DNA of 64,000 bases from Mumia sp. ZJ1417. Lineage in GTDB: Bacteria > Actinomycetota > Actinomycetes > Propionibacteriales > Nocardioidaceae. The notes under the pieces are model-generated. The model was not told the origin of the DNA, did not search any database, and saw only the letters and a program-made list of their open reading frames with translations. The stretch's first letter is position 1. Every line of letters starts with the position of its first letter. The position numbers and the translations under genes were made by a program. Shown here one piece after another: positions 1 through 64,000 of this stretch. The stretch spans positions 2,418,001-2,482,000 of the forward strand of contig NZ_CP059901.1 in assembly GCF_014127285.1 (NCBI RefSeq). Reading direction: 5' to 3'.

Positions 1-162
1 GAAAGCAAAGCCGACTCGTACAGCGCACCTAAGGCAAACCGATTCAACCGACGACGCCTGTTGGCACGGTTGCCGCTAGCGAGGGTGAGATCTAGGAGAT
101 CAGACTTTTTCTGGAAGTCGGATGCCAAGCGGGCAACCGTCGGTCTCCCAGGCATCGCCTAA
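1..162 (+). CDS. Possible 3' end of an upstream gene (partial)
   Basis: One plus-strand frame is open from the first base to a TAA at 160-162, giving 53 residues rich in Arg and Leu with no recognisable domain. It would overlap the stop codon of the convergent DUF262 gene by a few bases. Base composition is lower in GC than the core genes further right, so this may be the tail of an island gene. It could equally be a chance open frame; nothing in it identifies a product. Confidence 0.2.
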   Translation, partial: ESKADSYSAPKANRFNRRRLLARLPLARVRSRRSDFFWKSDAKRATVGLPGIA

Positions 163-1229
163 GTTCCATTCACCAGGTAGAGCAGGCGGGCACGACGACT
201 CCCCACATCGGTGGCCGCTCCTCGCGTGGCCTTCAGCACCTCCTCCGGCAGGCGGCCAGCAAGTCCCGCATGCCGGCCACCCAGCTCAAGTCGGTTCAGG
301 TTGAACCCCTTGTCGATTTGCCTCTGGCTCTCGGGGTCGATCGGGTCACCGAACTTCGAGTCGTGCACGATAGCGAATAACACGTACAGCCATCCCTGTT
401 TGCCAAATTTCGGGTATTTGATGGAGTCGCCACCAGGGGCCAACATCTCTTGGAGCTTCTTGAGAGTGGCCCGCACTCGACTGGCCACCTCGTCGCGTTC
501 CGGGAAGGCGAGGTCGTGGTCCCTGTATAGGGAATCTAGAGCGCTGTTGCTTTTACCCCGCAGTCCCGTTAGGACATAGAAGACGAGCTCGCTTGTGAAC
601 TCAACGTCTTTCATTTCGGCGATCTGATTGACCGTGAAGGCACCCCAGTTCGTCCAGTTCTCAAGGTTTTCATATGATAGCTCGTATACCAGTTGCTTCA
701 GTTCACCATGGTAAGCGGCGTTACGAAGCTCTTGCCGGTTAAGACTTCGGCCTGTGCTGTTCATGCGCGCGAAGACCTCAAGAATTTGCTCGCGCCGGTA
801 GCCGTTCCCTAAGACGTGAACACTGAATTCGGTATCAAGAATTCGCTGCTGAAGTCCATGAGGCAAATCCGAGAAGGCGCGTCCCGCCAGTTCACGGTTA
901 TGCGTACCCATGAGGACGAACCCATCCCGTTCCTCATAGTCAATCAAGCACGTGCGGTCGACGTACGCAAGGACAGTTCGCAGACGTTGTTGGCCATCCA
1001 CGACACGGCGGATCGATTTAAAGGTCTTGGCGTCGGTTTGTGACTGCAGTAGCAGCAGCGGAACTGGGAAGCCCTTCACTAGAGTGTCGATGAAGTACGA
1101 CTTCGCCGACTCAGTCCACACGCTGTTCCGCTGGAAGTACGGGCGGAGGTCGAGCGTTCCGGAGCGTTGCCAGTCCAAAAAATCAGCGACGCTGTAGACC
1201 GTCTTAAGGACCGAGCGAGTGTCTGTCAT
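159..1229 (-). CDS. DUF262 (GmrS/ParB-like) domain protein
   Basis: A 356-residue protein with a DUF262 domain at the N-terminus. The diagnostic DGQQR motif is at about residues 78-82 (VVDGQQRLRTV), preceded by the RPYFQRNSVW segment typical of the family. In GmrSD and SspE proteins this domain binds and hydrolyses nucleotides and is normally joined to a C-terminal DUF1524 HNH nuclease. Here no nuclease domain follows, so this is a DUF262-only form. The ATG at 1229 is preferred because the conserved domain starts just after it; an in-frame extension reaches 1364. It converges on the left edge, is divergent from the HNH gene, and sits in a cluster of restriction-type genes, so a regulatory or NTP-sensing role in defence is inferred. 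Confidence 0.8.
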   Translation of the reverse strand: MTDTRSVLKTVYSVADFLDWQRSGTLDLRPYFQRNSVWTESAKSYFIDTLVKGFPVPLLLLQSQTDAKTFKSIRRVVDGQQRLRTVLAYVDRTCLIDYEERDGFVLMGTHNRELAGRAFSDLPHGLQQRILDTEFSVHVLGNGYRREQILEVFARMNSTGRSLNRQELRNAAYHGELKQLVYELSYENLENWTNWGAFTVNQIAEMKDVEFTSELVFYVLTGLRGKSNSALDSLYRDHDLAFPERDEVASRVRATLKKLQEMLAPGGDSIKYPKFGKQGWLYVLFAIVHDSKFGDPIDPESQRQIDKGFNLNRLELGGRHAGLAGRLPEEVLKATRGAATDVGSRRARLLYLVNGT

Positions 1230-1521
1230 GGACGCAGCATAGGGGCAACCGTCCTGTCGCAGCGTCGATCCCATGCGAGAGCGGGCGTCAATGGCGCAGC
1301 TCTGAAGCGGAGACCACCGGCTCTGAGGGCCGACGTTGGCGCGGCGAGAAGTAGGCACCCTCACTCGACGTACCCACTCGCAGACAAATCGGTTCTGCCC
1401 GAATACGGGCCGCGCGGGCGCGGCACTTTCGGCGTGGGTTCGCTCCGCTTGAAGGATGAGGAAGGCGCCAGGAGGATCCAGCGGTCCCCTCGCCCAGAGT
1501 CACACGGCGCTCATTTCAACG
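1230..1521. other. Divergent intergenic region, no gene seen
   Basis: This stretch separates the divergent DUF262 and HNH genes and should carry both promoters. No confident promoter hexamers, repeats or hairpins stand out. The HNH gene could also start at an ATG at 1456 inside this region. Confidence 0.4.
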
Positions 1522-2577
1522 ATGCCGCCAAGAGATAGACACCTCGCAATCCTCAGCCGTGCTGCGCTGGCCGGCTGGCCGAACGAGGTGACCGGCACGA
1601 TCTCGCGAATAGTCAGTCGCGTGCCACTCGCGAAACAGCTGCGAAAAGGCACGGCACCTGCCAAGCTGGGGTTTGTGACCGACCTGTCAGTCGAGCTTTT
1701 GAAGCGCGAGGCACTGATGCATGCGATCGCGGCAGAGTTTACGCAGACCGCTGTACTCACGAGCAAGTGGCTAGGGCGTGTTGATTTCGGCTTCGGCCCG
1801 GAGCGCATCAAGGACGTCGGAAAGGGGATCTGGAACCCAGCGTCGTACGCCGGAACGCTCACTATAGTGAGCGACCCCGATGGTGAGTACGACGACGGGG
1901 CGCATGGCGACTCGCTCTATCGATACGCGTACGAGAAGCGACCGGCTGGACAGGACCCACGTGGCGGGTCGAACGTCAAGCTCCGCCGAGCGATGCAACT
2001 TGGCCTCCCGATCATCATGCTTCGAAAGATTCACGACGGTCAGTTCGCGCCTGTCATGCCTGTCTATGTCGTGAAAGAGGAGCCCGAGCATCAACGTTTT
2101 CTGCTCGCGCTCGACGAAAGCCTTCGCTTTCTCCCAGATCCTGCCCATCTCACTGAAGACCAACGCCGCTATGTCGAGCGAGTCGTCCGCCAGCGATTGC
2201 ATCAACCGGAGTTCCGCGCGCGCGTCCTTGGCGCCTATGAGCTCAAGTGTGCGGTATGCGACCTCAAGAAGGCTCCGCTAATCGACGCCGCGCACATCAC
2301 GGCAGATGGCGCGGAGGACGGACTACCGGTCGTCGCCAATGGACTCGCCCTATGCAAGATCCATCATGCCGCGTACGACGAGAACATCCTCGGGATCTCC
2401 CCCGACTACGTGGTCCACATCAACGGCGGCGTGCTTTCTGAAGTCGACGGCCCAATGCTGAAATACGGATTGCAGCAGATGGACCGTCGCGCGTTGTGGG
2501 TTCCCCGGAGAGCAGCGCACAGACCTGACAAGGAGCGCCTTGCGCATCGGTTCGAAGCCTTCAAGGACGCCGGCTGA
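1522..2577 (+). CDS. HNH endonuclease with SRA-like N-terminal half
   Basis: About 350 residues. The C-terminal third is an HNH nuclease: a CAVC pair, then DAAHI, then a NGLALCKIHHAAYD segment carrying the metal-binding His and Asn residues. The middle section (a YDDGAHGDSLYRY stretch, then the GSNVKLRRAMQLGLPIIML segment) resembles the SRA/YDG-type domain found in modification-dependent HNH endonucleases, which flip out and read modified cytosine. That assignment is by eye and less certain than the HNH call. The chosen start is the ATG at 1522, where family-like sequence begins; an in-frame ATG at 1456 is possible. The last 17 bases overlap the end of the convergent vsr-like gene. Inferred role: cleavage of DNA in the same defence cluster, perhaps dependent on base modification. 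Confidence 0.75.
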   Translation: MPPRDRHLAILSRAALAGWPNEVTGTISRIVSRVPLAKQLRKGTAPAKLGFVTDLSVELLKREALMHAIAAEFTQTAVLTSKWLGRVDFGFGPERIKDVGKGIWNPASYAGTLTIVSDPDGEYDDGAHGDSLYRYAYEKRPAGQDPRGGSNVKLRRAMQLGLPIIMLRKIHDGQFAPVMPVYVVKEEPEHQRFLLALDESLRFLPDPAHLTEDQRRYVERVVRQRLHQPEFRARVLGAYELKCAVCDLKKAPLIDAAHITADGAEDGLPVVANGLALCKIHHAAYDENILGISPDYVVHINGGVLSEVDGPMLKYGLQQMDRRALWVPRRAAHRPDKERLAHRFEAFKDAG

Positions 2578-3067
2578 AAGCATTTGTCCGTCGAGCCTGG
2601 ACCGCATCGATCACGCGCTGGGCGACCTCCTCGGCCGGTTCGTGCTCCCATGCTCGAAGGACGAGCCAGTCGTAGCTCTCCAGTGCGTGATCGGTTTCGC
2701 GATCTCGCGCCCGATTCCTCGTCACTTTTGAGGCCCAGTACTCTCCGTTGGACTCCGCTACAGTGTGATGTTCTGGGCATCCATGCCAGAAGCATCCGTC
2801 AATGAAGATGGCGATCTTGAGACCTGGAAACACGATGTCGGCGCGTCGATTCAGCCCGGCTAGAGGCCTGAAATCGACTCGGTAGCGAAGTCCGGCCGCG
2901 TGCACCAACCGTCGTACGGCGATCTCAGGCTTCGTATCCCGCGAGCGGTTACTCAGCATCGACCGTCGTACGGCGGGAGTTGATGCCCAGGATTCTGCCC
3001 GACGAGCAGGCCCGCGCGCCCGCGTAGTGAACTCGCCGGTGCCGCCCACGGGACAACCGTACGTCAT
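2561..3067 (-). CDS. vsr: Very short patch repair endonuclease (Vsr)
   Basis: Vsr enzymes nick 5' of the T in T:G mismatches created when 5-methylcytosine deaminates, starting repair to C:G. The 168-residue product carries the family signature: SWASTPAVRRSM, then RSRDTKPEIAVRRL, then RRADIVF (catalytic Asp near residue 77) and FIDGCFWHGCPEH near residues 88-100. The conserved SWAS segment begins around residue 26, so the start must lie upstream of it; the ATG at 3067 fits and a GTG at codon 7 is an alternative. Vsr genes accompany cytosine-C5 methyltransferases, and one lies 8.5 kb away in this island. The 3' end overlaps the convergent HNH gene by 17 nt. Confidence 0.9.
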   Translation of the reverse strand: MTYGCPVGGTGEFTTRARGPARRAESWASTPAVRRSMLSNRSRDTKPEIAVRRLVHAAGLRYRVDFRPLAGLNRRADIVFPGLKIAIFIDGCFWHGCPEHHTVAESNGEYWASKVTRNRARDRETDHALESYDWLVLRAWEHEPAEEVAQRVIDAVQARRTNAFSRRP

Positions 3068-3180
3068 CGAGGGGGTGGACGGGGCGGCGAGGATGGCTCA
3101 GCCGGGTCAGCCGTACGCGAGACCCGCCCGGCCTCTTTCCCAGACGCTTCGCGCCGCGATGCGAGGTGGCTGCCAAAGGG

Positions 3181-6100
3181 TCAGGAAGCATCGAAAGCGA
3201 CCTGGATTCGCACGGTGCCGTCAGTCGTGTGCAGCAAGGCATCTCCCTGGCCGGCCAACGACTCGGCACCGGTCTCGTCGAGAACGATTCGGCTATCCGT
3301 CGCGGTCTTGACCCGCAGCGCGAGCTGCGCAGGAAAGTTCGACCTGATGGTCGTTGAGATCACGTCTGCACTCGGACGCTGCGTTGCCGCGATCACGTGG
3401 ATGCCGGCGGCGCGGGCCTTCTGGGTAAGCCGTCGGAGCAGATCCTCGATCGATCGCTTGTCCTCGGGATCGCTGGTGAGGTCAGCGTACTCATCCAGCA
3501 CGATGACGATCCATGGCTTCTTGTCGGCCGCATCGACCTTCGCGTTGAACTCGACTAGCTTCCGTGCGCGCACAGCCTTCATGGCGCGATAGCGGTCCTC
3601 CATTTCATGAACCGCAGTTTGAAGGACCTGGATCGCGTCGTCAGCGTCCATCCCGATCGTTCCATCGACATGCGGATCGTCCTCGAAGTCGACGAGTTCC
3701 GTGCCCTTGGGATCCACCAGTTGCAGGCGCACTGACGATTGGTCGTATCGGATCAGACCCTTGAGGATTGTGTCGAGAGCGACAGACTTTCCAGAACCGG
3801 TTGTACCGGCAACCAAGAGGTGCGGAGAGTCCGGCGACGAGAAACGGATCTCGACCGGGCGGCCGGCGATGTCGGCACCGACGGGCGCCACCAGGTCGCG
3901 TTCGTCGACCGGGCACCTCGCCCACAACGCGGCCGCTGGTACGCCGTACTTCTCGCCCTCCAACTTGGGAATCTCGAACACGACAGCTCCGCGATCATTC
4001 CTCGTACGGATGCTGTACCCGGCCGGCAACCCCAGGGCGAGGAAGACCTCCTCGCGACGGTTCACCACCTTGTCGACGGTGACACCCGGCCGGGGTACGA
4101 AGCGAAGCACATAGAACCCGGGGCCCTCCTGCCACGATTCCCCGAGGTCCGGAGGGCCGACCTGCACGTTGTGCAGTCCGAACACGTCGAGGACCCTGTT
4201 GTATCGTCGCCGGAGCTCGTCATCGCCGAGCCCTACAACATGGGCGAAAGTCTTCTCGGGTCCCTCCACCGGTTCAAAGAGGGCTCTGTCATCGGGATGT
4301 TGAGAACCATCCCGGACTGCGATCTCGTCAAACGTGACCGATGGCCGACCAGCGGCGGCCACTTCTGTGGCGTCTGCCAATGACACCGCCCGGTCCATCT
4401 TGAGACCCGGGAACGCAACGACTGGCTGTGAAGTTGGGTCGATCTGCGCGCGAAGTAGACCGATCACTTCCTGAAGCTCCGGCCGATTCAGTCGTAAAAG
4501 TGAGTGTCTCCCAAGAGCATGCGGAGCCGGTGCCGGCTCTTCCTGCGCAGCGGCAGTTGCGACGGCTACACCATCGACCCGATCGAGATTGACGTTGCCA
4601 GCCCGCAGCTCTTCGATGATGCGCGCCTCAAGACCGAGCCGCGAGGGTCCGACTAGCCGTCGCGAGGGAAGCTCGGAGCCACGGAGTTCCTCGTTGCTGG
4701 TTTGCTCGATGGCTGAGGCCAGCTCGTCAAGCCAGAACCTGTGGTCATCCATCGCCTCTTCGCCGGATGCAAATGCCGAGCGACAGAGATCGGTCGTGCG
4801 GTTGAGCTGCTCCTCCGCAGCACCGTGGTCGTACTCCTGCCGGAACTTCGACTCGACGACGAGCACCGATAGTGACACGTTGCCACTCTCGTTGAGCTTG
4901 AGCACAAATCGGCCGAGATCCGCCCGTGTCTTTGCACCCCGCCCGAACCATCTTTGCTGTTCGTCGAAACTCAGCCAGACGACGATGCCGCTCTCCTCCT
5001 CAGGCACAGGGAAGCGCTGCGCGATCACGAAGCGGGCTGCAACGAGGCCGACGATCTCGTTGATGGTGGTGCCGATCCCTAGCGACCTCAACACCGCACC
5101 CGGCACCACATTTCGACCTACTGAGTAGAACCTGGCGGCTGTCGCCTCGGCTTCGGTGCTCTCCACGACGCCAATGTCCGTCAGTCGTCGTCGCAAGCGC
5201 CTCACCACGAGTTGCCGTCCGGTCTGTGAGCTTACGATCAGCGTGTACGCCTCGTTCTTGCCAACGCTTGGTTTGACGAGTATGACGTCCGGACGGTCAT
5301 TGAGGTTGTCTATCTGGTCGCGACCGATGAAGGAATCGAGGGTCACGACCCAGTGTGCGACGTTGTGGAGGGCCAAGAACAACTGCTGGTGCTGGTCGAA
5401 CTGAACCTGCATCTCGAAGTAGTCGGTGTTGCTCTCCTTCTCGCGGGCGACAGCCGAGCGTCGGTCGTACCGGACGCAAAGGGTGGACCAGGTTTCAAGG
5501 AGTGCATCCGGCGAACTCGGAAGGAGTTCGCGGACGACATTCTCGCTCGACTCGGTCAGATTGTGGGCGGCGGTGTGCGTCCACGGGTCGTATCGACCAG
5601 CCATTGTGGCCGCCGGGTCCCGTGTACTCGCGTTGAGGCTCGTCTGCGTCCCGAAGAGCGCTGGCGCGAGAGCGATGTCGACAGAGTCCTCCAGGCCGCT
5701 GAGGTCCGCATCGCGATCGGAGTTCCACGGCTTCAGGACGAGCTGAACGTCCGGAAGAAACCGCTCCTCGGGAAGGTCGGACTCCGCGAACTCGGTGTCG
5801 AACGCTTGAATGATCCCGTGGTGTGTCTCGAGCGGCGCGAGACACACAAGGTCCAAGCGCAGTCTCGGATTCCTAGCACGGACGCGCTTCGCCACCCGCA
5901 CAGGCAGCACCGAGTCCCCGTTCCGATCGAGCAGGAGGACTGACAGTCCGTCGAGCTTGTGTGGGTAGGTGGAGAGGTAATCGGAAATGACGCGAACCAT
6001 CTCGTCGATTGCAGTTTCGTCGACCGCAGCGAGCCAGTCACGCGACTCGCTGCCTCCCTGGCGCACGGGCGCGTACTCTTCGTGCCCTGCCGACTCGCGC

Positions 6101-8166
6101 ACCGGAATCGCAGCCGTCTGGTTGGGTCCCACCACTACGGCCGGCGTGCCGTGCGGCGAAACACGCTCAATCGTGTCGAAGAACAGGTCGCTGTTCTCCG
6201 GGTTGAGCTTCAATCCCTCGGTGAGGGCCTTCGAGATCAGTTCGGTCAAGTGCGTGTAGTGGTGTGCCAGCCACCGCAATCGCAGCGGGTGTGTTGCTAG
6301 CGTGGCCAAACGGTGCTCAGCAAGGCGTACGACGTCACTAAGCACGACGTCGGAAAGATCAGCATCCGGAGCGTTGGCGGGTACGAGCTGCGCTCGAGCC
6401 CGACTCATCACCTGAGCCCACTCATCCAAGTACGAACCAATCCGCTCGGCATCGACGCCGTCGACCAACTCTCCGAAGTGTCGGCGGCGGAGGTGGAACA
6501 GTTCAGCCGCGAACTGGCCGGTGGGGATATCCACAGAACGCCGCGGCCAATCGCGGGGGTCACCGAACTGATCGAGGAACTCATCGAAGCTCCCTTCGAA
6601 GACCTCCCCCGGCGACATCTCAAACCCGTTGAGCAAGGCTGCGACCGCGATCTGTCCAGGCGTGGCGAAAGGATCCCACCGGAACCGTCGTTGGGCCCCG
6701 CCTTGCATCTCGACGACGACCCGGATCGGCGCCCACGCCTCGCTAGGGTCGAACGGCTCATCGTCAGGCGGCAAGTCCGGAGTTCTACAGTCCAAAAGGC
6801 ATGCTTCGACCTGTAAGCCGAGCCTCAGACCCACCGACGCCTGCACACGCCTGAGACTCTTCCCGTAGAGAAAAGCGAACAGCCATCGCGTCCAGGCGCC
6901 AGCTTCTAGGCCCCCCTCGACCCTAACTACAACCGTGCCCTCTTCTTCCTCATCGAAGTAGGTGAGCTCCCGCAATAGCGCACGCAACGGGTCGACGGCG
7001 ATTAGCGAATCGGGGAACGCGATCTTTTCTATCCGACGCCTTAGTCGCTTGGGTAGCAAGTCAGCAAGAGCCTGCACATCGACTGGTGGCTCTGCAAATA
7101 GGAACCGTTCCGCGGCTTCTTGATCACTGCGGTCTAGGTTCTCCTCGACTAGAAGCGCGTCGAACTCGTCGAGCCGCCCGTCGTCAGCGCGCTGGATCGC
7201 CTCTCGAATCTGACGTCCGAGTCCGACCTTCATCGAGCGCTTCTCGAACAACTCAAGCCATAGAGGAAGATCAAGTACCCGACGGGAGTCGTCCGATAAC
7301 GCGAGCGACATCACCAGCCTGCGCATGTGCCCCTTTGCGTCCTCCAGTGAGAGATTCACGCTCTCAAGCCGCGGCAAAGTGAATTCGGCGGCATCGATCC
7401 GCCCGAGCAGATCTTCGTCGGTCAGCAACGCGCCACTCGGCTGTCGCAGGCTGCTAACGCGGACGTTCTTTCTGACACGAGCCTCCAACGCACTGTCCGA
7501 ATTAAACAGATCGCTGTCTGGGAACAACCCGAGGCTCGGAAGTGAGCTTGCTACGGCGTGTTGAATCACTTCGGTCGCATGCACGGGCGCTCGGCCTACG
7601 ATCGCCGCGGACTCCACGAGAAAGCGAGCCAACTGGCGTAGCGACCGGCTCTCTTCTTCGGATTCGGAAACGGTGTCCCATACACGCTTCTGGTACGCCT
7701 CAAGAACGGCGGGCACCCTGCCGTCGCCGCCCACCTCCACCCATGCCTCGTGCGCGAAGGTCTCAAACCGGCGTTCTTGGTCGGGGCCACTCAACAGCAC
7801 AGAGCCATCAAGTCGATTGACGGCCGAGAGGCCTTGAGCGTCCGGAGGCACACCCCAGTCGAAGAGCAGTACGGACGCTCCTTCGCCGGTGACGTTCCGC
7901 CAGGCGGTCAGCTGTGCCCCAACCTCAAGAAGGTAATCATCAGGAACGTCCTCAAGCTTCTCGGACGTCCCAACCTTCACGATGAGATTCGGCGCCTTGC
8001 CTTTGGTCTGCCGCTCAGCAACCTCCGTCAGGGCAGCCCGGACAATGGACTTCTCGAAGCCGGCAACTCGTAGCGCAGCCCGAGTCCCGCCGGAACCTAC
8101 AGTCACGGAGTCCAGCGCCGCCAGAGCAACGAAACGGCCGAGCGTCCTGTCCGCTGCGTCGATCAT
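3181..8166 (-). CDS. DptH-like FtsK/HerA-type ATPase, restriction component
   Basis: A very large protein (1661 aa). Only the C-terminal 210 residues are readily recognised: an FtsK/SpoIIIE-type motor with Walker A GTTGSGKS near residue 1454, Walker B IVIVLDEYADL near 1553-1563, and a TQRPSADVI segment. The preceding ~1400 residues show no membrane segment or familiar domain by eye. Size, C-terminal motor and position as third gene of an F-G-H-ordered operon resemble DptH, the DNA translocase-like member of phosphorothioate-dependent restriction modules. The start overlaps the stop of the 456-aa gene by 4 nt, indicating translational coupling. Coding DNA is visibly less GC-rich than in the core genes. 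Homology to DptH specifically is an inference; the FtsK-type motor is seen directly. Confidence 0.75.
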   Translation of the reverse strand: MIDAADRTLGRFVALAALDSVTVGSGGTRAALRVAGFEKSIVRAALTEVAERQTKGKAPNLIVKVGTSEKLEDVPDDYLLEVGAQLTAWRNVTGEGASVLLFDWGVPPDAQGLSAVNRLDGSVLLSGPDQERRFETFAHEAWVEVGGDGRVPAVLEAYQKRVWDTVSESEEESRSLRQLARFLVESAAIVGRAPVHATEVIQHAVASSLPSLGLFPDSDLFNSDSALEARVRKNVRVSSLRQPSGALLTDEDLLGRIDAAEFTLPRLESVNLSLEDAKGHMRRLVMSLALSDDSRRVLDLPLWLELFEKRSMKVGLGRQIREAIQRADDGRLDEFDALLVEENLDRSDQEAAERFLFAEPPVDVQALADLLPKRLRRRIEKIAFPDSLIAVDPLRALLRELTYFDEEEEGTVVVRVEGGLEAGAWTRWLFAFLYGKSLRRVQASVGLRLGLQVEACLLDCRTPDLPPDDEPFDPSEAWAPIRVVVEMQGGAQRRFRWDPFATPGQIAVAALLNGFEMSPGEVFEGSFDEFLDQFGDPRDWPRRSVDIPTGQFAAELFHLRRRHFGELVDGVDAERIGSYLDEWAQVMSRARAQLVPANAPDADLSDVVLSDVVRLAEHRLATLATHPLRLRWLAHHYTHLTELISKALTEGLKLNPENSDLFFDTIERVSPHGTPAVVVGPNQTAAIPVRESAGHEEYAPVRQGGSESRDWLAAVDETAIDEMVRVISDYLSTYPHKLDGLSVLLLDRNGDSVLPVRVAKRVRARNPRLRLDLVCLAPLETHHGIIQAFDTEFAESDLPEERFLPDVQLVLKPWNSDRDADLSGLEDSVDIALAPALFGTQTSLNASTRDPAATMAGRYDPWTHTAAHNLTESSENVVRELLPSSPDALLETWSTLCVRYDRRSAVAREKESNTDYFEMQVQFDQHQQLFLALHNVAHWVVTLDSFIGRDQIDNLNDRPDVILVKPSVGKNEAYTLIVSSQTGRQLVVRRLRRRLTDIGVVESTEAEATAARFYSVGRNVVPGAVLRSLGIGTTINEIVGLVAARFVIAQRFPVPEEESGIVVWLSFDEQQRWFGRGAKTRADLGRFVLKLNESGNVSLSVLVVESKFRQEYDHGAAEEQLNRTTDLCRSAFASGEEAMDDHRFWLDELASAIEQTSNEELRGSELPSRRLVGPSRLGLEARIIEELRAGNVNLDRVDGVAVATAAAQEEPAPAPHALGRHSLLRLNRPELQEVIGLLRAQIDPTSQPVVAFPGLKMDRAVSLADATEVAAAGRPSVTFDEIAVRDGSQHPDDRALFEPVEGPEKTFAHVVGLGDDELRRRYNRVLDVFGLHNVQVGPPDLGESWQEGPGFYVLRFVPRPGVTVDKVVNRREEVFLALGLPAGYSIRTRNDRGAVVFEIPKLEGEKYGVPAAALWARCPVDERDLVAPVGADIAGRPVEIRFSSPDSPHLLVAGTTGSGKSVALDTILKGLIRYDQSSVRLQLVDPKGTELVDFEDDPHVDGTIGMDADDAIQVLQTAVHEMEDRYRAMKAVRARKLVEFNAKVDAADKKPWIVIVLDEYADLTSDPEDKRSIEDLLRRLTQKARAAGIHVIAATQRPSADVISTTIRSNFPAQLALRVKTATDSRIVLDETGAESLAGQGDALLHTTDGTVRIQVAFDAS

Positions 8167-9533
8167 CGAGGCTCCCCGTGGACGATGCTAGTGGCGTCGG
8201 AGTAGTGCGTGAGCAGACCTGTCGCAGCTAAGCGAGAGCGAAACGCATCGGAATTACGGGAAAGGACTGACGCATCGACGTCGACCGTCAGGTCGTGCTC
8301 TCCCGCAGTGCGGTCGTCGATGATGATGTTGTACTCGTCGTAGAGTCGAGAGCAGAAGCTGTAGAACTCCTCCTCCGAGCCCGGCGCGAGGCTCGCTGAG
8401 ACGAGGGCCTCAAGCATTGGTGGCTTCATAGTGAAGTGCCGGCGCCCGGTCGTGGCGTTCAACGCTCCGACTGCCGCCAGTGTTTCGGAGAAGAACGAAC
8501 GCGGTGAACCTGTTGCCGTGGAGCTCGGTGACATCTGCCGAACGTAGCGATTCGCCAATGTATCGTTGCCCTCGCTCCGAGCTCTTTTGTGCAGGGCGGT
8601 CGCACGCGCGATGATCGCATTCACAATGTCCTTCCGGAACTCCTCAAGCGCGTTCTGGGAGAGCCTCCGAAGCGGGGTAGCATCCTTCGCGAAGTCCGAG
8701 AACACCGCCTCCGGGGCTCGTCCCAGCGACTTTCGAGCAAGATGCAACTGATGGCGCGCAAGGCAATATGGAGCCCAGTGCATTAGGCACTCGGTTCGTT
8801 TCGACCGTGGCAGCTCGCCTCGTGAGACAATGAAATGCACGCCACGTCGCAGATGTTCAGGCCACGGGCTGAAATCGTCGAAGATTTGGATCTCCGATTC
8901 AGAACCGTCTTCGTAAGGCTCCACATCCTTTGCGAAGTCGTGGCTTCGAAGCGCGTGCGCGACCTCGCCTAGTGGCGACCCACTGTCTCGGACTAGCTCT
9001 AGCAGACCCTCCCGGGTTCCGGCGCGACGGGTGTCATTCGGATCTGTTCGAAGGACCCGATATGCCCAGGTTCCACCATCGCGGAAAACGTACCGCTCGA
9101 TGTGCGGAACCTTTGTGCCGCGGGGGAGTCTCGCCTCCCACCGTTCCGCAGCATCGTAGTGAATCAGCTCTCCAACGAATGGATACAGATGGGTATTGAA
9201 CCAGCTTGGTGACTTCCGGCGGCCAGGAATCTGGACTAGTAGCGATGATGACAGGGCCTGAAGGGTTGCCCTGGTGTCTTCCCCGTCGACTGCCAGTTCC
9301 AGCGTCTTGTCATCGATCCTTGCGTTAACTGCAACTCGGCGGGCAAAGTCATGGGACGCCCGAAGGTACGCCACGGAAGCGACATCCTTGTTGAGGAGTG
9401 CACCTGGGTCGATCTCGTAGACACCTCGAGCGATGGCAAGTAACTCAAGCGACACGTAGAAACCGCGGCCTTGCTGCTCCAGGTTCACGCCAAACAGGTC
9501 AAGGACGACCTCTGCCTTCGATCGATCGGCCAT
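8163..9533 (-). CDS. DptG-like protein, restriction component
   Basis: A 456-residue soluble protein with no signal peptide, membrane segment or catalytic motif I can name. Its identification rests on position and size: it lies between a DptF-like ATPase and a DptH-like motor with a 1-nt overlap upstream (TGATG) and a 4-nt overlap downstream, exactly where DptG sits in phosphorothioate-dependent restriction operons. A segment near the middle, HWAPYCLARHQLHLARKS, is reminiscent of the conserved core of that family, but this is memory-based. Coupled translation of all three genes suggests the products form a complex. Treat the function as inferred from context. Confidence 0.6.
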   Translation of the reverse strand: MADRSKAEVVLDLFGVNLEQQGRGFYVSLELLAIARGVYEIDPGALLNKDVASVAYLRASHDFARRVAVNARIDDKTLELAVDGEDTRATLQALSSSLLVQIPGRRKSPSWFNTHLYPFVGELIHYDAAERWEARLPRGTKVPHIERYVFRDGGTWAYRVLRTDPNDTRRAGTREGLLELVRDSGSPLGEVAHALRSHDFAKDVEPYEDGSESEIQIFDDFSPWPEHLRRGVHFIVSRGELPRSKRTECLMHWAPYCLARHQLHLARKSLGRAPEAVFSDFAKDATPLRRLSQNALEEFRKDIVNAIIARATALHKRARSEGNDTLANRYVRQMSPSSTATGSPRSFFSETLAAVGALNATTGRRHFTMKPPMLEALVSASLAPGSEEEFYSFCSRLYDEYNIIIDDRTAGEHDLTVDVDASVLSRNSDAFRSRLAATGLLTHYSDATSIVHGEPR

Positions 9534-11488
9534 CAGGCACGCACCGACCTGATCTGGTCACCAACGTCGATCATGAGCTTGCGGGGAACCGCGCCAACAA
9601 GCACCTGGATTACCTCATCTTCACTACGCGCATCCGCGAGGGTCGCCAGCGTGCTTGTCAGTCCTCGGATCTCCGCTTCATGTTGCGTCCCGCTCCGCAA
9701 ACCTGCGGCCCAGCGATTGAGCAGCTCGAATCGCAGCAGGTCGACCTCGACGGCAACCGGGCGACGGCCGCGCGGACCCGGGATTCTCACAAAGATCGCC
9801 CGGTTCAACCACTCCACCGCCTGATGGAGCACCGGTTCGGGCGCGCCGGGCGTCGCCTCGCTCATCCAATGGCTCACCTGATCGACCACCTGCACGTGGC
9901 GGTTGGTCACGCTGCGCGAGACGACAGATGCCCTCGTGCGATGTGAGAAGAATGCCGGATCCAGCACCAGGAAGTCGGGGTTACTCCCAACGCGATGGAT
10001 CCCCTGGACAGCTTCGAGCCCTTTGAGCATGACATCGCGTACCTCTGTCTTTCTTGCGTCGGGCGTGTCTGGCGTCACCTTGACGAAGGCATCACCTGCA
10101 CTCAGCCCGAGCCGGGCGAAGCGGTCCGACGCATCGCTGTTGAAGAGGTCGGCGCGTCTGAGGAACACATAGAGGCTCTTGAGATCCGCCGCGTCCCGCT
10201 GTGCATCTTGGGTCGTCGAGATACGGCGGCCGCCGTTGCCAGGCGTCGGCGGAAGGAAGGCAACTGCTGCGGACTCAGGCTCTAGTACGTCGTCAACCTG
10301 TCGGCGAGAGATCCTGCCGGGATCCAGTCGACGCAGGGCCAAGATGGCGGGCACCTGCTGGCGTTGCTGCGGCGAAAGTCGATCGCCGAAGAGCGCTTGG
10401 TGATACTGATAGGGGTGCTGCCACGATCTGTCCGCGCGCGCGTTCCGATATCGACGGTGGACGTTGTCGCAAGTAAGACCGCCTGTGATGCCGTGCGCGA
10501 GGGTCGCGAGAGCCTGCCGGGTGGTGATTACCGATCCGGTGCGCTCTGCTGCGCTAAATAGGTCACGGATCGCGCGACGGCGCGTCGGACCGCTGGACGC
10601 ATCGGACAGAGCTTCGTGGTTGGCCAAGATCGGGCAGATGTCTCTGGCATCACAGCGCTTGCAGACCTGCCAGGACCGCCTGTCGGCAGCCCAGTTCCGA
10701 GTCGCCCAGTCGACGAGGCCGTCGCCCTCTCGGTCTGGAGCAACAGACTGGTAATTGAGGTTGATCACCACGACTGCGCCATCGCTGCTGGCGACACTAC
10801 CCTGGGCGATCCCCGCCCCGAGCGTGTCAACGACGACCTTGGCACTCTCGGAACCGTCCGCCGCCACACACTCGCGGAGTTGCCCTTCGTTCGCGCAGAG
10901 GATCGCAACCCCGCGCTGGGGTGGCTCAAGCAGATCGATCAGGCGCTTGGCTCCGACGCTCGGGGAGAACTGGCTCAAATCCTTGATCATGAAGATCGGT
11001 CGACCAGCTCGGGTCTGGCCGACCGGTTCTCTGCCGTCGACGCCACCCCGCTCAACCGCTGCGGCAGCATCCACCTTCGTCGCGCCCAGGTCCTCAAGCA
11101 GACCTGCACAAAGGCTGGTCTTTCCATGCCCCGCATCGCCGGTTAGCACCACCGTGCGGGTTGCAGAAAGCTCGACGACCGAGAGCAGGTAGTCGCGGGT
11201 CGCGACGCGGAACGTCGGCTGGTTATGGTCGGTCTGGCGCTCGAACACTAGGTCAGCGCTGTCTGCGTCGAAGGGCTGGTATCGGTGCAATCGCCCGACG
11301 TGACCGTTCACCTCGAGCGCCACTATTCCCGACCTCGCTTCGCTGTCGATCCACGTCGTTGCACATCGTAACGCCGCGCTGAGGGCGTACGTGGCAAAGC
11401 GTGACACAAAGCCGACTGGGCGGACTGAATTCCGCGTGGTGTCGGTGGGGACGGGCACTATGAGGTGGGATCGTGGGACGTTCTTCAC
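9533..11488 (-). CDS. DptF-like P-loop ATPase, restriction component
   Basis: Up to 651 residues. A clear Walker A motif, GDAGHGKTS, is at about residues 117-125, followed by an AAA-like core including LCANEGQLRE and VVINLNYQSV. A cysteine cluster, CKRCDARDICPI (Cys 276, 279 and 285), probably binds zinc. ATPase core plus cysteine cluster resembles DptF, the first gene of the FGH restriction module. The start is uncertain: GTG at 11488 has a purine-rich stretch only about 2 nt away, and GTG at 11407 would remove 27 residues of unconvincing sequence. It is divergent from the cytosine methyltransferase and shares its control region, which links the two in regulation. Involvement in methylation-guided restriction is inferred. 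Confidence 0.7.
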   Translation of the reverse strand: MKNVPRSHLIVPVPTDTTRNSVRPVGFVSRFATYALSAALRCATTWIDSEARSGIVALEVNGHVGRLHRYQPFDADSADLVFERQTDHNQPTFRVATRDYLLSVVELSATRTVVLTGDAGHGKTSLCAGLLEDLGATKVDAAAAVERGGVDGREPVGQTRAGRPIFMIKDLSQFSPSVGAKRLIDLLEPPQRGVAILCANEGQLRECVAADGSESAKVVVDTLGAGIAQGSVASSDGAVVVINLNYQSVAPDREGDGLVDWATRNWAADRRSWQVCKRCDARDICPILANHEALSDASSGPTRRRAIRDLFSAAERTGSVITTRQALATLAHGITGGLTCDNVHRRYRNARADRSWQHPYQYHQALFGDRLSPQQRQQVPAILALRRLDPGRISRRQVDDVLEPESAAVAFLPPTPGNGGRRISTTQDAQRDAADLKSLYVFLRRADLFNSDASDRFARLGLSAGDAFVKVTPDTPDARKTEVRDVMLKGLEAVQGIHRVGSNPDFLVLDPAFFSHRTRASVVSRSVTNRHVQVVDQVSHWMSEATPGAPEPVLHQAVEWLNRAIFVRIPGPRGRRPVAVEVDLLRFELLNRWAAGLRSGTQHEAEIRGLTSTLATLADARSEDEVIQVLVGAVPRKLMIDVGDQIRSVRA

Positions 11489-11576
11489 AACCCCCTTGCG
11501 GGTAGCCGCCCCGCTGCCAGTCTCGAGTAGGCTGACAACTCGGTCGGACCAACGAGAGCGCCACGGAGGGATAGGG

Positions 11577-12710
11577 ATGGCAAGCAGGCACCCCCTTCAC
11601 GAAGTCCGGCGCCCCGACTTCGAGCTCGGAGAACGCCACCTCAGAGTCGTCGATCTTTTCGCTGGATGCGGTGGCCTGACGCTCGGTGCAGCACAGGCAG
11701 CACATGATCATGGGCTGGCGATTGAAGTACCACTAGCGGTGGACTTCGAGCAGGCTCCCTCCGACGTCTTCAAGGCAAACTTCCCGAAGGCGAACGCTCA
11801 TGTCGCAGCAGTCGAGAGCTACTTCGATGGTGCGATCGGCGCCGAACCGACTAGGACCGAACTCAATGTGAGCGAGCAGGTCGGAGCGGTCGATCTACTC
11901 ATCGGGGGGCCCCCATGCCAGGGGCACTCCAACCTCAACAATCACACCCGGAGAGACGACCCAAAAAACAGGTTGTACCTGCGCATGGCGCGTGCCGCCG
12001 AGGTCCTGCGTCCCCGCGTCGTTGTGATCGAGAACGTGCCCGCAGTCGTGCATGATTCGCAGCAAGTGGTCACCCGGACAACGGAGGAGCTCACAAGGAT
12101 TGGGTATCGAGTCGCCGCGACCCGGGTTGAGCTCGTTCAGCTGGGAATCCCTCAGACGCGCCGTCGCCACATCCTCTTGGCGGTGCGTTCAGATGCGCTG
12201 ACCGCAGGCCTCTCGGTCGAAGATCTCCTTAAGTTCGAACCACAGAACACTCACGACCTCCGATGGGCGATCGGCGATCTTGAGCACGCCAGCACGGACC
12301 GTTGGATCGATGTTCCGTCGAGAATGAGTCCCGAGAACCAGAAACGCATCCAGTGGCTCATCGACCACGACGAGCTGAACCTGCCCAACGAACGGCGCCC
12401 CAAGTGCCACCAGGGTGACCACTCGTACGTTTCGATGTACGGCCGCTTGGCCTGGTCGCAGCCCGCCCAAACGATTACGAGTGGGTTTGGAAGCATGGGC
12501 CAAGGCCGATACGGCCATCCGTCGCAGCCTCGGACGTTGACGCCGCACGAAGCGGCCCGAATCCAAGGTTTTCCTGACTACTTTCGTTTCGACGCTGCAG
12601 TGACGCGTACCCAACTGTCGGTCATCATTGGGAATGCGGTCCCACCGGCGCTATCGCGCGTGCTCACGACCCGCTTGATCGCGCTCAGAGTCCTCGACAG
12701 CGACTCCTGA
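11577..12710 (+). CDS. DNA (cytosine-5-)-methyltransferase
   Basis: A 377-residue enzyme that transfers a methyl group from S-adenosylmethionine to C5 of cytosine in a specific DNA sequence. The canonical motifs appear in order: FAGCGGLTLG (motif I, about 28-37), GGPPCQGHS with the catalytic Cys at about 114 (IV), IENVP (VI), QTRRRHILL (VIII), then TLTPHEAARIQGFP (IX) and IIGNAVPPAL (X). The target-recognition region between VIII and IX is short. The ATG at 11577 is chosen for the GGAGGG ribosome-binding site 6 nt upstream; the frame stays open upstream but contains no conserved motif. It is divergent from the DptF-like gene and is the only DNA-modifying enzyme in the island, so it is the likely self-marker for the linked nucleases. 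Its target sequence cannot be read from the gene. Confidence 0.95.
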   Translation: MASRHPLHEVRRPDFELGERHLRVVDLFAGCGGLTLGAAQAAHDHGLAIEVPLAVDFEQAPSDVFKANFPKANAHVAAVESYFDGAIGAEPTRTELNVSEQVGAVDLLIGGPPCQGHSNLNNHTRRDDPKNRLYLRMARAAEVLRPRVVVIENVPAVVHDSQQVVTRTTEELTRIGYRVAATRVELVQLGIPQTRRRHILLAVRSDALTAGLSVEDLLKFEPQNTHDLRWAIGDLEHASTDRWIDVPSRMSPENQKRIQWLIDHDELNLPNERRPKCHQGDHSYVSMYGRLAWSQPAQTITSGFGSMGQGRYGHPSQPRTLTPHEAARIQGFPDYFRFDAAVTRTQLSVIIGNAVPPALSRVLTTRLIALRVLDSDS

Positions 12711-13023
12711 GTACCCACATCGAACGATGGCTGGCTGTCGTCCATATCGGGTGGCAGGCAGGCCCTGGTAGAGGCGGTGCAGTTGTCGCGCCGTTGGCGA
12801 CGGCGACCAGGTAGCGACTGGTCCGCGGAACGTGCCAGGCCAGACGCCGACCCGCAGCTCGCGCAGGCTGGCGCTCCCGGCATCGAGCGAGTAGCGGCCA
12901 GGAAACCCACCACGGACTTCGGACAGCCGCTCAATGTTGGGAGCACGGCAGTTGATCGCCAGCGAGATCAGAGAGTATACGACGGCGTCCAGAAGATCCG
13001 GTGACCATCGGGGCCTTCACGCA
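12711..13023 (-). other. Gene-free stretch with a start-less coding-like remnant
   Basis: No intact gene lies between the methyltransferase stop and the nrdJ terminator. The minus strand has one frame open from about 13009 to a TAG near 12652. Its codons have GC-rich third positions and it reads like real protein (for example VVYSLISLAIN and GRYSLDAGSASLRELRV), but it has no ATG, GTG or TTG start. It is probably the inactivated end of a gene cut off at the island border. I do not recognise the protein. Confidence 0.35.
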
Positions 13024-13053
13024 AGTGGGGCGCCCCTTCCGGGACGCCCCACT
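13024..13053 (-). terminator. Hairpin terminator of nrdJ
   Basis: A perfect 9-bp stem (AGTGGGGCG pairing with CGCCCCACT) around a 12-nt loop, 15 nt beyond the nrdJ stop codon. There is no long T-run, as is common for high-GC actinobacterial terminators. It also marks the border between core genome and defence island. Confidence 0.75.
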
Positions 13054-13067
13054 CACTCAGTCAGCGC

Positions 13068-16040
13068 TCAGCTGCAGCCGCTGGTCGCGCCGCAGCCCTC
13101 GCACACGTGGCACGAGCCGGCCGGGCGCATCTTCGTACCGCAGGTGAAGCACAGCGGTGCGTCGACCTCCGTACCCGAGATGACCTGCAGCAGCTCGGCG
13201 CTGGTGTGCGCCTGCTTCGGTGCGGGACGGGCCGACTCGGCGACCATGTCTCCGTCGACCTGGGTCTCGCGCTTGATCTCGGCCTCGGCGGCGGCGGACG
13301 GCTTGGCGTCCTTGGCCTCGACACGGCCTCGTTCCTCGGACTGCTCGACCGGCGGCTGTCCCGTCGGCGAGGTCTTCAGCGACTCAGGCTCGGAGACTTC
13401 CTCCTCCACCGGCGCGTACGACCCGGTGTCGAGCTGGCGCTGGCGCTCGTCGGCCGAGTGGATGCCCATCTGCGAGCGCACCTCGAACGGCAGGTAGTCC
13501 AGCGCGAGCCTGCGGAAGATGTAGTCCATGATCGACTGCGCCATCCGCACGTCCGGGTCGTCGGTCAGACCGGCCGGCTCGAACTTCAGGTTGGTGAACT
13601 TCTGGACGTACGTCTCGAGCGGCACCCCGTACTGGAGACCAATCGACACCGCGATCGAGAAGGCGTCCATCACGCCGGCCAGCGTCGAACCCTGCTTGCC
13701 GAGCTTGAGGAACACCTCACCGAGGCCATCGTCCGGGTACGAGCCCGAGGTCATGTAGCCCTCGGCACCACCCACCGTGAACGACGTCGTCAGCGACGGC
13801 CGCGTCTTAGGGAGACGCTTGCGGATCGGCTTCTCGACGACGACCGTCTTGACCGTCTCGACGACCTCGGCCGGCTTGGCGGCGTTGGAGTCCTTGCCCT
13901 TGTTCTCGCCCTTGCCGGACGAGAGCGGCTGGCCGACCTTGCAGTTGTCGCGGTAGACCGCGAGCGCCTTCAGGCCGAGCTTCCAGCCCTGGAAGTAGAT
14001 GTCACCGATCTCCTCGACGGTTGCCGTCTCCGGCATGTTGACCGTCTTCGAGATCGCGCCCGACAGGAACGGCTGCGCCGCCGCCATCATCCGGACGTGA
14101 CCCATCGGCTTGATGGACCGCTCACCCATCGCGCAGTCGAAGACCTCGTAGTGCTCGGTCTTCAGGCCCGGCGCGTCGATGACGTGACCGTGCTCGGCGA
14201 TGTACTCGACGATCGCCTCGATCGTCTCGTTGGTGTAGCCGAGCTTCTTGAGCGCGACCGGGATCGTCTGGTTGACGATCTGCATCGAGCCGCCACCGAC
14301 GAGCTTCTTGAACTTGACCAGCGAGAAGTCCGGCTCGATGCCGGTCGTGTCGCAGTCCATCATGAAGCCGATCGTGCCGGTCGGAGCCAGCACCGACGCC
14401 TGCGCGTTGCGCCAGCCCTGCTTCGTGCCGATCTCGATGCCCTTGGCCCACTGCTTCGTGGCCTCACGGTGCACGGCGATGTCCATCGCGTGCATCGTGC
14501 GGACCGCGTCGTTGGCGGCCTGGTGCTTGCGCATCACGCGGGCGTGCGGCTCGGCGTTCTGCTTGTAGCCCTCGTACGGACCGACGATGCCGGCGAGCTC
14601 CGCCGAACGACGGTAGGAGGTGCCGGTCATCAGCGACGTGATCGCCGAGGCGAACGCGCGACCGCCGTCGGAGTCGTACGCGAGGCCCGACGCCATGAGG
14701 AGCGCACCGAGGTTGGCGTAACCGATGCCGAGCTGACGGAACTTGCGCGTCGTGTCGCCGATCGCCTCGGTCGGGAAGTCGGCGAAGGTGATCGAGATGT
14801 CCATCGCGGTGATGATCAGCTCGGTCGCCTTCACGAACGTGGCGACGTCGAACGAGCCGTCGTCCTGCAGGAACTTCAGCAGGTTGAGCGAGGCCAGGTT
14901 GCACGACGAGTTGTCGAGGTGCATGTACTCCGAGCACGGGTTGGACGCGGTGATGCGACCCGTCTCCGGCGTGGTGTGCCAGTCGTTGATCGTCGAGTCG
15001 TACTGGATGCCCGGGTCGGCACACTCCCACGCGGCCTGCGCGATGTCCTTGAAGAGCTTCTTGGCGTCGATGGTCTCGATGACCTCGCCCGTCGTACGGG
15101 CGCGCAGCCCGAACTCCGAACCCTCCTCGACCGCCTGCATGAACTCGTCGGTCACGCGGACCGAGTTGTTGGCGTTCTGGTACTGGACAGACGAGATGTC
15201 CTGCCCGCCGAGGTCCATGTCGAAGCCGGCGTCACGGAGGACACGGATCTTGTCCTCCTCGCGCGCCTTCGTCTGCACGAACTCCTCGATGTCGGGGTGG
15301 TCGACGTCGAGCACGACCATCTTGGCCGCACGACGCGTCGCGCCGCCCGACTTGATCGTCCCCGCAGACGCGTCGGCGCCGCGCATGAACGACACCGGAC
15401 CCGAGGCCGTACCGCCCGAGGAGTGCAGCAGCTCCTTGCTCGAGCGGATGCGCGAGAGGTTGAGGCCGGCACCGGAGCCGCCCTTGAAGATCAGACCCTC
15501 TTCCTTGTACCAGTTGAGGATCGAGTCCATCGAGTCGTCGACCGCGAGGATGAAGCAGGCCGAGACCTGCTGCGGGCTCGACGTGCCGACGTTGAACCAC
15601 ACCGGGCTGTTGAAGCTGAAGACCTGGTGAAGAAGCATGTACGTGAGCTCGTGCTCGAAGACCTCGGCATCGGCGTCCGTCGCGAAGTAGCCGTTGTCCT
15701 TGCCGGCCTTCACGTACGTCAGCACGACGCGGTCGAGCAACTGCTTGAGCGACTGCTCACGCGTGTCGGTGCCGACCGCGCCACGGAAGTACTTCGTGGT
15801 CACGATCGTCGACGCGTTGACGCTCCAGAAGTCGGGGAACTCCACCCCGCGCTGCTCGAAGACCGTCGCTCCGGTCTTCCAGTTGGTCTGCACGACATCG
15901 CGACGCTCCCACGTCACCTCGTCGTACGGGTGCACGCCCTCCGTGGTGTAGACCCGGTTGATCGTGAGGCCCTTGCCTGCACGCTTGGTGGTCTTGCGCC
16001 CCCGCGCAGCCCCGCTCGGTCCACTGACCGTCTCCGTCAT
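13068..16040 (-). CDS. nrdJ: Adenosylcobalamin-dependent ribonucleotide reductase (class II)
   Basis: Reduces ribonucleotides to deoxyribonucleotides using adenosylcobalamin to generate the thiyl radical, so it works with or without oxygen. The 990-residue length suits NrdJ. Visible features include VSACFILAVDDSMDSI with a redox-active Cys, the active-site NPCSEYMHLDNSSCNLASLNLL segment, and a Cys-rich C-terminus (FTCGTKMRPAGSCHVCEGCG) that acts as a swinging reductant or metal-binding tail. The ATG at 16040 is chosen because AGAAGGGG lies 8 nt upstream; upstream in-frame starts lack this site. It follows nrdR with 49 nt between them and is probably cotranscribed, hence controlled by the NrdR boxes upstream of nrdR. 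Confidence 0.97.
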   Translation of the reverse strand: MTETVSGPSGAARGRKTTKRAGKGLTINRVYTTEGVHPYDEVTWERRDVVQTNWKTGATVFEQRGVEFPDFWSVNASTIVTTKYFRGAVGTDTREQSLKQLLDRVVLTYVKAGKDNGYFATDADAEVFEHELTYMLLHQVFSFNSPVWFNVGTSSPQQVSACFILAVDDSMDSILNWYKEEGLIFKGGSGAGLNLSRIRSSKELLHSSGGTASGPVSFMRGADASAGTIKSGGATRRAAKMVVLDVDHPDIEEFVQTKAREEDKIRVLRDAGFDMDLGGQDISSVQYQNANNSVRVTDEFMQAVEEGSEFGLRARTTGEVIETIDAKKLFKDIAQAAWECADPGIQYDSTINDWHTTPETGRITASNPCSEYMHLDNSSCNLASLNLLKFLQDDGSFDVATFVKATELIITAMDISITFADFPTEAIGDTTRKFRQLGIGYANLGALLMASGLAYDSDGGRAFASAITSLMTGTSYRRSAELAGIVGPYEGYKQNAEPHARVMRKHQAANDAVRTMHAMDIAVHREATKQWAKGIEIGTKQGWRNAQASVLAPTGTIGFMMDCDTTGIEPDFSLVKFKKLVGGGSMQIVNQTIPVALKKLGYTNETIEAIVEYIAEHGHVIDAPGLKTEHYEVFDCAMGERSIKPMGHVRMMAAAQPFLSGAISKTVNMPETATVEEIGDIYFQGWKLGLKALAVYRDNCKVGQPLSSGKGENKGKDSNAAKPAEVVETVKTVVVEKPIRKRLPKTRPSLTTSFTVGGAEGYMTSGSYPDDGLGEVFLKLGKQGSTLAGVMDAFSIAVSIGLQYGVPLETYVQKFTNLKFEPAGLTDDPDVRMAQSIMDYIFRRLALDYLPFEVRSQMGIHSADERQRQLDTGSYAPVEEEVSEPESLKTSPTGQPPVEQSEERGRVEAKDAKPSAAAEAEIKRETQVDGDMVAESARPAPKQAHTSAELLQVISGTEVDAPLCFTCGTKMRPAGSCHVCEGCGATSGCS

Positions 16041-16089
16041 GTGATGCCCCTTCTCCCCCATGTTGCCCCGTGAAATGTGTTGTTGAGTC

Positions 16090-16578
16090 TCAGCTACCGG
16101 CGGAGCGCTGCTCCGCGGCAAACTCGTTGTCGGCGTTGGCCGCCATCAGCGTCGCGATCTCGTCCGCGAAGTCCGACACGTCCGTGAAGTTCTTGTAGAC
16201 GCTGGCGAACCGCAGGTAGGCGACCTTGTCGAGCGCCTTGAGGGGCTCGAGCACGGCGAGCCCCACCTCGTGCGAGCTCACCTCTGCTCCCCCGGCAGCA
16301 CGCAGCGCGTGCTCGACCTGCTGGCCGAGTCGCGCCAGGTCGTCCTCGTCCACAGGGCGGCCCTTGCACGCCTTGCGCACTCCACTCACGGCCTTGTCGC
16401 GCGAGAACGGCTCCGTGGCACCCGAGCGCTTGCACACCGTGAGCTGAATCTGCTCGACGGTCGTGAAGCGCTTGTTGCACGCGGTGCAGCTCCGGCGGCG
16501 GCGGATCGCTCCCCCGTCGTCGGCGACGCGGCTGTCGAGGACCCGGGTGTCGGTGTGCCGGCAGTACGGGCAGTGCAT
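16090..16578 (-). CDS. nrdR: Transcriptional repressor NrdR
   Basis: A 162-residue ribonucleotide-reductase repressor. The N-terminal zinc ribbon has two CxxC-type pairs (MHCPYCRH and [10 protein letters not shown]), followed by an ATP-cone that senses ATP/dATP levels ([21 protein letters not shown] onward). When dATP is plentiful NrdR binds tandem boxes and shuts off RNR genes. The ATG at 16578 has GAGGAG 6-7 nt upstream. It heads a two-gene operon with nrdJ, and its own promoter region carries two candidate NrdR boxes, so autoregulation is likely. Confidence 0.97.
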
Positions 16579-16650
16579 CTCGGCTCCTCTCGCTGTGGAC
16601 GGAAATGTGGAGAACCACGGTTTCCTGTGGGGTTCGCCACTGGCCCTTGT

Positions 16651-16666
16651 GGACTAGATGTGGATA
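16651..16666 (-). promoter_or_regulatory. NrdR box, promoter-distal copy 2
   Basis: Reads TATCCACATCTAGTCC on the minus strand, sharing the CACATCTAGT-type core with the other box. It lies 73 nt upstream of the nrdR start, and its register is exactly 31 bp from the second box, matching the three-helical-turn spacing of NrdR sites. Confidence 0.7.
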
Positions 16667-16681
16667 ACTACATCCGTGTAA

Positions 16682-16697
16682 GTACTAGATGTAGTGG
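16682..16697 (-). promoter_or_regulatory. NrdR box, copy 1
   Basis: Reads CCACTACATCTAGTAC on the minus strand, a near-palindrome of the NrdR-box type. It is paired with the box at 16651-16666 at 31-bp spacing, upstream of nrdR-nrdJ. Confidence 0.7.
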
Positions 16698-16811
16698 CTA
16701 CCGTACGCGTCCGACCCAGCCCATGCAACTTAGTCTCACGTGTCGCGCCGACATTTCTGTCCTCGCAGGTCAGAGGCGGTTTTGGGCGTACGGCGCGGCG
16801 TGTCGCGGGTC

Positions 16812-17084
16812 TCACCCGCGGTGCCGCGGCCGAGAGCGCCGCATGCCGCGTACGACCAGCACCACGTCCGCGAGGGCGACGACCGCGATCACGGCGCTCG
16901 CGACGCCCAGGACGACCAGGGTGTCGGTGGCGTCCGGCGCCAGCAGGGCCCACAGCGCGAGCGCGGTGAAGACGACGAGACCTCCGAGGGACAGGCCGAG
17001 GCGCATCCCGTACGCACTGAGGGCCTCCTTGGGCTCAGCGCCGGTACGCCTCAGGTGCGGTCCGGAGCGGGAGTGTGAGCTCAT
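16812..17084 (-). CDS. Small two-helix membrane protein (DUF6343-like)
   Basis: A 90-residue protein with two hydrophobic segments (about 29-50, LGLSLGGLVVFTALALWALL, and about 54-77, TLVVLGVASAVIAVVALADV) and basic ends. The layout and the ADVVLVVRGMRR tail resemble the small actinobacterial DUF6343 family, whose function is unknown; that match is from memory. The ATG at 17084 is supported by AAGGAGGT 6 nt upstream, a very strong ribosome-binding site. It lies on the same strand as nrdR but is separated from it by the nrdR promoter region, and its own promoter must lie in 17085-17251. Confidence 0.65.
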   Translation of the reverse strand: MSSHSRSGPHLRRTGAEPKEALSAYGMRLGLSLGGLVVFTALALWALLAPDATDTLVVLGVASAVIAVVALADVVLVVRGMRRSRPRHRG

Positions 17085-17203
17085 GACGGACCTCCTTCGC
17101 TGTTACCAGTACAACACCGCGAGCACGCCGATCCATCCCCTGACCCGCACCTCGTACGGGCGGGCTGACCTGCGTGGACAGGGTCGTTGGCGCGATCACT
17201 CGT

Positions 17204-17244
17204 ACGCTGTACGCGTACGGTGTACGAGAGTTTTGAGCGGACCC
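17204..17244 (+). repeat. 41-bp element, copy A
   Basis: Matches 45302-45342 at 34 of 41 positions in the same orientation, starting ACGCTGT and ending GCGGACCC. It contains nested GTAC palindromes of the kind bound by TetR-type regulators. Here it sits just beyond the stop codon of the HxlR gene; copy B precedes a tetR gene. Confidence 0.55.
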
Positions 17245-17251
17245 CTCTTGC

Positions 17252-17626
17252 TCAGTCGGCGGCCGCTTCGAGGCGCGCGATCCGCCCCACTCCCCAGCCC
17301 CCCAGCGACTCGAGCGCGGCGTTGAGGGAGACCCCGTGCTCGGTCAGCGAGTACTCGACCCGCGGCGGCACCTCGGGGAACACCTCGCGGCGCAGCAGGC
17401 CGTCGGCCTCCATCTCACGCAGCTGCTGCGTGAGGACCTTGTGGCTCACGCCCGGCAGCCCGCGGTGGATCTCCGCGAACCGGCGCGTGCCGTACGCCTC
17501 GAGCTCCCACAGGATCAGGGCCTTCCACTTGCCGCTGACGACGTCCATCGCGGCGTCCAGCCCACAGACGTACGGGCCCCGTCGCCGCATGTCGGGCTTT
17601 GCTGCCTCTACCGTGCTGCCAGTCAT
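17252..17626 (-). CDS. HxlR-family winged-helix transcriptional regulator
   Basis: A 124-residue regulator of the HxlR (MarR-like) family. The hallmark N-terminal segment YVCGLDAAMDVVSGKWKALIL has a Cys near residue 21, which in redox-sensing members is the sensor. The recognition helix lies in LPGVSHKVLTQQLREMEADGLL, followed by a wing (FPEVPPRVEYSLTEHG). The ATG at 17626 is preceded by GGGGGA. It is divergent from two imine-reductase-like genes about 100 nt away, the usual arrangement for HxlR proteins that control an adjacent redox enzyme, so it probably regulates them and itself. Confidence 0.9.
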   Translation of the reverse strand: MTGSTVEAAKPDMRRRGPYVCGLDAAMDVVSGKWKALILWELEAYGTRRFAEIHRGLPGVSHKVLTQQLREMEADGLLRREVFPEVPPRVEYSLTEHGVSLNAALESLGGWGVGRIARLEAAAD

Positions 17627-17725
17627 CGGGTCCCCCGTCGGTCAGTGGTCGGTTACCTGAAGGTGAGAACCGCACAATGAAGTGCGTTCTTCCGCGGACC
17701 GCCGCCGGCCGCGATCGTGGACGGC

Positions 17726-18619
17726 ATGACACCCACCACCCACTCCACCGTGACCGTACTCGGCCTCGGTTCGATGGGCCGCGCCCTCGCGACCACCGTC
17801 GCTGCCGCGGGCCACCGCACGACGGTCTGGAACCGTACGCCGGGCCGCGCCGACGACCTCGACTCTGCCCGCACGACCGAAGCCTCGTCCGTAGGAGACG
17901 CCGTGACCGCCTCGTCGCTGGTCGTCGTGTGCCTGCTCGACGCCGCGTCCGTACGCGAGGTCCTTGACCCCGTCGCCGACGCACTTGCCGGCCGGACCCT
18001 CGTGAACGTCACGACCACCACGCCCGAGCAGTCGCGCGCGCTCGCCGCCTGGGCCGACAGCCATGGCGCGGCGTACCTCGACGGCGGCGTCATGGCCACG
18101 CCGCCGATGATCGGTGGGGAGGGCTCCCTCGTCCTCTACAGCGGATCCCCGGCCGCGTACGAGGAGTGGCGCGGCGTCCTCGAGACGTGGGGCGAGAGCC
18201 CGTACCTCGGCGAGGATGCCGGAGCGGCAGCGCTGTACGACCTCGCGCTGCTCGCCGGCATGTACGCGATGTTCGCCGGGTTCTTCCACGGCGCGGCGAT
18301 GGTCGCGACAGCCGGGATCTCGGCCAGCGCGTTCGCCGAGAGCGCGGTCCCGTTCGTGTCGGCGATGGTGCCGGCGTTCCGTGACTACGCCGCGGTGGTC
18401 GACGGCGGCGACTACGGCGTGGCCGGGCAGCAGAGCCTCGACTTCTCCGACCTGTCGGACATGGTCCAGGCGAGTGCCGACGCTGGTGTCGCGCCCGGCG
18501 TCGTCGCGGCCGTCCAGGGGCTGATCCGGCGACAGATCGACGCGGGGCACGGCAAGGACGGGTTCGCGCGGGTGTACGAGAGCATCGCCCGTCCCGCAAC
18601 GACGCGAGCGGCGCGATGA
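17726..18619 (+). CDS. NAD(P)-dependent oxidoreductase, imine-reductase/6PGDH-like (Asp type)
   Basis: A 297-residue member of the beta-hydroxyacid dehydrogenase/imine reductase superfamily. It has an N-terminal Rossmann nucleotide-binding motif (VLGLGSMGRALA), the WNRTPGRADDL segment whose Arg favours NADPH, a DGGVMATPPMIG substrate-loop motif, and a C-terminal all-helical dimerisation domain. At the catalytic position of the C-domain (AALYDLALLAGMY) it carries Asp, the residue typical of R-selective imine reductases. The ATG at 17726 is preferred over a GTG three codons upstream. It overlaps the next gene by 4 nt, so the two are cotranslated. The natural substrate cannot be told from sequence. 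Confidence 0.85.
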   Translation: MTPTTHSTVTVLGLGSMGRALATTVAAAGHRTTVWNRTPGRADDLDSARTTEASSVGDAVTASSLVVVCLLDAASVREVLDPVADALAGRTLVNVTTTTPEQSRALAAWADSHGAAYLDGGVMATPPMIGGEGSLVLYSGSPAAYEEWRGVLETWGESPYLGEDAGAAALYDLALLAGMYAMFAGFFHGAAMVATAGISASAFAESAVPFVSAMVPAFRDYAAVVDGGDYGVAGQQSLDFSDLSDMVQASADAGVAPGVVAAVQGLIRRQIDAGHGKDGFARVYESIARPATTRAAR

Positions 18620-19482
18620 AGGTGACGGTCATCGGGCTCGGACCGATGGGGCAGGCGATGGTGCGGATCTTCCTCGCGGCCGGCCACGACGTGACGGTCT
18701 GGAACCGTACGGCCTCGCGGGCGGACGACCTCGTCGCCGCGGGCGCCGTCCGTGCGCAGACGCCGTCGGAGGCGCTCGCCGCGAGCGAGCTCGTCGTGCT
18801 GAGTCTGACCGACTACGCGGCGATGGACGACATCCTCGGGCGCGACCCCGAAGCGATCGCCGGGCGCACACTCGTGAACCTCAGCTCGGACACTCCCGAC
18901 GTCACGCGCGAGGCGGCCCGGTGGGCGGACGCGCACGGCGCGGCCTTCCTCGTCGGCGGCGTCATGGCGCCGCCACCGATGCTCGGCGGCGAGGACGCGT
19001 ACGTCTACTACAGCGGGCCAGCCGACGCCTTCACGCCGTACGAGAAGGTGCTCGCGCTGCTCGGCGAGCCTCGCTACGTCGGCGAGGATCCTGGCGCGGC
19101 GCAGCTGCTCTACCAGGCGCAGCTCGACGTCTTCCTCACCGCGCTGTCGGGGATCGCGCACGCGGTCGCGCTCGTCAGGACGGCGGGTGTGGGTGCTGCC
19201 GAGTTCCTGCCCGACGCCCTCGCCACCCTCGCGGGCATCGCCGACATGACCGGGCTCAGTGAGGACGGCGCGGCCGCGTTCGACGACGGGATTCACCCGG
19301 GTCACCTGAGCACGGCCACGATGATGGGCGCGACCGCGGCGCACATCCTCGGCGCGAGCGAGTCCGCCGGGGTCGACACCGCGCTGCCTCAGGCGGTGCT
19401 GTCGCACTACGAGCGGGCGATCGCCGCCGGGCACGGCGCGGACAACTGGACGAGCATCTTCGAGGTGATCAAGGCGCGCTGA
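18616..19482 (+). CDS. NAD(P)-dependent oxidoreductase, imine-reductase/6PGDH-like (Tyr type)
   Basis: A 288-residue paralogue of the preceding gene, with VIGLGPMGQAMV, WNRTASRADDL and VGGVMAPPPMLGG at equivalent places. In the helical domain the aligned catalytic position reads LLYQAQLDVF, with Tyr instead of Asp, as in S-selective imine reductases. The start ATG overlaps the previous stop (ATGA). The pair looks like a tandem duplication that has diverged in active-site type and is presumably controlled by the HxlR regulator opposite. It converges closely with the M50 protease gene. Confidence 0.85.
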   Translation: MKVTVIGLGPMGQAMVRIFLAAGHDVTVWNRTASRADDLVAAGAVRAQTPSEALAASELVVLSLTDYAAMDDILGRDPEAIAGRTLVNLSSDTPDVTREAARWADAHGAAFLVGGVMAPPPMLGGEDAYVYYSGPADAFTPYEKVLALLGEPRYVGEDPGAAQLLYQAQLDVFLTALSGIAHAVALVRTAGVGAAEFLPDALATLAGIADMTGLSEDGAAAFDDGIHPGHLSTATMMGATAAHILGASESAGVDTALPQAVLSHYERAIAAGHGADNWTSIFEVIKAR

Positions 19483-19489
19483 CACTGAC

Positions 19490-20224
19490 TCAACTGATAA
19501 CGCGGCCGATGGTGGTGGCAAGCATCCACGCCACTCCCCCGGCGCACGCAGCCGTGGCGAGCCAGAACGACGCCAGCCACACTGACGCCGGGACTCGCGT
19601 GAGGGTCTCGAGCGCCACGGCGTCCGACTCGCCGCGGCTGCGGTGCAAGTGGCGGCTGCGCCACGTGTCGACGACCGAGCGCAGACCACCAAGGACGAGG
19701 AACGCGCCGACGCCCACCGCCGCACCGCTCTGCACGACCGGCGGCGCCCACCACCACAGCGCTGCCGACGCCGCCACACAGCCGACCAGGACGAGGACGG
19801 TGAACGCGCTGCGCGCCCACAGCAGGCACACCGCGAACAGCACTGCGAGCCCGAACAGCCCCGGCGCCGCCCAGCCCTTGACCGCAACGAGCACCGCGAT
19901 CAGTCCGGCGATCGCCGGAGCCGGATAGCCGGCCCACGCACACACCACCATCCCGAACCCCTGCGCCTTGCCGCGGGTGTGGGTGACGCCCGACGCGTCG
20001 AGCCGTACGCGCAACGCGGTCAGCTTGCGGCCCGCGAACACGCCACCGAGGGCGTGTCCGAGCTCGTGCGCGACGGTGACGACGACGCTCGTACGACGCC
20101 AGGCCGGAGCGGTGAGAGCGAGGATGGCGACCACCAGGGCGAACGCCCACACCGTGAGGTCCGCCGTCGTGTACGTGGCGGGGTCCACGGTGGCGAGCCG
20201 CGCGTCGAGGTCGTCGAAGGTCAC
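19490..20224 (-). CDS. M50-family membrane metalloprotease
   Basis: A 244-residue integral membrane protein. The zinc-binding motif HELGH occurs in VTVAHELGHALGGVFAGRKL near residues 53-57, inside a membrane environment, as in site-2-type intramembrane proteases. At least four further hydrophobic segments follow (for example AIAGLIAVLVAVKGW and LVLVGCVAASAALWW). There is no PDZ domain. The GTG start at 20224 follows a TAGGGT hexamer by 7 nt, suggesting a leaderless message. Actinobacterial proteins of this kind are annotated M50 family; the substrate is unknown. It is divergent from a DUF6318 lipoprotein gene. Confidence 0.8.
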   Translation of the reverse strand: MTFDDLDARLATVDPATYTTADLTVWAFALVVAILALTAPAWRRTSVVVTVAHELGHALGGVFAGRKLTALRVRLDASGVTHTRGKAQGFGMVVCAWAGYPAPAIAGLIAVLVAVKGWAAPGLFGLAVLFAVCLLWARSAFTVLVLVGCVAASAALWWWAPPVVQSGAAVGVGAFLVLGGLRSVVDTWRSRHLHRSRGESDAVALETLTRVPASVWLASFWLATAACAGGVAWMLATTIGRVIS

Positions 20225-20231
20225 GCCATGA

Positions 20232-20237
20232 ACCCTA
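20232..20237 (-). promoter_or_regulatory. -10 hexamer of the M50 gene (leaderless)
   Basis: TAGGGT on the minus strand, 7 nt before the GTG start at 20224. Confidence 0.55.
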
Positions 20238-20324
20238 GGCGTTCTGACCTATCGGCAGCGTCCCCAGTGCCACGTTGTCCACAGGTGCGGTGTCGAGGGG
20301 CGACGCCACACCGGCGAGTCGCCC

Positions 20325-20330
20325 TAACCT
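20325..20330 (+). promoter_or_regulatory. -10 hexamer of the DUF6318 lipoprotein gene (leaderless)
   Basis: TAACCT, 7 nt before the ATG at 20338; no ribosome-binding site lies between them. Confidence 0.55.
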
Positions 20331-20337
20331 GCCGCGC

Positions 20338-20997
20338 ATGCCTCTTCGACTTCGCTCGTCGTTCACCCTCGTCCTCGCTGTCCTCGTCGTCTCCTTGTAC
20401 GCCGCCGGGTGCGGGCCGCAGGAACGGCCGGCCTCCGCGCAGACGCCTACCCCGACGACCACCGTTGCCCGCGCATCGACCGAGCTGGCCGAGCCGGCCG
20501 TCCTCGTCCCGACGCTCTCGCGCGCCGCGGACGAGTTCACCGCGGCGGCGGCACAGGTCTTCTTCGAGCACTACTACCGCCTCATCAACCACGCCGCCCG
20601 CACCGGCGACACGCGGCCCTTGCGCCAGGCCTCGGCGGCCGAGTGCCGCGGCTGCGACAACGTCGCCGACCAGATCGACCGCGCGTACAAGACGGACGGG
20701 GGCATCACCGGATTCTGGTGGGACCCCTACTACACGCACGCCATGGACGAGCAGGACTACAAGGTGGCCGCCGCCGACATCGAGGCGGACGCTTACACAT
20801 ACCGCCGCAGCGCCGACGCCAAACCGAACCGTGTCCGCAAGACCGAGCACCACCACCTGCTCCGGGCGAGGCGGTACGACGGCCGGTGGCGGATGATCTT
20901 CCTCAGCGACCAGGCGGCTCTGATGCCGGACGGTTACGACACCGACTTCCCGATGAAGGCCCCGCCCCGCCCGCGGTTCTCGCCGTTGCTCAGCTGA
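20338..20997 (+). CDS. DUF6318-family lipoprotein
   Basis: A 219-residue exported lipoprotein: a basic start, a hydrophobic stretch and the lipobox LYAAGC, with the lipidated Cys near residue 22. A Pro/Thr-rich linker leads to a domain with FFEHYYRLINHAARTGDTRPLRQ and a ECRGCDN Cys pair, features of the actinobacterial DUF6318 family of unknown function. The ATG at 20338 is chosen because it begins the signal peptide and follows a leaderless -10. A paralogue lies 500 bp downstream on the same strand. The last 8 nt overlap the convergent MmcQ/YjbR gene. Confidence 0.8.
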   Translation: MPLRLRSSFTLVLAVLVVSLYAAGCGPQERPASAQTPTPTTTVARASTELAEPAVLVPTLSRAADEFTAAAAQVFFEHYYRLINHAARTGDTRPLRQASAAECRGCDNVADQIDRAYKTDGGITGFWWDPYYTHAMDEQDYKVAAADIEADAYTYRRSADAKPNRVRKTEHHHLLRARRYDGRWRMIFLSDQAALMPDGYDTDFPMKAPPRPRFSPLLS

Positions 20998-21397
20998 CCT
21001 CGCGCGCGTCGAGCTCGGCGATGCGACGCTTCGGTGCGATGAGCCGGTACGAGGCGTCGACGAGCTCGGCGACCTCGTCCCAGTCGACGTCGGGATCCTC
21101 GAGGTCGAGTGCTCGCCAGCCGAACGGGCCGTAGTACGCAGGGACGAAGAACCGCTCGTCCTCGTCGAGCGCCGGGATCTCCGACTCGTCCACCTTGACG
21201 AGCAGCGCACTGCGTACCTGTCGGTGCTCGCCGGGGCGCACCTTCTCGGAGCCACCGAACGCGGCGAAGATCTTGCCGCACCGGAACGTCGGACGGCCGT
21301 GCGACACGTGCTCGTCCGCTCCCGGATAGGCGAGGCAGATCGTGCGCAGCTCTGCCAGGCCGGGGTCGTCGTCACTGAACATCACCGGGTGAGCCAT
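20990..21397 (-). CDS. MmcQ/YjbR-family protein
   Basis: A 135-residue protein of the MmcQ/YjbR (CyaY-like fold) family: short, soluble and acidic, with an HGRPTFRCGKIFAAFGG core and a FFVPAYYGPFGWRALDLED segment near the C-terminal half. Some members are proposed to bind DNA, but the biological role is not established. It lies convergent between two DUF6318 lipoprotein genes and overlaps the first by 8 nt, which suggests it inserted between or split an old tandem pair. Confidence 0.8.
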   Translation of the reverse strand: MAHPVMFSDDDPGLAELRTICLAYPGADEHVSHGRPTFRCGKIFAAFGGSEKVRPGEHRQVRSALLVKVDESEIPALDEDERFFVPAYYGPFGWRALDLEDPDVDWDEVAELVDASYRLIAPKRRIAELDAREVS

Positions 21398-21467
21398 GCA
21401 GGAGAGTCAACCAGCCTTTCGTCCACAGGACGTGCAACGGAGCCTTCCGCAGGACCTGGGTTGCCAC

Positions 21468-21473
21468 TACGTT
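21468..21473 (+). promoter_or_regulatory. -10 hexamer of the second DUF6318 gene (leaderless)
   Basis: TACGTT, 7 nt before the ATG at 21481. Confidence 0.5.
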
Positions 21474-21480
21474 TTGCGGC

Positions 21481-22044
21481 ATGACTCGCCTGGGTACGGC
21501 GCTGGCCGCGGCCGTCGCTCTGCTGTCGGTCACCGCGTGTACGGGTGAGGAGCCGGCTGGCGGCGACCCCACATCGGCACCGCCGACCACCGCCAGCGCA
21601 TCGCCCTCCCCCACACCTTCCGCACCGACGATCCCGCCCGAGGCGACCAAGCACAGCGCCGACGGCGCCGCCGCCTTTGTGAAGTACTACATCTCCGTTT
21701 TCAACCACGCCGAAGCCACTCTTGAGACTGACGGGATTGAGTCCCACACGAGCCCGAAGTGCACCTCCTGCCAACGGATGGTTCAACGACTCGAAAAGGT
21801 CCGGGAGGGGGGAGGATCATCGGGAGATCCGAACTGGCAACCGACCGTGACAGGAAGTCAGCTGGTCAATGGCGCCTTCATCGTGACGGCAGACATCACT
21901 TCCTCCGACTTTCCGTATCGGGAGTCGTCGAATGCGTCACCTGGGATCGTCAAAGCAACCGAGTACAAGTTGCTGTACGAACTCGGTTGGCGCTCGGGCG
22001 GCTGGGTCATAGACCGGATCGTTGAGCAGGAGCTTCCCGAATGA
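21481..22044 (+). CDS. DUF6318-family lipoprotein (paralogue)
   Basis: A 187-residue lipoprotein with a signal peptide ending in the lipobox SVTAC (Cys near residue 20), then a Pro/Ser/Thr-rich linker. The domain has AAFVKYYISVFNHAEATLETDGIESH and a CTSCQRM pair, paralleling the paralogue at 20338. The role is unknown; exposure on the outer face of the membrane is inferred from the lipobox. It overlaps the downstream gene by 4 nt (ATGA), so the two are translationally coupled. Its codons are somewhat less GC-rich than in neighbouring genes. Confidence 0.8.
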   Translation: MTRLGTALAAAVALLSVTACTGEEPAGGDPTSAPPTTASASPSPTPSAPTIPPEATKHSADGAAAFVKYYISVFNHAEATLETDGIESHTSPKCTSCQRMVQRLEKVREGGGSSGDPNWQPTVTGSQLVNGAFIVTADITSSDFPYRESSNASPGIVKATEYKLLYELGWRSGGWVIDRIVEQELPE

Positions 22045-22838
22045 TCCGATCAGTTGTTGCCGCTGGCATGCTTGTGGTCTTGTCACTCAGCAACGACCCT
22101 CCGAACGTCATCCCGAATCCGCACGAGGAAGACCTAGTTGTAGACGGCCGAGATCAGACATCCCCAGGCGACCCTGCGCCTTCCCCCGGACAGCCCGGCA
22201 ATCCATCCCCGAACGTCGAGTACCGCTATGTGCTGCCGTGCACGCCCGGCCAGGGGACAGACACGACATGCAGCACCGCCTATTCGTGTCCCGACCCCGA
22301 GCAGATTCGATACAACGTCTGGCGCCGCATCAACGGAGGCGAGTGGGTGATGACGGGTACCCGATGCGTCGGCGGAACACCGCAGGTCGACGCGCTTCCT
22401 GAGGTCACGCCCGGCGATGTGCTCCGCGAAGTCCGCCGTCTCCCGCTCCCCAAGGCGCAGATCGCGATCCAGCCGTCCGACCGCACGTTGGTGAACCTCG
22501 ACACGGTCTTCTCGACGACCGCACCTCAGTTCGACCGGACGGTAACGATCCTCGAGCAACGCGTCCACATCACGGCGAAGCCGACACGCTACGCATGGCA
22601 CTTCGGCGACGGCGCCAGCAAGACGACCACGACCCCCGGCCGCCCGTACCCGGCGATGGACGTCACCCATCAATACACGAAGGCCGACCGCACCCACCGC
22701 CCGCGCGTCGACGTCACCTTCTCGATCTCCTACTCCGTCGATGGCGGTCCGACGCAGTCCCTCGAGCAGACCGTCACGACCGCAGGTCCCGCCGCCACAC
22801 TCGTCACCCGGGAGGCCACCCCGGTGCTCGTCGAGTGA
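22041..22838 (+). CDS. Secreted protein with PKD-like domain
   Basis: A 265-residue exported protein of unknown function. A short hydrophobic N-terminus is followed by a Pro-rich region, a Cys-containing segment (VLPCTPGQGTDTTCSTAYSCPD), and a C-terminal immunoglobulin-like PKD domain marked by YAWHFGDGASKT and DVTHQYTKAD. PKD domains usually mediate protein or surface interactions. The coupled start within the upstream DUF6318 gene suggests the two proteins act together at the cell surface. Confidence 0.7.
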   Translation: MIRSVVAAGMLVVLSLSNDPPNVIPNPHEEDLVVDGRDQTSPGDPAPSPGQPGNPSPNVEYRYVLPCTPGQGTDTTCSTAYSCPDPEQIRYNVWRRINGGEWVMTGTRCVGGTPQVDALPEVTPGDVLREVRRLPLPKAQIAIQPSDRTLVNLDTVFSTTAPQFDRTVTILEQRVHITAKPTRYAWHFGDGASKTTTTPGRPYPAMDVTHQYTKADRTHRPRVDVTFSISYSVDGGPTQSLEQTVTTAGPAATLVTREATPVLVE

Positions 22839-22865
22839 CGACACCGCAGCGTGCGGCAGGCCTCC

Positions 22866-22871
22866 TACCGT
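22866..22871 (+). promoter_or_regulatory. -10 hexamer of the acetyltransferase pseudogene
   Basis: TACCGT, 7 nt before the ATG at 22879; the leaderless promoter survives although the gene is broken. Confidence 0.4.
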
Positions 22872-22878
22872 GGTCGGC

Positions 22879-23368
22879 ATGACCGAGCCCTCGATGCGCG
22901 ACCGGATGCTCGCCGGCGAGCTCTACATCGCGGACGACCCCGACCTCATCCGCGAGAACGAGCGCGCCCAGCGCCTCACCCACGCGATCAACACCTCCAA
23001 CCCGACCGACCGCGAGCGGCGGCGCGAGCTCCTGACCGAGCTGCTCGGCGGGTTCGGGGAGGACAGCGGGAGGACGATCGGTTCGGCCGACTCCCAGGCC
23101 TCGTGATCCTAAACGTCGCGACCGTCACGATCGGCGACGACGTGCAGATCGGTCCGGCCGCCGCTGCACGTCGACTACTTCGGCGCCGCCGGCTCGGTCG
23201 TCTCGCGCGACCCGCGACAACGTCTGGCTCGGCGGCGGCGTCATCGTCTGCCCCGGCGTCACCATCGGCGAGAACACCGTGGTCGCCGCCGGCTCGGTCG
23301 TCACGCGCGACCTGCCTGCGGGCGTCCTCGCTGCCGGCACGCCTGCGCGGGTCGTCCGCGAGCTCTGA
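22879..23368 (+). pseudogene. Broken maltose/galactoside O-acetyltransferase
   Basis: The first 60 or so residues (MRDRMLAGELYIADDPDLI onward) are the N-terminal domain of a Maa-type sugar O-acetyltransferase, ending in a stop at 23104. Remnants of the hexapeptide-repeat acetyl-CoA domain then appear in other frames: VTIGDDVQIGP, a displaced PLHVDY piece, and the C-terminus VWLGGGVIVCPGVTIGENTV through ARVVREL to a stop at 23366. Intact enzymes need about 190 residues; roughly 30-40 central residues are missing and an AAGSVV-type segment appears twice. At least two frameshifts plus a rearrangement make this non-functional. Confidence 0.85.
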
Positions 23369-23411
23369 CTCACGCACGCCCCGCGCCCGGCGCCCCGAGT
23401 CCCAGGAGGCG

Positions 23412-24641
23412 TCAGCGCACCCGGAACCTCTTGACGACCTTCGGGCTCCAGCCGCTGATGTTCTTCGCGCGGACCGTGACGGTGAGCTTTCCTCGGCGCA
23501 ACGCCGACTTCTTCACCGTGTAGGACCGCCGCCCGGGCTTCAGCGTCACCGACTTGACGATCTTCGAGCCCTTGCGGAACACCAGCTTGTACGACTGGAC
23601 CGCACCGCCGCCGTTGTCGGCAGGCTTCGCCCAGCGCACCTTCCGCTTCGCCGCGCGCGTCTTCCCGGTCACCCGCACCGAACGCACCGCCGAGGGCCGC
23701 TTCGGGAACATCGTCGAGAACACCTGGATCGCACGCGACCCACGGGTCGTGACGATCCGACCGTTCAGGGCGACGGCGGCCTCACGCGGGTTGATGCTCG
23801 CCTGCTTGCCGCGCAGCACCCGCAGCGGGCGTACGTTGCCGTTCGCCGTCGGCGCGAACGCGCTGATGCTCCGCCGCGTCGCATCCGTCACGTACAACCG
23901 GTTCGCCGCGTCGACCCCGATGTGGCGCGGCGACGACAGCCCCGTACGGGATCCCGCGATCCGCGCAGCCGGCGCGACATCACCGTTGGCGCTCGGTGCG
24001 AATCCGAGTACCGCGTCGGCGGTCGCCGCCCAGATCCAGCCACGCCCGTCCATGGCGACGTCCCTCACGCCTCCCGCGGCGAGACCGGTTCGCGGTCCCG
24101 AGAGGACACGCACCGGGCCGACCTCGGTGGCACCCGGAGCGAAGACGTCGATCGACGTCGGCGTCGCGCCAACCGTCGCGCCCCGAGCCGACACCTTGAG
24201 CGAGGTCGTCGGCCTCCGGGGCCAGACTCTCCTCATCGGCGTCGTCGGCGTGTACCGAGGCCGATACACCAGGACCCATGACGCATCTCCCTCGACATTC
24301 GTCAGGGTGTACATGTTCCCCATGGCATCGGTCGCCACGTCGATCGTGGTCTCGGCATGATGGCCCCCGGCGAACCAGATCCGCAGCGGGAGGACGTTCC
24401 CGTCCGCGCGTGGCCCGAACACGCTCACGGAGTCGTCGCCCGCGGACCCGAAATAGGTCGTGCCGTCGGGCGCGATCGCGAGGCCCTGGGCGTGGTCCGT
24501 CAGCGACCGTGGCCCGCCGATCACCCGGCTCGGGCCATAGTCCACCGTGTCCGCGCTCGCGGACCCGGCGCCAGCCACCGTCACGCCGCCGGCGACGAGC
24601 GCGATGCTCCCCGCTACGGCGATCGATCGTTTCGTCACCAT
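23412..24641 (-). CDS. Secreted beta-propeller protein with FN3-like C-terminal domain (1)
   Basis: A 409-residue exported protein: a signal peptide (MVTKRSIAVAGSIALVAGG, cut after ASA near residue 31), then about 280 residues of NHL-type propeller blades with the recurring pattern VFxPxAxGNxxPxRxI-GxxTGL and DxxGxxYVxx, then a fibronectin-III-like domain (AKRKVRWAKPADNGGGAVQSYKL to the end). Function is unknown; such proteins are thought to bind surface ligands. The start ATG has AGGGGG upstream. It lies 12 nt downstream of its paralogue and is probably cotranscribed. Confidence 0.8.
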   Translation of the reverse strand: MVTKRSIAVAGSIALVAGGVTVAGAGSASADTVDYGPSRVIGGPRSLTDHAQGLAIAPDGTTYFGSAGDDSVSVFGPRADGNVLPLRIWFAGGHHAETTIDVATDAMGNMYTLTNVEGDASWVLVYRPRYTPTTPMRRVWPRRPTTSLKVSARGATVGATPTSIDVFAPGATEVGPVRVLSGPRTGLAAGGVRDVAMDGRGWIWAATADAVLGFAPSANGDVAPAARIAGSRTGLSSPRHIGVDAANRLYVTDATRRSISAFAPTANGNVRPLRVLRGKQASINPREAAVALNGRIVTTRGSRAIQVFSTMFPKRPSAVRSVRVTGKTRAAKRKVRWAKPADNGGGAVQSYKLVFRKGSKIVKSVTLKPGRRSYTVKKSALRRGKLTVTVRAKNISGWSPKVVKRFRVR

Positions 24642-24653
24642 CTGTCGTTCCCC

Positions 24654-25898
24654 CTATCGCACCCTGAACGGGCGCACCACCTTCGGGCTCCAGCCCATGG
24701 AGGTCTTCGCCCGCACTGTCACCGTGAGCTTGCCGCGGCGCAACGACTTCTTGTTCACGACGTACGACCGCTTCATCGGGCCGAGCGTCTTCGTCCGCAG
24801 GACCTTGGTGCCCTTGCGGATCACGACCTTGTACGACCGCACCGCGCGGCCACCGTCGTACGACGGCTTCTTCCACCGCACCGTCCGCTTCGCGGCCGCA
24901 GACTTCCCGGTCACACGCACTGCGCGCACCTTCGAGGCACGTGTCGGGAACATCGTCCGGTAGATCCGGACGGCGTCGGCACCCACGGGGACGACGATGT
25001 CGCCGCGCGGACCCACGTCGTCGCCGCGCTGGTACCGCGGCCGTGTCTTCGGGGGAACCGTGAGCACGCGCAGCGGCGCCGCATCGCCGTTCGCCGACGG
25101 CGCGAACACGCTGATCCGTGGGATGGATCCCGAGTACTGGGTGACGTAGACCCGTCCGGCCGCATCGACGTCGAGCGCCGCTCCAGCACCGAGCCCGGTC
25201 CGAGGACCGGCGACGCGACGGTCCGGAGCGACGTTCCCCCGAGCCCCCGGTGCGTACGACAACAGGGTGTTGGGCGTCGCGCCCGCCACCCAGAGACGGC
25301 CGTCGCCGCCGAGGGCCAGCTCGAGCGAACCCGCCGATGTCTCCGCCGGCACGTCGATCACCCGGGTGGGTGTCGCGCGGCCGCGGGCAGTCCGCGAGTA
25401 GATCTGGACCTCGCTGTCGCCACCGAGGTTGGTCGCGATCTCTCCGGACGGGGAGACGGCGATCGAGGTCTTGTCGTCCAGGAGCTCCAGCGTCCGCAGC
25501 GGCTTGCGCGAGGTCGCGCCGCGCGGGTAGACCTTGACGATGGTGTCGACGTCCCGCGGCCCCCCTGACAGGGCGTAGAGGCGGCCCGCTGAATCGGTCG
25601 CGAGCGGATCAAGGTTATTGACGTACACGGCGGGCTTCTGCACCCGCACCGGCCGGGCGTTCCCGCGTGCACCGGGCCCGAAGACACGGACGGTCGTCGG
25701 GTTCGTCGCCCGCAGCACGTACGTCGTGCCGTCCGGCCCGACCGCGAGCCCCGCAGGGCTGCGGACCTTCGCCCGGTCGCCGGCGATCGTACGGCTCGGC
25801 GGATCCTCCGCCGCCATGCCTGGTCCAGCGTCGGCGAGCACGAGGCCGCCCGCTGTCATCGCTGCGGTTGCCGCAGCGAGGATTCGTCGTGTGAGCAT
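24654..25898 (-). CDS. Secreted beta-propeller protein with FN3-like C-terminal domain (2)
   Basis: A 414-residue paralogue with the same layout: a signal peptide (MLTRRILAAATAAMTAGGLVLA), propeller repeats such as VFGPGARGNARPVRV and YAPGARGNVAPDRRVAGPRTGLG, and an FN3-like end (AAKRTVRWKKPSYDGGRAVRSY). The final VVRPFRVR closely matches the end of the other copies. It is first gene of a two-gene unit with the copy downstream. The ion-channel gene lies just upstream on the same strand. Confidence 0.8.
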   Translation of the reverse strand: MLTRRILAAATAAMTAGGLVLADAGPGMAAEDPPSRTIAGDRAKVRSPAGLAVGPDGTTYVLRATNPTTVRVFGPGARGNARPVRVQKPAVYVNNLDPLATDSAGRLYALSGGPRDVDTIVKVYPRGATSRKPLRTLELLDDKTSIAVSPSGEIATNLGGDSEVQIYSRTARGRATPTRVIDVPAETSAGSLELALGGDGRLWVAGATPNTLLSYAPGARGNVAPDRRVAGPRTGLGAGAALDVDAAGRVYVTQYSGSIPRISVFAPSANGDAAPLRVLTVPPKTRPRYQRGDDVGPRGDIVVPVGADAVRIYRTMFPTRASKVRAVRVTGKSAAAKRTVRWKKPSYDGGRAVRSYKVVIRKGTKVLRTKTLGPMKRSYVVNKKSLRRGKLTVTVRAKTSMGWSPKVVRPFRVR

Positions 25899-25967
25899 GC
25901 GTGCTCCGTCCGTGTGGATGTGGATGTGCGTGTCGAGGCTTCGCTCACCCGGCGGGAGGAGCGCGAG

Positions 25968-26615
25968 TCAGGCGGCGCGGCGGCGGTTCGTCACGCCCGA
26001 CACCGCGAGCGCGACCACGGTCACGAGGTAGACCTGCCCGATGAGCGCCTCGAAGGCGGCGATCATCTTGCCGGTGTCCGTCAGCGGCGTGAGATCGCCG
26101 AACCCGGTCGTGGTGATCGTGATGAAGCTGAAGTAGAAGAAGTCGACCGAGCTGTGGATGGCGTCGGTCTGGGCGAAGAACACGCCGTCTCGCGCCCCCA
26201 TGAACGCGTACACGCCGGAGAACGCGTAGCCGAGCAGCAGATAGACGACGATGACCCCGAGCACGATGTGCACGTCGAGCGACGGATCGCGGATGAGGTG
26301 GGCGGCGATCGTCGCGATCGTGCCCAGGCAGAGGATCACGACGATCGCCGAGTACGCCATCGTCGCCTCGCGGTCCTCCGCGATCTGCGAAACCGCGCTC
26401 GCCACCACGCTCAGCACGACGAGGACCATCGACACGAGGATCACCAGCCGCCGTGCCCCCGACGTCCGCTGTGCGAACAACAGCACCGCCCCGAGCAGGG
26501 CAGCCACCACAGGTCTCAGCAGCGTGTTCTCGACCGGCACGAGCAGCACCACAACGGCGAGCAGGATCAGCAAGATCCCGTACCGGTCTCCTCGTGGCAC
26601 ACGCTGGTCCTCCAC
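25968..26615 (-). CDS. Two-pore-helix type potassium channel family protein
   Basis: A 215-residue membrane protein. Four hydrophobic segments fill the first 120 residues. Then comes a helix (VHIVLGVIVVYLLLGYAFSG), a pore loop with the K+-selectivity filter TTGFGD (in ITITTTGFGDLTP), and a last helix (EALIGQVYLVTVVALAVSGV). This is the ion-channel-2 architecture of small bacterial K+ channels, with no C-terminal RCK domain. A GTG at 26615 gives the start. It is embedded between secreted propeller genes on the same strand; no functional link is evident. Confidence 0.85.
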   Translation of the reverse strand: MEDQRVPRGDRYGILLILLAVVVLLVPVENTLLRPVVAALLGAVLLFAQRTSGARRLVILVSMVLVVLSVVASAVSQIAEDREATMAYSAIVVILCLGTIATIAAHLIRDPSLDVHIVLGVIVVYLLLGYAFSGVYAFMGARDGVFFAQTDAIHSSVDFFYFSFITITTTGFGDLTPLTDTGKMIAAFEALIGQVYLVTVVALAVSGVTNRRRAA

Positions 26616-26673
26616 GACACGTGAGCCTAGGGCTCAACGTGTCTGTGCGCAGGACCATCGCGTCGTCCACGAG

Positions 26674-27777
26674 CTACTTCCGCACCGTGAAGGTGGCCTG
26701 AGCCACCGGTCCGTACCCCTTGCGGTTCTTCGCCCGCACACGCACGGTGTTCTCCCCGGCGGGCAGATCGCGCCGCGCCAGCACGTACGACCGTCGTGAG
26801 CCCTTCACCACGGCAACCTTCACGACCCGGTCGCCGCGCATGACCGTGACCTTGTACCGCGTGATTGAGGCTCCACCGTCCGCGACCGGCTTGCGCCACC
26901 GGACCACACGCTTCGCCGCCCCAGCGGAGCGAGCCACGGTCACCCGCCGGACCTTCCACGGCCGCGTGGGCGCGAGGAGACGCGGATAGACCACGATCTT
27001 GCGTCCGTCGGACACGGCGAGCTTGCCAGACCGGATCATGGACATCCCGTCGATGTGCGACTGACGCGCGTTGCTGAGGGTGAAGAGCGGCTTGGTGACG
27101 CCGTTCGCGTTCGGCGAGAGGACGTCGACCTCACCCGTGTGGGTTCCGACGTACACCCGACCTGCGCGGTCGAAGCGCAGCATCTCCGGCTCCCACAGTC
27201 CGGGCCGGTCCACGGTGATCTTTCGCTCAGGCTTGGCGTCCTTGCCCGCACCCGGCGCGAAGACCTCGATGAAGCCTTCCTCGCCCCAGCCGACCCAAAG
27301 CCGACCGTCGACGTTCCGCTCGGTGGCGTACGCTCCGCGCGCCTTGTCAGGGATGGGGTTGGGACGCGGGCGCATCTGGCGGACCGGGCGTACGTTGCCG
27401 CGGGCGTTCTTGGCGAACACAAGGATGCGCCTGTCGCTGAAGACGTGCAGCCGCCCCTTGGCGTCGCGCGACAGTCCCCCTGGGTTCACGATCCTGGTCC
27501 GTGGGCCCTGCAGCCGGTAAAGCGGCTTGGCGTTTCCTCGTGCTCTGGCCCCGTACACGACGACCCGGTGCCGGTGATAGTCCGACGCGTAGACGCGTCC
27601 ACTCGCGGTGAGCAGGATGTCCCGCGGATTCACTCCACCCCGCGTGCCGATGATCGTGCGTTCTGGTCGGACGTCGACAGGCTCGGCAGCTGCGGCCGCC
27701 TCCGCCGGAGCGGCAGCGAGCACCCCGCCAGCGAGCGCGGCGCCGGCCACGGCACCGACAAGACGTGTGCGGTTCAT
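26674..27777 (-). CDS. Secreted beta-propeller protein with FN3-like C-terminal domain (3)
   Basis: A 367-residue third paralogue. It has a signal peptide (MNRTRLVGAVAGAALAGGV, ending AAPAEAAA), blades with VVYGARARGNAKPLYRLQGP and FAKNARGNVRPVRQMRP, and an FN3-like C-terminus (AGAAKRVVRWRKPVADGGAS). The ATG at 27777 is chosen because it begins the signal peptide; a long in-frame extension upstream has no signal-like or conserved sequence and runs into the divergent regulator. It faces a winged-helix regulator gene across about 200 nt. Confidence 0.8.
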   Translation of the reverse strand: MNRTRLVGAVAGAALAGGVLAAAPAEAAAAAEPVDVRPERTIIGTRGGVNPRDILLTASGRVYASDYHRHRVVVYGARARGNAKPLYRLQGPRTRIVNPGGLSRDAKGRLHVFSDRRILVFAKNARGNVRPVRQMRPRPNPIPDKARGAYATERNVDGRLWVGWGEEGFIEVFAPGAGKDAKPERKITVDRPGLWEPEMLRFDRAGRVYVGTHTGEVDVLSPNANGVTKPLFTLSNARQSHIDGMSMIRSGKLAVSDGRKIVVYPRLLAPTRPWKVRRVTVARSAGAAKRVVRWRKPVADGGASITRYKVTVMRGDRVVKVAVVKGSRRSYVLARRDLPAGENTVRVRAKNRKGYGPVAQATFTVRK

Positions 27778-27979
27778 GCGCGTTCTCCCCTGTTCGTAGG
27801 TCCGTACGAGGGATCGACACCGAGCGCGGTTCGTTTGTGACCGGCCCGTCCCGAGATAAGGGACGAGCATCACACCTTCGCGTGGGAGCGCGGAAGGCTT
27901 TTCGACGACGCTTGAAAAGCGGAACCGCGTCGACCGCAAGGTCTGCAAGCCTGGGGAAGTCCTGGACAGGGGGATTCCA

Positions 27980-28957
27980 GTGCTCCGCATTCATTTCAGC
28001 GAGCTTGACCTCGCGCGCACACGACTGGCCGACGCACCCGACCCGATGTGGGAGGTCGCCTCGAGCCTGCACCGCCTCCAGACCGGCCACGGACGCCGTG
28101 CGCACGGACGCTGGCACGCGGACGTCATGCGCACGCTGCGCGGTACGTCCCTCGGTCGTGCCGTCCGGACGCTGCTTCTGCCGCTGTTCCCCCGGGCCCG
28201 CTACTTCCCCGACTTCCTGACGCCGGGCGAGGGCGCGGCCGGCCTCGACGCAGCGCTCGAGGCGATCCTCGCCGCGCCCGAACGTCGCGTCGCGGACGAG
28301 ATCGCGCGCCTCGACACACGCAGGCGCGGCCATTCGCCGCTCCGCGCACTCACCGGCCTCGAGAACCGTCGCCACCTGACCACGACACTGCGCGCCTACC
28401 ACCAGACCGTGATCGGGCCGGTCGCCGGACAGATGCAGGATGTGCTCGACAGCGAGCGGGCGGTACGCGCTCGGCACTTCCTCGATGGTGGCGTGGACGG
28501 TCTTCTCCAGGGGCTCGGCCCGTCGCTCCAGTGGCACCCGCCGGTCCTCCGTGTCCTCGACCACGTCGACGACCGCGACATCTACCTCGACGGACGCGGG
28601 CTCCAGCTCATCCCCTCGTACTTCTGCTGGCAGCGTCCGGTCACGATCGCCGACTCGACGCTGCCTCAGGTGCTCGTCTACCCCCTCCTCCGCACCGCCG
28701 CGGACCACGTCGCCGCGCACCCGGAGCAGGCCCTGGAGGCCCTCATCGGGGGCAGCCGCGCGTCGGTGCTCGCGGCGTGCATGGCTGGTGCCACCAACGG
28801 GGAGATCGCCCGCCGTGCGGGGGTGTCTGCGGGAACGGTCAGCTATCACACCCGTACGCTTCGCGAGGCCGGGCTGATCAGCAGCCGGCGCGACGCCGAG
28901 AGCGTGCTCCACACCGTCACCCAGCTCGGCGTCGAGCTGATGCGCCAGACCCGGTGA
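27980..28957 (+). CDS. ArsR-like winged-helix regulator (DUF5937-type)
   Basis: A 325-residue transcriptional regulator. The C-terminal 70 residues form a winged helix with a clear recognition helix (TNGEIARRAGVSAGTVSYHTRTLREAGLI). The N-terminal ~240 residues, starting LRIHFSELDLARTRLA, match the layout of actinobacterial DUF5937/ArsR-like regulators. The GTG at 27980 has AGGGGGA upstream. It is divergent from the third propeller gene and is flanked by the fourth, so it may control this surface-protein cluster; that is inference from position only. Confidence 0.75.
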   Translation: MLRIHFSELDLARTRLADAPDPMWEVASSLHRLQTGHGRRAHGRWHADVMRTLRGTSLGRAVRTLLLPLFPRARYFPDFLTPGEGAAGLDAALEAILAAPERRVADEIARLDTRRRGHSPLRALTGLENRRHLTTTLRAYHQTVIGPVAGQMQDVLDSERAVRARHFLDGGVDGLLQGLGPSLQWHPPVLRVLDHVDDRDIYLDGRGLQLIPSYFCWQRPVTIADSTLPQVLVYPLLRTAADHVAAHPEQALEALIGGSRASVLAACMAGATNGEIARRAGVSAGTVSYHTRTLREAGLISSRRDAESVLHTVTQLGVELMRQTR

Positions 28958-28996
28958 CGTCGCGCCGGGTCGGGCAGGTTCTCAGGCGGGCACGCC

Positions 28997-29027
28997 GGTG
29001 GGGCAGGTCACGAAGACCTGCCCCACC
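28997..29027. terminator. Bidirectional hairpin terminator
   Basis: A perfect 13-bp stem (GGTGGGGCAGGTC with GACCTGCCCCACC) and a 5-nt loop, lying between the convergent regulator gene and the fourth propeller gene. Confidence 0.8.
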
Positions 29028-29038
29028 TGAGTGTTACC

Positions 29039-30289
29039 TCACTTGCGGACGCGGAACGACTTCTTGGCGTTCTTGCCGAAGCCCTTGCTGTTCTTCGCCT
29101 TGATGTAGACGGTGTTCTTGCCGTTGCGCAGCTTGGCGCGCTTGATCTTGTACGACCGCTTGCTCGGACCGAAGTTCTTCCGCAGCAGGGTCTTGCCGCC
29201 CTTCTTGACGACGAGCCGGTAGCCGGTGATCTTGGCCCCGCCGTTGTTCGCCGGCGCCCTCCACGAGACCTTGCGGGTCTTCGCGCCACGCTTGCCGGCG
29301 ACCTTCACGGCCCGCGGCTTACCTGGGACCTTGGCGGCCTTCCGGAAGAGCGAGGCGAACGACGAGACGTCGTTGCCGTCGTAGTCGGACACGACGATCG
29401 TGCCGTTGGACGCGATCGACACCCCAGCGGGCAGCGTCAGCGCCGCCGCGGGTCCGCCGAGCGTCTTGATCGGCGCGACGTCACCGTTCGCGTTGGCGGC
29501 GAAGACCTTGATGTCGTGCGCCTGGTGGTCGGCGACGTACACCCGCCCAGACGAGTCGGTCGCGACGTCCGTGGCGAACTGGATCTGCGTCTTCGGGCCC
29601 TTGATCACTCGCGCCGGCGTCGCGTTGCCCGTCGCGCCCGGCGAGAACGCGACGACGGAGTCGCCGCCACCGTTCGCCACCCACAGACGGTTCACGCTGT
29701 CGACCGCGAGGCCACGCGCGTTGGTCAGCCGGGTGCTCGTGATGGTGCGCTCCGCAGCCGGTGTGCCGGTCGCGGAGAGCGGGAACACCTTGATCGTGCT
29801 CACGTTGTCGGAGACGTTCACCTTGTTGTTCTTGTCGATCGCGATGCCGAACGGGACGAACCCCGGGTCGAACTTCGAGTCCGGTGCGACGTTCCCGTCG
29901 GCGGCCGGACCGAACGCGAGGACGCGGTTGGCGGCTGTCGCCGTCGAGTTCGCGACCCAGGTGAACCCGGCGCTGTCGGCCGCGACATGGCGCGGCGACG
30001 ACAGCCCCGACGCAGCGCCGGCGATGTGCCTCAGCGGCGGTACGTCACCGTTGGCGTTGGCGGCGAAGACGCTCACAGAGCCCCCGCCGAAGTTGCTGAT
30101 ATGGATGTGGCCGCCTCGGACGTACATGCCGAGCGGCTGGTTCAGCTCGGTGTTGGTGGCGCCCTTGATGGTCCGTACGGGCGGGACGCTGACGTTGTCG
30201 GCGGAGGCGCTCGGGCCACTGGCGACCAGCACCCCCGCTACAAGTGCGGTGCCGGCCAGAGCGCCGGTCACACGGATGGTTCTGTTCAT
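29039..30289 (-). CDS. Secreted beta-propeller protein with FN3-like C-terminal domain (4)
   Basis: A 416-residue fourth paralogue with a signal peptide (MNRTIRVTGALAGTALVAG, cut after SASA) and well-preserved repeats such as VFAANANGDVPPLRHIAGAA and FSPGATGNATPARVIKGPKT. The C-terminus is FN3-like (GAKTRKVSWRAPANNGGAKI) with a very Lys-rich tail. The blades resemble NHL repeats. It is a lone gene followed by a strong terminator, and the promoter must lie in 30290-30370 or upstream. Confidence 0.8.
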   Translation of the reverse strand: MNRTIRVTGALAGTALVAGVLVASGPSASADNVSVPPVRTIKGATNTELNQPLGMYVRGGHIHISNFGGGSVSVFAANANGDVPPLRHIAGAASGLSSPRHVAADSAGFTWVANSTATAANRVLAFGPAADGNVAPDSKFDPGFVPFGIAIDKNNKVNVSDNVSTIKVFPLSATGTPAAERTITSTRLTNARGLAVDSVNRLWVANGGGDSVVAFSPGATGNATPARVIKGPKTQIQFATDVATDSSGRVYVADHQAHDIKVFAANANGDVAPIKTLGGPAAALTLPAGVSIASNGTIVVSDYDGNDVSSFASLFRKAAKVPGKPRAVKVAGKRGAKTRKVSWRAPANNGGAKITGYRLVVKKGGKTLLRKNFGPSKRSYKIKRAKLRNGKNTVYIKAKNSKGFGKNAKKSFRVRK

Positions 30290-30370
30290 GGAAGTTTCCC
30301 CCTTCGCAGTCCACCTTGAGGACCGCAGGGTTCACGGCCAGTCCGTTTTGTCTTCGTCACGCCTGGTTGG

Positions 30371-30700
30371 TTACGTACCAGCGGTCAGGATGTCCGTCGC
30401 CTTGTGGTGCTCGTCGACACCGTCCACGACGATCACGTCCGACACCCCGTTCTCGATACGCAGCGGCAGGATCGCCTGATAGGCGGGCGACGTGTACCAG
30501 GCCGTCACGTGCGCCCGGTCCGGGAAGCCGATGATGATCACGTTGCCGGGCCAGGAGCCTTCCACCTCGGTCACCGTGCCGCCGTGCACGACGAACCGAC
30601 CCCCGAAGGGCGCCAGGGTCTCGTCGATGCGCTCCAGGTACTCGACGATCTCCGGCCCCATCGAGACCTCGCGCATGTGGGCGATCGCGTACGCAGTCAT
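30371..30700 (-). CDS. DUF1330 domain protein
   Basis: A 109-residue protein of the DUF1330 (dimeric alpha-beta barrel) family: TAYAIAHMREVSMGPEIVEYLERID at the start and the conserved GGRFVVHGG and AYQAILPLR segments. Members are small soluble proteins of unknown biochemical role. The ATG at 30700 is chosen because GGAGAGGAG lies 4-6 nt upstream; a TTG one codon earlier is less likely. It is divergent from an ArsR regulator, which may control it. Confidence 0.85.
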   Translation of the reverse strand: MTAYAIAHMREVSMGPEIVEYLERIDETLAPFGGRFVVHGGTVTEVEGSWPGNVIIIGFPDRAHVTAWYTSPAYQAILPLRIENGVSDVIVVDGVDEHHKATDILTAGT

Positions 30701-30830
30701 CAAATGCTCCTCTCCTTGTGTGCTGTCACCCCAGCCTCACGTGCCGGGATGCGCGAAGTCGATGACCTCGGAGGTCATGGTTTCGAGGGGTTGACAGGCC
30801 GTGCTCAGAGGCGCATTCTAAAACAATCCA

Positions 30831-30856
30831 GTTATACAACAGATCGGTTATAGAAC
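30831..30856 (+). promoter_or_regulatory. Direct-repeat operator candidate before the ArsR gene
   Basis: GTTATACAAC at 30831-30840 recurs as GTTATAGAAC at 30847-30856, a 9/10 match with a 16-bp period, ending exactly at the ArsR start codon. It is much more AT-rich than its surroundings. A TTGACA at 30791 may be the -35 of the promoter. An autoregulatory site is inferred. Confidence 0.5.
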
Positions 30857-31195
30857 ATGACGGACGACGAGCTCGACGCGGTGTTCGGGGCCCTCGCGGA
30901 CCCGACACGGCGCGCCATCCTGGCCCGACTGGCTCAGGATGACGCCAGCGTGAACGAGCTCACGGCGATGTTCGCGATGTCGCAGCCCGCGGTGTCGCGA
31001 CACCTCAAGGTCCTCGAGCGTGCGGGGCTCGTGTCCCGGACGCAGCAGGGGACGATGCGGATCAGCCATCTCGAGGCGGCGCCGCTGCGCGAGGCCACCG
31101 ACTGGCTCGCGGACTACCGGGCGTACTGGGAAGACAGCTTCGCCCGGCTGGAGACGCTCCTCGCCGAGGCCGACACCTCGTCCGACGGCTCCTGA
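30857..31195 (+). CDS. ArsR-family transcriptional regulator
   Basis: A 112-residue winged-helix repressor (MTDDELDAVFGALADPTRRAILARLA, recognition helix in MSQPAVSRHLKVLERAGLV). It has no metal-binding Cys cluster, and belongs to the branch of ArsR proteins paired with SRPBCC (AHSA1-like) proteins, as here 29 nt downstream. The ATG abuts a direct-repeat operator candidate, so the operon is probably self-regulated, and the divergent DUF1330 gene may share control. Confidence 0.9.
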   Translation: MTDDELDAVFGALADPTRRAILARLAQDDASVNELTAMFAMSQPAVSRHLKVLERAGLVSRTQQGTMRISHLEAAPLREATDWLADYRAYWEDSFARLETLLAEADTSSDGS

Positions 31196-31224
31196 CCGAT
31201 CACCGACCACCCCAAGGGGGAACC

Positions 31225-31701
31225 ATGTCCGACCTCGAGGTCACCGCCGCACCCGGCACGACCACGATCACCATCACCCGCACGTTCGCCACGACGCCCG
31301 AGCGTCTGTACCACGCGTTCACCGACGACGACATGCAGAAGAACTGGCTCGGCCCGGACCGCCTCACGACCGAGATCCCGGTCAACGAGGTCCGCGACGG
31401 TGGGCGCTGGCAGTGGGTCCAGAAGGACACCGACGGCACCGAGTACGGGTTCCGCGGGGTCTATCACGGAGAGCCGTCCGTCGAGAACGGCATCACCCGG
31501 ACGTTCGAGTTCGACGGCGTCCCGGGCCACGTCTCGCTCGAGACGATGCGCTTCACCGACCTCGGAGACGGCCGTACGCGCATCGACAACGTCACCGCAT
31601 TCACGTCGGTCGAGGACCGCGACGGCATGGTCGAGTCCGGCATGGAGGGAGGCATGGAGGAGGGCTTCGTCCGTCTCGACAAGCATCTCGCCGAGTCGTG
31701 A
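31225..31701 (+). CDS. SRPBCC (AHSA1-like) domain protein
   Basis: A 158-residue START/Bet v1-like fold protein of the AHSA1 type: TITITRTFATTPERLYHAFTDDD start, WLGPDRLTTEI, and the RDGGRWQWVQKD strand. Such proteins have a hydrophobic cavity; no ligand can be assigned. The ATG at 31225 is preceded by AAGGGGGAA. It follows an ArsR gene in a two-gene operon, a widespread pairing, and is followed by a very strong hairpin. Confidence 0.9.
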   Translation: MSDLEVTAAPGTTTITITRTFATTPERLYHAFTDDDMQKNWLGPDRLTTEIPVNEVRDGGRWQWVQKDTDGTEYGFRGVYHGEPSVENGITRTFEFDGVPGHVSLETMRFTDLGDGRTRIDNVTAFTSVEDRDGMVESGMEGGMEEGFVRLDKHLAES

Positions 31702-31713
31702 CCCCCTGCCGGC

Positions 31714-31765
31714 CCGGACGTCATACGGATCGTGGGTTTCGACCCACGATCCGTATGACGTCCGG
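31714..31765. terminator. Perfect 24-bp hairpin with UUCG loop
   Basis: The arms at 31714-31737 and 31742-31765 are perfectly complementary over 24 bp and enclose TTCG, a very stable tetraloop. It starts 12 nt after the SRPBCC stop and ends 27 nt before the threonine aldolase start. Most simply a terminator for the upstream operon, but the stem is much longer than a terminator needs. Confidence 0.75.
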
Positions 31766-31779
31766 AGGGAGGGAACGCA

Positions 31780-31785
31780 TAGGCT
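31780..31785 (+). promoter_or_regulatory. -10 hexamer of the threonine aldolase gene (leaderless)
   Basis: TAGGCT, 7 nt before the GTG start at 31793 and just after the long hairpin, so the operon has its own promoter. Confidence 0.55.
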
Positions 31786-31792
31786 GACCGGC

Positions 31793-32878
31793 GTGGCAGC
31801 GTTCGCATCAGACAACTACGCCCCCGCTCATCCTGCGATCCTCGAGGCCGTCGCCGCGGCGAACGACGGGCACGCCGTCTCGTACGGCGCCGACCCGTGG
31901 ACCGAGCGCCTCGCCGAGGTCGTACGGCACCACTTCGGCGACCACGCCGTCGCGTACCCCGTCTTCAACGGCACCGGCGCCAACGTCGTCTCGCTCGCAG
32001 CGGCACTCCCCCGATGGGGCTCGGCGATCGTCACCGACGTCGCTCACCTGCACACCGACGAGAACGGCGCCCCCGAGCGCGTGGCCGGCATCAAGCTCCT
32101 CACGGTCGAGGCGCCCGACGGCAAGATGCGGCCCGAGTCGTTCGCTCCGTACACGCTCAACCTCGGCGACCCGCACCGCCCGCAGCCGCTGGCCGTATCG
32201 CTGACCCAGTCGACTGAGCTCGGCACCGTCTACTCCGTCGACGAGGTGCGTGGCCTCGTCGAGACCGCCCACTCGTACGGGATGCGCGTCCACGTCGACG
32301 GGTCCCGGCTCGCGAACGCCGCCGCGCACCTCGGACTCTCCCTCCGCGAGATCACCACCGACCTCGGCATCGACGTGCTCTCGTTCGGCGGCACCAAGAA
32401 CGGGATCCTGCTCGGCGAGGCGGTCGTCGTCCTCAACCACGAGGCGGTCGCGGGCATCGAGTTCGTCCGCAAGATGTCGATGCAGCTGGCCTCGAAGATG
32501 CGGTACGTCTCCGCGCAGCTCGCCGCCCTCCTCGACCCTGCGGACGACCTGTGGCTCGCGAACGCGTCCGCCTCGAACGCGCGCGCGACGCGCCTTCGCG
32601 AGGGCGTCGACACGCTCGCGTCCGAGCTCGCACGCGACGGCCGTACGCATGAGACCGGCGCACCGCTGCTCCACGTCGCCAACCCGACGCAGGCGAACGT
32701 GGTGTTCCCGACGCTCCCCCGCGCGGTCGCGGACGCCGTACGCGCTGAGCACCCGTTCTACGACTGGCGCCCCGGCGCGCACCCGGACTTCGTCGAGTCT
32801 CGGTGGATGTGCTCCTGGGACACGACCGACGAGGACGTCGACGCGTTCCTCGGTGCGCTGCGCAAGGCCTTCGGATGA
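31793..32878 (+). CDS. ltaE: Low-specificity L-threonine aldolase
   Basis: A PLP enzyme splitting L-threonine or L-allo-threonine into glycine and acetaldehyde. The 361-residue product begins FASDNYAPAHPAILEAV, contains HVDGSRLANAAAHLG and has the PLP lysine in LSFGGTKNGI. The GTG at 31793 is chosen because family members begin with FASDNY close to the start; the upstream open frame runs through the hairpin and the previous gene and is not coding. It heads a three-gene operon with 4-nt overlaps: aldolase, SelW-like protein and serine hydrolase. Confidence 0.92.
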   Translation: MAAFASDNYAPAHPAILEAVAAANDGHAVSYGADPWTERLAEVVRHHFGDHAVAYPVFNGTGANVVSLAAALPRWGSAIVTDVAHLHTDENGAPERVAGIKLLTVEAPDGKMRPESFAPYTLNLGDPHRPQPLAVSLTQSTELGTVYSVDEVRGLVETAHSYGMRVHVDGSRLANAAAHLGLSLREITTDLGIDVLSFGGTKNGILLGEAVVVLNHEAVAGIEFVRKMSMQLASKMRYVSAQLAALLDPADDLWLANASASNARATRLREGVDTLASELARDGRTHETGAPLLHVANPTQANVVFPTLPRAVADAVRAEHPFYDWRPGAHPDFVESRWMCSWDTTDEDVDAFLGALRKAFG

Positions 32879-33195
32879 CGACGGCCGAGCCTGTCGAGAC
32901 CCCGCGCGTCGAGATCACCTACTGCACGCAGTGCCAGTGGCTGCTGCGTGCAGGGTGGATGGCGCAGGAGCTCCTGAGCACGTTCGGCACCGAGCTCGCT
33001 GAGGTCGCGCTCGTCCCCGGGACGGGCGGCGTCTTCCGCGTGGCCGTCGACGGCGACCTCGTGTGGGACCGCAAGGACGACGGCGGGTTCCCGGACGCCG
33101 CCGAGCTCAAGCGCCGGGTGCGCGACCGCATCGATCCGGACCGGCCGCTCGGGCACGCCGACCGTACGACCGACGCACCCGGGGCGGACGCGTGA
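32875..33195 (+). CDS. SelT/SelW/SelH-family (Rdx) thioredoxin-like protein
   Basis: A 106-residue protein of the selenoprotein-W-like Rdx family. The redox motif CTQC sits in ITYCTQCQWLLRAGWMAQEL; both positions are Cys, not selenocysteine. It has a thioredoxin-like fold, with the role probably thiol redox chemistry. The first residues (TTAEPVETPRVE) come from a REP-like sequence at 32887-32901. The start ATG overlaps the aldolase stop (ATGA) and the stop overlaps the next GTG. Confidence 0.85.
   Translation: MTTAEPVETPRVEITYCTQCQWLLRAGWMAQELLSTFGTELAEVALVPGTGGVFRVAVDGDLVWDRKDDGGFPDAAELKRRVRDRIDPDRPLGHADRTTDAPGADA
32887..32901 (+). repeat. REP-like 15-mer inside the SelW-like gene
   Basis: GAGCCTGTCGAGACC, encoding part of EPVET. 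The same word or a one-base variant occurs inside two lipoprotein genes near 57.9 kb and 60.0 kb. Confidence 0.45.
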
Positions 33196-34013
33196 CCGTC
33201 CCACCCCTCCCGCAGCTGCGCGACGACGTCCGGTGGTCGGTCGAGGTGCGCGACGCCGACGACGACCACGTGCTCGCGTCCTTCGAACCCGACCTCATCC
33301 TCCCGACGGCCAGCATCGGCAAGCTCGTCCTGCTCGTCGAGGCCGCCCACCAGATCGCGACCGAGCGGCTCGACCCGGACGAGCCGCTCACCCGTACGGA
33401 CGAGGACGGGGTCGCCGACTCCGGCCTGTGGCACCTCCTGCAGACGGACACCCTGCCCGTCGCGGACGCATGCACGCTCGTGGGCGCGGTCAGCGACAAC
33501 CTCGCCACCAACGTGCTGCTGCGACGGCTCGGCCTCGAGGCCATCACACAGACGGCGACGCGGATCGGCATGGAGCGCAGTCGGCTCCTCGACCGGGTTC
33601 GCAACGACCGCGGCCCCGAGCACCCCCCGACGCTCTCGGTCGGGTGCGCGGCCGACCTCGCGCACTTCTGCGCACGCCTCCACCGCCGCGAGATCCTGTC
33701 GCCCACCATCAGCGAGATGGTCAGCGGATGGCTCGCCGCGAACACCGACCTGTCCATGGTCGCCAGCGCCTTCGGCCTCGACCCGCTCGCCCACGCCGGT
33801 CCGGACCGCGGCGTCGTCCTCTGGAACAAGACCGGCACGATCGAGACCGTACGGGGCGACGTCGGGCTTGTGTCCGGCCCGGCACGCACCCTCGCGTACG
33901 CGGTGATCGCGGAGTGGGACGACGACGCCGAGCCGTCCGTGCGCGACCGCGTGCTGGACGACATGCGCGCGGTCGGGCTCTGGCTGCACGCCGTCATCGA
34001 CGGTCACGCCTGA
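33192..34013 (+). CDS. Class A beta-lactamase-like serine hydrolase
   Basis: A 273-residue protein with the beta-lactamase/DD-peptidase fold motifs: SxxK in TASIGK (Ser about 41, Lys about 44), SDN in AVSDNLATNVLL, and KTGT in WNKTGTIETV. There is no signal peptide, so it is probably cytoplasmic and not a true secreted beta-lactamase; the substrate is unknown. The GTG at 33192 overlaps the upstream stop (GTGA), placing it third in the aldolase operon. A longer in-frame extension lies within the previous gene and is rejected. Confidence 0.85.
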   Translation: MTVPPLPQLRDDVRWSVEVRDADDDHVLASFEPDLILPTASIGKLVLLVEAAHQIATERLDPDEPLTRTDEDGVADSGLWHLLQTDTLPVADACTLVGAVSDNLATNVLLRRLGLEAITQTATRIGMERSRLLDRVRNDRGPEHPPTLSVGCAADLAHFCARLHRREILSPTISEMVSGWLAANTDLSMVASAFGLDPLAHAGPDRGVVLWNKTGTIETVRGDVGLVSGPARTLAYAVIAEWDDDAEPSVRDRVLDDMRAVGLWLHAVIDGHA

Positions 34014-34050
34014 GCGCTCTGCGACACGATCGCAACGAAGACCGTCGCTC

Positions 34051-34509
34051 TCAGTAGAGAGGAACGTAGATCGTCGCGCCGGCCACGATCTCGCCCGCGC
34101 TCGCGAGCGAGTTGAGGTCGGCGATGTCTTGGACGGTCTCGCGGATGTCGCCCCGAGGGTTGGCCTCGGCCGCGAGGTCCCAGACGGTCTCGCCCGGCTG
34201 CACGGTCACCACCCGGCTCGGGACAGGCTCGCCCGCCTCCGAGGTCGCGATGACCTGCGTGCCCAACCCGACAGTGAGCCCGCCGAAGGCGACCATCGCC
34301 GCGAGGAACACCACGAATCGCCCCCGACGCGTCAACCGGTACGACGGCTTGCGCGGGGCGGCACGACGCTCCGGACGTGCCGTGGGCCGCGTCGGCGCCG
34401 TGTGCGCCGCCGGCCTCCCCTTGCCTGCGGGGTGACGCGCCACCGCTCGGGTCAGCGGCGTGTCGAGGGTGATCACGGTGCGGTCGCAGGTGCTGGGGAC
34501 GGTGCTCAT
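34051..34509 (-). CDS. LysM-domain membrane protein divergent from lexA
   Basis: A 152-residue protein: a Pro/Arg-rich cytoplasmic head, one membrane span (FVVFLAAMVAFGGLTVGLGTQV) and a C-terminal LysM peptidoglycan-binding domain (VVTVQPGETVWDLAAEANP to the end). The ATG at 34509 has AGGAGGA upstream. In mycobacteria and corynebacteria the gene divergent from lexA is an SOS-induced cell-division or cell-wall factor (Rv2719c/ChiZ or DivS). Position, LysM domain and the shared LexA boxes suggest the same kind of role here, halting division during DNA damage. Confidence 0.8.
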   Translation of the reverse strand: MSTVPSTCDRTVITLDTPLTRAVARHPAGKGRPAAHTAPTRPTARPERRAAPRKPSYRLTRRGRFVVFLAAMVAFGGLTVGLGTQVIATSEAGEPVPSRVVTVQPGETVWDLAAEANPRGDIRETVQDIADLNSLASAGEIVAGATIYVPLY

Positions 34510-34590
34510 CGTGTCCTCCTGGTCTCGGACTCGTACGGCCTGCCCGACGGCGGCGAGACGGCTGACCAGCTGGTGGATCCGTAGCCGGAG

Positions 34591-34606
34591 CCGAACACGC
34601 GTTCGA
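34591..34606. promoter_or_regulatory. LexA box 1 (LysM side)
   Basis: CCGAACACGCGTTCGA, 15/16 to TCGAAC-N4-GTTCGA, directly abutting box 2. Confidence 0.75.
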
Positions 34607-34622
34607 TCGAACATGTGTACGA
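34607..34622. promoter_or_regulatory. LexA box 2 (LysM side)
   Basis: TCGAACATGTGTACGA, one mismatch in the second half-site; head to tail with box 1. Confidence 0.7.
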
Positions 34623-34659
34623 ACCTAACCACACGCACCGACAGATGTGAAGGACCCGC

Positions 34660-34675
34660 TCGAACAAACTTTCGA
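34660..34675. promoter_or_regulatory. LexA box 3
   Basis: TCGAACAAACTTTCGA, one mismatch, in the middle of the lexA/LysM divergent region. Confidence 0.7.
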
Positions 34676-34696
34676 GTGTCGTACGACACGCGCCGG

Positions 34697-34712
34697 TCGA
34701 ACATATGTTTGA
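34697..34712. promoter_or_regulatory. LexA box 4 overlapping the lexA -35
   Basis: TCGAACATATGTTTGA. Its last four bases lie within the -35 hexamer TTGATC of lexA, so LexA binding would block its own promoter. Confidence 0.8.
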
Positions 34713-34737
34713 TCGAACCGCCGCCCGGTACTAGGGT
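34709..34737 (+). promoter_or_regulatory. lexA promoter (leaderless)
   Basis: TTGATC (34709-34714), a 17-bp spacer and TAGGGT (34732-34737), then 6 nt to the ATG at 34744. Confidence 0.65.
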
Positions 34738-34743
34738 CAGTAC

Positions 34744-35457
34744 ATGACCAAAGCCGAGGTTTCCGAGCTCCCCGACGGCCCACCGGACGCGAGCGGGCTG
34801 ACTCCCCGCCAGCGCCGCGTGCTCGAGATCATCCGCGAATCGATCGAGCAGAAGGGCTACCCGCCCAGCATGCGCGAGATCGGCGCTGCGGTGGGTCTCG
34901 CGAGCGTCTCCTCGGTCGCTCACCAGCTCAAGGTCCTCGAGCGCAACGGCTTCGTCCGCCGCGACCCCAACCGCCCGCGCGCGATCGAGGTCTTCCTTCC
35001 CGACGTCCTCGCGGCCCGCCGCTCGATCGGCGACGCACTCGACTTCGGCTTCGACGACACCGCGTCCGGCGACGCGCGCCCCGCGCCAGCGTACGTGCCG
35101 ATGGTCGGCCGGATCGCCGCCGGTGGGCCGATCCTGGCCGAGGAGCGCGTCGAGGAGATCATGCCGCTCCCCCGCACGCTCGTCGGCGAGGGCACCTTGT
35201 TCATGCTCGAGGTCCGCGGAGACTCGATGGTCGATGCCGCGATCTGCGACGGCGATTACGTGGTCGTCCGTCAGCAGCCGACCGCCGAGAACGGCGAGAT
35301 CGTCGCTGCCCTCCTCGACGGCGAGGCGACCGTCAAGACACTGCAGCGCAAAGACGGCGAGATCTGGCTCCTCCCCCACAACCCGGCGTACGACCCGATC
35401 GACGGCACCGACGCCACGATCCTCGGCAAGGTCACCACGGTCATGCGACGCGTCTGA
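34744..35457 (+). CDS. lexA: SOS repressor LexA
   Basis: A 237-residue repressor of DNA-damage genes. The N-terminal winged helix ([33 protein letters not shown]...) binds SOS boxes. The self-cleavage site Ala126-Gly127 lies in [10 protein letters not shown], with catalytic Ser161 (RGDSMVDA) and Lys198 (ATVKTLQR). RecA filaments trigger cleavage. Four LexA boxes precede it, one overlapping the -35. It faces the LysM gene and converges with dinG. Confidence 0.98.
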
Positions 35458-35473
35458 CCCCACGTGTCGTGTG

Positions 35474-35506
35474 GTGGGCGCGAGATCCCCTCGGTCTCGC
35501 GCCCAC
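35474..35506. terminator. Hairpin terminator after lexA
   Basis: A perfect 12-bp stem (GTGGGCGCGAGA with TCTCGCGCCCAC) and a 9-nt loop, 17 nt beyond the lexA stop. Confidence 0.8.
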
Positions 35507-35567
35507 ATGTGTGTCCGGACCCGCCCCGCGACGACCCCTCCCGCGCTCGCCGGCGAGCCCGCGCCTG

Positions 35568-35637
35568 GGGTACCCCAGCGAAGGCGCACCGACCCCAGCG
35601 AGCACGGTCGGGGCAGTGCGCGTTCGCTGGGGTACCC
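35568..35637. repeat. Long nested inverted repeat between lexA and dinG
   Basis: Arms at 35568-35588 and 35617-35637 match over 20 of 21 positions; inside is a second hairpin (CCGACC at 35589-35594 with GGTCGG at 35606-35611). It lies in the gap between convergent genes and may be the dinG terminator or a REP-type palindrome. Confidence 0.7.
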
Positions 35638-35682
35638 GAGCCGGCGCACCGGCGAAAACACCGGCGAGCCGTCACCTGTACG

Positions 35683-37719
35683 TCAGTTGGCGGACGCGGC
35701 CGCGTCGAGCCGCTCGAGCGCTCCCAAGATCTGCCCGCGATCGACCGTCCGCCACATCGGCGGCATCGAGGAAGCGAGGAACGACCCGTACCGCGCCTTG
35801 GCCAGGCGGGAGTCGAGCACCGCGACGACGCCGCGGTCGTCGGAGCGGCGGATGAGCCGTCCGGCCCCTTGAGCCAGCAGGAGCGCGGCATGGGTCGCGG
35901 CCACCGCCATGAAGCCGTTGCCGCCCTTGCGTTCGACGAGGCGCTGGCGAGCGCTCATCAGCGGGTCGTCGGGTCGAGGGAACGGGATCCGGTCGATGAT
36001 CACGAGCTGACACGTCGTGCCGGGCAGATCGATGCCCTGCCACAGGCTCAACGTGCCGAAGAGGCACGTGTGCGGGTCTTCGGTGAACCGGCGCGCCAGC
36101 TCGGGCAGCTGCGCGTCTCCTTGGCACAGCACCTCGATCTCCGGCAGCCGCTCGCGGACGACCTCGGTCGCCGCCTCGGCGGCCCGCCGTGACGAGAAGA
36201 GCCCGAGCGTACGCCCGCCTGCCGCACGGACGAGGTCGACGATCTCGTCCGCGGTCGCGTCGGCCATCCCGTCGCGCCCCGGCGGCGGCAGGTGGCGCGC
36301 GACGTAGAGCATCGCCTGCTTCGCGTAGTCGAACGGCGAGCCCACGTCGACCGCGTCCCATGCGAAGTCGCGTTCGTCGGACTCGGCCTTGTCCGCGGGG
36401 CCGACCCCGACCTGCTCCGTCGCCCACAGCCCGACCGACCGCGCCACGGAGTCGAAGCCGCCACCCAGCTTGAGCGTCGCGCTGGTGAGCACGACCGTGT
36501 TCTCGCCGAACAGCTTGTCGCGCAACGTCAGTGCCACGTCGACGGGCGCGATACGCAGCTCGTTGCCGCCACGCGAGCCCTCACGTTCGGCGAGCCACAG
36601 GACGTCGGCCTCGGACGCCGCCGCCATGCGTTCGGCGACCTTGCGGACCTCGTCGACGAGCCCCTTGACCTGCTGGCGAGCCGCATCAGTCTCACCCTCC
36701 TGCGACTCCTTCGGGATCGCAGAGTGGCACGCGCGCGCGGTGTCTCGTACGAGGGCCAGCGCGTCCGCGAGCTGGTCGGTCGGTGACGCGATGCGACCCG
36801 GCGGGGTCACCTCGAGAGCGTCGCGCAGCGCGTCGGTCGCGTCCTCGAGGTCATCGGCCTCCCGCCCGCGGACGAAGGCCCGGGCGCGGCGCGCGGCCCG
36901 CTCGACCATCGGAGGCGACAGCTCGGCCGTCGAGGCCTGGGTGACTCGGGCGACCAGCTCGTGGGCCTCGTCCACGACGACGGTGTCGTACTCGGGGAGC
37001 ATCGGAACTCCGTCGATCGCGTCGATCGCGAGGAGCGCGTGGTTGGTGACGACCAGGTCGGCATCGGCGGCGTCGTCGCGCGCCCGCTCGGCGAAGCACT
37101 CCTGCGCGTACGGGCAGCGGGCGGCGCCGAGGCACTCCCGCGCGTGGACGCTCACCTGGCGCCACGCCCGCTCGGTGTGCGAGGGCGCCGAGTCCCGGTC
37201 GCCCACGCCGCTCCGGTCGGTCTCCTCCTCGGCCCATGCCCGCAGGGTCACGACCTCCTCACCGAGCGAGCCCGACGGCGCCTCGATCAGGACGCCCTGC
37301 TCGTCGGGCGCGCCCTCGCGGATGCGGTGGAGGCAAGCGTAGTTGCCGCGGCCCTTGACGACCGCGTGCTTCGGCGTGCGTGAGAGAACGGTCCGGGCAC
37401 CGTCGAGTAGCGCCGGGATGTCGCGCTCGACGAGCTGGTGCTGGAGGTTGAGGGTCGCGGTCGCCACGACGACACGGCGGTCGTGCAGCAGGCTCGGCAC
37501 GAGGTAGCCGAGCGACTTGCCGGTGCCCGTCCCGGCCTGCACCAGCAGGTGCTCGCCGCGCGCGAAGGCGCCGGCGACCGCTTCGGCCATCTGGACCTGC
37601 CCCGGTCGTTCGGTGCCACCCACGGCCTCGACGGCTGCATGGAGGACGGCGCCGACCTGCGCGCGTCGCTCGGGATCGGCGTCGGGCGCTGCGGGGTGTT
37701 CCGAGATCGACGAGGTCAC
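35683..37719 (-). CDS. dinG: DinG-family ATP-dependent DNA helicase
   Basis: A 678-residue XPD/DinG-type 5'-3' helicase. Walker A QAGTGTGKS is at about 61-69, the DEAH box in VVVDEAHELV, and late motifs LWQGIDLPG and QGAGRLIRR near the C-terminus. Four Cys (YACLHRIREG, then ECLGAARCPYAQECF) are placed to hold an iron-sulphur cluster between motifs Ia and II. It unwinds replication- or transcription-blocking structures. The GTG at 37719 lies 6 nt after a TAGGCT hexamer (leaderless). It converges with lexA; no LexA box was seen at its own promoter. Confidence 0.92.
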   Translation of the reverse strand: MTSSISEHPAAPDADPERRAQVGAVLHAAVEAVGGTERPGQVQMAEAVAGAFARGEHLLVQAGTGTGKSLGYLVPSLLHDRRVVVATATLNLQHQLVERDIPALLDGARTVLSRTPKHAVVKGRGNYACLHRIREGAPDEQGVLIEAPSGSLGEEVVTLRAWAEEETDRSGVGDRDSAPSHTERAWRQVSVHARECLGAARCPYAQECFAERARDDAADADLVVTNHALLAIDAIDGVPMLPEYDTVVVDEAHELVARVTQASTAELSPPMVERAARRARAFVRGREADDLEDATDALRDALEVTPPGRIASPTDQLADALALVRDTARACHSAIPKESQEGETDAARQQVKGLVDEVRKVAERMAAASEADVLWLAEREGSRGGNELRIAPVDVALTLRDKLFGENTVVLTSATLKLGGGFDSVARSVGLWATEQVGVGPADKAESDERDFAWDAVDVGSPFDYAKQAMLYVARHLPPPGRDGMADATADEIVDLVRAAGGRTLGLFSSRRAAEAATEVVRERLPEIEVLCQGDAQLPELARRFTEDPHTCLFGTLSLWQGIDLPGTTCQLVIIDRIPFPRPDDPLMSARQRLVERKGGNGFMAVAATHAALLLAQGAGRLIRRSDDRGVVAVLDSRLAKARYGSFLASSMPPMWRTVDRGQILGALERLDAAASAN

Positions 37720-37725
37720 CGACGC

Positions 37726-37731
37726 AGCCTA
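37726..37731 (-). promoter_or_regulatory. -10 hexamer of dinG (leaderless)
   Basis: TAGGCT on the minus strand, 6 nt before the GTG start at 37719. Confidence 0.55.
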
Positions 37732-37825
37732 CCGAGCCGCGCGGACGTCCCGTGGCGGCGACTCACAGGCTCGTACGCCGCGACGGCGAGTCACCATCCG
37801 GTAACGATTGAGGGCCCGCTCGGAC

Positions 37826-37839
37826 TAAGCGCTTGCTTA
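37826..37839. promoter_or_regulatory. Palindromic operator candidate before the liv operon
   Basis: TAAGC-GCTT-GCTTA is a 5-bp inverted repeat around a 4-nt spacer, resembling TetR-family operators. It lies 98 nt upstream of livG in the dinG/liv divergent region. No cognate regulator is adjacent. Confidence 0.45.
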
Positions 37840-37936
37840 CCCCACTCAGGTCGGTAGCGTTCGGCGTCACGACGTCATGTGGTCTGGATCACACCTCCCT
37901 GCCCGGATGACACCGCCCCCTCTCGGAAGGACGCGC

Positions 37937-38803
37937 ATGACCCCTCCCGTCGAGCCCACTCCCGACCCGCCGCCGCACGGCGCGTTCGTGGCCGAAGGCG
38001 TGACCGTCCGCTTCGGCGGCCTCGTCGCTCTCGACGACGTCGGCGTACGGGTCGAGCCCGGCCAGGTCCACGGAGTGATCGGCCCGAACGGCGCTGGCAA
38101 GACGACGTTCTTCAACGTCTGCTGCGGCTTCGTCCGCCCCGACGAGGGGTCGCTCACCTGGGAAGGCTCACGCCTGGAGAATCTCCGCGCCCACGACCTG
38201 GCAGGCCTCGGCATCGCCCGTACGCTGCAGGGCGTCGGGCTGTTCACGGGCATGAGCGCGCTCGAGAACGTGATGACCGGTGCTGCCGTCCGGTCCAGCA
38301 GCGGGTTCGTGTCGGCGGCCTTCGGACTCCCTCGAGGGCGCCGCGACGAGCAGGCGCTGCGCGAGCGCGCGATGCAGGCGCTGGCCGACCTGGGAGCCGC
38401 GCACCTCGCGCCGCGCTATCCGGGCATGCTGCCGTACCCCGACCAGAAGAAGGTCGCGCTGGCCCGTGCCCTCGTGGCCGAGCCGCGCCTCCTCCTGCTC
38501 GACGAGCCCGCCGCTGGTCTGTCCGAGGGCGAGATGGACGAGCTCGGCGATCTCGTACGCCGCCTCACGGACCGCATGTCCGTGCTCCTCGTCGAGCACC
38601 ACATGGATCTCGTCATGCGTATCTGCGACACGATCACCGTCCTCGACTTCGGTCAGGTGATCGCGCGCGGCACGCCTGCGGAGGTCCGCGACGACCCGTT
38701 GGTCATCGCCGCCTACCTCGGCGCCGAGGTGACGGGCGGCAGCGAGATCGACACGACCTCGCTCGATGCCGGACCGGCTGTCGCCGTGACGAAGGAGGGC
38801 TGA
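37937..38803 (+). CDS. livG: Branched-chain amino-acid ABC transporter ATPase LivG-like
   Basis: A 288-residue ABC ATPase of the LivG type. Walker A is GPNGAGKTTF, then LARTLQGVGLF (Q-loop), a degenerate signature region (LPYPDQKKVALARAL) and Walker B LLLLDEPAAGL, with the switch His in VEHHMD. LivG ATPases pair with LivF to power import. The start at 37937 is fixed by GGAAGGA 6 nt upstream. It is first of a five-gene operon; the next start is 3 nt beyond its stop. Confidence 0.9.
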   Translation: MTPPVEPTPDPPPHGAFVAEGVTVRFGGLVALDDVGVRVEPGQVHGVIGPNGAGKTTFFNVCCGFVRPDEGSLTWEGSRLENLRAHDLAGLGIARTLQGVGLFTGMSALENVMTGAAVRSSSGFVSAAFGLPRGRRDEQALRERAMQALADLGAAHLAPRYPGMLPYPDQKKVALARALVAEPRLLLLDEPAAGLSEGEMDELGDLVRRLTDRMSVLLVEHHMDLVMRICDTITVLDFGQVIARGTPAEVRDDPLVIAAYLGAEVTGGSEIDTTSLDAGPAVAVTKEG

Positions 38804-38805
38804 CC

Positions 38806-39525
38806 GTGCTCACGATCGCCAACCTCACCACCACGTACGGGCCGGTCCGTGCTCTCGACGCCGTCGACATGACGGTCGAGACCGGACGCATCACGGCGGT
38901 GCTCGGCGCCAACGGTGCCGGCAAGACCTCGCTGCTGCGGACCGTGTCCGGGCTCGTCCGCCCGACGTCGGGAACGATCACGCTCGACGGCACCGACATC
39001 ACCGGCGCGCCCGTCGAGTCGATGGTGCACCGCGGGATGGCCCACGTCCCCGAGGGCCGCGGCGTCATCGCCGAGCTCACCGTGGAGGAGAACCTTCGCC
39101 TCGGCGCCCGCGGCGCAGCCAAACGTCCGGACGACGTGCCGGCTCCGGTCCGCTCGCTCGACGACGCCTATCAGCTGTTCCCCGTGCTCGGCGACCGCCG
39201 CAGCGCGCAGGCGCACACGCTGTCCGGCGGCGAGCGTCAGATGCTCGTCATCGCACGTGCCCTGCTGTCGCGGCCGACGCTACTGCTCCTCGACGAGCCC
39301 TCGCTGGGTCTCGCTCCGCGGATCGTGGCGCAGATCTTCGATCTGATCCGCCGCCTGGTCGCCGACTCCGGCCTCACGGTGCTCCTCGTCGAGCAGAACG
39401 CCCGCAGCGCCCTGTCCATCGCGCACACCGGTGTCGTGCTCAACCTCGGCAAGGTCGTCGTGACCGAGTCCGCCGAGGTCCTGCGCAACGACGCCGCGCT
39501 CCGTCACTCATACCTCGGGTTCTGA
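38806..39525 (+). CDS. livF: Branched-chain amino-acid ABC transporter ATPase LivF-like
   Basis: A 239-residue second ATPase. Walker A GANGAGKTSLL, Q-loop in AHVPEGRGVIAELTVEENLRLG, signature LSGGERQML, Walker B LLLLDEPSLGL and switch His replaced by Gln (LVEQNARSAL), as is usual in LivF. The GTG at 38806 has AAGGAGGG upstream. It forms the heterodimeric motor with LivG on the inner membrane face. Confidence 0.9.
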   Translation: MLTIANLTTTYGPVRALDAVDMTVETGRITAVLGANGAGKTSLLRTVSGLVRPTSGTITLDGTDITGAPVESMVHRGMAHVPEGRGVIAELTVEENLRLGARGAAKRPDDVPAPVRSLDDAYQLFPVLGDRRSAQAHTLSGGERQMLVIARALLSRPTLLLLDEPSLGLAPRIVAQIFDLIRRLVADSGLTVLLVEQNARSALSIAHTGVVLNLGKVVVTESAEVLRNDAALRHSYLGF

Positions 39526-39535
39526 GGAGGAGACC

Positions 39536-40426
39536 ATGACCGACGACATCCAAAAGCTCGTCAACGTCCTGCTCAACGGACTCACCCAGGGCATCGTGAT
39601 CGCCGCGTTCGCGCTCGCCCTCGTGCTGATCTTCCGGTCGACCCGGATCATCAACTTCGCTCAGGGCTCGCAGGCGATGTTCACCACCTACATCGCCCTG
39701 GCGCTGCTCAACCAGGACTTCCCCTACTGGGCTGCATTCGCGGGCGCGCTCGCCGCCGGCTTCGTGATCGGCGCCCTGCTCGAGCGGGTCGTCATCCGAC
39801 CGCTCGAGGACGGCATGGAGCTCAACATCGTCATCGCGACCCTCGGTCTGTACGTGGCGATCCAGGCGCTGGCCGCGATCCTGTTCGGGTCCGACTACCA
39901 GTCGTTCCCGTCGCCCTTCGGCATGGCCGGGTTCCAGGCCGGCGACCTCAACCTCGCGCTCACGCCGACCAGCATCTTCGTCGTCTGCACGGTCGGTGTC
40001 GTCGTCGTCGGACTCACGCTGCTGTTCCAGAAGACGCAGCTCGGGCTCACGATGCGCGCGGCGGCCTTCGACGGCGAGGTCTCACGCATCCTCGGGATCA
40101 AGGTCTCGCACCTGCTCACCTTCGGGTGGGCGCTGGCCGGTCTCGTCGGGTCGGTCGCCGGGATCCTCGTGGCGACGGGCACCTTCATCTATCCGAGCTA
40201 CATGGAGACGTTGATCGCGTTCGGGTTCATCGCCGCGGTCATCGGCGGGCTCGACAGCCCGGTCGGCGCCGTCGTCGGTGGCCTCCTGCTCGGCGTGGTC
40301 AACTCCGTCGTCTCCGGGTACGTGGCCTCCGGACTCGTCACGATGGCCGCGTTCGTCCTCTTGATCGTCGTCCTGCTGCTCAAGCCCGGGGGTCTCTTCT
40401 CCAGCACGAAGGCCAGGAGGGTCTGA
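39536..40426 (+). CDS. livH: Branched-chain amino-acid ABC transporter permease LivH-like
   Basis: A 296-residue inner-membrane permease with about eight hydrophobic helices. The start (LLNGLTQGIVIAAFALALVLIFRSTRIINFAQG) is the LivH signature, and the EAA-like cytoplasmic loop is in RAAAFDGEVSRILGI. GAGGAG lies a few nt before the ATG. It partners LivM to form the channel. Confidence 0.92.
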   Translation: MTDDIQKLVNVLLNGLTQGIVIAAFALALVLIFRSTRIINFAQGSQAMFTTYIALALLNQDFPYWAAFAGALAAGFVIGALLERVVIRPLEDGMELNIVIATLGLYVAIQALAAILFGSDYQSFPSPFGMAGFQAGDLNLALTPTSIFVVCTVGVVVVGLTLLFQKTQLGLTMRAAAFDGEVSRILGIKVSHLLTFGWALAGLVGSVAGILVATGTFIYPSYMETLIAFGFIAAVIGGLDSPVGAVVGGLLLGVVNSVVSGYVASGLVTMAAFVLLIVVLLLKPGGLFSSTKARRV

Positions 40427-41514
40427 TGACGACCGATGCCGCCACGAGGCCCGCAAAGCGCCTGCTCGATCTCAACCTCACGCGCAGCCTGCTGATCAGC
40501 GTCGCCGTCCTGCTCCTCGGCGTTCTCCTGCTGGAGTCCACCGACCGCTACACCAACACCCAGCTCTCCTCGCTCGCCTACTACGCCATCGCGGCGATCG
40601 GCCTGACCGCTCTCACAGGGCTCAACGGTCAGATCTCGCTCGGCCACGGGGCGCTGATGGCCGTCGGCGCCTACACGACGGCGCTGATGCTCGACACCGA
40701 GACTCCGCTGCCGTTCCCCGTCGTCGCGCTGGCCGCGGTCGTCGTGACGTCGCTCGTCGGGTTCGTCGTCGGCATCGGCGCGGCACGTCTCCACGGGCCG
40801 TACCTCGCCGGTGCCACGCTCGCGCTGGCCGTCGCGCTGCCGAGCGTCGCGCTCTACTTCAAGGGCACCTTCAACGGGGAGGTCGGACTCACCGTCGTCC
40901 AGCCACGGCCGCCGGAGTGGTTCGTGTCGTTCATCGACGCGGTGTCGGGCGAGTTCGTGACGTCGACGAAGTACGTCGCCTACCTCGGCCTGTTCTGCTT
41001 GGTCGTCGCCCTCTTCTTCGCGCTCAACCTGCGCCGTTCCAAGATCGGGCGCCACTGGCGCGCGGTCCGCGACCAGGAGGTCGCGGCGGAGATCGCCGGC
41101 ATCAACCTCGGCCGTACCCGCGTGCAGGCGTTCGTCATCAGCGCCGCGTACGCCGGGCTGGCCGGCGCCGTCATGGCGATCGTTGCGCGGCTCGCCGCGC
41201 CGGGCTCCTTCTCAATCGTCCTCTCGCTCTCGCTGCTCACCGCCGCGGTGATCGGTGGGCTCGGCAGCATCACCGGAGCGTTCATCGGCGCTGCGGTGCT
41301 GGTCTTCCTGCCGCCGTGGGTGACCTCGATGTCGACCGGGCCGGGCGGCCTGTCGGACACCCAGGCCGCTCAGATGTCGCCGTTGATCTACGGCATCGTC
41401 CTCGTCCTCGTGATGCTCCTCGCACCTGGAGGAGTGATGGGGACCCTCTCGACGGCATGGCGGCGAGCACGCCTGCGCCGTCTCCACCCCGCAACACCCA
41501 CCCAGAAGGGATGA
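40426..41514 (+). CDS. livM: Branched-chain amino-acid ABC transporter permease LivM-like
   Basis: A 362-residue permease with a LivM-type core: YYAIAAIGLTALTGLNGQISLGHGALMAVGAY and the coupling loop RDQEVAAEIAGINLGRTRV. The start ATG overlaps the livH stop. The tail is short and basic. Confidence 0.92.
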   Translation: MTTDAATRPAKRLLDLNLTRSLLISVAVLLLGVLLLESTDRYTNTQLSSLAYYAIAAIGLTALTGLNGQISLGHGALMAVGAYTTALMLDTETPLPFPVVALAAVVVTSLVGFVVGIGAARLHGPYLAGATLALAVALPSVALYFKGTFNGEVGLTVVQPRPPEWFVSFIDAVSGEFVTSTKYVAYLGLFCLVVALFFALNLRRSKIGRHWRAVRDQEVAAEIAGINLGRTRVQAFVISAAYAGLAGAVMAIVARLAAPGSFSIVLSLSLLTAAVIGGLGSITGAFIGAAVLVFLPPWVTSMSTGPGGLSDTQAAQMSPLIYGIVLVLVMLLAPGGVMGTLSTAWRRARLRRLHPATPTQKG

Positions 41515-41519
41515 GATCC

Positions 41520-42845
41520 ATGGCTCATCAGCCCAAGCCGGCGCGCAGGAGTCGCCGACTCGTACTCGGGGCGGCACTCGCCGCCTCCGCACTGGTCGTC
41601 GCCGCGTGCGGTGGCGGTGATGACGACGGCGGCTCGACCGATGTCGGCCTCACCGAGGACTCGATCAAGATCGGCGGTCACTTCCCGCTCACGGGTGTCG
41701 CAGCGCCCGGCTACAGCGAGATCCCGCTCGGTCACAAGGCCTACTACGACTTCGTCAACGCCAACGGCGGCGTCGGCGGCCGTGACATCGAGTTCATCGC
41801 CAAGGACGACGGCTACAACCCGGCCAAGACGTCCGAGGTCGTCAACGAGCTGGTCCTCAACGACGAGGTGTTCGCGATCGTCGCCGGCCTGGGCACGCCG
41901 ACCCACCAGGCGGTGACGAACTTCCTCAACGCCGAGGGTGTGCCTGACCTGACGGTCTCGTCCGGGTCGCTCCTCTGGGACAACCCCGAGGAGCTGCCGA
42001 TGACCTTCGGGTGGCAGCCCGACTACGAGTCCGAGGGCAAGGTCATCGGCCAGTACATCGCCGAGAACATGCCCGACGCCAAGGTCGGCATCTTCGGCCA
42101 GGACGACGAGCTCGGCGAGGACGGCACCCGCGGCCTCGAGCAGTTCATCGACGACCAGATCGTCGCCCAGGTGAAGTACGTCCCCGGCAACACCGACGTC
42201 GGCCCGCAGATCGCCGAGCTGCAGAAGTCGGGCGCGGATGTCGTCGTGGGCTTCAACGTCCCGTCCTACACCGCACTCTCGCAGCTGGTGTCGATGAAGC
42301 TCAACTTCAAGCCGACCTGGTTCTACACCAACGTCGGCTCCGACTCGGGGCTCGTCGGCTCGCTCCTCGAGGAGTTCTCGCAGGGCGCCGTCAAGGGCGC
42401 GAGCCCGTTGGCCGGTGTCTACACGACCACCTACATGCCGCAGGCCTCCGAGCCGGAGAACGACTGGACGAAGCTGTGGCAGAAGGTCTGGGACGAGTAC
42501 GGTGATGGATCGCCGCTGACCAACTACAAGGTGTACGGCATGTCGCAGGCGTTCACGCTCGTCGACGCGCTGCAGCGGACGGGCGACGACCTGAGCCGTG
42601 AGTCCATCGTGGAGACCTTCGAGCAGGACGGTGCGGACCTCGGTGGCCCGAACTACGTGCCGTTCCGCTATTCCGAGGACCGCCACGCGGGCATCGGCGG
42701 CCTGAAGCTCGTCGAGATCCAGGCCAACGGCACGACCGCCGACAAGACCCCGGTCCTCCAGACCGACGTCGGTGACGCGCCGATCGAGGAGTACACCGGA
42801 GACGCCAGCACCCCGCCGTCGTCCGGCATTCCTGGGAAGGACTAG
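41520..42845 (+). CDS. livJ: Branched-chain amino-acid ABC transporter substrate-binding lipoprotein
   Basis: A 441-residue type I periplasmic-binding-fold lipoprotein. The signal peptide ends in the lipobox VVAAC (Cys near 27), followed by DDDGG linker residues. The mature domain opens with IKIGGHFPLTGVAAPGY and contains DGYNPAKTSEVVNELV. The ATG at 41520 is preferred because AGAAGGG lies 10 nt upstream; the ATG at 41511 would be too close. It captures the ligand outside the cell for LivHMGF. The exact substrate (leucine/isoleucine/valine, or another small amide such as urea) is not proven. A strong terminator follows. Confidence 0.88.
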   Translation: MAHQPKPARRSRRLVLGAALAASALVVAACGGGDDDGGSTDVGLTEDSIKIGGHFPLTGVAAPGYSEIPLGHKAYYDFVNANGGVGGRDIEFIAKDDGYNPAKTSEVVNELVLNDEVFAIVAGLGTPTHQAVTNFLNAEGVPDLTVSSGSLLWDNPEELPMTFGWQPDYESEGKVIGQYIAENMPDAKVGIFGQDDELGEDGTRGLEQFIDDQIVAQVKYVPGNTDVGPQIAELQKSGADVVVGFNVPSYTALSQLVSMKLNFKPTWFYTNVGSDSGLVGSLLEEFSQGAVKGASPLAGVYTTTYMPQASEPENDWTKLWQKVWDEYGDGSPLTNYKVYGMSQAFTLVDALQRTGDDLSRESIVETFEQDGADLGGPNYVPFRYSEDRHAGIGGLKLVEIQANGTTADKTPVLQTDVGDAPIEEYTGDASTPPSSGIPGKD

Positions 42846-42869
42846 CCCTGGAGGCCTAGCCCCGACCGT

Positions 42870-42907
42870 ACGGGCGCCGACTCACCTGCGGGTGGGTCGG
42901 CGCCCGT
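42870..42907. terminator. Bidirectional terminator between livJ and hflX
   Basis: A 17-bp stem, complementary except for one G-T wobble, with a TGCG loop; it serves both convergent genes. Confidence 0.85.
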
Positions 42908-42913
42908 CGCGTG

Positions 42914-44320
42914 TCAGGCGTACTGGGCCAGTGCGCCGGCGAGCTCGTCGTGCACGCGGGCGACGATGTGGGTGCCGTCGGGCGTGTGCTCGAGCGAGTC
43001 GATCTCGCCGTGCAGGTGGATCTGGTTGAGCAGGTCTCCGCGCTCGTACGGCAGCACGACGTCGACCTTCGCCGCGGGCGTCGGCAGGTCGGCCTCGACC
43101 GCGCTGAGCAGCTCGTCGATGCCCTCGCCGGTGCGGGCCGACACCACGACGGCGTGCGGCTCGCGTGCAAGGAGGCGCGACAGGACCAGCGGGTCGGCGG
43201 CGTCGGCCTTGTTGATGACGATGATCTCGGGCACTCCGAGGGCGTCGATGTCGGCGAACACCTCGCGCACCGCGTTGATCTGGCCCTCGGGATCGGGGTG
43301 CGACCCGTCGACGACGTGCAGGACGAGGTCGGCGTCAGCGACCTCCTCCAGCGTCGAGCGGAACGCCTCGACCAGCTGGTGAGGGAGGTGGCGGACGAAT
43401 CCGACGGTGTCCGACAGCGTGTACTCGCGGCCGTCGGAGGTCTCCGTACGACGCGTCGTCGGGTCGAGCGTTGCGAACAACGCGTCCTCGACGAGGACGC
43501 CCGCCCGCGTCAGGCGGTTGAGCAGGCTCGACTTGCCGGCGTTGGTGTAGCCGGCGATCACGACGGCCGGCACCTGGTGGCGTTGGCGGTTCGCCCGCTT
43601 GGTGTCGCGGGTCTTGCGCATCTCGCCCATCTCGCGGCGGAGCTTGGCGATGCGGTCGTTGATGCGACGCCGGTCGGTCTCGATCTTGGTCTCACCAGGA
43701 CCACGCGAGCCGATGCCGCCGCCGTCGCCGCCGACACGTCCACCGGCCTGGCGCGAGAGGTTGCCACCCCAGCCGCGCAAGCGCTGCTTCATGTACTGCA
43801 GCTGCGCCAGCTCGACCTGGGCGCGCCCCTCACGCGACTTTGCGTGCTGGGCGAAGATGTCGAGGATCAGGGCGGTACGGTCGACCACCTTGACCTTGGT
43901 CTTGTCCTCCAGGTTGCGCAGCTGGCTCGGGGCGAGCTCGCCATCGCAGATCACCGTGTCGGCGCCGGTCACGCGCACGATCTCGGCGAGCTCGTCAACT
44001 TTGCCTCGGCCGATGTAGGTCGCCGGGTCAGGACGCTGACGCCGCTGGACCAGTCCGTCCAGGACCTCGGACCCGGCGGTCTCGGCCAGGAGCTTGAGCT
44101 CGGCGAGCGAGTTCTCGGCGTCGGTCGCGGAACCGTCGGTCCACACCCCGACCAGGACGACGCGCTCGAGGCGCAGCTGCCTGTATTCGACCTCGCTGAT
44201 GTCCTCGAGCTCGGTCGACAGCCCGGCGATCCGGCGCAACGAGTTGCGGTCGGCAAGGTCGAACTGGTCGCCGTCGTGGGTCTCGGCGTGGTCTGTCTCG
44301 GTACGTTCGTGTGCAGTCAT
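42914..44320 (-). CDS. hflX: Ribosome-associated GTPase HflX
   Basis: A 468-residue GTPase that binds the 50S subunit and splits stalled or hibernating ribosomes. It has the N-terminal HflX domain (YIGRGKVDELAEIV), a helical linker with GGGIGSRGPGETKIETDRR, the G domain with G1 GYTNAGKSSLL, G3 DTVGFVRHLP and G4 NKAD, and a C-terminal domain. Downstream of dapF with a 31-nt gap, matching the actinobacterial miaA-dapF-hflX order. Confidence 0.96.
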   Translation of the reverse strand: MTAHERTETDHAETHDGDQFDLADRNSLRRIAGLSTELEDISEVEYRQLRLERVVLVGVWTDGSATDAENSLAELKLLAETAGSEVLDGLVQRRQRPDPATYIGRGKVDELAEIVRVTGADTVICDGELAPSQLRNLEDKTKVKVVDRTALILDIFAQHAKSREGRAQVELAQLQYMKQRLRGWGGNLSRQAGGRVGGDGGGIGSRGPGETKIETDRRRINDRIAKLRREMGEMRKTRDTKRANRQRHQVPAVVIAGYTNAGKSSLLNRLTRAGVLVEDALFATLDPTTRRTETSDGREYTLSDTVGFVRHLPHQLVEAFRSTLEEVADADLVLHVVDGSHPDPEGQINAVREVFADIDALGVPEIIVINKADAADPLVLSRLLAREPHAVVVSARTGEGIDELLSAVEADLPTPAAKVDVVLPYERGDLLNQIHLHGEIDSLEHTPDGTHIVARVHDELAGALAQYA

Positions 44321-44351
44321 CTGTTCCTTGCAACGTCGGCAGTGCGGTCGA

Positions 44352-45176
44352 TCATCCCAGCCACGTCAGATCGCCGCGAGCGATTATGAGTGCCGGACCG
44401 GCAAGAACAGCGTGCCCGTCAGCCCGCCAGGTCACGCGTAGCGTGCCACCGGGCACGTCCACCCGGTACGTCACCTCTCCATCCCGTACGGGATCGGCGC
44501 CGTCGGCCGAGGCGCTCGCCAGGGCGGCAGCCACCGCACCCGTGCCGCAGGAGCGGGTCTCCCCCGCTCCGCGCTCGTGCACCCGCATCGCCACGTGCCG
44601 CGGGCCGCGTCGGGCGACGAACTCGATGTTGACACCTTCGGGATAGACAGAGGCGTCATATTCGGGCTCCGCCAGCAGCGTCCCTGCCTCATCGAGCTCG
44701 CCGACGAACGCGACCGCGTGCGGGTTGCCGACATCGACATGCCGCGCTGTCCGAGCGACCCCCTCGGCCACGACCTTCGACTCGCCCAGCAGACGAGGCG
44801 TGCCCATGTCGGCAGCGATCGTCCCGTCGGGCGCGTACGTCACGACCTTGATGCCGTCGCGGGTGGCCACCGGCACCGGGTGGGACGGATCGACCAGTCC
44901 AGCGTCGGCGAGGTAATGGGCGAACACCCGCACCCCGTTGCCGCACATCTCCGCGATCGACCCGTCCGCGTTGCGGTAGTCCATGAACCACTCTGCGTCG
45001 GCATCCGTCGCGCGCACGGCACGCAGCACACCGTCAGCACCGATCCCCCGGCGCCGGTCGCACAGCGCGGCCACGAACGACGCGTCGAGCACACCATGCA
45101 CCGTCCCGTCCGGGTCGGGCAGGATCACGAAGTCGTTCTCGGTGCCGTGGCCCTTGAGCCACGCGAAGGTCCTCAC
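44352..45176 (-). CDS. dapF: Diaminopimelate epimerase
   Basis: Converts LL- to meso-diaminopimelate for lysine and peptidoglycan synthesis. The 274-residue protein has the two active-site Cys in EMCGNGVRVFA and TRSCGTGAVA, and the KGHGTENDFVILPD start. The GTG at 45176 follows TAGACT by 6 nt. It is transcribed with hflX. Confidence 0.96.
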   Translation of the reverse strand: MRTFAWLKGHGTENDFVILPDPDGTVHGVLDASFVAALCDRRRGIGADGVLRAVRATDADAEWFMDYRNADGSIAEMCGNGVRVFAHYLADAGLVDPSHPVPVATRDGIKVVTYAPDGTIAADMGTPRLLGESKVVAEGVARTARHVDVGNPHAVAFVGELDEAGTLLAEPEYDASVYPEGVNIEFVARRGPRHVAMRVHERGAGETRSCGTGAVAAALASASADGADPVRDGEVTYRVDVPGGTLRVTWRADGHAVLAGPALIIARGDLTWLG

Positions 45177-45182
45177 CCCGCA

Positions 45183-45188
45183 AGTCTA
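45183..45188 (-). promoter_or_regulatory. -10 hexamer of dapF (leaderless)
   Basis: TAGACT on the minus strand, 6 nt before the GTG start at 45176. Confidence 0.55.
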
Positions 45189-45301
45189 GGTGCCCCGCCT
45201 CTGGCCCCGCGGAACGCTGTCCCTGCACACGCATCCCTGTGGACCGACGCCGCCGCCGGCGCGCGCTGGGGATGACGGAAGGGTCTGACCAAAACAGGCG
45301 C

Positions 45302-45342
45302 ACGCTGTTCGCGTACGCCGTACGTGACTTTTGGACGGACCC
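45302..45342 (+). repeat. 41-bp element, copy B
   Basis: Shares 34 of 41 positions with 17204-17244. It includes CGTACGCCGTACG, a palindrome of TetR-operator type, 40 nt upstream of a tetR-like gene. Confidence 0.55.
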
Positions 45343-45381
45343 TGCTCCTCTCCCGCCGACCCCAGAGGACGTGACGCCACG

Positions 45382-45957
45382 ATGAATCGTGCCGAGATCG
45401 TCGACATCGCCAGCCAGATGGTCGCCGAGGGTGGCTGGAAAGCGCTCACTGTCCGCGCTGTCGCGGCGCGCGCCGAGATCGCCGTCGGAACGCTCCGCCA
45501 CTACTTCGCTACCCAGGCCGAGCTGTTCTCGGCGGTCGGCCGTCGGCTCAACCCTGTCGATTTCGGTCTGGCTGACGTCGACCCCTCGCTCGTCGCGGCC
45601 GATGCCAAACTCCTCGCGGTGCTTCGCCAGATCCTCCCGCCGGTGTCGACCGAGCGAGACGCGATCATCGGGTGGTTCTTGACGCACGCCGAGGCGTACG
45701 GGCCTCAGGCTTGGGTGGAGATGGAGGACCTGCTCGTGGAGCGGAGCATGTGGCTGCGCGTCGACGTGGAGAAGACGCTGAACGCGATCGAGCGAGAGGG
45801 CGGGCGCCGAACGGAGCGCGACGTGAAGCACCAGGCGACGCTGCTGATCGCCGTCATCAGCGGTCTGCGTGCGCTCTTGCTGACCGATGAGGCGGTGTGG
45901 GACGACGATGCGGTCCACGTGCTCAAGGACGTCGTGCGAAGTCTCATCGTCGCGTGA
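45382..45957 (+). CDS. TetR-family transcriptional regulator
   Basis: A 191-residue TetR-like repressor. The N-terminal helix-turn-helix is VAARAEIAVGTLRHYFATQAEL; the C-terminal domain has a TetR_C-like helical pattern and no identifiable ligand. The ATG at 45382 is where the HTH-bearing sequence begins; an in-frame upstream extension has no conserved content. A 41-bp palindromic element lies 40 nt upstream and could be its operator. It may not be cotranscribed with the second TetR gene, which has its own -10. Confidence 0.88.
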   Translation: MNRAEIVDIASQMVAEGGWKALTVRAVAARAEIAVGTLRHYFATQAELFSAVGRRLNPVDFGLADVDPSLVAADAKLLAVLRQILPPVSTERDAIIGWFLTHAEAYGPQAWVEMEDLLVERSMWLRVDVEKTLNAIEREGGRRTERDVKHQATLLIAVISGLRALLLTDEAVWDDDAVHVLKDVVRSLIVA

Positions 45958-45968
45958 CGTCGTCGCGA

Positions 45969-45974
45969 TAAGGT
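45969..45974 (+). promoter_or_regulatory. -10 hexamer of the second TetR gene (leaderless)
   Basis: TAAGGT, 6 nt before the GTG at 45981. Confidence 0.5.
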
Positions 45975-45980
45975 GCCCCG

Positions 45981-46622
45981 GTGCACGACTCCGACGACGC
46001 CGTCACGCGTCACGAGCAGAAGGAGCGCACCCGGCAGGCTCTCCTCGACGCCGCGCTCGAGCTCACCGACGAGCACGGATTCGCCGGGGTCAGCCTGCGA
46101 CAGGTCGCGCGGCGTGCTGGCGTCGTCCCGACCGCGTTCTACCGACACTTCGCCACTATGGAGGAGCTCGGCCTGGCCCTCGTGGACCAGTCGTTCGACA
46201 CCCTGCGCGGCATGATGCGCCTTGCACGCCAGGACCCCCAGACGTACGCCGACGTGATCACCGCCTCGGCATCGATCATCGTCGAGCAGGTCCAACTGCA
46301 CCGGTCGCACTTCGCGTTCGTCGCCCGCGAGCGGTTCGGCGGGGTACCGGCGGTCCGCCACCGCATCCGTGACGAGCTGCGCCTGTACGTGAGCGAGCTG
46401 GCCATCGACCTGCGGACGTTCCCGCACCTCGACACGTGGAACGACGCGGACGTGCGGACGGCGTCACAGCTGTTCGTCAACATCATGGTGTCGACGGCGG
46501 AGCAGATCATCGAGTCGCCGGACCGGCCCGAGGTGCTCGAGCAGATCGAGACCGAGGCGCGCCGTCAGATGCGACTGATCGTCCTGGGGTATGCCGGATG
46601 GCGGTCGGAGCCACCGACATGA
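45981..46622 (+). CDS. TetR-family transcriptional regulator (FabR-like)
   Basis: A 213-residue TetR regulator: EQKERTRQALLDAALELTDEHGFAGVSLRQVARRAGVVPTAFYRHF contains the HTH. Length and the ERFGG and ELAIDL segments recall FabR/DesT-type regulators of fatty-acid genes, a tentative comparison. The GTG at 45981 appears leaderless. It overlaps the SRPBCC gene by 4 nt. Confidence 0.85.
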   Translation: MHDSDDAVTRHEQKERTRQALLDAALELTDEHGFAGVSLRQVARRAGVVPTAFYRHFATMEELGLALVDQSFDTLRGMMRLARQDPQTYADVITASASIIVEQVQLHRSHFAFVARERFGGVPAVRHRIRDELRLYVSELAIDLRTFPHLDTWNDADVRTASQLFVNIMVSTAEQIIESPDRPEVLEQIETEARRQMRLIVLGYAGWRSEPPT

Positions 46623-47074
46623 CCGTGACCGTACGCTCCGACGGCACGGGTCACCTCGCGGGGACGCTGCACGTGGACGCACCCGTCCAGGCGGTGTGGG
46701 AGTACGTGACGGCATGGGAGCGCCAGAGCGAGTGGATCCCCGCAACCCGGGTCCGTACCGACGGCGACCTGATTGTCGCCCGCACGGGGCTCGGGCCGTT
46801 CGGCTTCGACGACCCGATGCGCGTGACCTCGTGGGACCCACCACACCGCTGCGACGTCGAGCACCTCGGGCGGGTCGTGTCCGGCACCGGGACATTCGTC
46901 TGCAGCCCCGACGCGACGGGCACGGGCACCGACTTCGGATGGTCTGAGGTGGTCCGCGTCCCCGGTGGTCCGTTCGCGCCGCTGCTCTGGCGAGTCGCGA
47001 CACCACTGCTGCGCCTGTCGTACGCACACGCGCTGGGCCGTCTGCGTCGCCGTCTCGCGCGCGAGGCCCGTTAG
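46619..47074 (+). CDS. SRPBCC-family protein
   Basis: A 151-residue START-like fold protein: VDAPVQAVWEYVTAWERQSEWIPATRV, then a beta-sheet core and the long C-terminal helix LLRLSYAHALGRLRRRLA. Probably binds a hydrophobic ligand; none can be named. The ATG at 46619 overlaps the TetR stop; an ATG 21 nt earlier is an alternative. The stop overlaps that of the convergent miaA by 4 nt. Confidence 0.85.
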   Translation: MTVTVRSDGTGHLAGTLHVDAPVQAVWEYVTAWERQSEWIPATRVRTDGDLIVARTGLGPFGFDDPMRVTSWDPPHRCDVEHLGRVVSGTGTFVCSPDATGTGTDFGWSEVVRVPGGPFAPLLWRVATPLLRLSYAHALGRLRRRLAREAR

Positions 47075-47985
47075 CCCCCCACTACCGCGAGCGCCTGGTC
47101 AACGAGGTCCGGCGCGTCGTACGGCAGCCAGACGATCCGCGGGTCCTTGCGGAACCACGAGTCCTGCCGCCTCGCGAACTTCCGCGTCCCCCGCACGGTC
47201 GCCTCGCGGGCCTCGTCCTCGGTCATCGTGCCGTCGAGAAAGGCGAGCACCTGGGAGTAGCCGAGCGCGCGGCTCGCGGTGCGCCCGCCGGCCAACCCCT
47301 CGGCCACGAGCCTGCGCACCTCGTCGACGAGACCGGCTTCCCACATCAGGTCCACGCGCCGGGCGATCCGCTCGTCGAGCACGTCGCGTGGGACGTCGAT
47401 GCCGAGGAGTCGCACGTCGTCGTAGTACGCGGTGTGGGCCGGCAGCGTTGCGGCGAACGGACGACCGGTGATCTCGACGACCTCCAGCGCACGTACGATC
47501 CGGCGACCGTTGGAAACGAGGATGCTGGTCGCGGCGTCGGGGTCGAGCGCGGCGAGCCGCCGGTGCATCTCCTCAGGACCCTGCTCGCGCAGCTCGGCCT
47601 CGAGCCGCGCCCGTACGGCCGGGTCTGTGCCGGGAAACTCGAACGCGTCCAGCACGGCGCGGACATACAGCGCGGAGCCGCCGACGAGCACCGGAGTAAC
47701 ACCCCGCCCCCGTACCTCTTCCAACGCGGCACGCGCCCACCGTTGGAACTCAGCGACCGTCGCCGGCTCGGTGACGTCCAGGATGTCGAGGAGGTGGTGC
47801 GGGACCCCACCCCGCTCGGCCTCCGCCAGCTTGGCCGTACCGACGTCCATGCCGCGGTAGATCTGGTAGGCGTCGACGTTCACCACCTCGCCCCTGACAC
47901 GTTGCGCGAGTGCGACGGCGAGGTCGGACTTGCCGGCGGCGGTCGGACCGACCACTGCGACGACGGGAGGGCTCACGGCGACCAT
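47071..47985 (-). CDS. miaA: tRNA dimethylallyltransferase
   Basis: Adds a dimethylallyl group to N6 of A37 in tRNAs reading U-starting codons. The 304-residue product starts MVAVSPPVVAVVGPTAAGKS, with a P-loop, then VDAYQIYRGMDVGTAK, TPVLVGGSALYVRAVLD and a C-terminal RQDSWFRKD segment. The ATG at 47985 is chosen because the P-loop follows at once; a longer in-frame start lacks conserved sequence. Its product is the substrate of MiaB, encoded 3 kb to the right. Confidence 0.96.
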   Translation of the reverse strand: MVAVSPPVVAVVGPTAAGKSDLAVALAQRVRGEVVNVDAYQIYRGMDVGTAKLAEAERGGVPHHLLDILDVTEPATVAEFQRWARAALEEVRGRGVTPVLVGGSALYVRAVLDAFEFPGTDPAVRARLEAELREQGPEEMHRRLAALDPDAATSILVSNGRRIVRALEVVEITGRPFAATLPAHTAYYDDVRLLGIDVPRDVLDERIARRVDLMWEAGLVDEVRRLVAEGLAGGRTASRALGYSQVLAFLDGTMTEDEAREATVRGTRKFARRQDSWFRKDPRIVWLPYDAPDLVDQALAVVGG

Positions 47986-48050
47986 TCTGACTGACGTAGA
48001 TTCGAACACACACATCACACCGCATCCGGCCACGGCAGGAAGAGATCGGC

Positions 48051-48335
48051 ATGAGCAAGTTCGACGAGGCCTTCGAGAAGTTCAAGGACTCCAGCGAGGA
48101 CCTGGCCCGTGAGATGAAGGAGCGCGCGAGCACGCTCGTCACCGAGAACGGCGACAAGATTGACGACGCGCTCGTGACGGTGCGCGACAAGGCCAAGGAA
48201 CTGAGCAAGGGCAAGTACGACGACAAGATCGACAAGGCCCACGCCGTCGCGAAGGAGCAGATCCACAAGCTCGACAAGGACCCGGGCGACGGACCAGGGA
48301 CGGGGACGACCCCACCCTCGCCCACCGGCACCTGA
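48051..48335 (+). CDS. Small MT0933-type (antitoxin-like) protein 1
   Basis: A 94-residue highly charged helical protein: MSKFDEAFEKFKDSSEDLAREMKERA, then ENGDKIDDALVTVRDKAKEL and KYDDKIDKAHAVAKEQIHKL, with a Gly/Pro/Thr tail. The KYDDKIDKA-type repeat is the hallmark of the MT0933 antitoxin-like family of actinobacteria. No toxin gene lies beside it, so an antitoxin role is doubtful here. The ATG has GGAAGAG upstream. A paralogue is at 51074. Confidence 0.7.
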   Translation: MSKFDEAFEKFKDSSEDLAREMKERASTLVTENGDKIDDALVTVRDKAKELSKGKYDDKIDKAHAVAKEQIHKLDKDPGDGPGTGTTPPSPTGT

Positions 48336-48662
48336 CGAGGCGTCGGTCCGCTCGCGGTCAGCGCCTGGTGACGGTGCGGCTCGGCTTCGACACGCGAGCC
48401 AGCATCGGCGCAGTACAGCCCCGCGCGTCGCTCACCCGCACGCAGCTGCATCGCACGTCCGTGGCGATCGGCGAGCATCGTGTTGCCCGCCGCGCCGGTG
48501 ACGGTGCGCTCAGGGAAGTCGACCGCCGTGCGGATCCCAGGTGGGGGTACGGCCGGCGCGGGGGTGGTAGGTGACCCGACGAGCAGGCCCGCGACGATGT
48601 TGTCCAGGTCACATCAGACAATGTGGATTGACCGTGCCCCGGGCGCCACCGGACCCTGAGGC
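48336..48662 (-). other. Gene-free stretch with faint coding-like remnant
   Basis: No intact gene between the MT0933-type and methyltransferase genes. On the minus strand a frame opens after a TGA near 48613 and reads LDNIVAGLLVGSPTTPAPAV and TVTGAAGNTMLADRHGRAM before merging into sequence antisense to the small gene. It may be the end of a lost gene, but the evidence is weak. No promoter of note beyond an AT-richer patch before 48663. Confidence 0.25.
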
Positions 48663-49799
48663 ATGGGCCAAGCGACAGGCGGGACTGCAGCCGACGGCGG
48701 AGCGACCGACGCGTTCGCCGGGCGGATCTTCGCATCCGTTCTCGGCGCGATGGACTGCCTGACAATCGCCCTCGGCGACAGGCTCAACCTGTACGACCTC
48801 CTGTCCGAGCACGGTCCGCTCCGCCCCTCGCAACTGGCCTCCCTCGCAGGGATCGATGCACGATACGCCCGCGAATGGCTCGAGCAGCAAGCAGTCGCGG
48901 GCCTCATTGCGGTCGCCGCTCCCTCCGACGACGGCGACACCCGCACGTACGGGCTCAGCGCCGCGCAGCGCGAGGTGCTGTGCGACCGGTCGCTCGAGTC
49001 ATACCTCACTCCCGTCACCCAGATCGTCGCTGCCGCCGGCGCCCGGTTGCCCGAGCTCGTCGACGCCTATCGCAGCGGTGGCGGGGTCGCGTGGCGCGAC
49101 TACGGCCCGCGCATGCGGCGCGGCCAGGCCGATGCCAACCGTGCGCTGTTCCTCACCTCACTCCCACAGGTGTGGCTGCCGTCGCTGCCAGAGCTCCACG
49201 CGCGCCTTACCGACGGCGCGCGTGTCGCGGACATCGGCTGCGGCGACGGCTGGTCCACGATCGGCATCGCCTCCGGCTATCCCGCGAGCACCGTCGACGG
49301 CTTCGACCTGGACGCCGACTCAGTCGCGGCCGCGCGAAGGAACGCCGACGCCCATGACGTCTCCGAACGGGTGGGCTTCCACCACGCTGACGCGGGATCC
49401 GTCGATGGGGCGTACGACTACACGCTGGTGACAGCCTTCGAGTGCATCCACGACATGCCAGACCCGGTGTCCGTGCTGGCGAGCATGCACGCGATGGCCG
49501 CTCCGGACGGGTGGGTGCTGGTCGTCGACGAGCGAGTGCCCGACGCGTTCAGCGGTCCCGGGGACCCCGTCGAGCAGCTGATGTACGGCTACTCGGTCCT
49601 CGTCTGCCTCCCCGACGGGATGTCACACCGCCCAACCCGCGCCACAGGGACGGTGATGCGGCTGGACGTGCTCCGCGGCTACGCCCGCGAGGCAGGCTTC
49701 GCCGACGTCGCAGTGCTGGCGATCGAGAACGATATGTTCCGCGTCTACCGGTTAGTGCAAAGTCCCCCACGTGGTGTTCCGGGGCCGCTCGGGCGGTAA
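48663..49799 (+). CDS. Class I SAM-dependent methyltransferase with N-terminal winged helix
   Basis: A 378-residue methyltransferase. An N-terminal winged-helix dimerisation domain (LNLYDLLSEHGPLRPSQLASLAGIDARYAREWLEQQAVAGLI) is followed by the SAM-binding Rossmann core with motif I VADIGCGDGWSTIGIA, then DGFDLDADSVAAAR and VTAFECIHDMPDP. The layout resembles mycobacterial Rv2258c-type proteins; the acceptor is unknown. It converges with the LigB-like gene. Confidence 0.85.
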   Translation: MGQATGGTAADGGATDAFAGRIFASVLGAMDCLTIALGDRLNLYDLLSEHGPLRPSQLASLAGIDARYAREWLEQQAVAGLIAVAAPSDDGDTRTYGLSAAQREVLCDRSLESYLTPVTQIVAAAGARLPELVDAYRSGGGVAWRDYGPRMRRGQADANRALFLTSLPQVWLPSLPELHARLTDGARVADIGCGDGWSTIGIASGYPASTVDGFDLDADSVAAARRNADAHDVSERVGFHHADAGSVDGAYDYTLVTAFECIHDMPDPVSVLASMHAMAAPDGWVLVVDERVPDAFSGPGDPVEQLMYGYSVLVCLPDGMSHRPTRATGTVMRLDVLRGYAREAGFADVAVLAIENDMFRVYRLVQSPPRGVPGPLGR

Positions 49800-49822
49800 G
49801 CCCGCCGCCAGCAAGTACGTGA

Positions 49823-50509
49823 TCAAGCGGGGCGGCTCCATACGTCCTTTCGGCTCCAGACGGCGACCCAGTAGGCGACGCCGTACGGCGCCCCGTCATA
49901 GCGGAGTCGCGCCGCCCATCCTTCCGCCGCGTCGGCACGCACGGTCGCGGCGAGCGCTCGGAACGCCGGGGCGCCACTCGCCCACAGCGCGTCGGCGAGA
50001 GCGGGGTCCAGCGAGGCGAGGGCGTCGAGATCGACGCCGGCCAGCGCCGTACCGATCACCGCGTCGAAGGCGAGTGACCGCACATCCACGTGGCCCGGAG
50101 CCGATTCTTCTCGCTTCGCGGTGCCATCGGCGAGGACGAGCAACGCCGTACGGACGTGGCCGCCGAGGTCGATCGCGGTGCCCGTGGTCTCGCGGAAGGT
50201 ACGCGGAAGCGTGACGCCCGCCGCGGAGAGCAACCACTCCCCCAGCGGCAGCGCGGACCCAGGCCGGACGTCGCTGGCGCCCGTATCGAGGCACTCGTAC
50301 CCGAACGCCGAGAAGTCCGCGACCACCGAGTCGTATGCCTCCTTCCCAGGCCCGGGCGCCACGACCATGACCCTGTCGGCCACCCCCGCCGCCTCGCGCA
50401 CGGCCTCGATCGCGGCGGCGCGCAGCGGCTCCAGCTCTCCCGCCGCGCCGGCAGCGATCTCGGGGACGAGCAACGGTGTCTGCGGGACCACGGCGACGGC
50501 GACGAGCAC
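49823..50509 (-). CDS. Class III extradiol dioxygenase (LigB)-like protein
   Basis: A 228-residue protein whose start (LVAVAVVPQTPLLVPEIAAGAAGELEPLRAAAIEAV) matches the LigB-like proteins found next to miaA/miaB in actinobacteria. The metal-binding His residues of true dioxygenases are not all apparent, so activity is uncertain. The GTG at 50509 follows TAGCCT by 6 nt. It is divergent from the Nudix gene. Confidence 0.75.
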   Translation of the reverse strand: MLVAVAVVPQTPLLVPEIAAGAAGELEPLRAAAIEAVREAAGVADRVMVVAPGPGKEAYDSVVADFSAFGYECLDTGASDVRPGSALPLGEWLLSAAGVTLPRTFRETTGTAIDLGGHVRTALLVLADGTAKREESAPGHVDVRSLAFDAVIGTALAGVDLDALASLDPALADALWASGAPAFRALAATVRADAAEGWAARLRYDGAPYGVAYWVAVWSRKDVWSRPA

Positions 50510-50515
50510 GTCACG

Positions 50516-50521
50516 AGGCTA
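50516..50521 (-). promoter_or_regulatory. -10 hexamer of the LigB-like gene (leaderless)
   Basis: TAGCCT on the minus strand, 6 nt before the GTG at 50509. Confidence 0.5.
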
Positions 50522-50544
50522 ACGCGACCGCCGCACACGCCGCC

Positions 50545-50550
50545 TAGAGT
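50545..50550 (+). promoter_or_regulatory. -10 hexamer of the Nudix gene (leaderless)
   Basis: TAGAGT, 7 nt before the ATG at 50558. Confidence 0.55.
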
Positions 50551-50557
50551 GCTGTGC

Positions 50558-51028
50558 ATGAGACACGCGCTCGTCCCCGCCTCGTACGTGATGCTGCTCC
50601 GTGGCCCGCTGGGTGAGGAGGAGATCCTGCTGCACCTGCGGCAGAACACCGGCTTCCGCGATGGGTGCTGGGCGATGATCGCCGGCCACGTCCACGCGGA
50701 CGAGTCCGTACGGACGGCGGCACAGCGCGAGGCGTACGAGGAGGCCGGTGTCTCGATCGCCCCCGACGCGTTGGAACCGCTGACGACGCTGCACCGGTGG
50801 GTCGAGGGCGGCCCCGCGCTCGAGCAGCGGGTCGACTTCTTCTGGATCGCGCGCGCCTGGGACGGAGAGCCCCGCATCGTGGAGCCCGAGAAGGCTGCTG
50901 ACCAGCGGTGGTTCAGGCTGCGCGACCTCCCCCAGCCCGGGGTCGAGCACGAGATCGTGGTGATCGAGACCTACCTCCGCGGCCCGGTGCCGCCGATTCT
51001 CACGCTGACGTCGCACGCCGCACGGTGA
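50558..51028 (+). CDS. Nudix hydrolase
   Basis: A 156-residue Nudix enzyme. The Nudix box GHVHADESVRTAAQREAYEE plus AGV fits GX5EX7REUXEEXGU and binds catalytic Mg2+. The HALVPASYVMLLRG start is family-like. It hydrolyses nucleoside diphosphate-linked compounds; which one is unclear. The ATG at 50558 is leaderless; longer frames upstream overlap the divergent gene. Confidence 0.9.
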   Translation: MRHALVPASYVMLLRGPLGEEEILLHLRQNTGFRDGCWAMIAGHVHADESVRTAAQREAYEEAGVSIAPDALEPLTTLHRWVEGGPALEQRVDFFWIARAWDGEPRIVEPEKAADQRWFRLRDLPQPGVEHEIVVIETYLRGPVPPILTLTSHAAR

Positions 51029-51073
51029 CGCCTAAGATTTGAGCAGATCACCACACTACGTACCGGGGGACCC

Positions 51074-51292
51074 ATGGGACTGCTCGACAAGTTCAAGGAC
51101 AACGCCGACGGCCTGAAGGACAAGGCTCAGGACCTGCTCAAGGAGCACGGCGACAAGATCGACCAGGGCATCGACAAGGCCGCCGACCTCGCCAGCGACA
51201 AGACCGGTGGCAAGCACGACGACAAGATCGACAAGGGCACCGACGCGCTCAAGGACGGGGTCGACAAGATCGACGGCGACCCGACGACCTGA
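51074..51292 (+). CDS. Small MT0933-type (antitoxin-like) protein 2
   Basis: A 72-residue charged helical protein: MGLLDKFKDNADGLKDKAQD, then KHDDKIDKGTDALKDGVDKI. It is closer to the MT0933 archetype than the copy at 48051. The ATG has GGGGGA upstream; a TAAGAT at 51032 may be its -10. No toxin partner is visible. It ends 3 nt from the miaB stop. Confidence 0.75.
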   Translation: MGLLDKFKDNADGLKDKAQDLLKEHGDKIDQGIDKAADLASDKTGGKHDDKIDKGTDALKDGVDKIDGDPTT

Positions 51293-51295
51293 CGG

Positions 51296-52795
51296 TCAGC
51301 AGGCGCAGGCCGGCCCGTCGCTGACAGGCAGCGGAGCCGGCGCGCCGATGCTCGGCATGCCGAGCCCGACACCCGCCGCGACGGGTGCGGTGTTGCGGGC
51401 CTCCCACGCGTCGCCCGCACGCGTCCGGCGCACCGCGACCGGCGTCCCATCAGCCATCAGGTGGTGGGGCGCCGCCTTCGTGAGGACGACCTCCACGACG
51501 TCACCCGGCCGCACCTCGACACTGTCCGGCCTCGAGAAGTGCACGAGCCGGTTGTCGCGCGAGCGTCCGGTGAGACGGTGGGTGGCCTCGTCCTTCTTGC
51601 CGCCCTTGCCCGCGCTCGTGTCGGCGACGAGCAGCTCGACGGTCGTCCCGACGAGCGCCTTGTTCTCGTCCCACGCGATCTCGTTGACGAGCGCGACCAG
51701 CCGGTCGTACCGCTCCTGCACGACAGCCTTGGGCAGCTGCGCGTCCATGGTCGCGGCTGGCGTGCCGGGGCGCGGTGAGTACTGGAACGTGTACGCGGAG
51801 CTGAACCGCGCCTGACGGACGACGTCTAGCGTCTCGAGGAAGTCCTCCTCGGTCTCCCCCGGGAAGCCGACGATGATGTCGGTGGTGATCGCGGCGTCGG
51901 GCATCGCGGCGCGCACGCGCTCGATGATGCCGAGGAAGCGGTCCTTGCGGTACGACCGGCGCATCGCCTTCAGCACACGGTCGGACCCGGACTGCAGCGG
52001 CATGTGCAGCTGGGGCATGACGTTCGGCGTCTCGGCCATCGCCTCGATGACGTCGTCGGTGAACGCGGCGGGGTGCGGGGAGGTGAAGCGGACCCGCTGC
52101 AGGCCCTCGATCTCGCCGCATGCGCGCAGCAGCTTGCCGAACGCGAACCGGTCGCCGAACTCCACCCCGTACGAGTTGACGTTCTGGCCGAGCAGCGTGA
52201 CCTCGACGACGCCCTCGGCGACGAGCGCCTCGATCTCGGCGAGGATCTCGCCCGGCCGACGGTCCTTCTCTTTGCCGCGCAGGCTCGGGACGATGCAGAA
52301 GGTGCACGTGTTGTTGCACCCGACGCTGATCGAGACCCACGCGGCGAACACCGACTCGCGCTTGGTCGGCAGCGTCGACGGAAACACCTCGAGCGACTCG
52401 AGGATCTCGACCTGGCTCTCCTCCTGGACCCGCGCGCGGTCGAGCAGCGCCGGCAGGGAGCCGATGTTGTGGGTGCCGAAGACCACGTCCACGTACGGGG
52501 CGCGCTTCGTGATGGTGTCGCGGTCCTTCTGGGCGAGGCAGCCGCCGACGGCGATCTGCATGCCCGGGTTCTCGCGCTTGATGCTGGCGATGTGGCCGAG
52601 CGTGCCGTACAGGCGGTTGTCGGCGTTCTCACGGACCGCGCACGTGTTGAACACGACGACGTCGGCGGGCTTCTCGGCCCCGCCGACGGGCGGTGCGGCG
52701 ACATAGCCGGCGTCCTCGAGCAGGCCCGACAGGCGCTCGGAGTCGTGCACGTTCATCTGGCACCCGTAGGTGCGCACCTCATACGTCTTAGGCAT
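51296..52795 (-). CDS. miaB: tRNA 2-methylthio-N6-dimethylallyladenosine synthase
   Basis: Radical-SAM methylthiotransferase acting on the MiaA product at tRNA A37. The 499-residue protein has the N-terminal cluster Cys ([19 protein letters not shown]), the radical-SAM motif CNNTCTFC, and a TRAM domain near the C-terminus ([13 protein letters not shown] onward). The ATG at 52795 is fixed by GGGAGGG just upstream. It is divergent from gluA. Confidence 0.96.
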
Positions 52796-52915
52796 AGCCC
52801 TCCCAGGGTACGGGGCCCGCCGTGGCTCCCGACACTCTCCTGGCAAGGGGTCACGTTCTGACAACAACCGAGAGGCCTGAGGGACGACGAGTTGGCCGCA
52901 TCGCAGCGCTCACCG

Positions 52916-52921
52916 TACCTT
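52916..52921 (+). promoter_or_regulatory. -10 hexamer of gluA (leaderless)
   Basis: TACCTT, 6 nt before the ATG at 52928. Confidence 0.5.
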
Positions 52922-52927
52922 TCTCAC

Positions 52928-53731
52928 ATGTCGGATGACTCGTACGACTCGGCCGCTGGCGTGCCATCATCCAGCGGATCCACTACCGCCACGGACACCT
53001 ACATGGTCGCCATGGACGACGTCCAGAAGTGGTTCGGAGACCTCCACGTCCTCAAGGACATCAACCTTCACGTGACTCCTGGCGAGGTCGTGGTGGTGAT
53101 CGGCCCGTCCGGTTCGGGCAAGTCGACGCTGTGCCGCGCGATCAACCGCCTCGAGCCGATCGACGAGGGAACGATCGCGATCGACGGCTCCGAGCTGCCT
53201 GCGGAGGGCCGCATGCTCGCCCAGCTGCGCGCCGACGTCGGCATGGTGTTCCAGTCGTTCAACCTCTTCGCACACAAGACGGTCCTCGAGAACGTGATGC
53301 TCGGGCCGGTCAAGGTTCGCAAGAAGTCGAAGGCCGACGCCGAGAAGCGCGCGATGGAGCTCCTGACGCGGGTCGGCGTCGAGTCGCAGGCCAACAAGTA
53401 CCCTGCCCAGCTCTCAGGTGGGCAGCAGCAGCGCGTCGCGATCGCCCGCGCCCTGGCCATGGACCCGAAGGTCATGCTCTTCGACGAGCCCACCTCCGCC
53501 CTTGATCCGGAGATGATCAAGGAAGTCCTCGACACGATGGTCGCGCTGGCCAAGGGTGGCATGACGATGATCGTCGTCACCCACGAGATGGGCTTCGCTC
53601 GTACGGCCGCCGACCGCGTCGTCTTCATGGCCGACGGGCAGATCCTCGAGGAGGAGACTCCGCAGGAGTTCTTCGACAACCCGAAGACCGACCGTGCCAA
53701 GGACTTCCTCGCGAAGATCCTCAAGCACTGA
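52928..53731 (+). CDS. gluA: Polar amino-acid (glutamate-type) ABC transporter ATPase
   Basis: A 267-residue ABC ATPase: Walker [13 protein letters not shown]-loop MVFQSFNLF, signature [15 protein letters not shown], Walker [13 protein letters not shown] and switch VVTHEMGFA. The N-terminal extension of about 25 residues is Ser/Asp-rich. The conserved actinobacterial gluABCD order near miaB and recA supports glutamate uptake. The ATG at 52928 is preferred over one at 52892, on the leaderless hexamer. The binding-protein gene follows after 118 nt. Confidence 0.92.
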
Positions 53732-53849
53732 GCCGGCGGGCCTCGGGGCCTGTGCTCGACTCCGATGCATGACCAGTCCGACACCGCTACGACCAGTTCA
53801 GGAAACGTACGACGGGTGCCGCACGGGCGCCGCTAGCAAGGGAGAAGTC

Positions 53850-54752
53850 ATGAAGATCCGTAGGACCAAGATCGCGGTGATCGCCGCCGCAGCAGCGCTC
53901 ACGCTCGCCGGGTGCGGCGATGCCGGCGACGACGGCGACAGCAGTGACGGCGGCAACGGCGGGTTCACCCCCGAGGTCGCCGAGGACGTGACGTTCGACG
54001 ACGGCACCCGCATGGCGGAGCTCGCGGACGCCGGCACCGTGAAGATCGGCGTGAAGTACGACCAGCCGGGCATCGGCTTCAAGTCGGCCACGTCGGACAC
54101 GCCGGTCGGGTTCGACCCCAACATGGGCAAGATCCTCGCCGCCCAGCTCGGCATCCCCGCCGACAAGATCGAGTGGGTCGAGACGATCTCGGACAACCGT
54201 GAGCCGTTCCTCCAGAACAGCACGGTCGACTTCGTCATCGCCTCGTACTCGATCACCGACGAGCGTCGCCAGGTCGTCGGCCAGGCAGGCCCGTACTACG
54301 TGACCGGCCAGCAGCTGCTCGTCGCGGCCGATGACGACTCGATCAACGGCCCGGACGACCTGTCCGGCAAGAAGGTCTGCTCGGTCACCGGCTCGACCTC
54401 GATCAAGACGGTCGAGGAGGAGTACGGCGCGACGCCGGCCGGCTTCGACACGTACTCGGAGTGTGTCGAGCAGCTCAAGACCGGCTCGGTCGACGCCGTG
54501 ACCACCGATGGTGCGATCCTCGCCGGCTACGCCGCTGAGGATCCCGACGCCCTCAAGGTCGTCGGTGAGCCCTTCTCGGAGGAGCGCTACGGCATCGGCT
54601 ACAACAAGGACCAGGCCGGCATGTGCGACTTCATCAACACGACGCTCGAGGGCGCGTTCGAGGACGGCGAGTGGGAGGCAGCGTTCGACGACACCCTGGG
54701 CAAGGGTGGCATCGACCTGCCGGAGACCCCGACTCTCGATCCCTGCCCGTGA
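53850..54752 (+). CDS. gluB: Glutamate-type ABC transporter substrate-binding lipoprotein
   Basis: A 300-residue type II solute-binding protein. The signal peptide ends in LTLAGC (lipobox) with an Asp/Gly-rich linker; the mature part has KIGVKYDQPGIGFKS and GFDPNMGKILAAQLGI. AAGGGAG upstream sets the ATG at 53850. It feeds the GluCD permease pair. Glutamate specificity is inferred from the operon. Confidence 0.92.
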   Translation: MKIRRTKIAVIAAAAALTLAGCGDAGDDGDSSDGGNGGFTPEVAEDVTFDDGTRMAELADAGTVKIGVKYDQPGIGFKSATSDTPVGFDPNMGKILAAQLGIPADKIEWVETISDNREPFLQNSTVDFVIASYSITDERRQVVGQAGPYYVTGQQLLVAADDDSINGPDDLSGKKVCSVTGSTSIKTVEEEYGATPAGFDTYSECVEQLKTGSVDAVTTDGAILAGYAAEDPDALKVVGEPFSEERYGIGYNKDQAGMCDFINTTLEGAFEDGEWEAAFDDTLGKGGIDLPETPTLDPCP

Positions 54753-54831
54753 TCTCGACGGTGACGGGGTCGGCTCCGGCCGGCCCCGTCACCAGTCCTG
54801 TCCAACCCTCGACCTCGTGAGGAGGTGACAC

Positions 54832-55479
54832 GTGGACGCTTTGACCGAGAACTGGGACATCATTCTCGAAGGCTTCCTCAAAACGCTGCAGCTGCTCGTC
54901 GGCGCGGGCGCGCTCGCGCTCGTCGTCGGCACCGTCATCGCGATGTTCCGCGTCAGCCCCGTACCGGTGCTGCGCCGTACGGGCGCGGTCTACGTGGCGA
55001 TCTTCCGCAACAGCCCGCTCCTGGTGCTGCTGCTGATCACCTATTACGGCCTTCCGCAGCTCGGGATCAACCCGAGCTTCTACTGGAAGATCGTCCTCGC
55101 GATGGGTCTCTACACGGCCGCGTTCGTCGCTGAGTCGCTACGGTCCGGCATCAACGGCATCCCCCTCGGGCAGGCCGAGGCGTCGCGCTCCCTGGGCTTC
55201 ACGTTCGGCCAGTCGATGACGCAGGTGGTCCTCCCGCAGGCCTTCCGCAACGTGGTCCCGCCGCTGGCCAGCGTCTTCATCGCCCTCACCAAGAACACCT
55301 CGCTCGCGATGTCGTTCGGCATCGCCGAGGCGGCGTTCCGGATGAAGGGCCTCATCAACGACTACGCCGCCGACCGCTGGACGATCTTCATCGGGATCGC
55401 CCTCGGCTACATCATCATCGTCGAGGCGATCTCTCTCGGGGCCGCCCTGCTCGAGCGACGCTGGAGGGCAGAGCGATGA
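54832..55479 (+). CDS. gluC: Glutamate-type ABC transporter permease
   Basis: A 215-residue inner-membrane permease of the HisMQ type: GFLKTLQLLVGAGALALVVGTVIAMFRVSP, FRNSPLLVLLLITYYGLPQLGI, and the coupling loop GQAEASRSLGFTFGQSM. The GTG at 54832 has GAGGAGGTG upstream. Its stop overlaps the gluD start by 4 nt. Confidence 0.92.
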   Translation: MDALTENWDIILEGFLKTLQLLVGAGALALVVGTVIAMFRVSPVPVLRRTGAVYVAIFRNSPLLVLLLITYYGLPQLGINPSFYWKIVLAMGLYTAAFVAESLRSGINGIPLGQAEASRSLGFTFGQSMTQVVLPQAFRNVVPPLASVFIALTKNTSLAMSFGIAEAAFRMKGLINDYAADRWTIFIGIALGYIIIVEAISLGAALLERRWRAER

Positions 55480-56396
55480 GCCAGAGCACCGTCCTTTACG
55501 ACACCCCGGGCCCCCGCGCGCGGCGCCTGTACCGCATCATCGGCGCCCTCACCGTCATCGGCCTCATCGTGCTCGGCTACGTGGTCGTCAACACGCTCGC
55601 CGACAACGGTCAGCTCGAGTACGAGGGGGTCTGGGAGCCCTTCGTCACCCCGGCCTTCCTCGAGATCCTCTGGGGTGGGCTGCTCGACACGTTGAGAGCG
55701 GCCGTCTTCGCCATCATCGGTGCCCTGATCTTCGGCGTCATCTTCGGGATCGGGAAGCTGTCGGAGCACCGCTTCGTCCGCTGGCCGTGCTGGCTCATCG
55801 TCGAGTTCTTCCGCGCCGTGCCGCTGCTGATCCTCATCGTCTTCCTCTGGTCGCTCTACTCACTCCAGCTCGACCGCTCGTTCCAAGCGCTCGTAATCGG
55901 GCTGGTGCTCTACAACGGCTCCGTGCTCGCCGAGGTGTTCCGCGCCGGCATCAACGCCGTCCCCAAGGGGCAGGCGGAGGCCGCGTACGCGCTGGGCATG
56001 CGCAAGTACCAGGTGATGGGGTCCATCCTCATGCCGCAGGCCGTCAAGATCATGCTGCCGTCGATCATCAGCCAGTGCATCGTCGCCCTCAAGGACACCT
56101 CGCTCGGCTTCGTCATCCTCGCCCCGGGCCTGACCACGGTCGGGCGGCAGATCTGGCGCCAGTTCGGCAACTACCTCGCGACCGCGCTGGTGCTGCTGGT
56201 GATCTACCTGGTCATCAACCTGCTGCTCGACTGGCTCGGGCGCTGGGTCGAGCGCCGCTACACCGGCGGCCGCAGGCTCGACGTCAGCGCGGTGGGCGTA
56301 CTCGGCGAGCAGGAACGGTTGGCGCAGGCCCAGGTCGAGGCTGCGCGTCAGACCGCGACGATGGGCGGCTCCGGCGTCGGCGGCACGACCGGCTGA
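55476..56396 (+). CDS. gluD: Glutamate-type ABC transporter permease
   Basis: A 306-residue second permease, with FWGGLLDTLRA-type start (ILWGGLLDTLRAAVFAIIG), FFRAVPLLILIVFLWSLYSL and the coupling loop KGQAEAAYALGMRKYQVM. It has a longer C-terminal tail (about 60 residues) than GluC. Confidence 0.92.
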   Translation: MSQSTVLYDTPGPRARRLYRIIGALTVIGLIVLGYVVVNTLADNGQLEYEGVWEPFVTPAFLEILWGGLLDTLRAAVFAIIGALIFGVIFGIGKLSEHRFVRWPCWLIVEFFRAVPLLILIVFLWSLYSLQLDRSFQALVIGLVLYNGSVLAEVFRAGINAVPKGQAEAAYALGMRKYQVMGSILMPQAVKIMLPSIISQCIVALKDTSLGFVILAPGLTTVGRQIWRQFGNYLATALVLLVIYLVINLLLDWLGRWVERRYTGGRRLDVSAVGVLGEQERLAQAQVEAARQTATMGGSGVGGTTG

Positions 56397-56414
56397 GTGC
56401 CAGTCGAGACCCGC

Positions 56415-56723
56415 TCAGCGCACGTATACGCTGCCGTCGAAGTTGAGCATGCCTGCCGACTCGAGCCCGATGGTGGTCTCGCTGTTCTCGTCGCCGTCGG
56501 CGTGGGTCTCCACGTCGACGGCGGCGATCTCGGCGAGCGGGATCGCGTGCACCGCGGCGGTGCGGATGCCGTTGCCCGAGCGATCGGTGAGCACCCCCTC
56601 CTCCAGGAACAGGTAGCCGCCGCGCAGGCCGAGGACCCTGGCGTATGGGTGCAGCTCACGGCTGCCGTCGACGCGGCGTACGGACAGGGTGCTGAAGGCG
56701 TTGGTCTCGCTGGTCACGGGCAC
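56415..56723 (-). CDS. Hypothetical protein
   Basis: A 102-residue soluble protein, mostly beta-strand by pattern (LSVRRVDGSRELHPYARVLGLRGGYLFLEEGV), with no domain I recognise. The GTG at 56723 is the longest start and an internal GTG is possible. It converges with gluD and lies on the same strand as the hotdog protein upstream. Confidence 0.6.
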   Translation of the reverse strand: MPVTSETNAFSTLSVRRVDGSRELHPYARVLGLRGGYLFLEEGVLTDRSGNGIRTAAVHAIPLAEIAAVDVETHADGDENSETTIGLESAGMLNFDGSVYVR

Positions 56724-56751
56724 AGTGTCGCACCCGCGGCCGAGCGCGGGT

Positions 56752-57216
56752 TCACTTCGACGGCTTCGGTGTGACCCAGAGGTGGATAACGCCCTCGACG
56801 ACGCGCGTGCCGTCGTCGCGGGTGGCGTAGACGGTCACGTCGACCTCGGGCGCGTTCGCCCAGTCGGCGTCGGTGGTCTCGGCGACGCAGACGAGGTCGC
56901 TGGTCGACTTCGCGAGGTACGAGACGTCCATCCCCTTCGGAAGCCACCGGTAGCCCTCGGGCACGGTCGCCTCTGCGAGCAGCCCCATCGCGGCCTCGAG
57001 CCCGTTGCACACGGCGATGGCGTGGACGGTGCCGATGTGGTTCTGGACGCCCCAGCGCTTCGGCACGACGAGCTCGGCGCGGTGGGCACGCATCTCGCGC
57101 ACCCGCGGGCGGACCGTACGGAAGTAGGGCGCCTTCAGCGAGAAGGCGAGACCGAACAGCCGGTCGCCCAGCGGGAGGGACGAGATGCGCGTGTAGAGGG
57201 CGAGCGTCTGGTTCAT
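56752..57216 (-). CDS. DUF4442 hotdog-fold thioesterase-like protein
   Basis: A 154-residue hotdog-fold protein: LFGLAFSLKAPYFRTVRPRVREM, PKRWGVQNHIGTVHAIAVCNGLEAAMGLL and the central helix of DUF4442/PaaI-like thioesterases. It may act on acyl-CoA, but no catalytic residue can be fixed. The ATG at 57216 follows TAGTGT by 7 nt (leaderless); a longer frame upstream lies inside the next gene. Confidence 0.8.
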   Translation of the reverse strand: MNQTLALYTRISSLPLGDRLFGLAFSLKAPYFRTVRPRVREMRAHRAELVVPKRWGVQNHIGTVHAIAVCNGLEAAMGLLAEATVPEGYRWLPKGMDVSYLAKSTSDLVCVAETTDADWANAPEVDVTVYATRDDGTRVVEGVIHLWVTPKPSK

Positions 57217-57223
57217 GGTCGGG

Positions 57224-57229
57224 ACACTA
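57224..57229 (-). promoter_or_regulatory. -10 hexamer of the hotdog gene (leaderless)
   Basis: TAGTGT on the minus strand, 7 nt before the ATG at 57216. Confidence 0.5.
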
Positions 57230-57238
57230 GCAGGTTTG

Positions 57239-57784
57239 TTACTCATCGGTAACTGGTCCAGCGACGTGATCCCTCGAAGCACGGCACACGATCTGGGCGT
57301 ACTCCTCCCCCGGCATCTGGATCCACTGCCGCTGCGCGAATCCGAGCTTGTCGAGCACCCGCAAGGACGCTGCATTGCGCGCATCCGGGCAGGCGACGAA
57401 CCACCGTGCATCACGGTGGCCGGGGAGCACGACGTCACGCAGGTACGCCGCGAGCACCTGCGTCCCGAGCCCGCGCCCAACCTCGCGCGGATCTCCGATC
57501 AGGTAGTCGAACCCAACGGACCCCGGCAGCTGCACCCGTACGGCCAGGTCGTCGTCGGCGGCGACCGGGTAGTCCTGCAAGGAACCGACCGGCGCACCGT
57601 CGACCTCGACCACCCACATCCGGGTCGGATCGTCGCCACTCAAGCGCGCGCCGTACCACTTCCGCGCGTCGGGGACATCAGCCGGCGGGTCGCGGAACCA
57701 CGCGAGCACGTGCGGCTCGTGCCGCCAGCCGACCAGCAGGCCGAGGTCGCTCTCGTCCATCGGACGGAAGACGATCGAGGGCAT
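57239..57784 (-). CDS. GNAT-family N-acetyltransferase (AAC(6')-like)
   Basis: A 181-residue GNAT protein: FRPMDESDLGLLVGWRHEPHVLAWF start, acetyl-CoA motif A in REVGRGLGTQVLAAYL, and NAASLRVLDKLGF near the C-terminus. The layout is that of aminoglycoside 6'-acetyltransferase-like or siderophore acyltransferase GNATs, but resistance activity cannot be assumed. The ATG at 57784 follows TAATCT by 6 nt. Confidence 0.85.
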   Translation of the reverse strand: MPSIVFRPMDESDLGLLVGWRHEPHVLAWFRDPPADVPDARKWYGARLSGDDPTRMWVVEVDGAPVGSLQDYPVAADDDLAVRVQLPGSVGFDYLIGDPREVGRGLGTQVLAAYLRDVVLPGHRDARWFVACPDARNAASLRVLDKLGFAQRQWIQMPGEEYAQIVCRASRDHVAGPVTDE

Positions 57785-57790
57785 GGTCCG

Positions 57791-57796
57791 AGATTA
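57791..57796 (-). promoter_or_regulatory. -10 hexamer of the GNAT gene (leaderless)
   Basis: TAATCT on the minus strand, 6 nt before the ATG at 57784. Confidence 0.5.
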
Positions 57797-57806
57797 GTGG
57801 CGCGTC

Positions 57807-57812
57807 TACCCT
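57807..57812 (+). promoter_or_regulatory. -10 hexamer of the CapA-like gene (leaderless)
   Basis: TACCCT, 7 nt before the ATG at 57820. Back to back with the GNAT -10. Confidence 0.5.
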
Positions 57813-57819
57813 CGGGACC

Positions 57820-59211
57820 ATGGGACGCACCGCGCTCCTCGTCGCCGGCCTCGTGCTCGCCGGCTGCACGCCCTCGCCGGTCGAGCCTGTCGAGACCCCG
57901 CCGGTCGAGCCCACCCCGCCGGTCGAGCGTGTCGAGACCCCCGAGACCCCCCGCATCCTCGTCACCCACCACCACTCCCCCTTGCGTGTGCTGTCCGCCG
58001 ACGGCGCTGTACGGCTTCTCGGCTCGGGCTCCCTGTCCGGCCTGCGCCTGCTCACCGACCGCTCCGACGTCCCAGCCGCTCAGCGTCTCGGCGATGCCGC
58101 CGCCGTCGTTGCGCGAGTGAGGCGCGACCCGAACCTCATCGGCTACGTGCCTGTGTCGGCGGTCGACGAGACCGTCCGCCCCGTCCGGGTGGGCAGTGTC
58201 GACCCGCTGCGCGACCCTGCCGCCTACCCTTTGCGCAGCGAGGTCGCTCCGCCCGATCCGGACATCGTGACGCTCGCGATCACCGGCGACCTCATGCTCG
58301 GTCGCAGGGTCGGGGCTCATCTGCGCGAGGCCGGCGGCCCGACGACGGTGTTCCGCCCGTTCCTGAAGCGGCTCGCGGCCGCCGACATCACCGTGGGCAA
58401 CCTCGAGTCCACGCTGTCGCAGCGCGGCTCACCGACGCAGGGCGGTGACTCGTTCGGCGCGGACCCGAACGTGCGGGGCGCGTTGCGGGCGGCCGGGTTC
58501 GACGTGATCGGGCTCGCCAACAACCACGTCGGCGACTTCGGCGCGGCGGCGATGCGCGACACGTTCCGGCTGCTCCGCGAGGGTGGCCTCCCGTACGTCG
58601 GTGCGGGCAGGAACCGCGCGGAGGCCGAGCGTCCGCTGGTCGTCGAGCGTGGCGACACGTCGGTGGGTTTCCTCGCGGTCGACTCGATCGGCGAGAGCCC
58701 CGCCGCGACGGGGTCGTCTGCGGGGACAAGCCGGCTCGACATGCCGCCTCGTACCGGGCCGATGGACGAGGAACGCCTCGCGCGCCTCGCACGGCAGGTA
58801 AGGGCGCTTGCCCGCAAGGTCGACATCGTCATCGTGTTGACGCACTGGGGCACGCAGTACACGAACGTGCCCGAGCCATCCCAGCGCCGCGTCGCTCGCG
58901 TGCTCGCGCAGGCCGGCGCGGACGTGGTCGTCGGCGGCCATCCACACTGGCTGCAAGGGCTCGAGCAGGTCGGTGACACGCTTGTCGCACACTCGCTCGG
59001 CAACTTCGTGTTCGACATGGACCTCCAGCAGCGCACGCGTGAGGGGGCCGTCCTCGAGCTCGTGCTGTGGGACGGCGTCGTCAAGGGCGCCCAGCTCGTC
59101 CCGTACGTGATCGGCGACGACTTCACCCCGCGTCCCGTACGAGGAGGTCGGGCAGAGCGCATCCTCGCCACCGCGTGGGAGACCAGCCGCGGTCCTTACG
59201 CACTCCCCTGA
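57820..59211 (+). CDS. CapA-family lipoprotein (metallophosphoesterase-like)
   Basis: A 463-residue lipoprotein: signal peptide with lipobox LAGC (Cys near 16), a Pro/Val/Glu linker (VEPVET repeats encoded by REP-like DNA), then about 350 residues of CapA/PgsA-type domain with ITGDLMLGRR, NLESTLS, GLANNHVGDFG and VVVGGHPHWLQG. CapA proteins take part in poly-gamma-glutamate or capsule handling; no pgsBC genes are here, so the role is open. The start is leaderless. Confidence 0.85.
   Translation: MGRTALLVAGLVLAGCTPSPVEPVETPPVEPTPPVERVETPETPRILVTHHHSPLRVLSADGAVRLLGSGSLSGLRLLTDRSDVPAAQRLGDAAAVVARVRRDPNLIGYVPVSAVDETVRPVRVGSVDPLRDPAAYPLRSEVAPPDPDIVTLAITGDLMLGRRVGAHLREAGGPTTVFRPFLKRLAAADITVGNLESTLSQRGSPTQGGDSFGADPNVRGALRAAGFDVIGLANNHVGDFGAAAMRDTFRLLREGGLPYVGAGRNRAEAERPLVVERGDTSVGFLAVDSIGESPAATGSSAGTSRLDMPPRTGPMDEERLARLARQVRALARKVDIVIVLTHWGTQYTNVPEPSQRRVARVLAQAGADVVVGGHPHWLQGLEQVGDTLVAHSLGNFVFDMDLQQRTREGAVLELVLWDGVVKGAQLVPYVIGDDFTPRPVRGGRAERILATAWETSRGPYALP
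57883..57897 (+). repeat. REP-like 15-mer in the CapA-like gene (a)
   Basis: GAGCCTGTCGAGACC, identical to 32887-32901; encodes EPVET in the lipoprotein linker. Confidence 0.45.
57925..57939 (+). repeat. REP-like 15-mer in the CapA-like gene (b)
   Basis: GAGCGTGTCGAGACC, one base different from the copy 42 bp upstream; encodes ERVET. Confidence 0.4.
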
Positions 59212-59241
59212 CTGCCCTCCGCCGGTCGAGTCCGCGGGAGC

Positions 59242-60180
59242 TCAGCGGAGCCAGCGCCAGGTGATCGAGGCGACGCGGCGCAGCTGCAGGTCGTCAACGG
59301 CGTTCGGCCGGTCGCCCTCGGAGTGGTAGCCGGCGTACGGGATGCTCCCGAGCCGTGCAGCGGGGACGTCAGCCTTCTCGTACGACCAGTGGTCGCTCGC
59401 ACGGTCTTCGCACGTGGTCGTCGGGATGCCGCCTGCGGCGTCGACCAGCGCGCGCACGACGCGGCCGGTGCTCGTGCCGCCGTCGCACACCGGGACGGAT
59501 CGTCCGCGCACTCCCACGCGGTCGAGCGACACCATCGCCCTTGTGGCGCGGCGCTCGGCCGCCGACATCTGCACAACGCGGTGCTGCGACCCGAAGTGGT
59601 GGAGGGCATCGCCAGGTCCGCGCGGCTCCTCCGCTCCGAACGCGACAAACCGCACCGGGAGGCGGGTCCCGTTCTCCATGGCGAGGCGTGCAAGCTCGCG
59701 GACGACGGCGACGCCCGACGCGTTGTCCTCAGCGCCTGGCGAGACCGCGACGGTGTCGAGGTGCGCGCCGACGACCAAGTGCGGCCGGGACGGCTCGAAG
59801 CCGGGCGGGTCCGCGATGACGTTGAGCGAACGTCCCGCCTCGACCGGTACGCCCCACGAGTCGCCTGCCGGCACGCGGAAGGACTCGTCGGTGATCGTGT
59901 AGCCGAGGCCGCTCAGCTCAGCACGGAACCAGTCGGCGGCCTCGTGGAAGGCGGGAGAGGTCGCGAGGCGCGGCCCGATCCGTACGGCGAGGTGGCGGAT
60001 CGCGGTCCGCATCGAGGCGACGTCGACCGTCGGCGAGGTCTCGACGGGCTCGACCGACGGAGGTGGCGAGGTCTCGACGGACGGGGGCGGCGGTTCGGAG
60101 GTCGTCCGAGCGCCGTCGTCCACGCCCCCGCTGCACGCGCTCAGCAGCAGGAGCGCCGCACCTGCGACGACGCTGCGCAT
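59242..60180 (-). CDS. M28-family zinc aminopeptidase lipoprotein
   Basis: A 312-residue lipoprotein: lipobox LLSAC, a Pro/Ser/Glu linker with VEPVET, then an M28 peptidase domain with the zinc ligands in VVGAHLDTV, GAEDNASG, AFGAEEPRG and the GYHSEGD end. Probably trims peptides on the outer face of the membrane. It lies 27 nt downstream of recX on the same strand... the two converge in direction only with the CapA-like gene. The ATG at 60180 has no clear -10 or ribosome-binding site. Confidence 0.88.
   Translation of the reverse strand: MRSVVAGAALLLLSACSGGVDDGARTTSEPPPPSVETSPPPSVEPVETSPTVDVASMRTAIRHLAVRIGPRLATSPAFHEAADWFRAELSGLGYTITDESFRVPAGDSWGVPVEAGRSLNVIADPPGFEPSRPHLVVGAHLDTVAVSPGAEDNASGVAVVRELARLAMENGTRLPVRFVAFGAEEPRGPGDALHHFGSQHRVVQMSAAERRATRAMVSLDRVGVRGRSVPVCDGGTSTGRVVRALVDAAGGIPTTTCEDRASDHWSYEKADVPAARLGSIPYAGYHSEGDRPNAVDDLQLRRVASITWRWLR
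60037..60051 (-). repeat. REP-like 15-mer in the M28 peptidase gene
   Basis: GAGCCCGTCGAGACC on the minus strand, one base different from 57883-57897; encodes EPVET in the linker. Confidence 0.4.
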
Positions 60181-60207
60181 GGCCCCATGGTGGCACCACG
60201 CAGCGCC

Positions 60208-60795
60208 TCAGTCGTCCCAGTCGCCGGCGTCGAACGGGTCGACCTCAGCGCCGATCTCCTCGCGGACGATGCGGTAAGCCAGTCCGGGACCATATCCCTT
60301 GCGTCCGAGGACACCGACCAGCCGGCGGACCTTCACCTGCTCGTCGACGTTGCGGAGCGAGCGGAGCTTTTTGCGGACCAGCGCCCGCGCGACCTCCTCC
60401 TCGGAGGCGGGATCGATCGCGTCGATGGTATCGCGCACGATCTCGTCGTCGACGCCCTTGCGGCGCAGCTCGAGCGCGAGCGCGCGCCCGGAGAGCCCAC
60501 GTATCTGCTGGCGCGACCGCACCCACAGCTGCGCGAACTCCTCGTCGTCGACAAGCCCGACCGCCTCGAACCGGTCGAGCATCCGCTCCGCGATCTCGTC
60601 CGGGACGTTGCGCCGCCCGAGCTGGGTCGCAAGCTCGGAGCGTGAGCGCGGTCGCTCGGCGAGGCGGTCGAGCAGGATCTTGCGGGCGATCGCCTCGTGG
60701 TCCGGCTCCGGCCCGAGATCACGATCGACCTCCGGCTCGACGTCGCGGCCGGGGCCTCGTCGGCGACGAGACCCCGCACCCTGCCTGCGGGCCAT
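60208..60795 (-). CDS. recX: RecA regulator RecX
   Basis: A 195-residue RecX: three tandem three-helix repeats (ARKILLDRLAERPRSRSELATQLGRRNVPDEIAERML, then EFAQLWVRSRQQIRGLSGRALALELRRKG, then LRSLRNVDEQVKVRRLVGVLGRKGY). It binds in the RecA filament groove and limits filament growth. Starts 2 nt after the recA stop, so it is cotranscribed. Confidence 0.95.
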   Translation of the reverse strand: MARRQGAGSRRRRGPGRDVEPEVDRDLGPEPDHEAIARKILLDRLAERPRSRSELATQLGRRNVPDEIAERMLDRFEAVGLVDDEEFAQLWVRSRQQIRGLSGRALALELRRKGVDDEIVRDTIDAIDPASEEEVARALVRKKLRSLRNVDEQVKVRRLVGVLGRKGYGPGLAYRIVREEIGAEVDPFDAGDWDD

Positions 60796-60797
60796 GC

Positions 60798-61892
60798 TCA
60801 GAAGTCGACCTCGACGACCTTGCCGGCCTTCTTGCCGCCCTTGGCATCAGCGACGACATCGGCCGGCTCGTCCACGACGGCACCGATGCCGAGGTGCTCC
60901 ATGATCTTCTTCTCGAGCTCGTTGGCGAGGTCGGGGTTGTCGCGCAGGAAGTTGCGCGCGTTCTCCTTGCCCTGGCCGAGTTGATCGCCCTCGTAGGTGT
61001 ACCAAGCGCCGGCCTTGCGGACGAAGCCCGCCTCGACACCGACATCGAGGAGACTGCCCTCGCGGCTGATGCCCTGGCCGTACATGATGTCGAACTCGGC
61101 CTGCTTGAACGGCGGGGCCATCTTGTTCTTGACGACCTTGCAGCGCGTGCGGTTGCCGACCATGTCGGTGCCGTCCTTGAGCGTCTCGATGCGTCGGACG
61201 TCGAGGCGGACGGAGGCGTAGAACTTGAGCGCCTTGCCGCCCGTCGTCGTCTCGGGCGAGCCGAACATCACGCCGATCTTCTCGCGGAGCTGGTTGATAA
61301 AGATCGCGGTCGTGCCGGCGCCGTGGATCGCACCGGTGAGCTTGCGCAGCGCCTGGCTCATGAGGCGGGCCTGCAGACCGACATGGCTGTCACCCATCTC
61401 GCCCTCGATCTCGGCGCGCGGCACGAGTGCGGCCACCGAGTCGATGACGATGATGTCGAGCGCCCCGGAGCGGATCAGCATGTCGGCGATCTCGAGCGCC
61501 TGCTCACCGGAGTCAGGCTGGGAGATCAGCAGCGCGTCGGTGTCGACGCCCAGAGCCTTGGCATAGTCGGGGTCGAGCGCGTGCTCGGCGTCGATGAACG
61601 CCGCGATGCCGCCGGCGCGCTGCGCGTTGGCCACGGCGTGGAGCGCGACCGTCGTCTTGCCGGAGGACTCCGGCCCGTAGATCTCGACGATGCGGCCGCG
61701 CGGGAGCCCGCCGATGCCGAGGGCGATGTCGAGCGAGATCGCCCCGGTGGGGATGACCTCGATCGGGATCTTGCCACGCTCACCGAGGCGCATCACCGAT
61801 CCCTTGCCGTGCGAGCGCTCGATCTGCGCCATCGCCGCGTCGAGTGCCTTGTCGCGGTCCTTCGGTGCGCCCTTGCCGGGGTCAGCAGCCAT
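60798..61892 (-). CDS. recA: Recombinase RecA
   Basis: A 364-residue RecA: Walker [10 protein letters not shown] near 71-79, [18 protein letters not shown]1/L2 DNA loops ([44 protein letters not shown]) and an acidic C-terminus. Catalyses strand exchange and activates LexA cleavage. The ATG at 61892 has GAAGGGA upstream. The LexA box is 132 nt upstream, between -35 and -10. No intein. Confidence 0.98.
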
Positions 61893-62015
61893 CAGCGTGG
61901 TCCCTTCAACATTCGTGTCCGCCGGTCATCTACGACGTTAGAGACCGGCACTGACACTCGTACGGCTCGTACGGGCGCCTGTGGATGCCGGGTCTCTGCG
62001 TCGACCTGTGGGACG

Positions 62016-62021
62016 ACTCTA
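62016..62021 (-). promoter_or_regulatory. recA -10 candidate
   Basis: TAGAGT on the minus strand, just downstream of the LexA box, giving a leader of about 115 nt. Confidence 0.5.
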
Positions 62022-62023
62022 GT

Positions 62024-62039
62024 CCGAACACCTGTTCGA
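62024..62039. promoter_or_regulatory. LexA box of recA
   Basis: CCGAACACCTGTTCGA, 15/16 to TCGAAC-N4-GTTCGA, adjoining the recA -10. Confidence 0.85.
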
Positions 62040-62084
62040 TGCGACTACCGACACGCGCGTGTCGCGTGTCGGTAGTCGCGTCGA
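62036..62084. terminator. Long hairpin after the catalase gene, overlapping the recA LexA box
   Basis: A perfect 17-bp stem (62041-62057 with 62063-62079) plus five more pairs, one a G-T wobble, and a CGTGT loop. It lies 24 nt beyond the catalase stop, so it is its terminator, and its outer edge shares 4 bases with the LexA box. Confidence 0.8.
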
Positions 62085-62107
62085 TCCCCAGGGGGGCGGC
62101 TGAGCGC

Positions 62108-64000
62108 TCAGACTGCGGGCGCGAAGCGGTCCCACGCCCGGTGCAGCGCCATGGCCTCCTGGACACCGGCGAGCACCTCAGCCCCGTTCTCGCCTCGGAC
62201 GATGCCGAGGCCGTCGGCTCCCAGGGCGTCCAGCACGGCCGCGCCGGCGCCCCACGCCCCGATGGCCTTGGCCTGTCGGAAGCACTCCTCTACCAGCAGC
62301 ACCACGCGCGGGTCGATCGTGGTCGTCCCGGCCGTACCCGCCTTCTCGTCGCGCAGCGGCAGCGCGTCCGGCGCCGGAACCGGCGCGCCGGCGAGGAGAA
62401 CGGCGTCGAACTCCACCGACCGCGCCGTCGCGAAGGTCCGCTGCACGGTGATCCCGTCGCCGACCGTCCCGCCGTGCGGAGCGATCACGAGCGGCATCAT
62501 GCCGGCCTCGAAGATCGTCGTGCTGATCGCGTCGACGCCGGACAGGTCACCGTCCGGGTCGACAACGATGCCGACGATACGTCCGTCCGACGGCCACGTC
62601 TCGCCCACCTGCGAGAGCGCGGGGCTCGGCACGGGCTCGGCCAGCTCGATCGTCGGCGACGGTGCAGGCAGGCCCAGACCCGTGGCGACCTCGGCGCAGA
62701 GCACCGGGTCGATGTTCGCCAGGCACTCCAGCTGACGTTCCTTGATCGTCTGCTCGTAGCACTTGCCCAGCTCGAACGTGTAGGCGCGGATGATGTGCTC
62801 CTGCTCCACCGGCGTCATGCTCTTCCAGAAGAGCCGCACCTGGCTGAAGTGGTCGTCGTACGAGGCAGGCTGTGCCCGTACCTTCGTGCCTTCGGCCACG
62901 CGCACCGCGAGATGCTCGAAGGCCCCTTCGACGTCGGCGCCGGCATGGAACGGACAGCCACCATCGAGCGAGTTGGGCCGGTACGGCGCCACCCCCGCGT
63001 GCACGGCGTGCTGGTGGAAGCCGTCGCGGAGCATGTCGTTGACCTCGGTGTGCGGCCGGTTCACGGGGAGCTGGTTGAAGTTCGGCCCCCCGAGCCGCGT
63101 CAGCTGCGTGTCGACGTACGAGAACAGGCGCGCCTGCACCAGCGGATCATCCGTCGCGTCGATCCCGGGGACCAGGTGCCCGACGTGGAAGGCCACCTGC
63201 TCGGTCTCGGCGAAGAAGTTCGTCGGGTTCGCGGTGAGCACCATCAGGCCCACCGGCTGCACGGGAGCCAGCTCCTCGGGCACGATCTTCGTCGGGTCGA
63301 GAAGGTCGATGCCGTCGAACATCTGCTCTGGGTTGTCCGGGAAGACCTGCAGGCCCAACTCCCATGCGGGGAAGGCACCCGCCTCGATCGCGTCGTACAG
63401 GTCACGCCGGTGGAAGTCCGGGTCGACGCCGGCGGCGATCTGGGCCTCTTCCCAGGTCAGCGAGTGCACGCCGAGCCGCGGCTTCCAGTGGAACTTCACC
63501 AGCGAGGTCTCCCCAGCGGCGTTCTCCACGCGGAAGGTGTGAACGCCGAACCCCTCCATCATCCGGTAGGAGCGCGGGATGCCGCGGTCGGACATGTTCC
63601 ACATCGTGTGGTGCTGCGCCTCGGTGTGCAGCGAGACGAAGTCCCAGAAGGTGTCGTGGGCGCTCTGCGCCTGCGGGATCTCCCGGTCCGGGTGGGGCTT
63701 GCCGGCGTGGATGACGTCGGGGAACTTGATGCCGTCCTGGATGAAGAACACCGGGATGTTGTTGCCGACGAGGTCGAAGTTGCCCTCGTCGGTGTAGAAC
63801 TTCGTCGCGAAGCCGCGCGTGTCGCGGACCGTGTCCGCCGAGCCGCGGGAGCCCAGCACGGTCGAGAAGCGCACGAACGTCGGCGTCTCCACGCCTTCGC
63901 GCAGGAACGTCGCCCTGCAGACGGCGTCGGCGGTGCCGTAGCCCACGAACACGCCGTGCGCCCCGGCGCCTCGGGCGTGCACCACCCGCTCGGGGATGCG
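62108..64000 (-). CDS. katE: Large-subunit catalase (HPII type), N-terminus outside window
   Basis: Decomposes hydrogen peroxide. At least 630 residues are visible, starting at ERVVHARGAGAHGVF, which holds the active-site His; the usual N-terminal 80-100 residues lie beyond the right edge. The haem-ligand Tyr is in RLFSYVDTQLTRLGG. The C-terminal ~150 residues (RIVGIVVDPDGDLSGVDAI to the end) form the flavodoxin/GATase-like domain of large catalases. A GTG at 63985 is only an internal codon, not the start. A hairpin terminator follows. Confidence 0.95.
   Translation of the reverse strand, partial: RIPERVVHARGAGAHGVFVGYGTADAVCRATFLREGVETPTFVRFSTVLGSRGSADTVRDTRGFATKFYTDEGNFDLVGNNIPVFFIQDGIKFPDVIHAGKPHPDREIPQAQSAHDTFWDFVSLHTEAQHHTMWNMSDRGIPRSYRMMEGFGVHTFRVENAAGETSLVKFHWKPRLGVHSLTWEEAQIAAGVDPDFHRRDLYDAIEAGAFPAWELGLQVFPDNPEQMFDGIDLLDPTKIVPEELAPVQPVGLMVLTANPTNFFAETEQVAFHVGHLVPGIDATDDPLVQARLFSYVDTQLTRLGGPNFNQLPVNRPHTEVNDMLRDGFHQHAVHAGVAPYRPNSLDGGCPFHAGADVEGAFEHLAVRVAEGTKVRAQPASYDDHFSQVRLFWKSMTPVEQEHIIRAYTFELGKCYEQTIKERQLECLANIDPVLCAEVATGLGLPAPSPTIELAEPVPSPALSQVGETWPSDGRIVGIVVDPDGDLSGVDAISTTIFEAGMMPLVIAPHGGTVGDGITVQRTFATARSVEFDAVLLAGAPVPAPDALPLRDEKAGTAGTTTIDPRVVLLVEECFRQAKAIGAWGAGAAVLDALGADGLGIVRGENGAEVLAGVQEAMALHRAWDRFAPAV

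Follow-up and report, generated by a model that had tools for sequence, protein, structure and literature searches.

How DndFGH and SspFGH discern marked from unmarked DNA is an open question, and phosphorothioate (PT), the mark concerned, is hard to manipulate. The stretch of DNA analyzed here (the window, 64,000 nucleotides from Mumia sp. ZJ1417) raises this question in another form, as an FGH-type operon lies beside the gene for a C5-cytosine methyltransferase. With a single ordinary C5 methyltransferase, the question would become approachable with simple methylated and unmethylated plasmids. We asked what kind of module this is, whether PT genes accompany it, how constant its association with the methyltransferase is, and which mark, if any, it might read.

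The FGH operon and its flanking genes

Three open reading frames on the minus strand, in the order H-G-F, span positions 3181-8166, 8163-9533, and 9533-11488 and encode 1661, 456, and 651 amino acids (aa); H and G overlap by 4 nucleotides (nt) and G and F by 1 nt. A sequence-only reading of the window had described three coupled genes in these terms, and its order, its overlaps, and its sizes of H and G stand. The size of F does not: relatives place its start at the GTG at 11323, giving a protein of 596 aa (9533-11323, minus strand), and the N terminus M[AST]LEVN recurs in six of six close relatives.

The H subunit is SspH/DndH-like, as judged from the PADLOC SspH model (1e-98), PF01580, and motif alignment. 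G, a predicted DNA reader, is SspG-like (PADLOC SspG, 9.7e-13; alignment with 11 relatives), and F is an SspF-like P-loop protein (PADLOC SspF, 1.5e-34). No PADLOC Dnd model matched the window proteins at E<=0.1. The homology to DptH-DptG-DptF and SspFGH that had been proposed is thus narrowed to the second of these: by sequence, the module is of the SspFGH type and not of the DndFGH (Dpt) type.

The FtsK-type motor and P-loops of the earlier reading were confirmed. An FtsK_SpoIIIE domain (Pfam, 1.7e-33) occupies the C-terminal part of H, where the FtsK/HerA motor lies at about residues 1422-1656; H has the Walker A and B motifs of FtsK, and F has a Walker A motif. H also carries a nuclease motif, D1083...E1105-x-K1107. 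Across 24 aligned H proteins, read by eye, D...ExK is in register in 23; in the remaining protein, from the distant relative G486, the D aligns and ExK is shifted by two columns.

Passages of PMC10853773 describe DndG as three winged-helix domains and DndH as carrying inactive adenine-methylase and TRD domains. The AlphaFold2 model of G in which we looked for the winged-helix domains had a mean pLDDT of 42.9, from six sequences only, and that of H residues 541-1235, in which we looked for the methylase and TRD domains, had a pLDDT of 56.6. The best Foldseek matches of this low-confidence H model were methyltransferase folds, none at E<=0.001. Against PDB chains, a profile of G gave nothing with E below 0.88, and a phmmer search of PDB with H gave seven sequences (FtsK, DNA translocase coupling protein, and secretion ATPase), all matching the motor only.

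On the plus strand, M (11577-12710) is a C5-cytosine DNA methyltransferase of 377 aa (PF00145, 6.4e-46) with intact motifs DLFAGCGG, GGPPCQGHS, ENVP, and GNAVPP. Its start, the ATG at 11577, was taken from relatives; the longer open reading frame (11391-12710) has 439 aa. The description of this gene as a 5mC methyltransferase divergent from F across a short control region was right apart from the starts, which, once corrected for both F and M, leave 253 bp between the genes and no overlap. This divergent control region (11324-11576) contains CTCGAGTAGGCT upstream of M. A vsr gene behind H was overlooked in the first reading. It encodes a Vsr-type mismatch endonuclease (2561-3067, minus strand, 113 bp behind H) that exceeds the TIGR00632 and PF03852 cut-offs and also matches PADLOC Vsr (1.2e-12).

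Phosphorothioate genes

To the extent of the genes tested, dndC and sspD, the earlier observation that no PT modification locus accompanies the module holds for whole genomes: neither was found in any of the seven genomes with the close form of FGH. The dndC model matched 5 of 14 control genomes, none above the cut-off, and the SspD protein query recovered its positive controls in 5/5 plasmid records. The SspB family (DUF4007) likewise gave no match in the seven genomes, in a search that matched none of its own controls. For G486, the search covered its 19.9-kb stretch, in which no Ssp gene was matched.

Distribution of relatives

When 391 genomes of the order were surveyed for H, only the window and G105 matched clearly, and one further match was marginal. 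A scan of 84,980 species genomes, which used two short peptide patterns and can miss relatives, added five loci at 48-68% identity, from Agromyces sp. Soil535, Cellulomonas composti, Cellulomonas sp. Root485, Cellulomonas terrae, and Williamsia muralis. Of 81 genomes in the Root485 genus, only the three Cellulomonas already named were positive, so this form of FGH is rare and scattered. An H profile run over 396 genomes of the phylum detected a distant form in G486, whose H is 24-26% identical to those of the window clade.

The F profile matched 34 of 346 genomes of the phylum; only four matches, those in the window, G486, G583, and G497, were strong. G583 and G497 are MADS loci, since in both the F-bearing protein passes the MAD6 cut-off and the product of the adjacent gene that of MAD7; the N6-type methylase of G497 is 53% identical to one from another MADS locus, and neither stretch had a match to a C5 methyltransferase or vsr. 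The counts exclude marginal H matches (G012, G614, and G645; E about 8e-4, 16-17 bits) and 30 genomes that matched the F profile weakly (18-24 bits). Two scans of viral contigs found no relative, and phage records gave no match at E<=0.001.

Linkage of M and vsr with FGH

The linkage of M with FGH, which the sequence-only reading had proposed to check in other genomes, is observed in every clear non-MADS actinobacterial FGH locus: tblastn searches of the fetched stretches found a C5 methyltransferase gene in all eight (the window, G105, the five named loci, and the very divergent G486). A vsr gene is present in the same eight, with a broken frame in G105. M lies next to F in five loci, and only vsr separates the two in the other three. 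The layout varies: M and F diverge in the window, G105, and Williamsia, the last of which has its vsr on the far side of H, past a second C5 methyltransferase; in the three Cellulomonas, M and vsr are jointly divergent from F; in Agromyces all genes are codirectional, with M 432 bp upstream. G486 has a tight operon, M-F-G-H-V, in which M and F overlap by 4 nt, F and G are 2 nt apart, G and H overlap by 4 nt, and H and V are 6 nt apart. Since orientation and the position of vsr vary in this way, the linkage of M with FGH survives rearrangement.

PF00145 detected about 15 genes in about 40 Mb over the eight genomes, counting three adjacent matches in G105 as one, and the FGH-linked M is the only match in three of them (the window's genome, Agromyces, and G486). 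At this density, we estimate that a C5 gene would fall within about 5 kb of FGH by chance in under 1% of genomes.

As a comparison set we used 17 plasmid loci bearing genes of the SspFGH type. Fourteen of them carry SspD, which is found in none of the eight actinobacterial loci; one, L037 from Piscinibacter, is a MADS locus with an N6-type methylase; and two, L031 and L038, had none of the modification genes sought within the fetched stretch. No C5 methyltransferase or vsr was found by tblastn in any of the 17 stretches (8/8 versus 0/17; Fisher's test, 9e-7, uncorrected for shared ancestry). The plasmid loci fetched were 5/11, 1/1, 3/4, and 8/17 of the matching records, and several of those remaining repeat fetched records or species.

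Both the H tree (SH-aLRT of 100) and the G tree (99) unite the seven close loci in a single clade that stands apart from a 14-row group, 13 rows of which carry SspD. Because these loci share ancestry, the eight cases are not eight independent events. The G tree places G486 with the seven close loci (SH-aLRT of 92), the H tree leaves its placement open, and both trees omit L014 and have long branches that make the deep order unsure; going by the G tree, all eight may reflect a single event. We also considered an exchange of M in Agromyces, where M is 54-59% identical to the other close Ms, against 72-75% identity of F, G, and H to their counterparts in the window and G105. This idea was dropped, as the M tree fails to resolve the question and even groups Agromyces, the window, and G105, without support (59/32).

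The main rival to a functional link is that FGH stands alone and responds to cues of its own, such as foreign nucleotides, replication or transfer intermediates, or sequence, and that M and Vsr form a separate traveling methylation unit, for example, a regulator or a shield against other restriction. Such a model has already been proposed for DndFGH: passages of PMC10853773 argue that it is often decoupled from modification and acts as a standalone system, a published claim on which the present cassette bears. It would agree with the position of M outside the FGH operon in seven of the eight loci (six divergent, plus Agromyces) and with the modules of L031 and L038. However, M is kept in all eight loci through their rearrangements and is translationally coupled in G486, and we saw none of this FGH type without M. 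We consider a standalone FGH unlikely, although it is the alternative to be taken most seriously.

Relationship to known systems

The single-strand PT defense SspABCD-SspFGH (PMC8092258) has homologous F, G, and H proteins in equal order, with the Walker A motif, the FtsK-like motor, and D...ExK. The window form differs in having a C5 methyltransferase and Vsr and no SspD (0/7 genomes), and its H is 17-20% identical to five PT-linked H proteins. With DndABCDE-DndFGH/DptFGH it shares, going by passages of PMC10853773, the three-subunit architecture and an H that combines motor and nuclease, whereas its proteins match Ssp rather than Dnd models and dndC was not found. The same source describes CxC-DndE systems in which a C5 methylase replaces the PT genes of a Dnd-related system, but the partner there is an ABC ATPase-DndE core with an HKD nuclease-helicase and not FGH. 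Its passages tie cytosine methylases to CxC-DndE and not to FGH, and a passage of PMC12839542, on BREX, repeats this.

A precedent among methylation-linked systems is MADS (Maestri et al. 2024, as cited in a passage of PMC12904381), and the locus could be a divergent MADS, that is, a reduced methylation-associated system with the FGH-like core and another methylase. The Piscinibacter locus L037, in which MAD2, MAD3, MAD6, MAD7, and MAD8 exceed the NCBIfam cut-offs, has such a core (the C-terminal part of MAD6, MAD7, and MAD8) beside a base methylase. The window F matches its MAD6 (3e-9), its MAD7 matches SspG (1.8e-8), and its MAD8 matches DndH (9.5e-7). Moreover, the motor of the window H, and only the motor, matches PADLOC mad8 (4.7e-28), so that this protein is not close to Ssp alone, and G matches MAD7 weakly (E=0.0017). 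In contrast, NCBIfam scores fall far below the cut-offs (MAD7, 17.5 bits versus 410; MAD8, 20 versus 175), and the seven window proteins scanned (159-12710) include no match to mad2-mad5 and no kinase fused to F. An N6-type methylase accompanied by a type I-like specificity subunit, MAD3/MAD4, and an F fused to a kinase are features of MADS, and none was found among these proteins. The kinship of the FGH core stands, and the window locus is not a MADS locus by these measures; we regard a divergent, reduced MADS as highly improbable. Since in MADS a related core already accompanies an N6-type methylase, the window cassette is not the first methylation-linked FGH. A search of the open PMC literature by title and start of abstract, with subscription papers and bioRxiv outside its scope, found no description of FGH with a C5 methyltransferase and Vsr.

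The genomic spot and the neighboring genes

Next to vsr in the window lies an HNH gene (1456-2577), and a gene for a DUF262 protein lies at 159-1364. Neither was retained as part of the cassette: the HNH protein has a relative in only two of the eight loci, and the DUF262 protein is not conserved with FGH. The HNH gene also adjoins vsr in Agromyces (L016, 42% identical); in L017, another of the eight, the contig stops about 260 bp behind H, leaving the far side unseen.

The cassette adjoins nrdJ, and the same stretch holds other genes in four genomes of the same genus. Two of these sister species, G088 and G298, have other C5 methyltransferases with vsr at this spot, and the G088 vsr is 59% identical to that of the window. 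A third, G085 (L070), has an HNH gene 56% identical to that of the window and no FGH in the fetched stretch, from which it follows that the HNH gene behaves as a separate gene. The cassette looks like a mobile occupant of a variable nrdJ-side spot. This spot may have contributed the window's vsr, and part of the local vsr association may be a property of the spot.

Such a setting invites the reading that M, Vsr, and the HNH protein as endonuclease are an ordinary type II restriction-modification system that lies by chance beside FGH in a defense island. The pair of C5 methyltransferase and Vsr is indeed that of type II systems, the HNH gene adjoins vsr in two loci, and the spot is variable and hosts similar pairs in sister species. 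Nevertheless, the HNH protein, the sole candidate sought by tblastn as a conserved linked type II endonuclease, had a relative in only those two loci and stands at this spot in G085 without FGH in the fetched stretch, and the constant nuclease partner is the three-protein motor module. M and FGH also occur together at other sites in other genera, so the nrdJ spot alone does not explain the pairing. A chance neighborhood of this kind is very unlikely.

Proposed mechanism

Together, homology and constant linkage suggest, as the simplest reading, that the 5mC made by M is a self-mark and that FGH attacks DNA without it. We consider it probable that the locus is a 5mC-gated cassette in which M marks self, FGH attacks unmarked DNA, and Vsr repairs. 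Its four core genes and a helper would act against invaders in the manner of restriction-modification. M would methylate cytosine at a specific site of the host DNA. F, G, and H would assemble into a complex, with G and parts of H reading DNA, F sensing or gating by means of bound nucleotide, and H moving along DNA through its FtsK/HerA motor and cutting it with a PD-(D/E)xK nuclease. This complex would attack DNA that has no 5mC, in parallel with the attack of SspFGH and DndFGH on phosphorothioate-free DNA, and Vsr would mend the T:G mismatches that arise by deamination of 5mC, so that methylated sites persist. What we observe is the homology of the genes, their intact motifs, their conserved linkage, and the lack of dndC and sspD; complex formation, a target site, the direction of discrimination, and a role in defense we infer.

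The opposite direction of discrimination would make the cassette type IV-like, with FGH attacking methylated or hypermodified DNA and M setting up an abortive or alarm response. Passages of PMC10853773 report HNH proteins with modification-reading domains adjoining related systems, in keeping with such a role. Constitutive 5mC on self DNA would, however, turn the host into a target, and in the characterized PT relative the mark protects, as SspFGH damages host DNA that lacks PT (passages of PMC8092258). We give this possibility very little weight.

The pairing with a cytosine methylase suggests that FGH-type machinery for destroying DNA is able to work with another self-label. If so, the same effector can be rekeyed to sulfur, N6-methyl, or C5-methyl marks. 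On balance, we favor the view that FGH serves as a general translocating nuclease module open to wiring with various self-marks, that M-F-G-H-V is its 5mC form, a lineage apart from Ssp and from the N6-methylase MADS, and that Vsr is kept because the mark is mutagenic.

A CTCGAGTA[GC]GCT block occurs upstream of M in five of the eight loci. CTCGAG, found upstream of M in five of the eight, was considered as the target site of M and dropped: the window has 66 such sites against 47 +/- 8 expected, and as the sequence is this common, we claim no target for M. Within M itself, residues 268-319, between motifs VIII and IX, are 75-90% identical to the window protein in six of six close relatives, whereas the preceding segment (residues 201-267) is 31-63% identical. 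Such conservation would fit a common target site.

Genomic context of the FGH module

The FGH genes (the SspF/SspG/SspH-like trio) and the divergent C5-cytosine methyltransferase gene M lie in a variable region, from about window position -1531 to 13021, that adjoins nrdJ (13068-16121, minus strand). The nrdJ-side stretch differs in content in four same-genus genomes (L068-L071), and in two of these (L068 and L071) it carries other C5 methyltransferase and vsr (mismatch endonuclease) genes.

In G105, the vsr adjoining H (L009:8188-8622) is divided between two reading frames and so looks broken, in contrast to the open frames of M and FGH. In Williamsia muralis, a second C5 methyltransferase (373 aa), dissimilar and additional to the divergent M, is followed by vsr downstream of H (L020:15210-16741).

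About 50 bp upstream of M, a CTCGAGTA[GC]GCT block (11522-11533) is present in the window, as it is in G105 and three Cellulomonas genomes; in Cellulomonas composti, the 120 bp before M hold CTCGAG three times. The block may represent a promoter together with either an operator or a site for self-methylation.

An HNH endonuclease gene (1456-2577, plus strand) shares 17 bp with the end of the vsr gene, and the C-terminal part of its product matches a PT-dependent restriction enzyme model with a score under the model cut-off. HNH relatives adjoin vsr in Agromyces (L016) and, in G085 (L070), occupy the corresponding chromosomal position in a stretch that lacks FGH.

The gene at 159-1364 (minus strand) encodes a DUF262/GmrSD_N-only protein (PF03235; PADLOC NsnA, 2.7e-39), which had no tblastn matches in G105 or the five related loci (Agromyces sp. 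Soil535, Cellulomonas composti, Cellulomonas sp. Root485, Cellulomonas terrae, and Williamsia muralis). DUF262 proteins are also annotated close to some plasmid loci of the SspFGH type (L011, L034, and L038).
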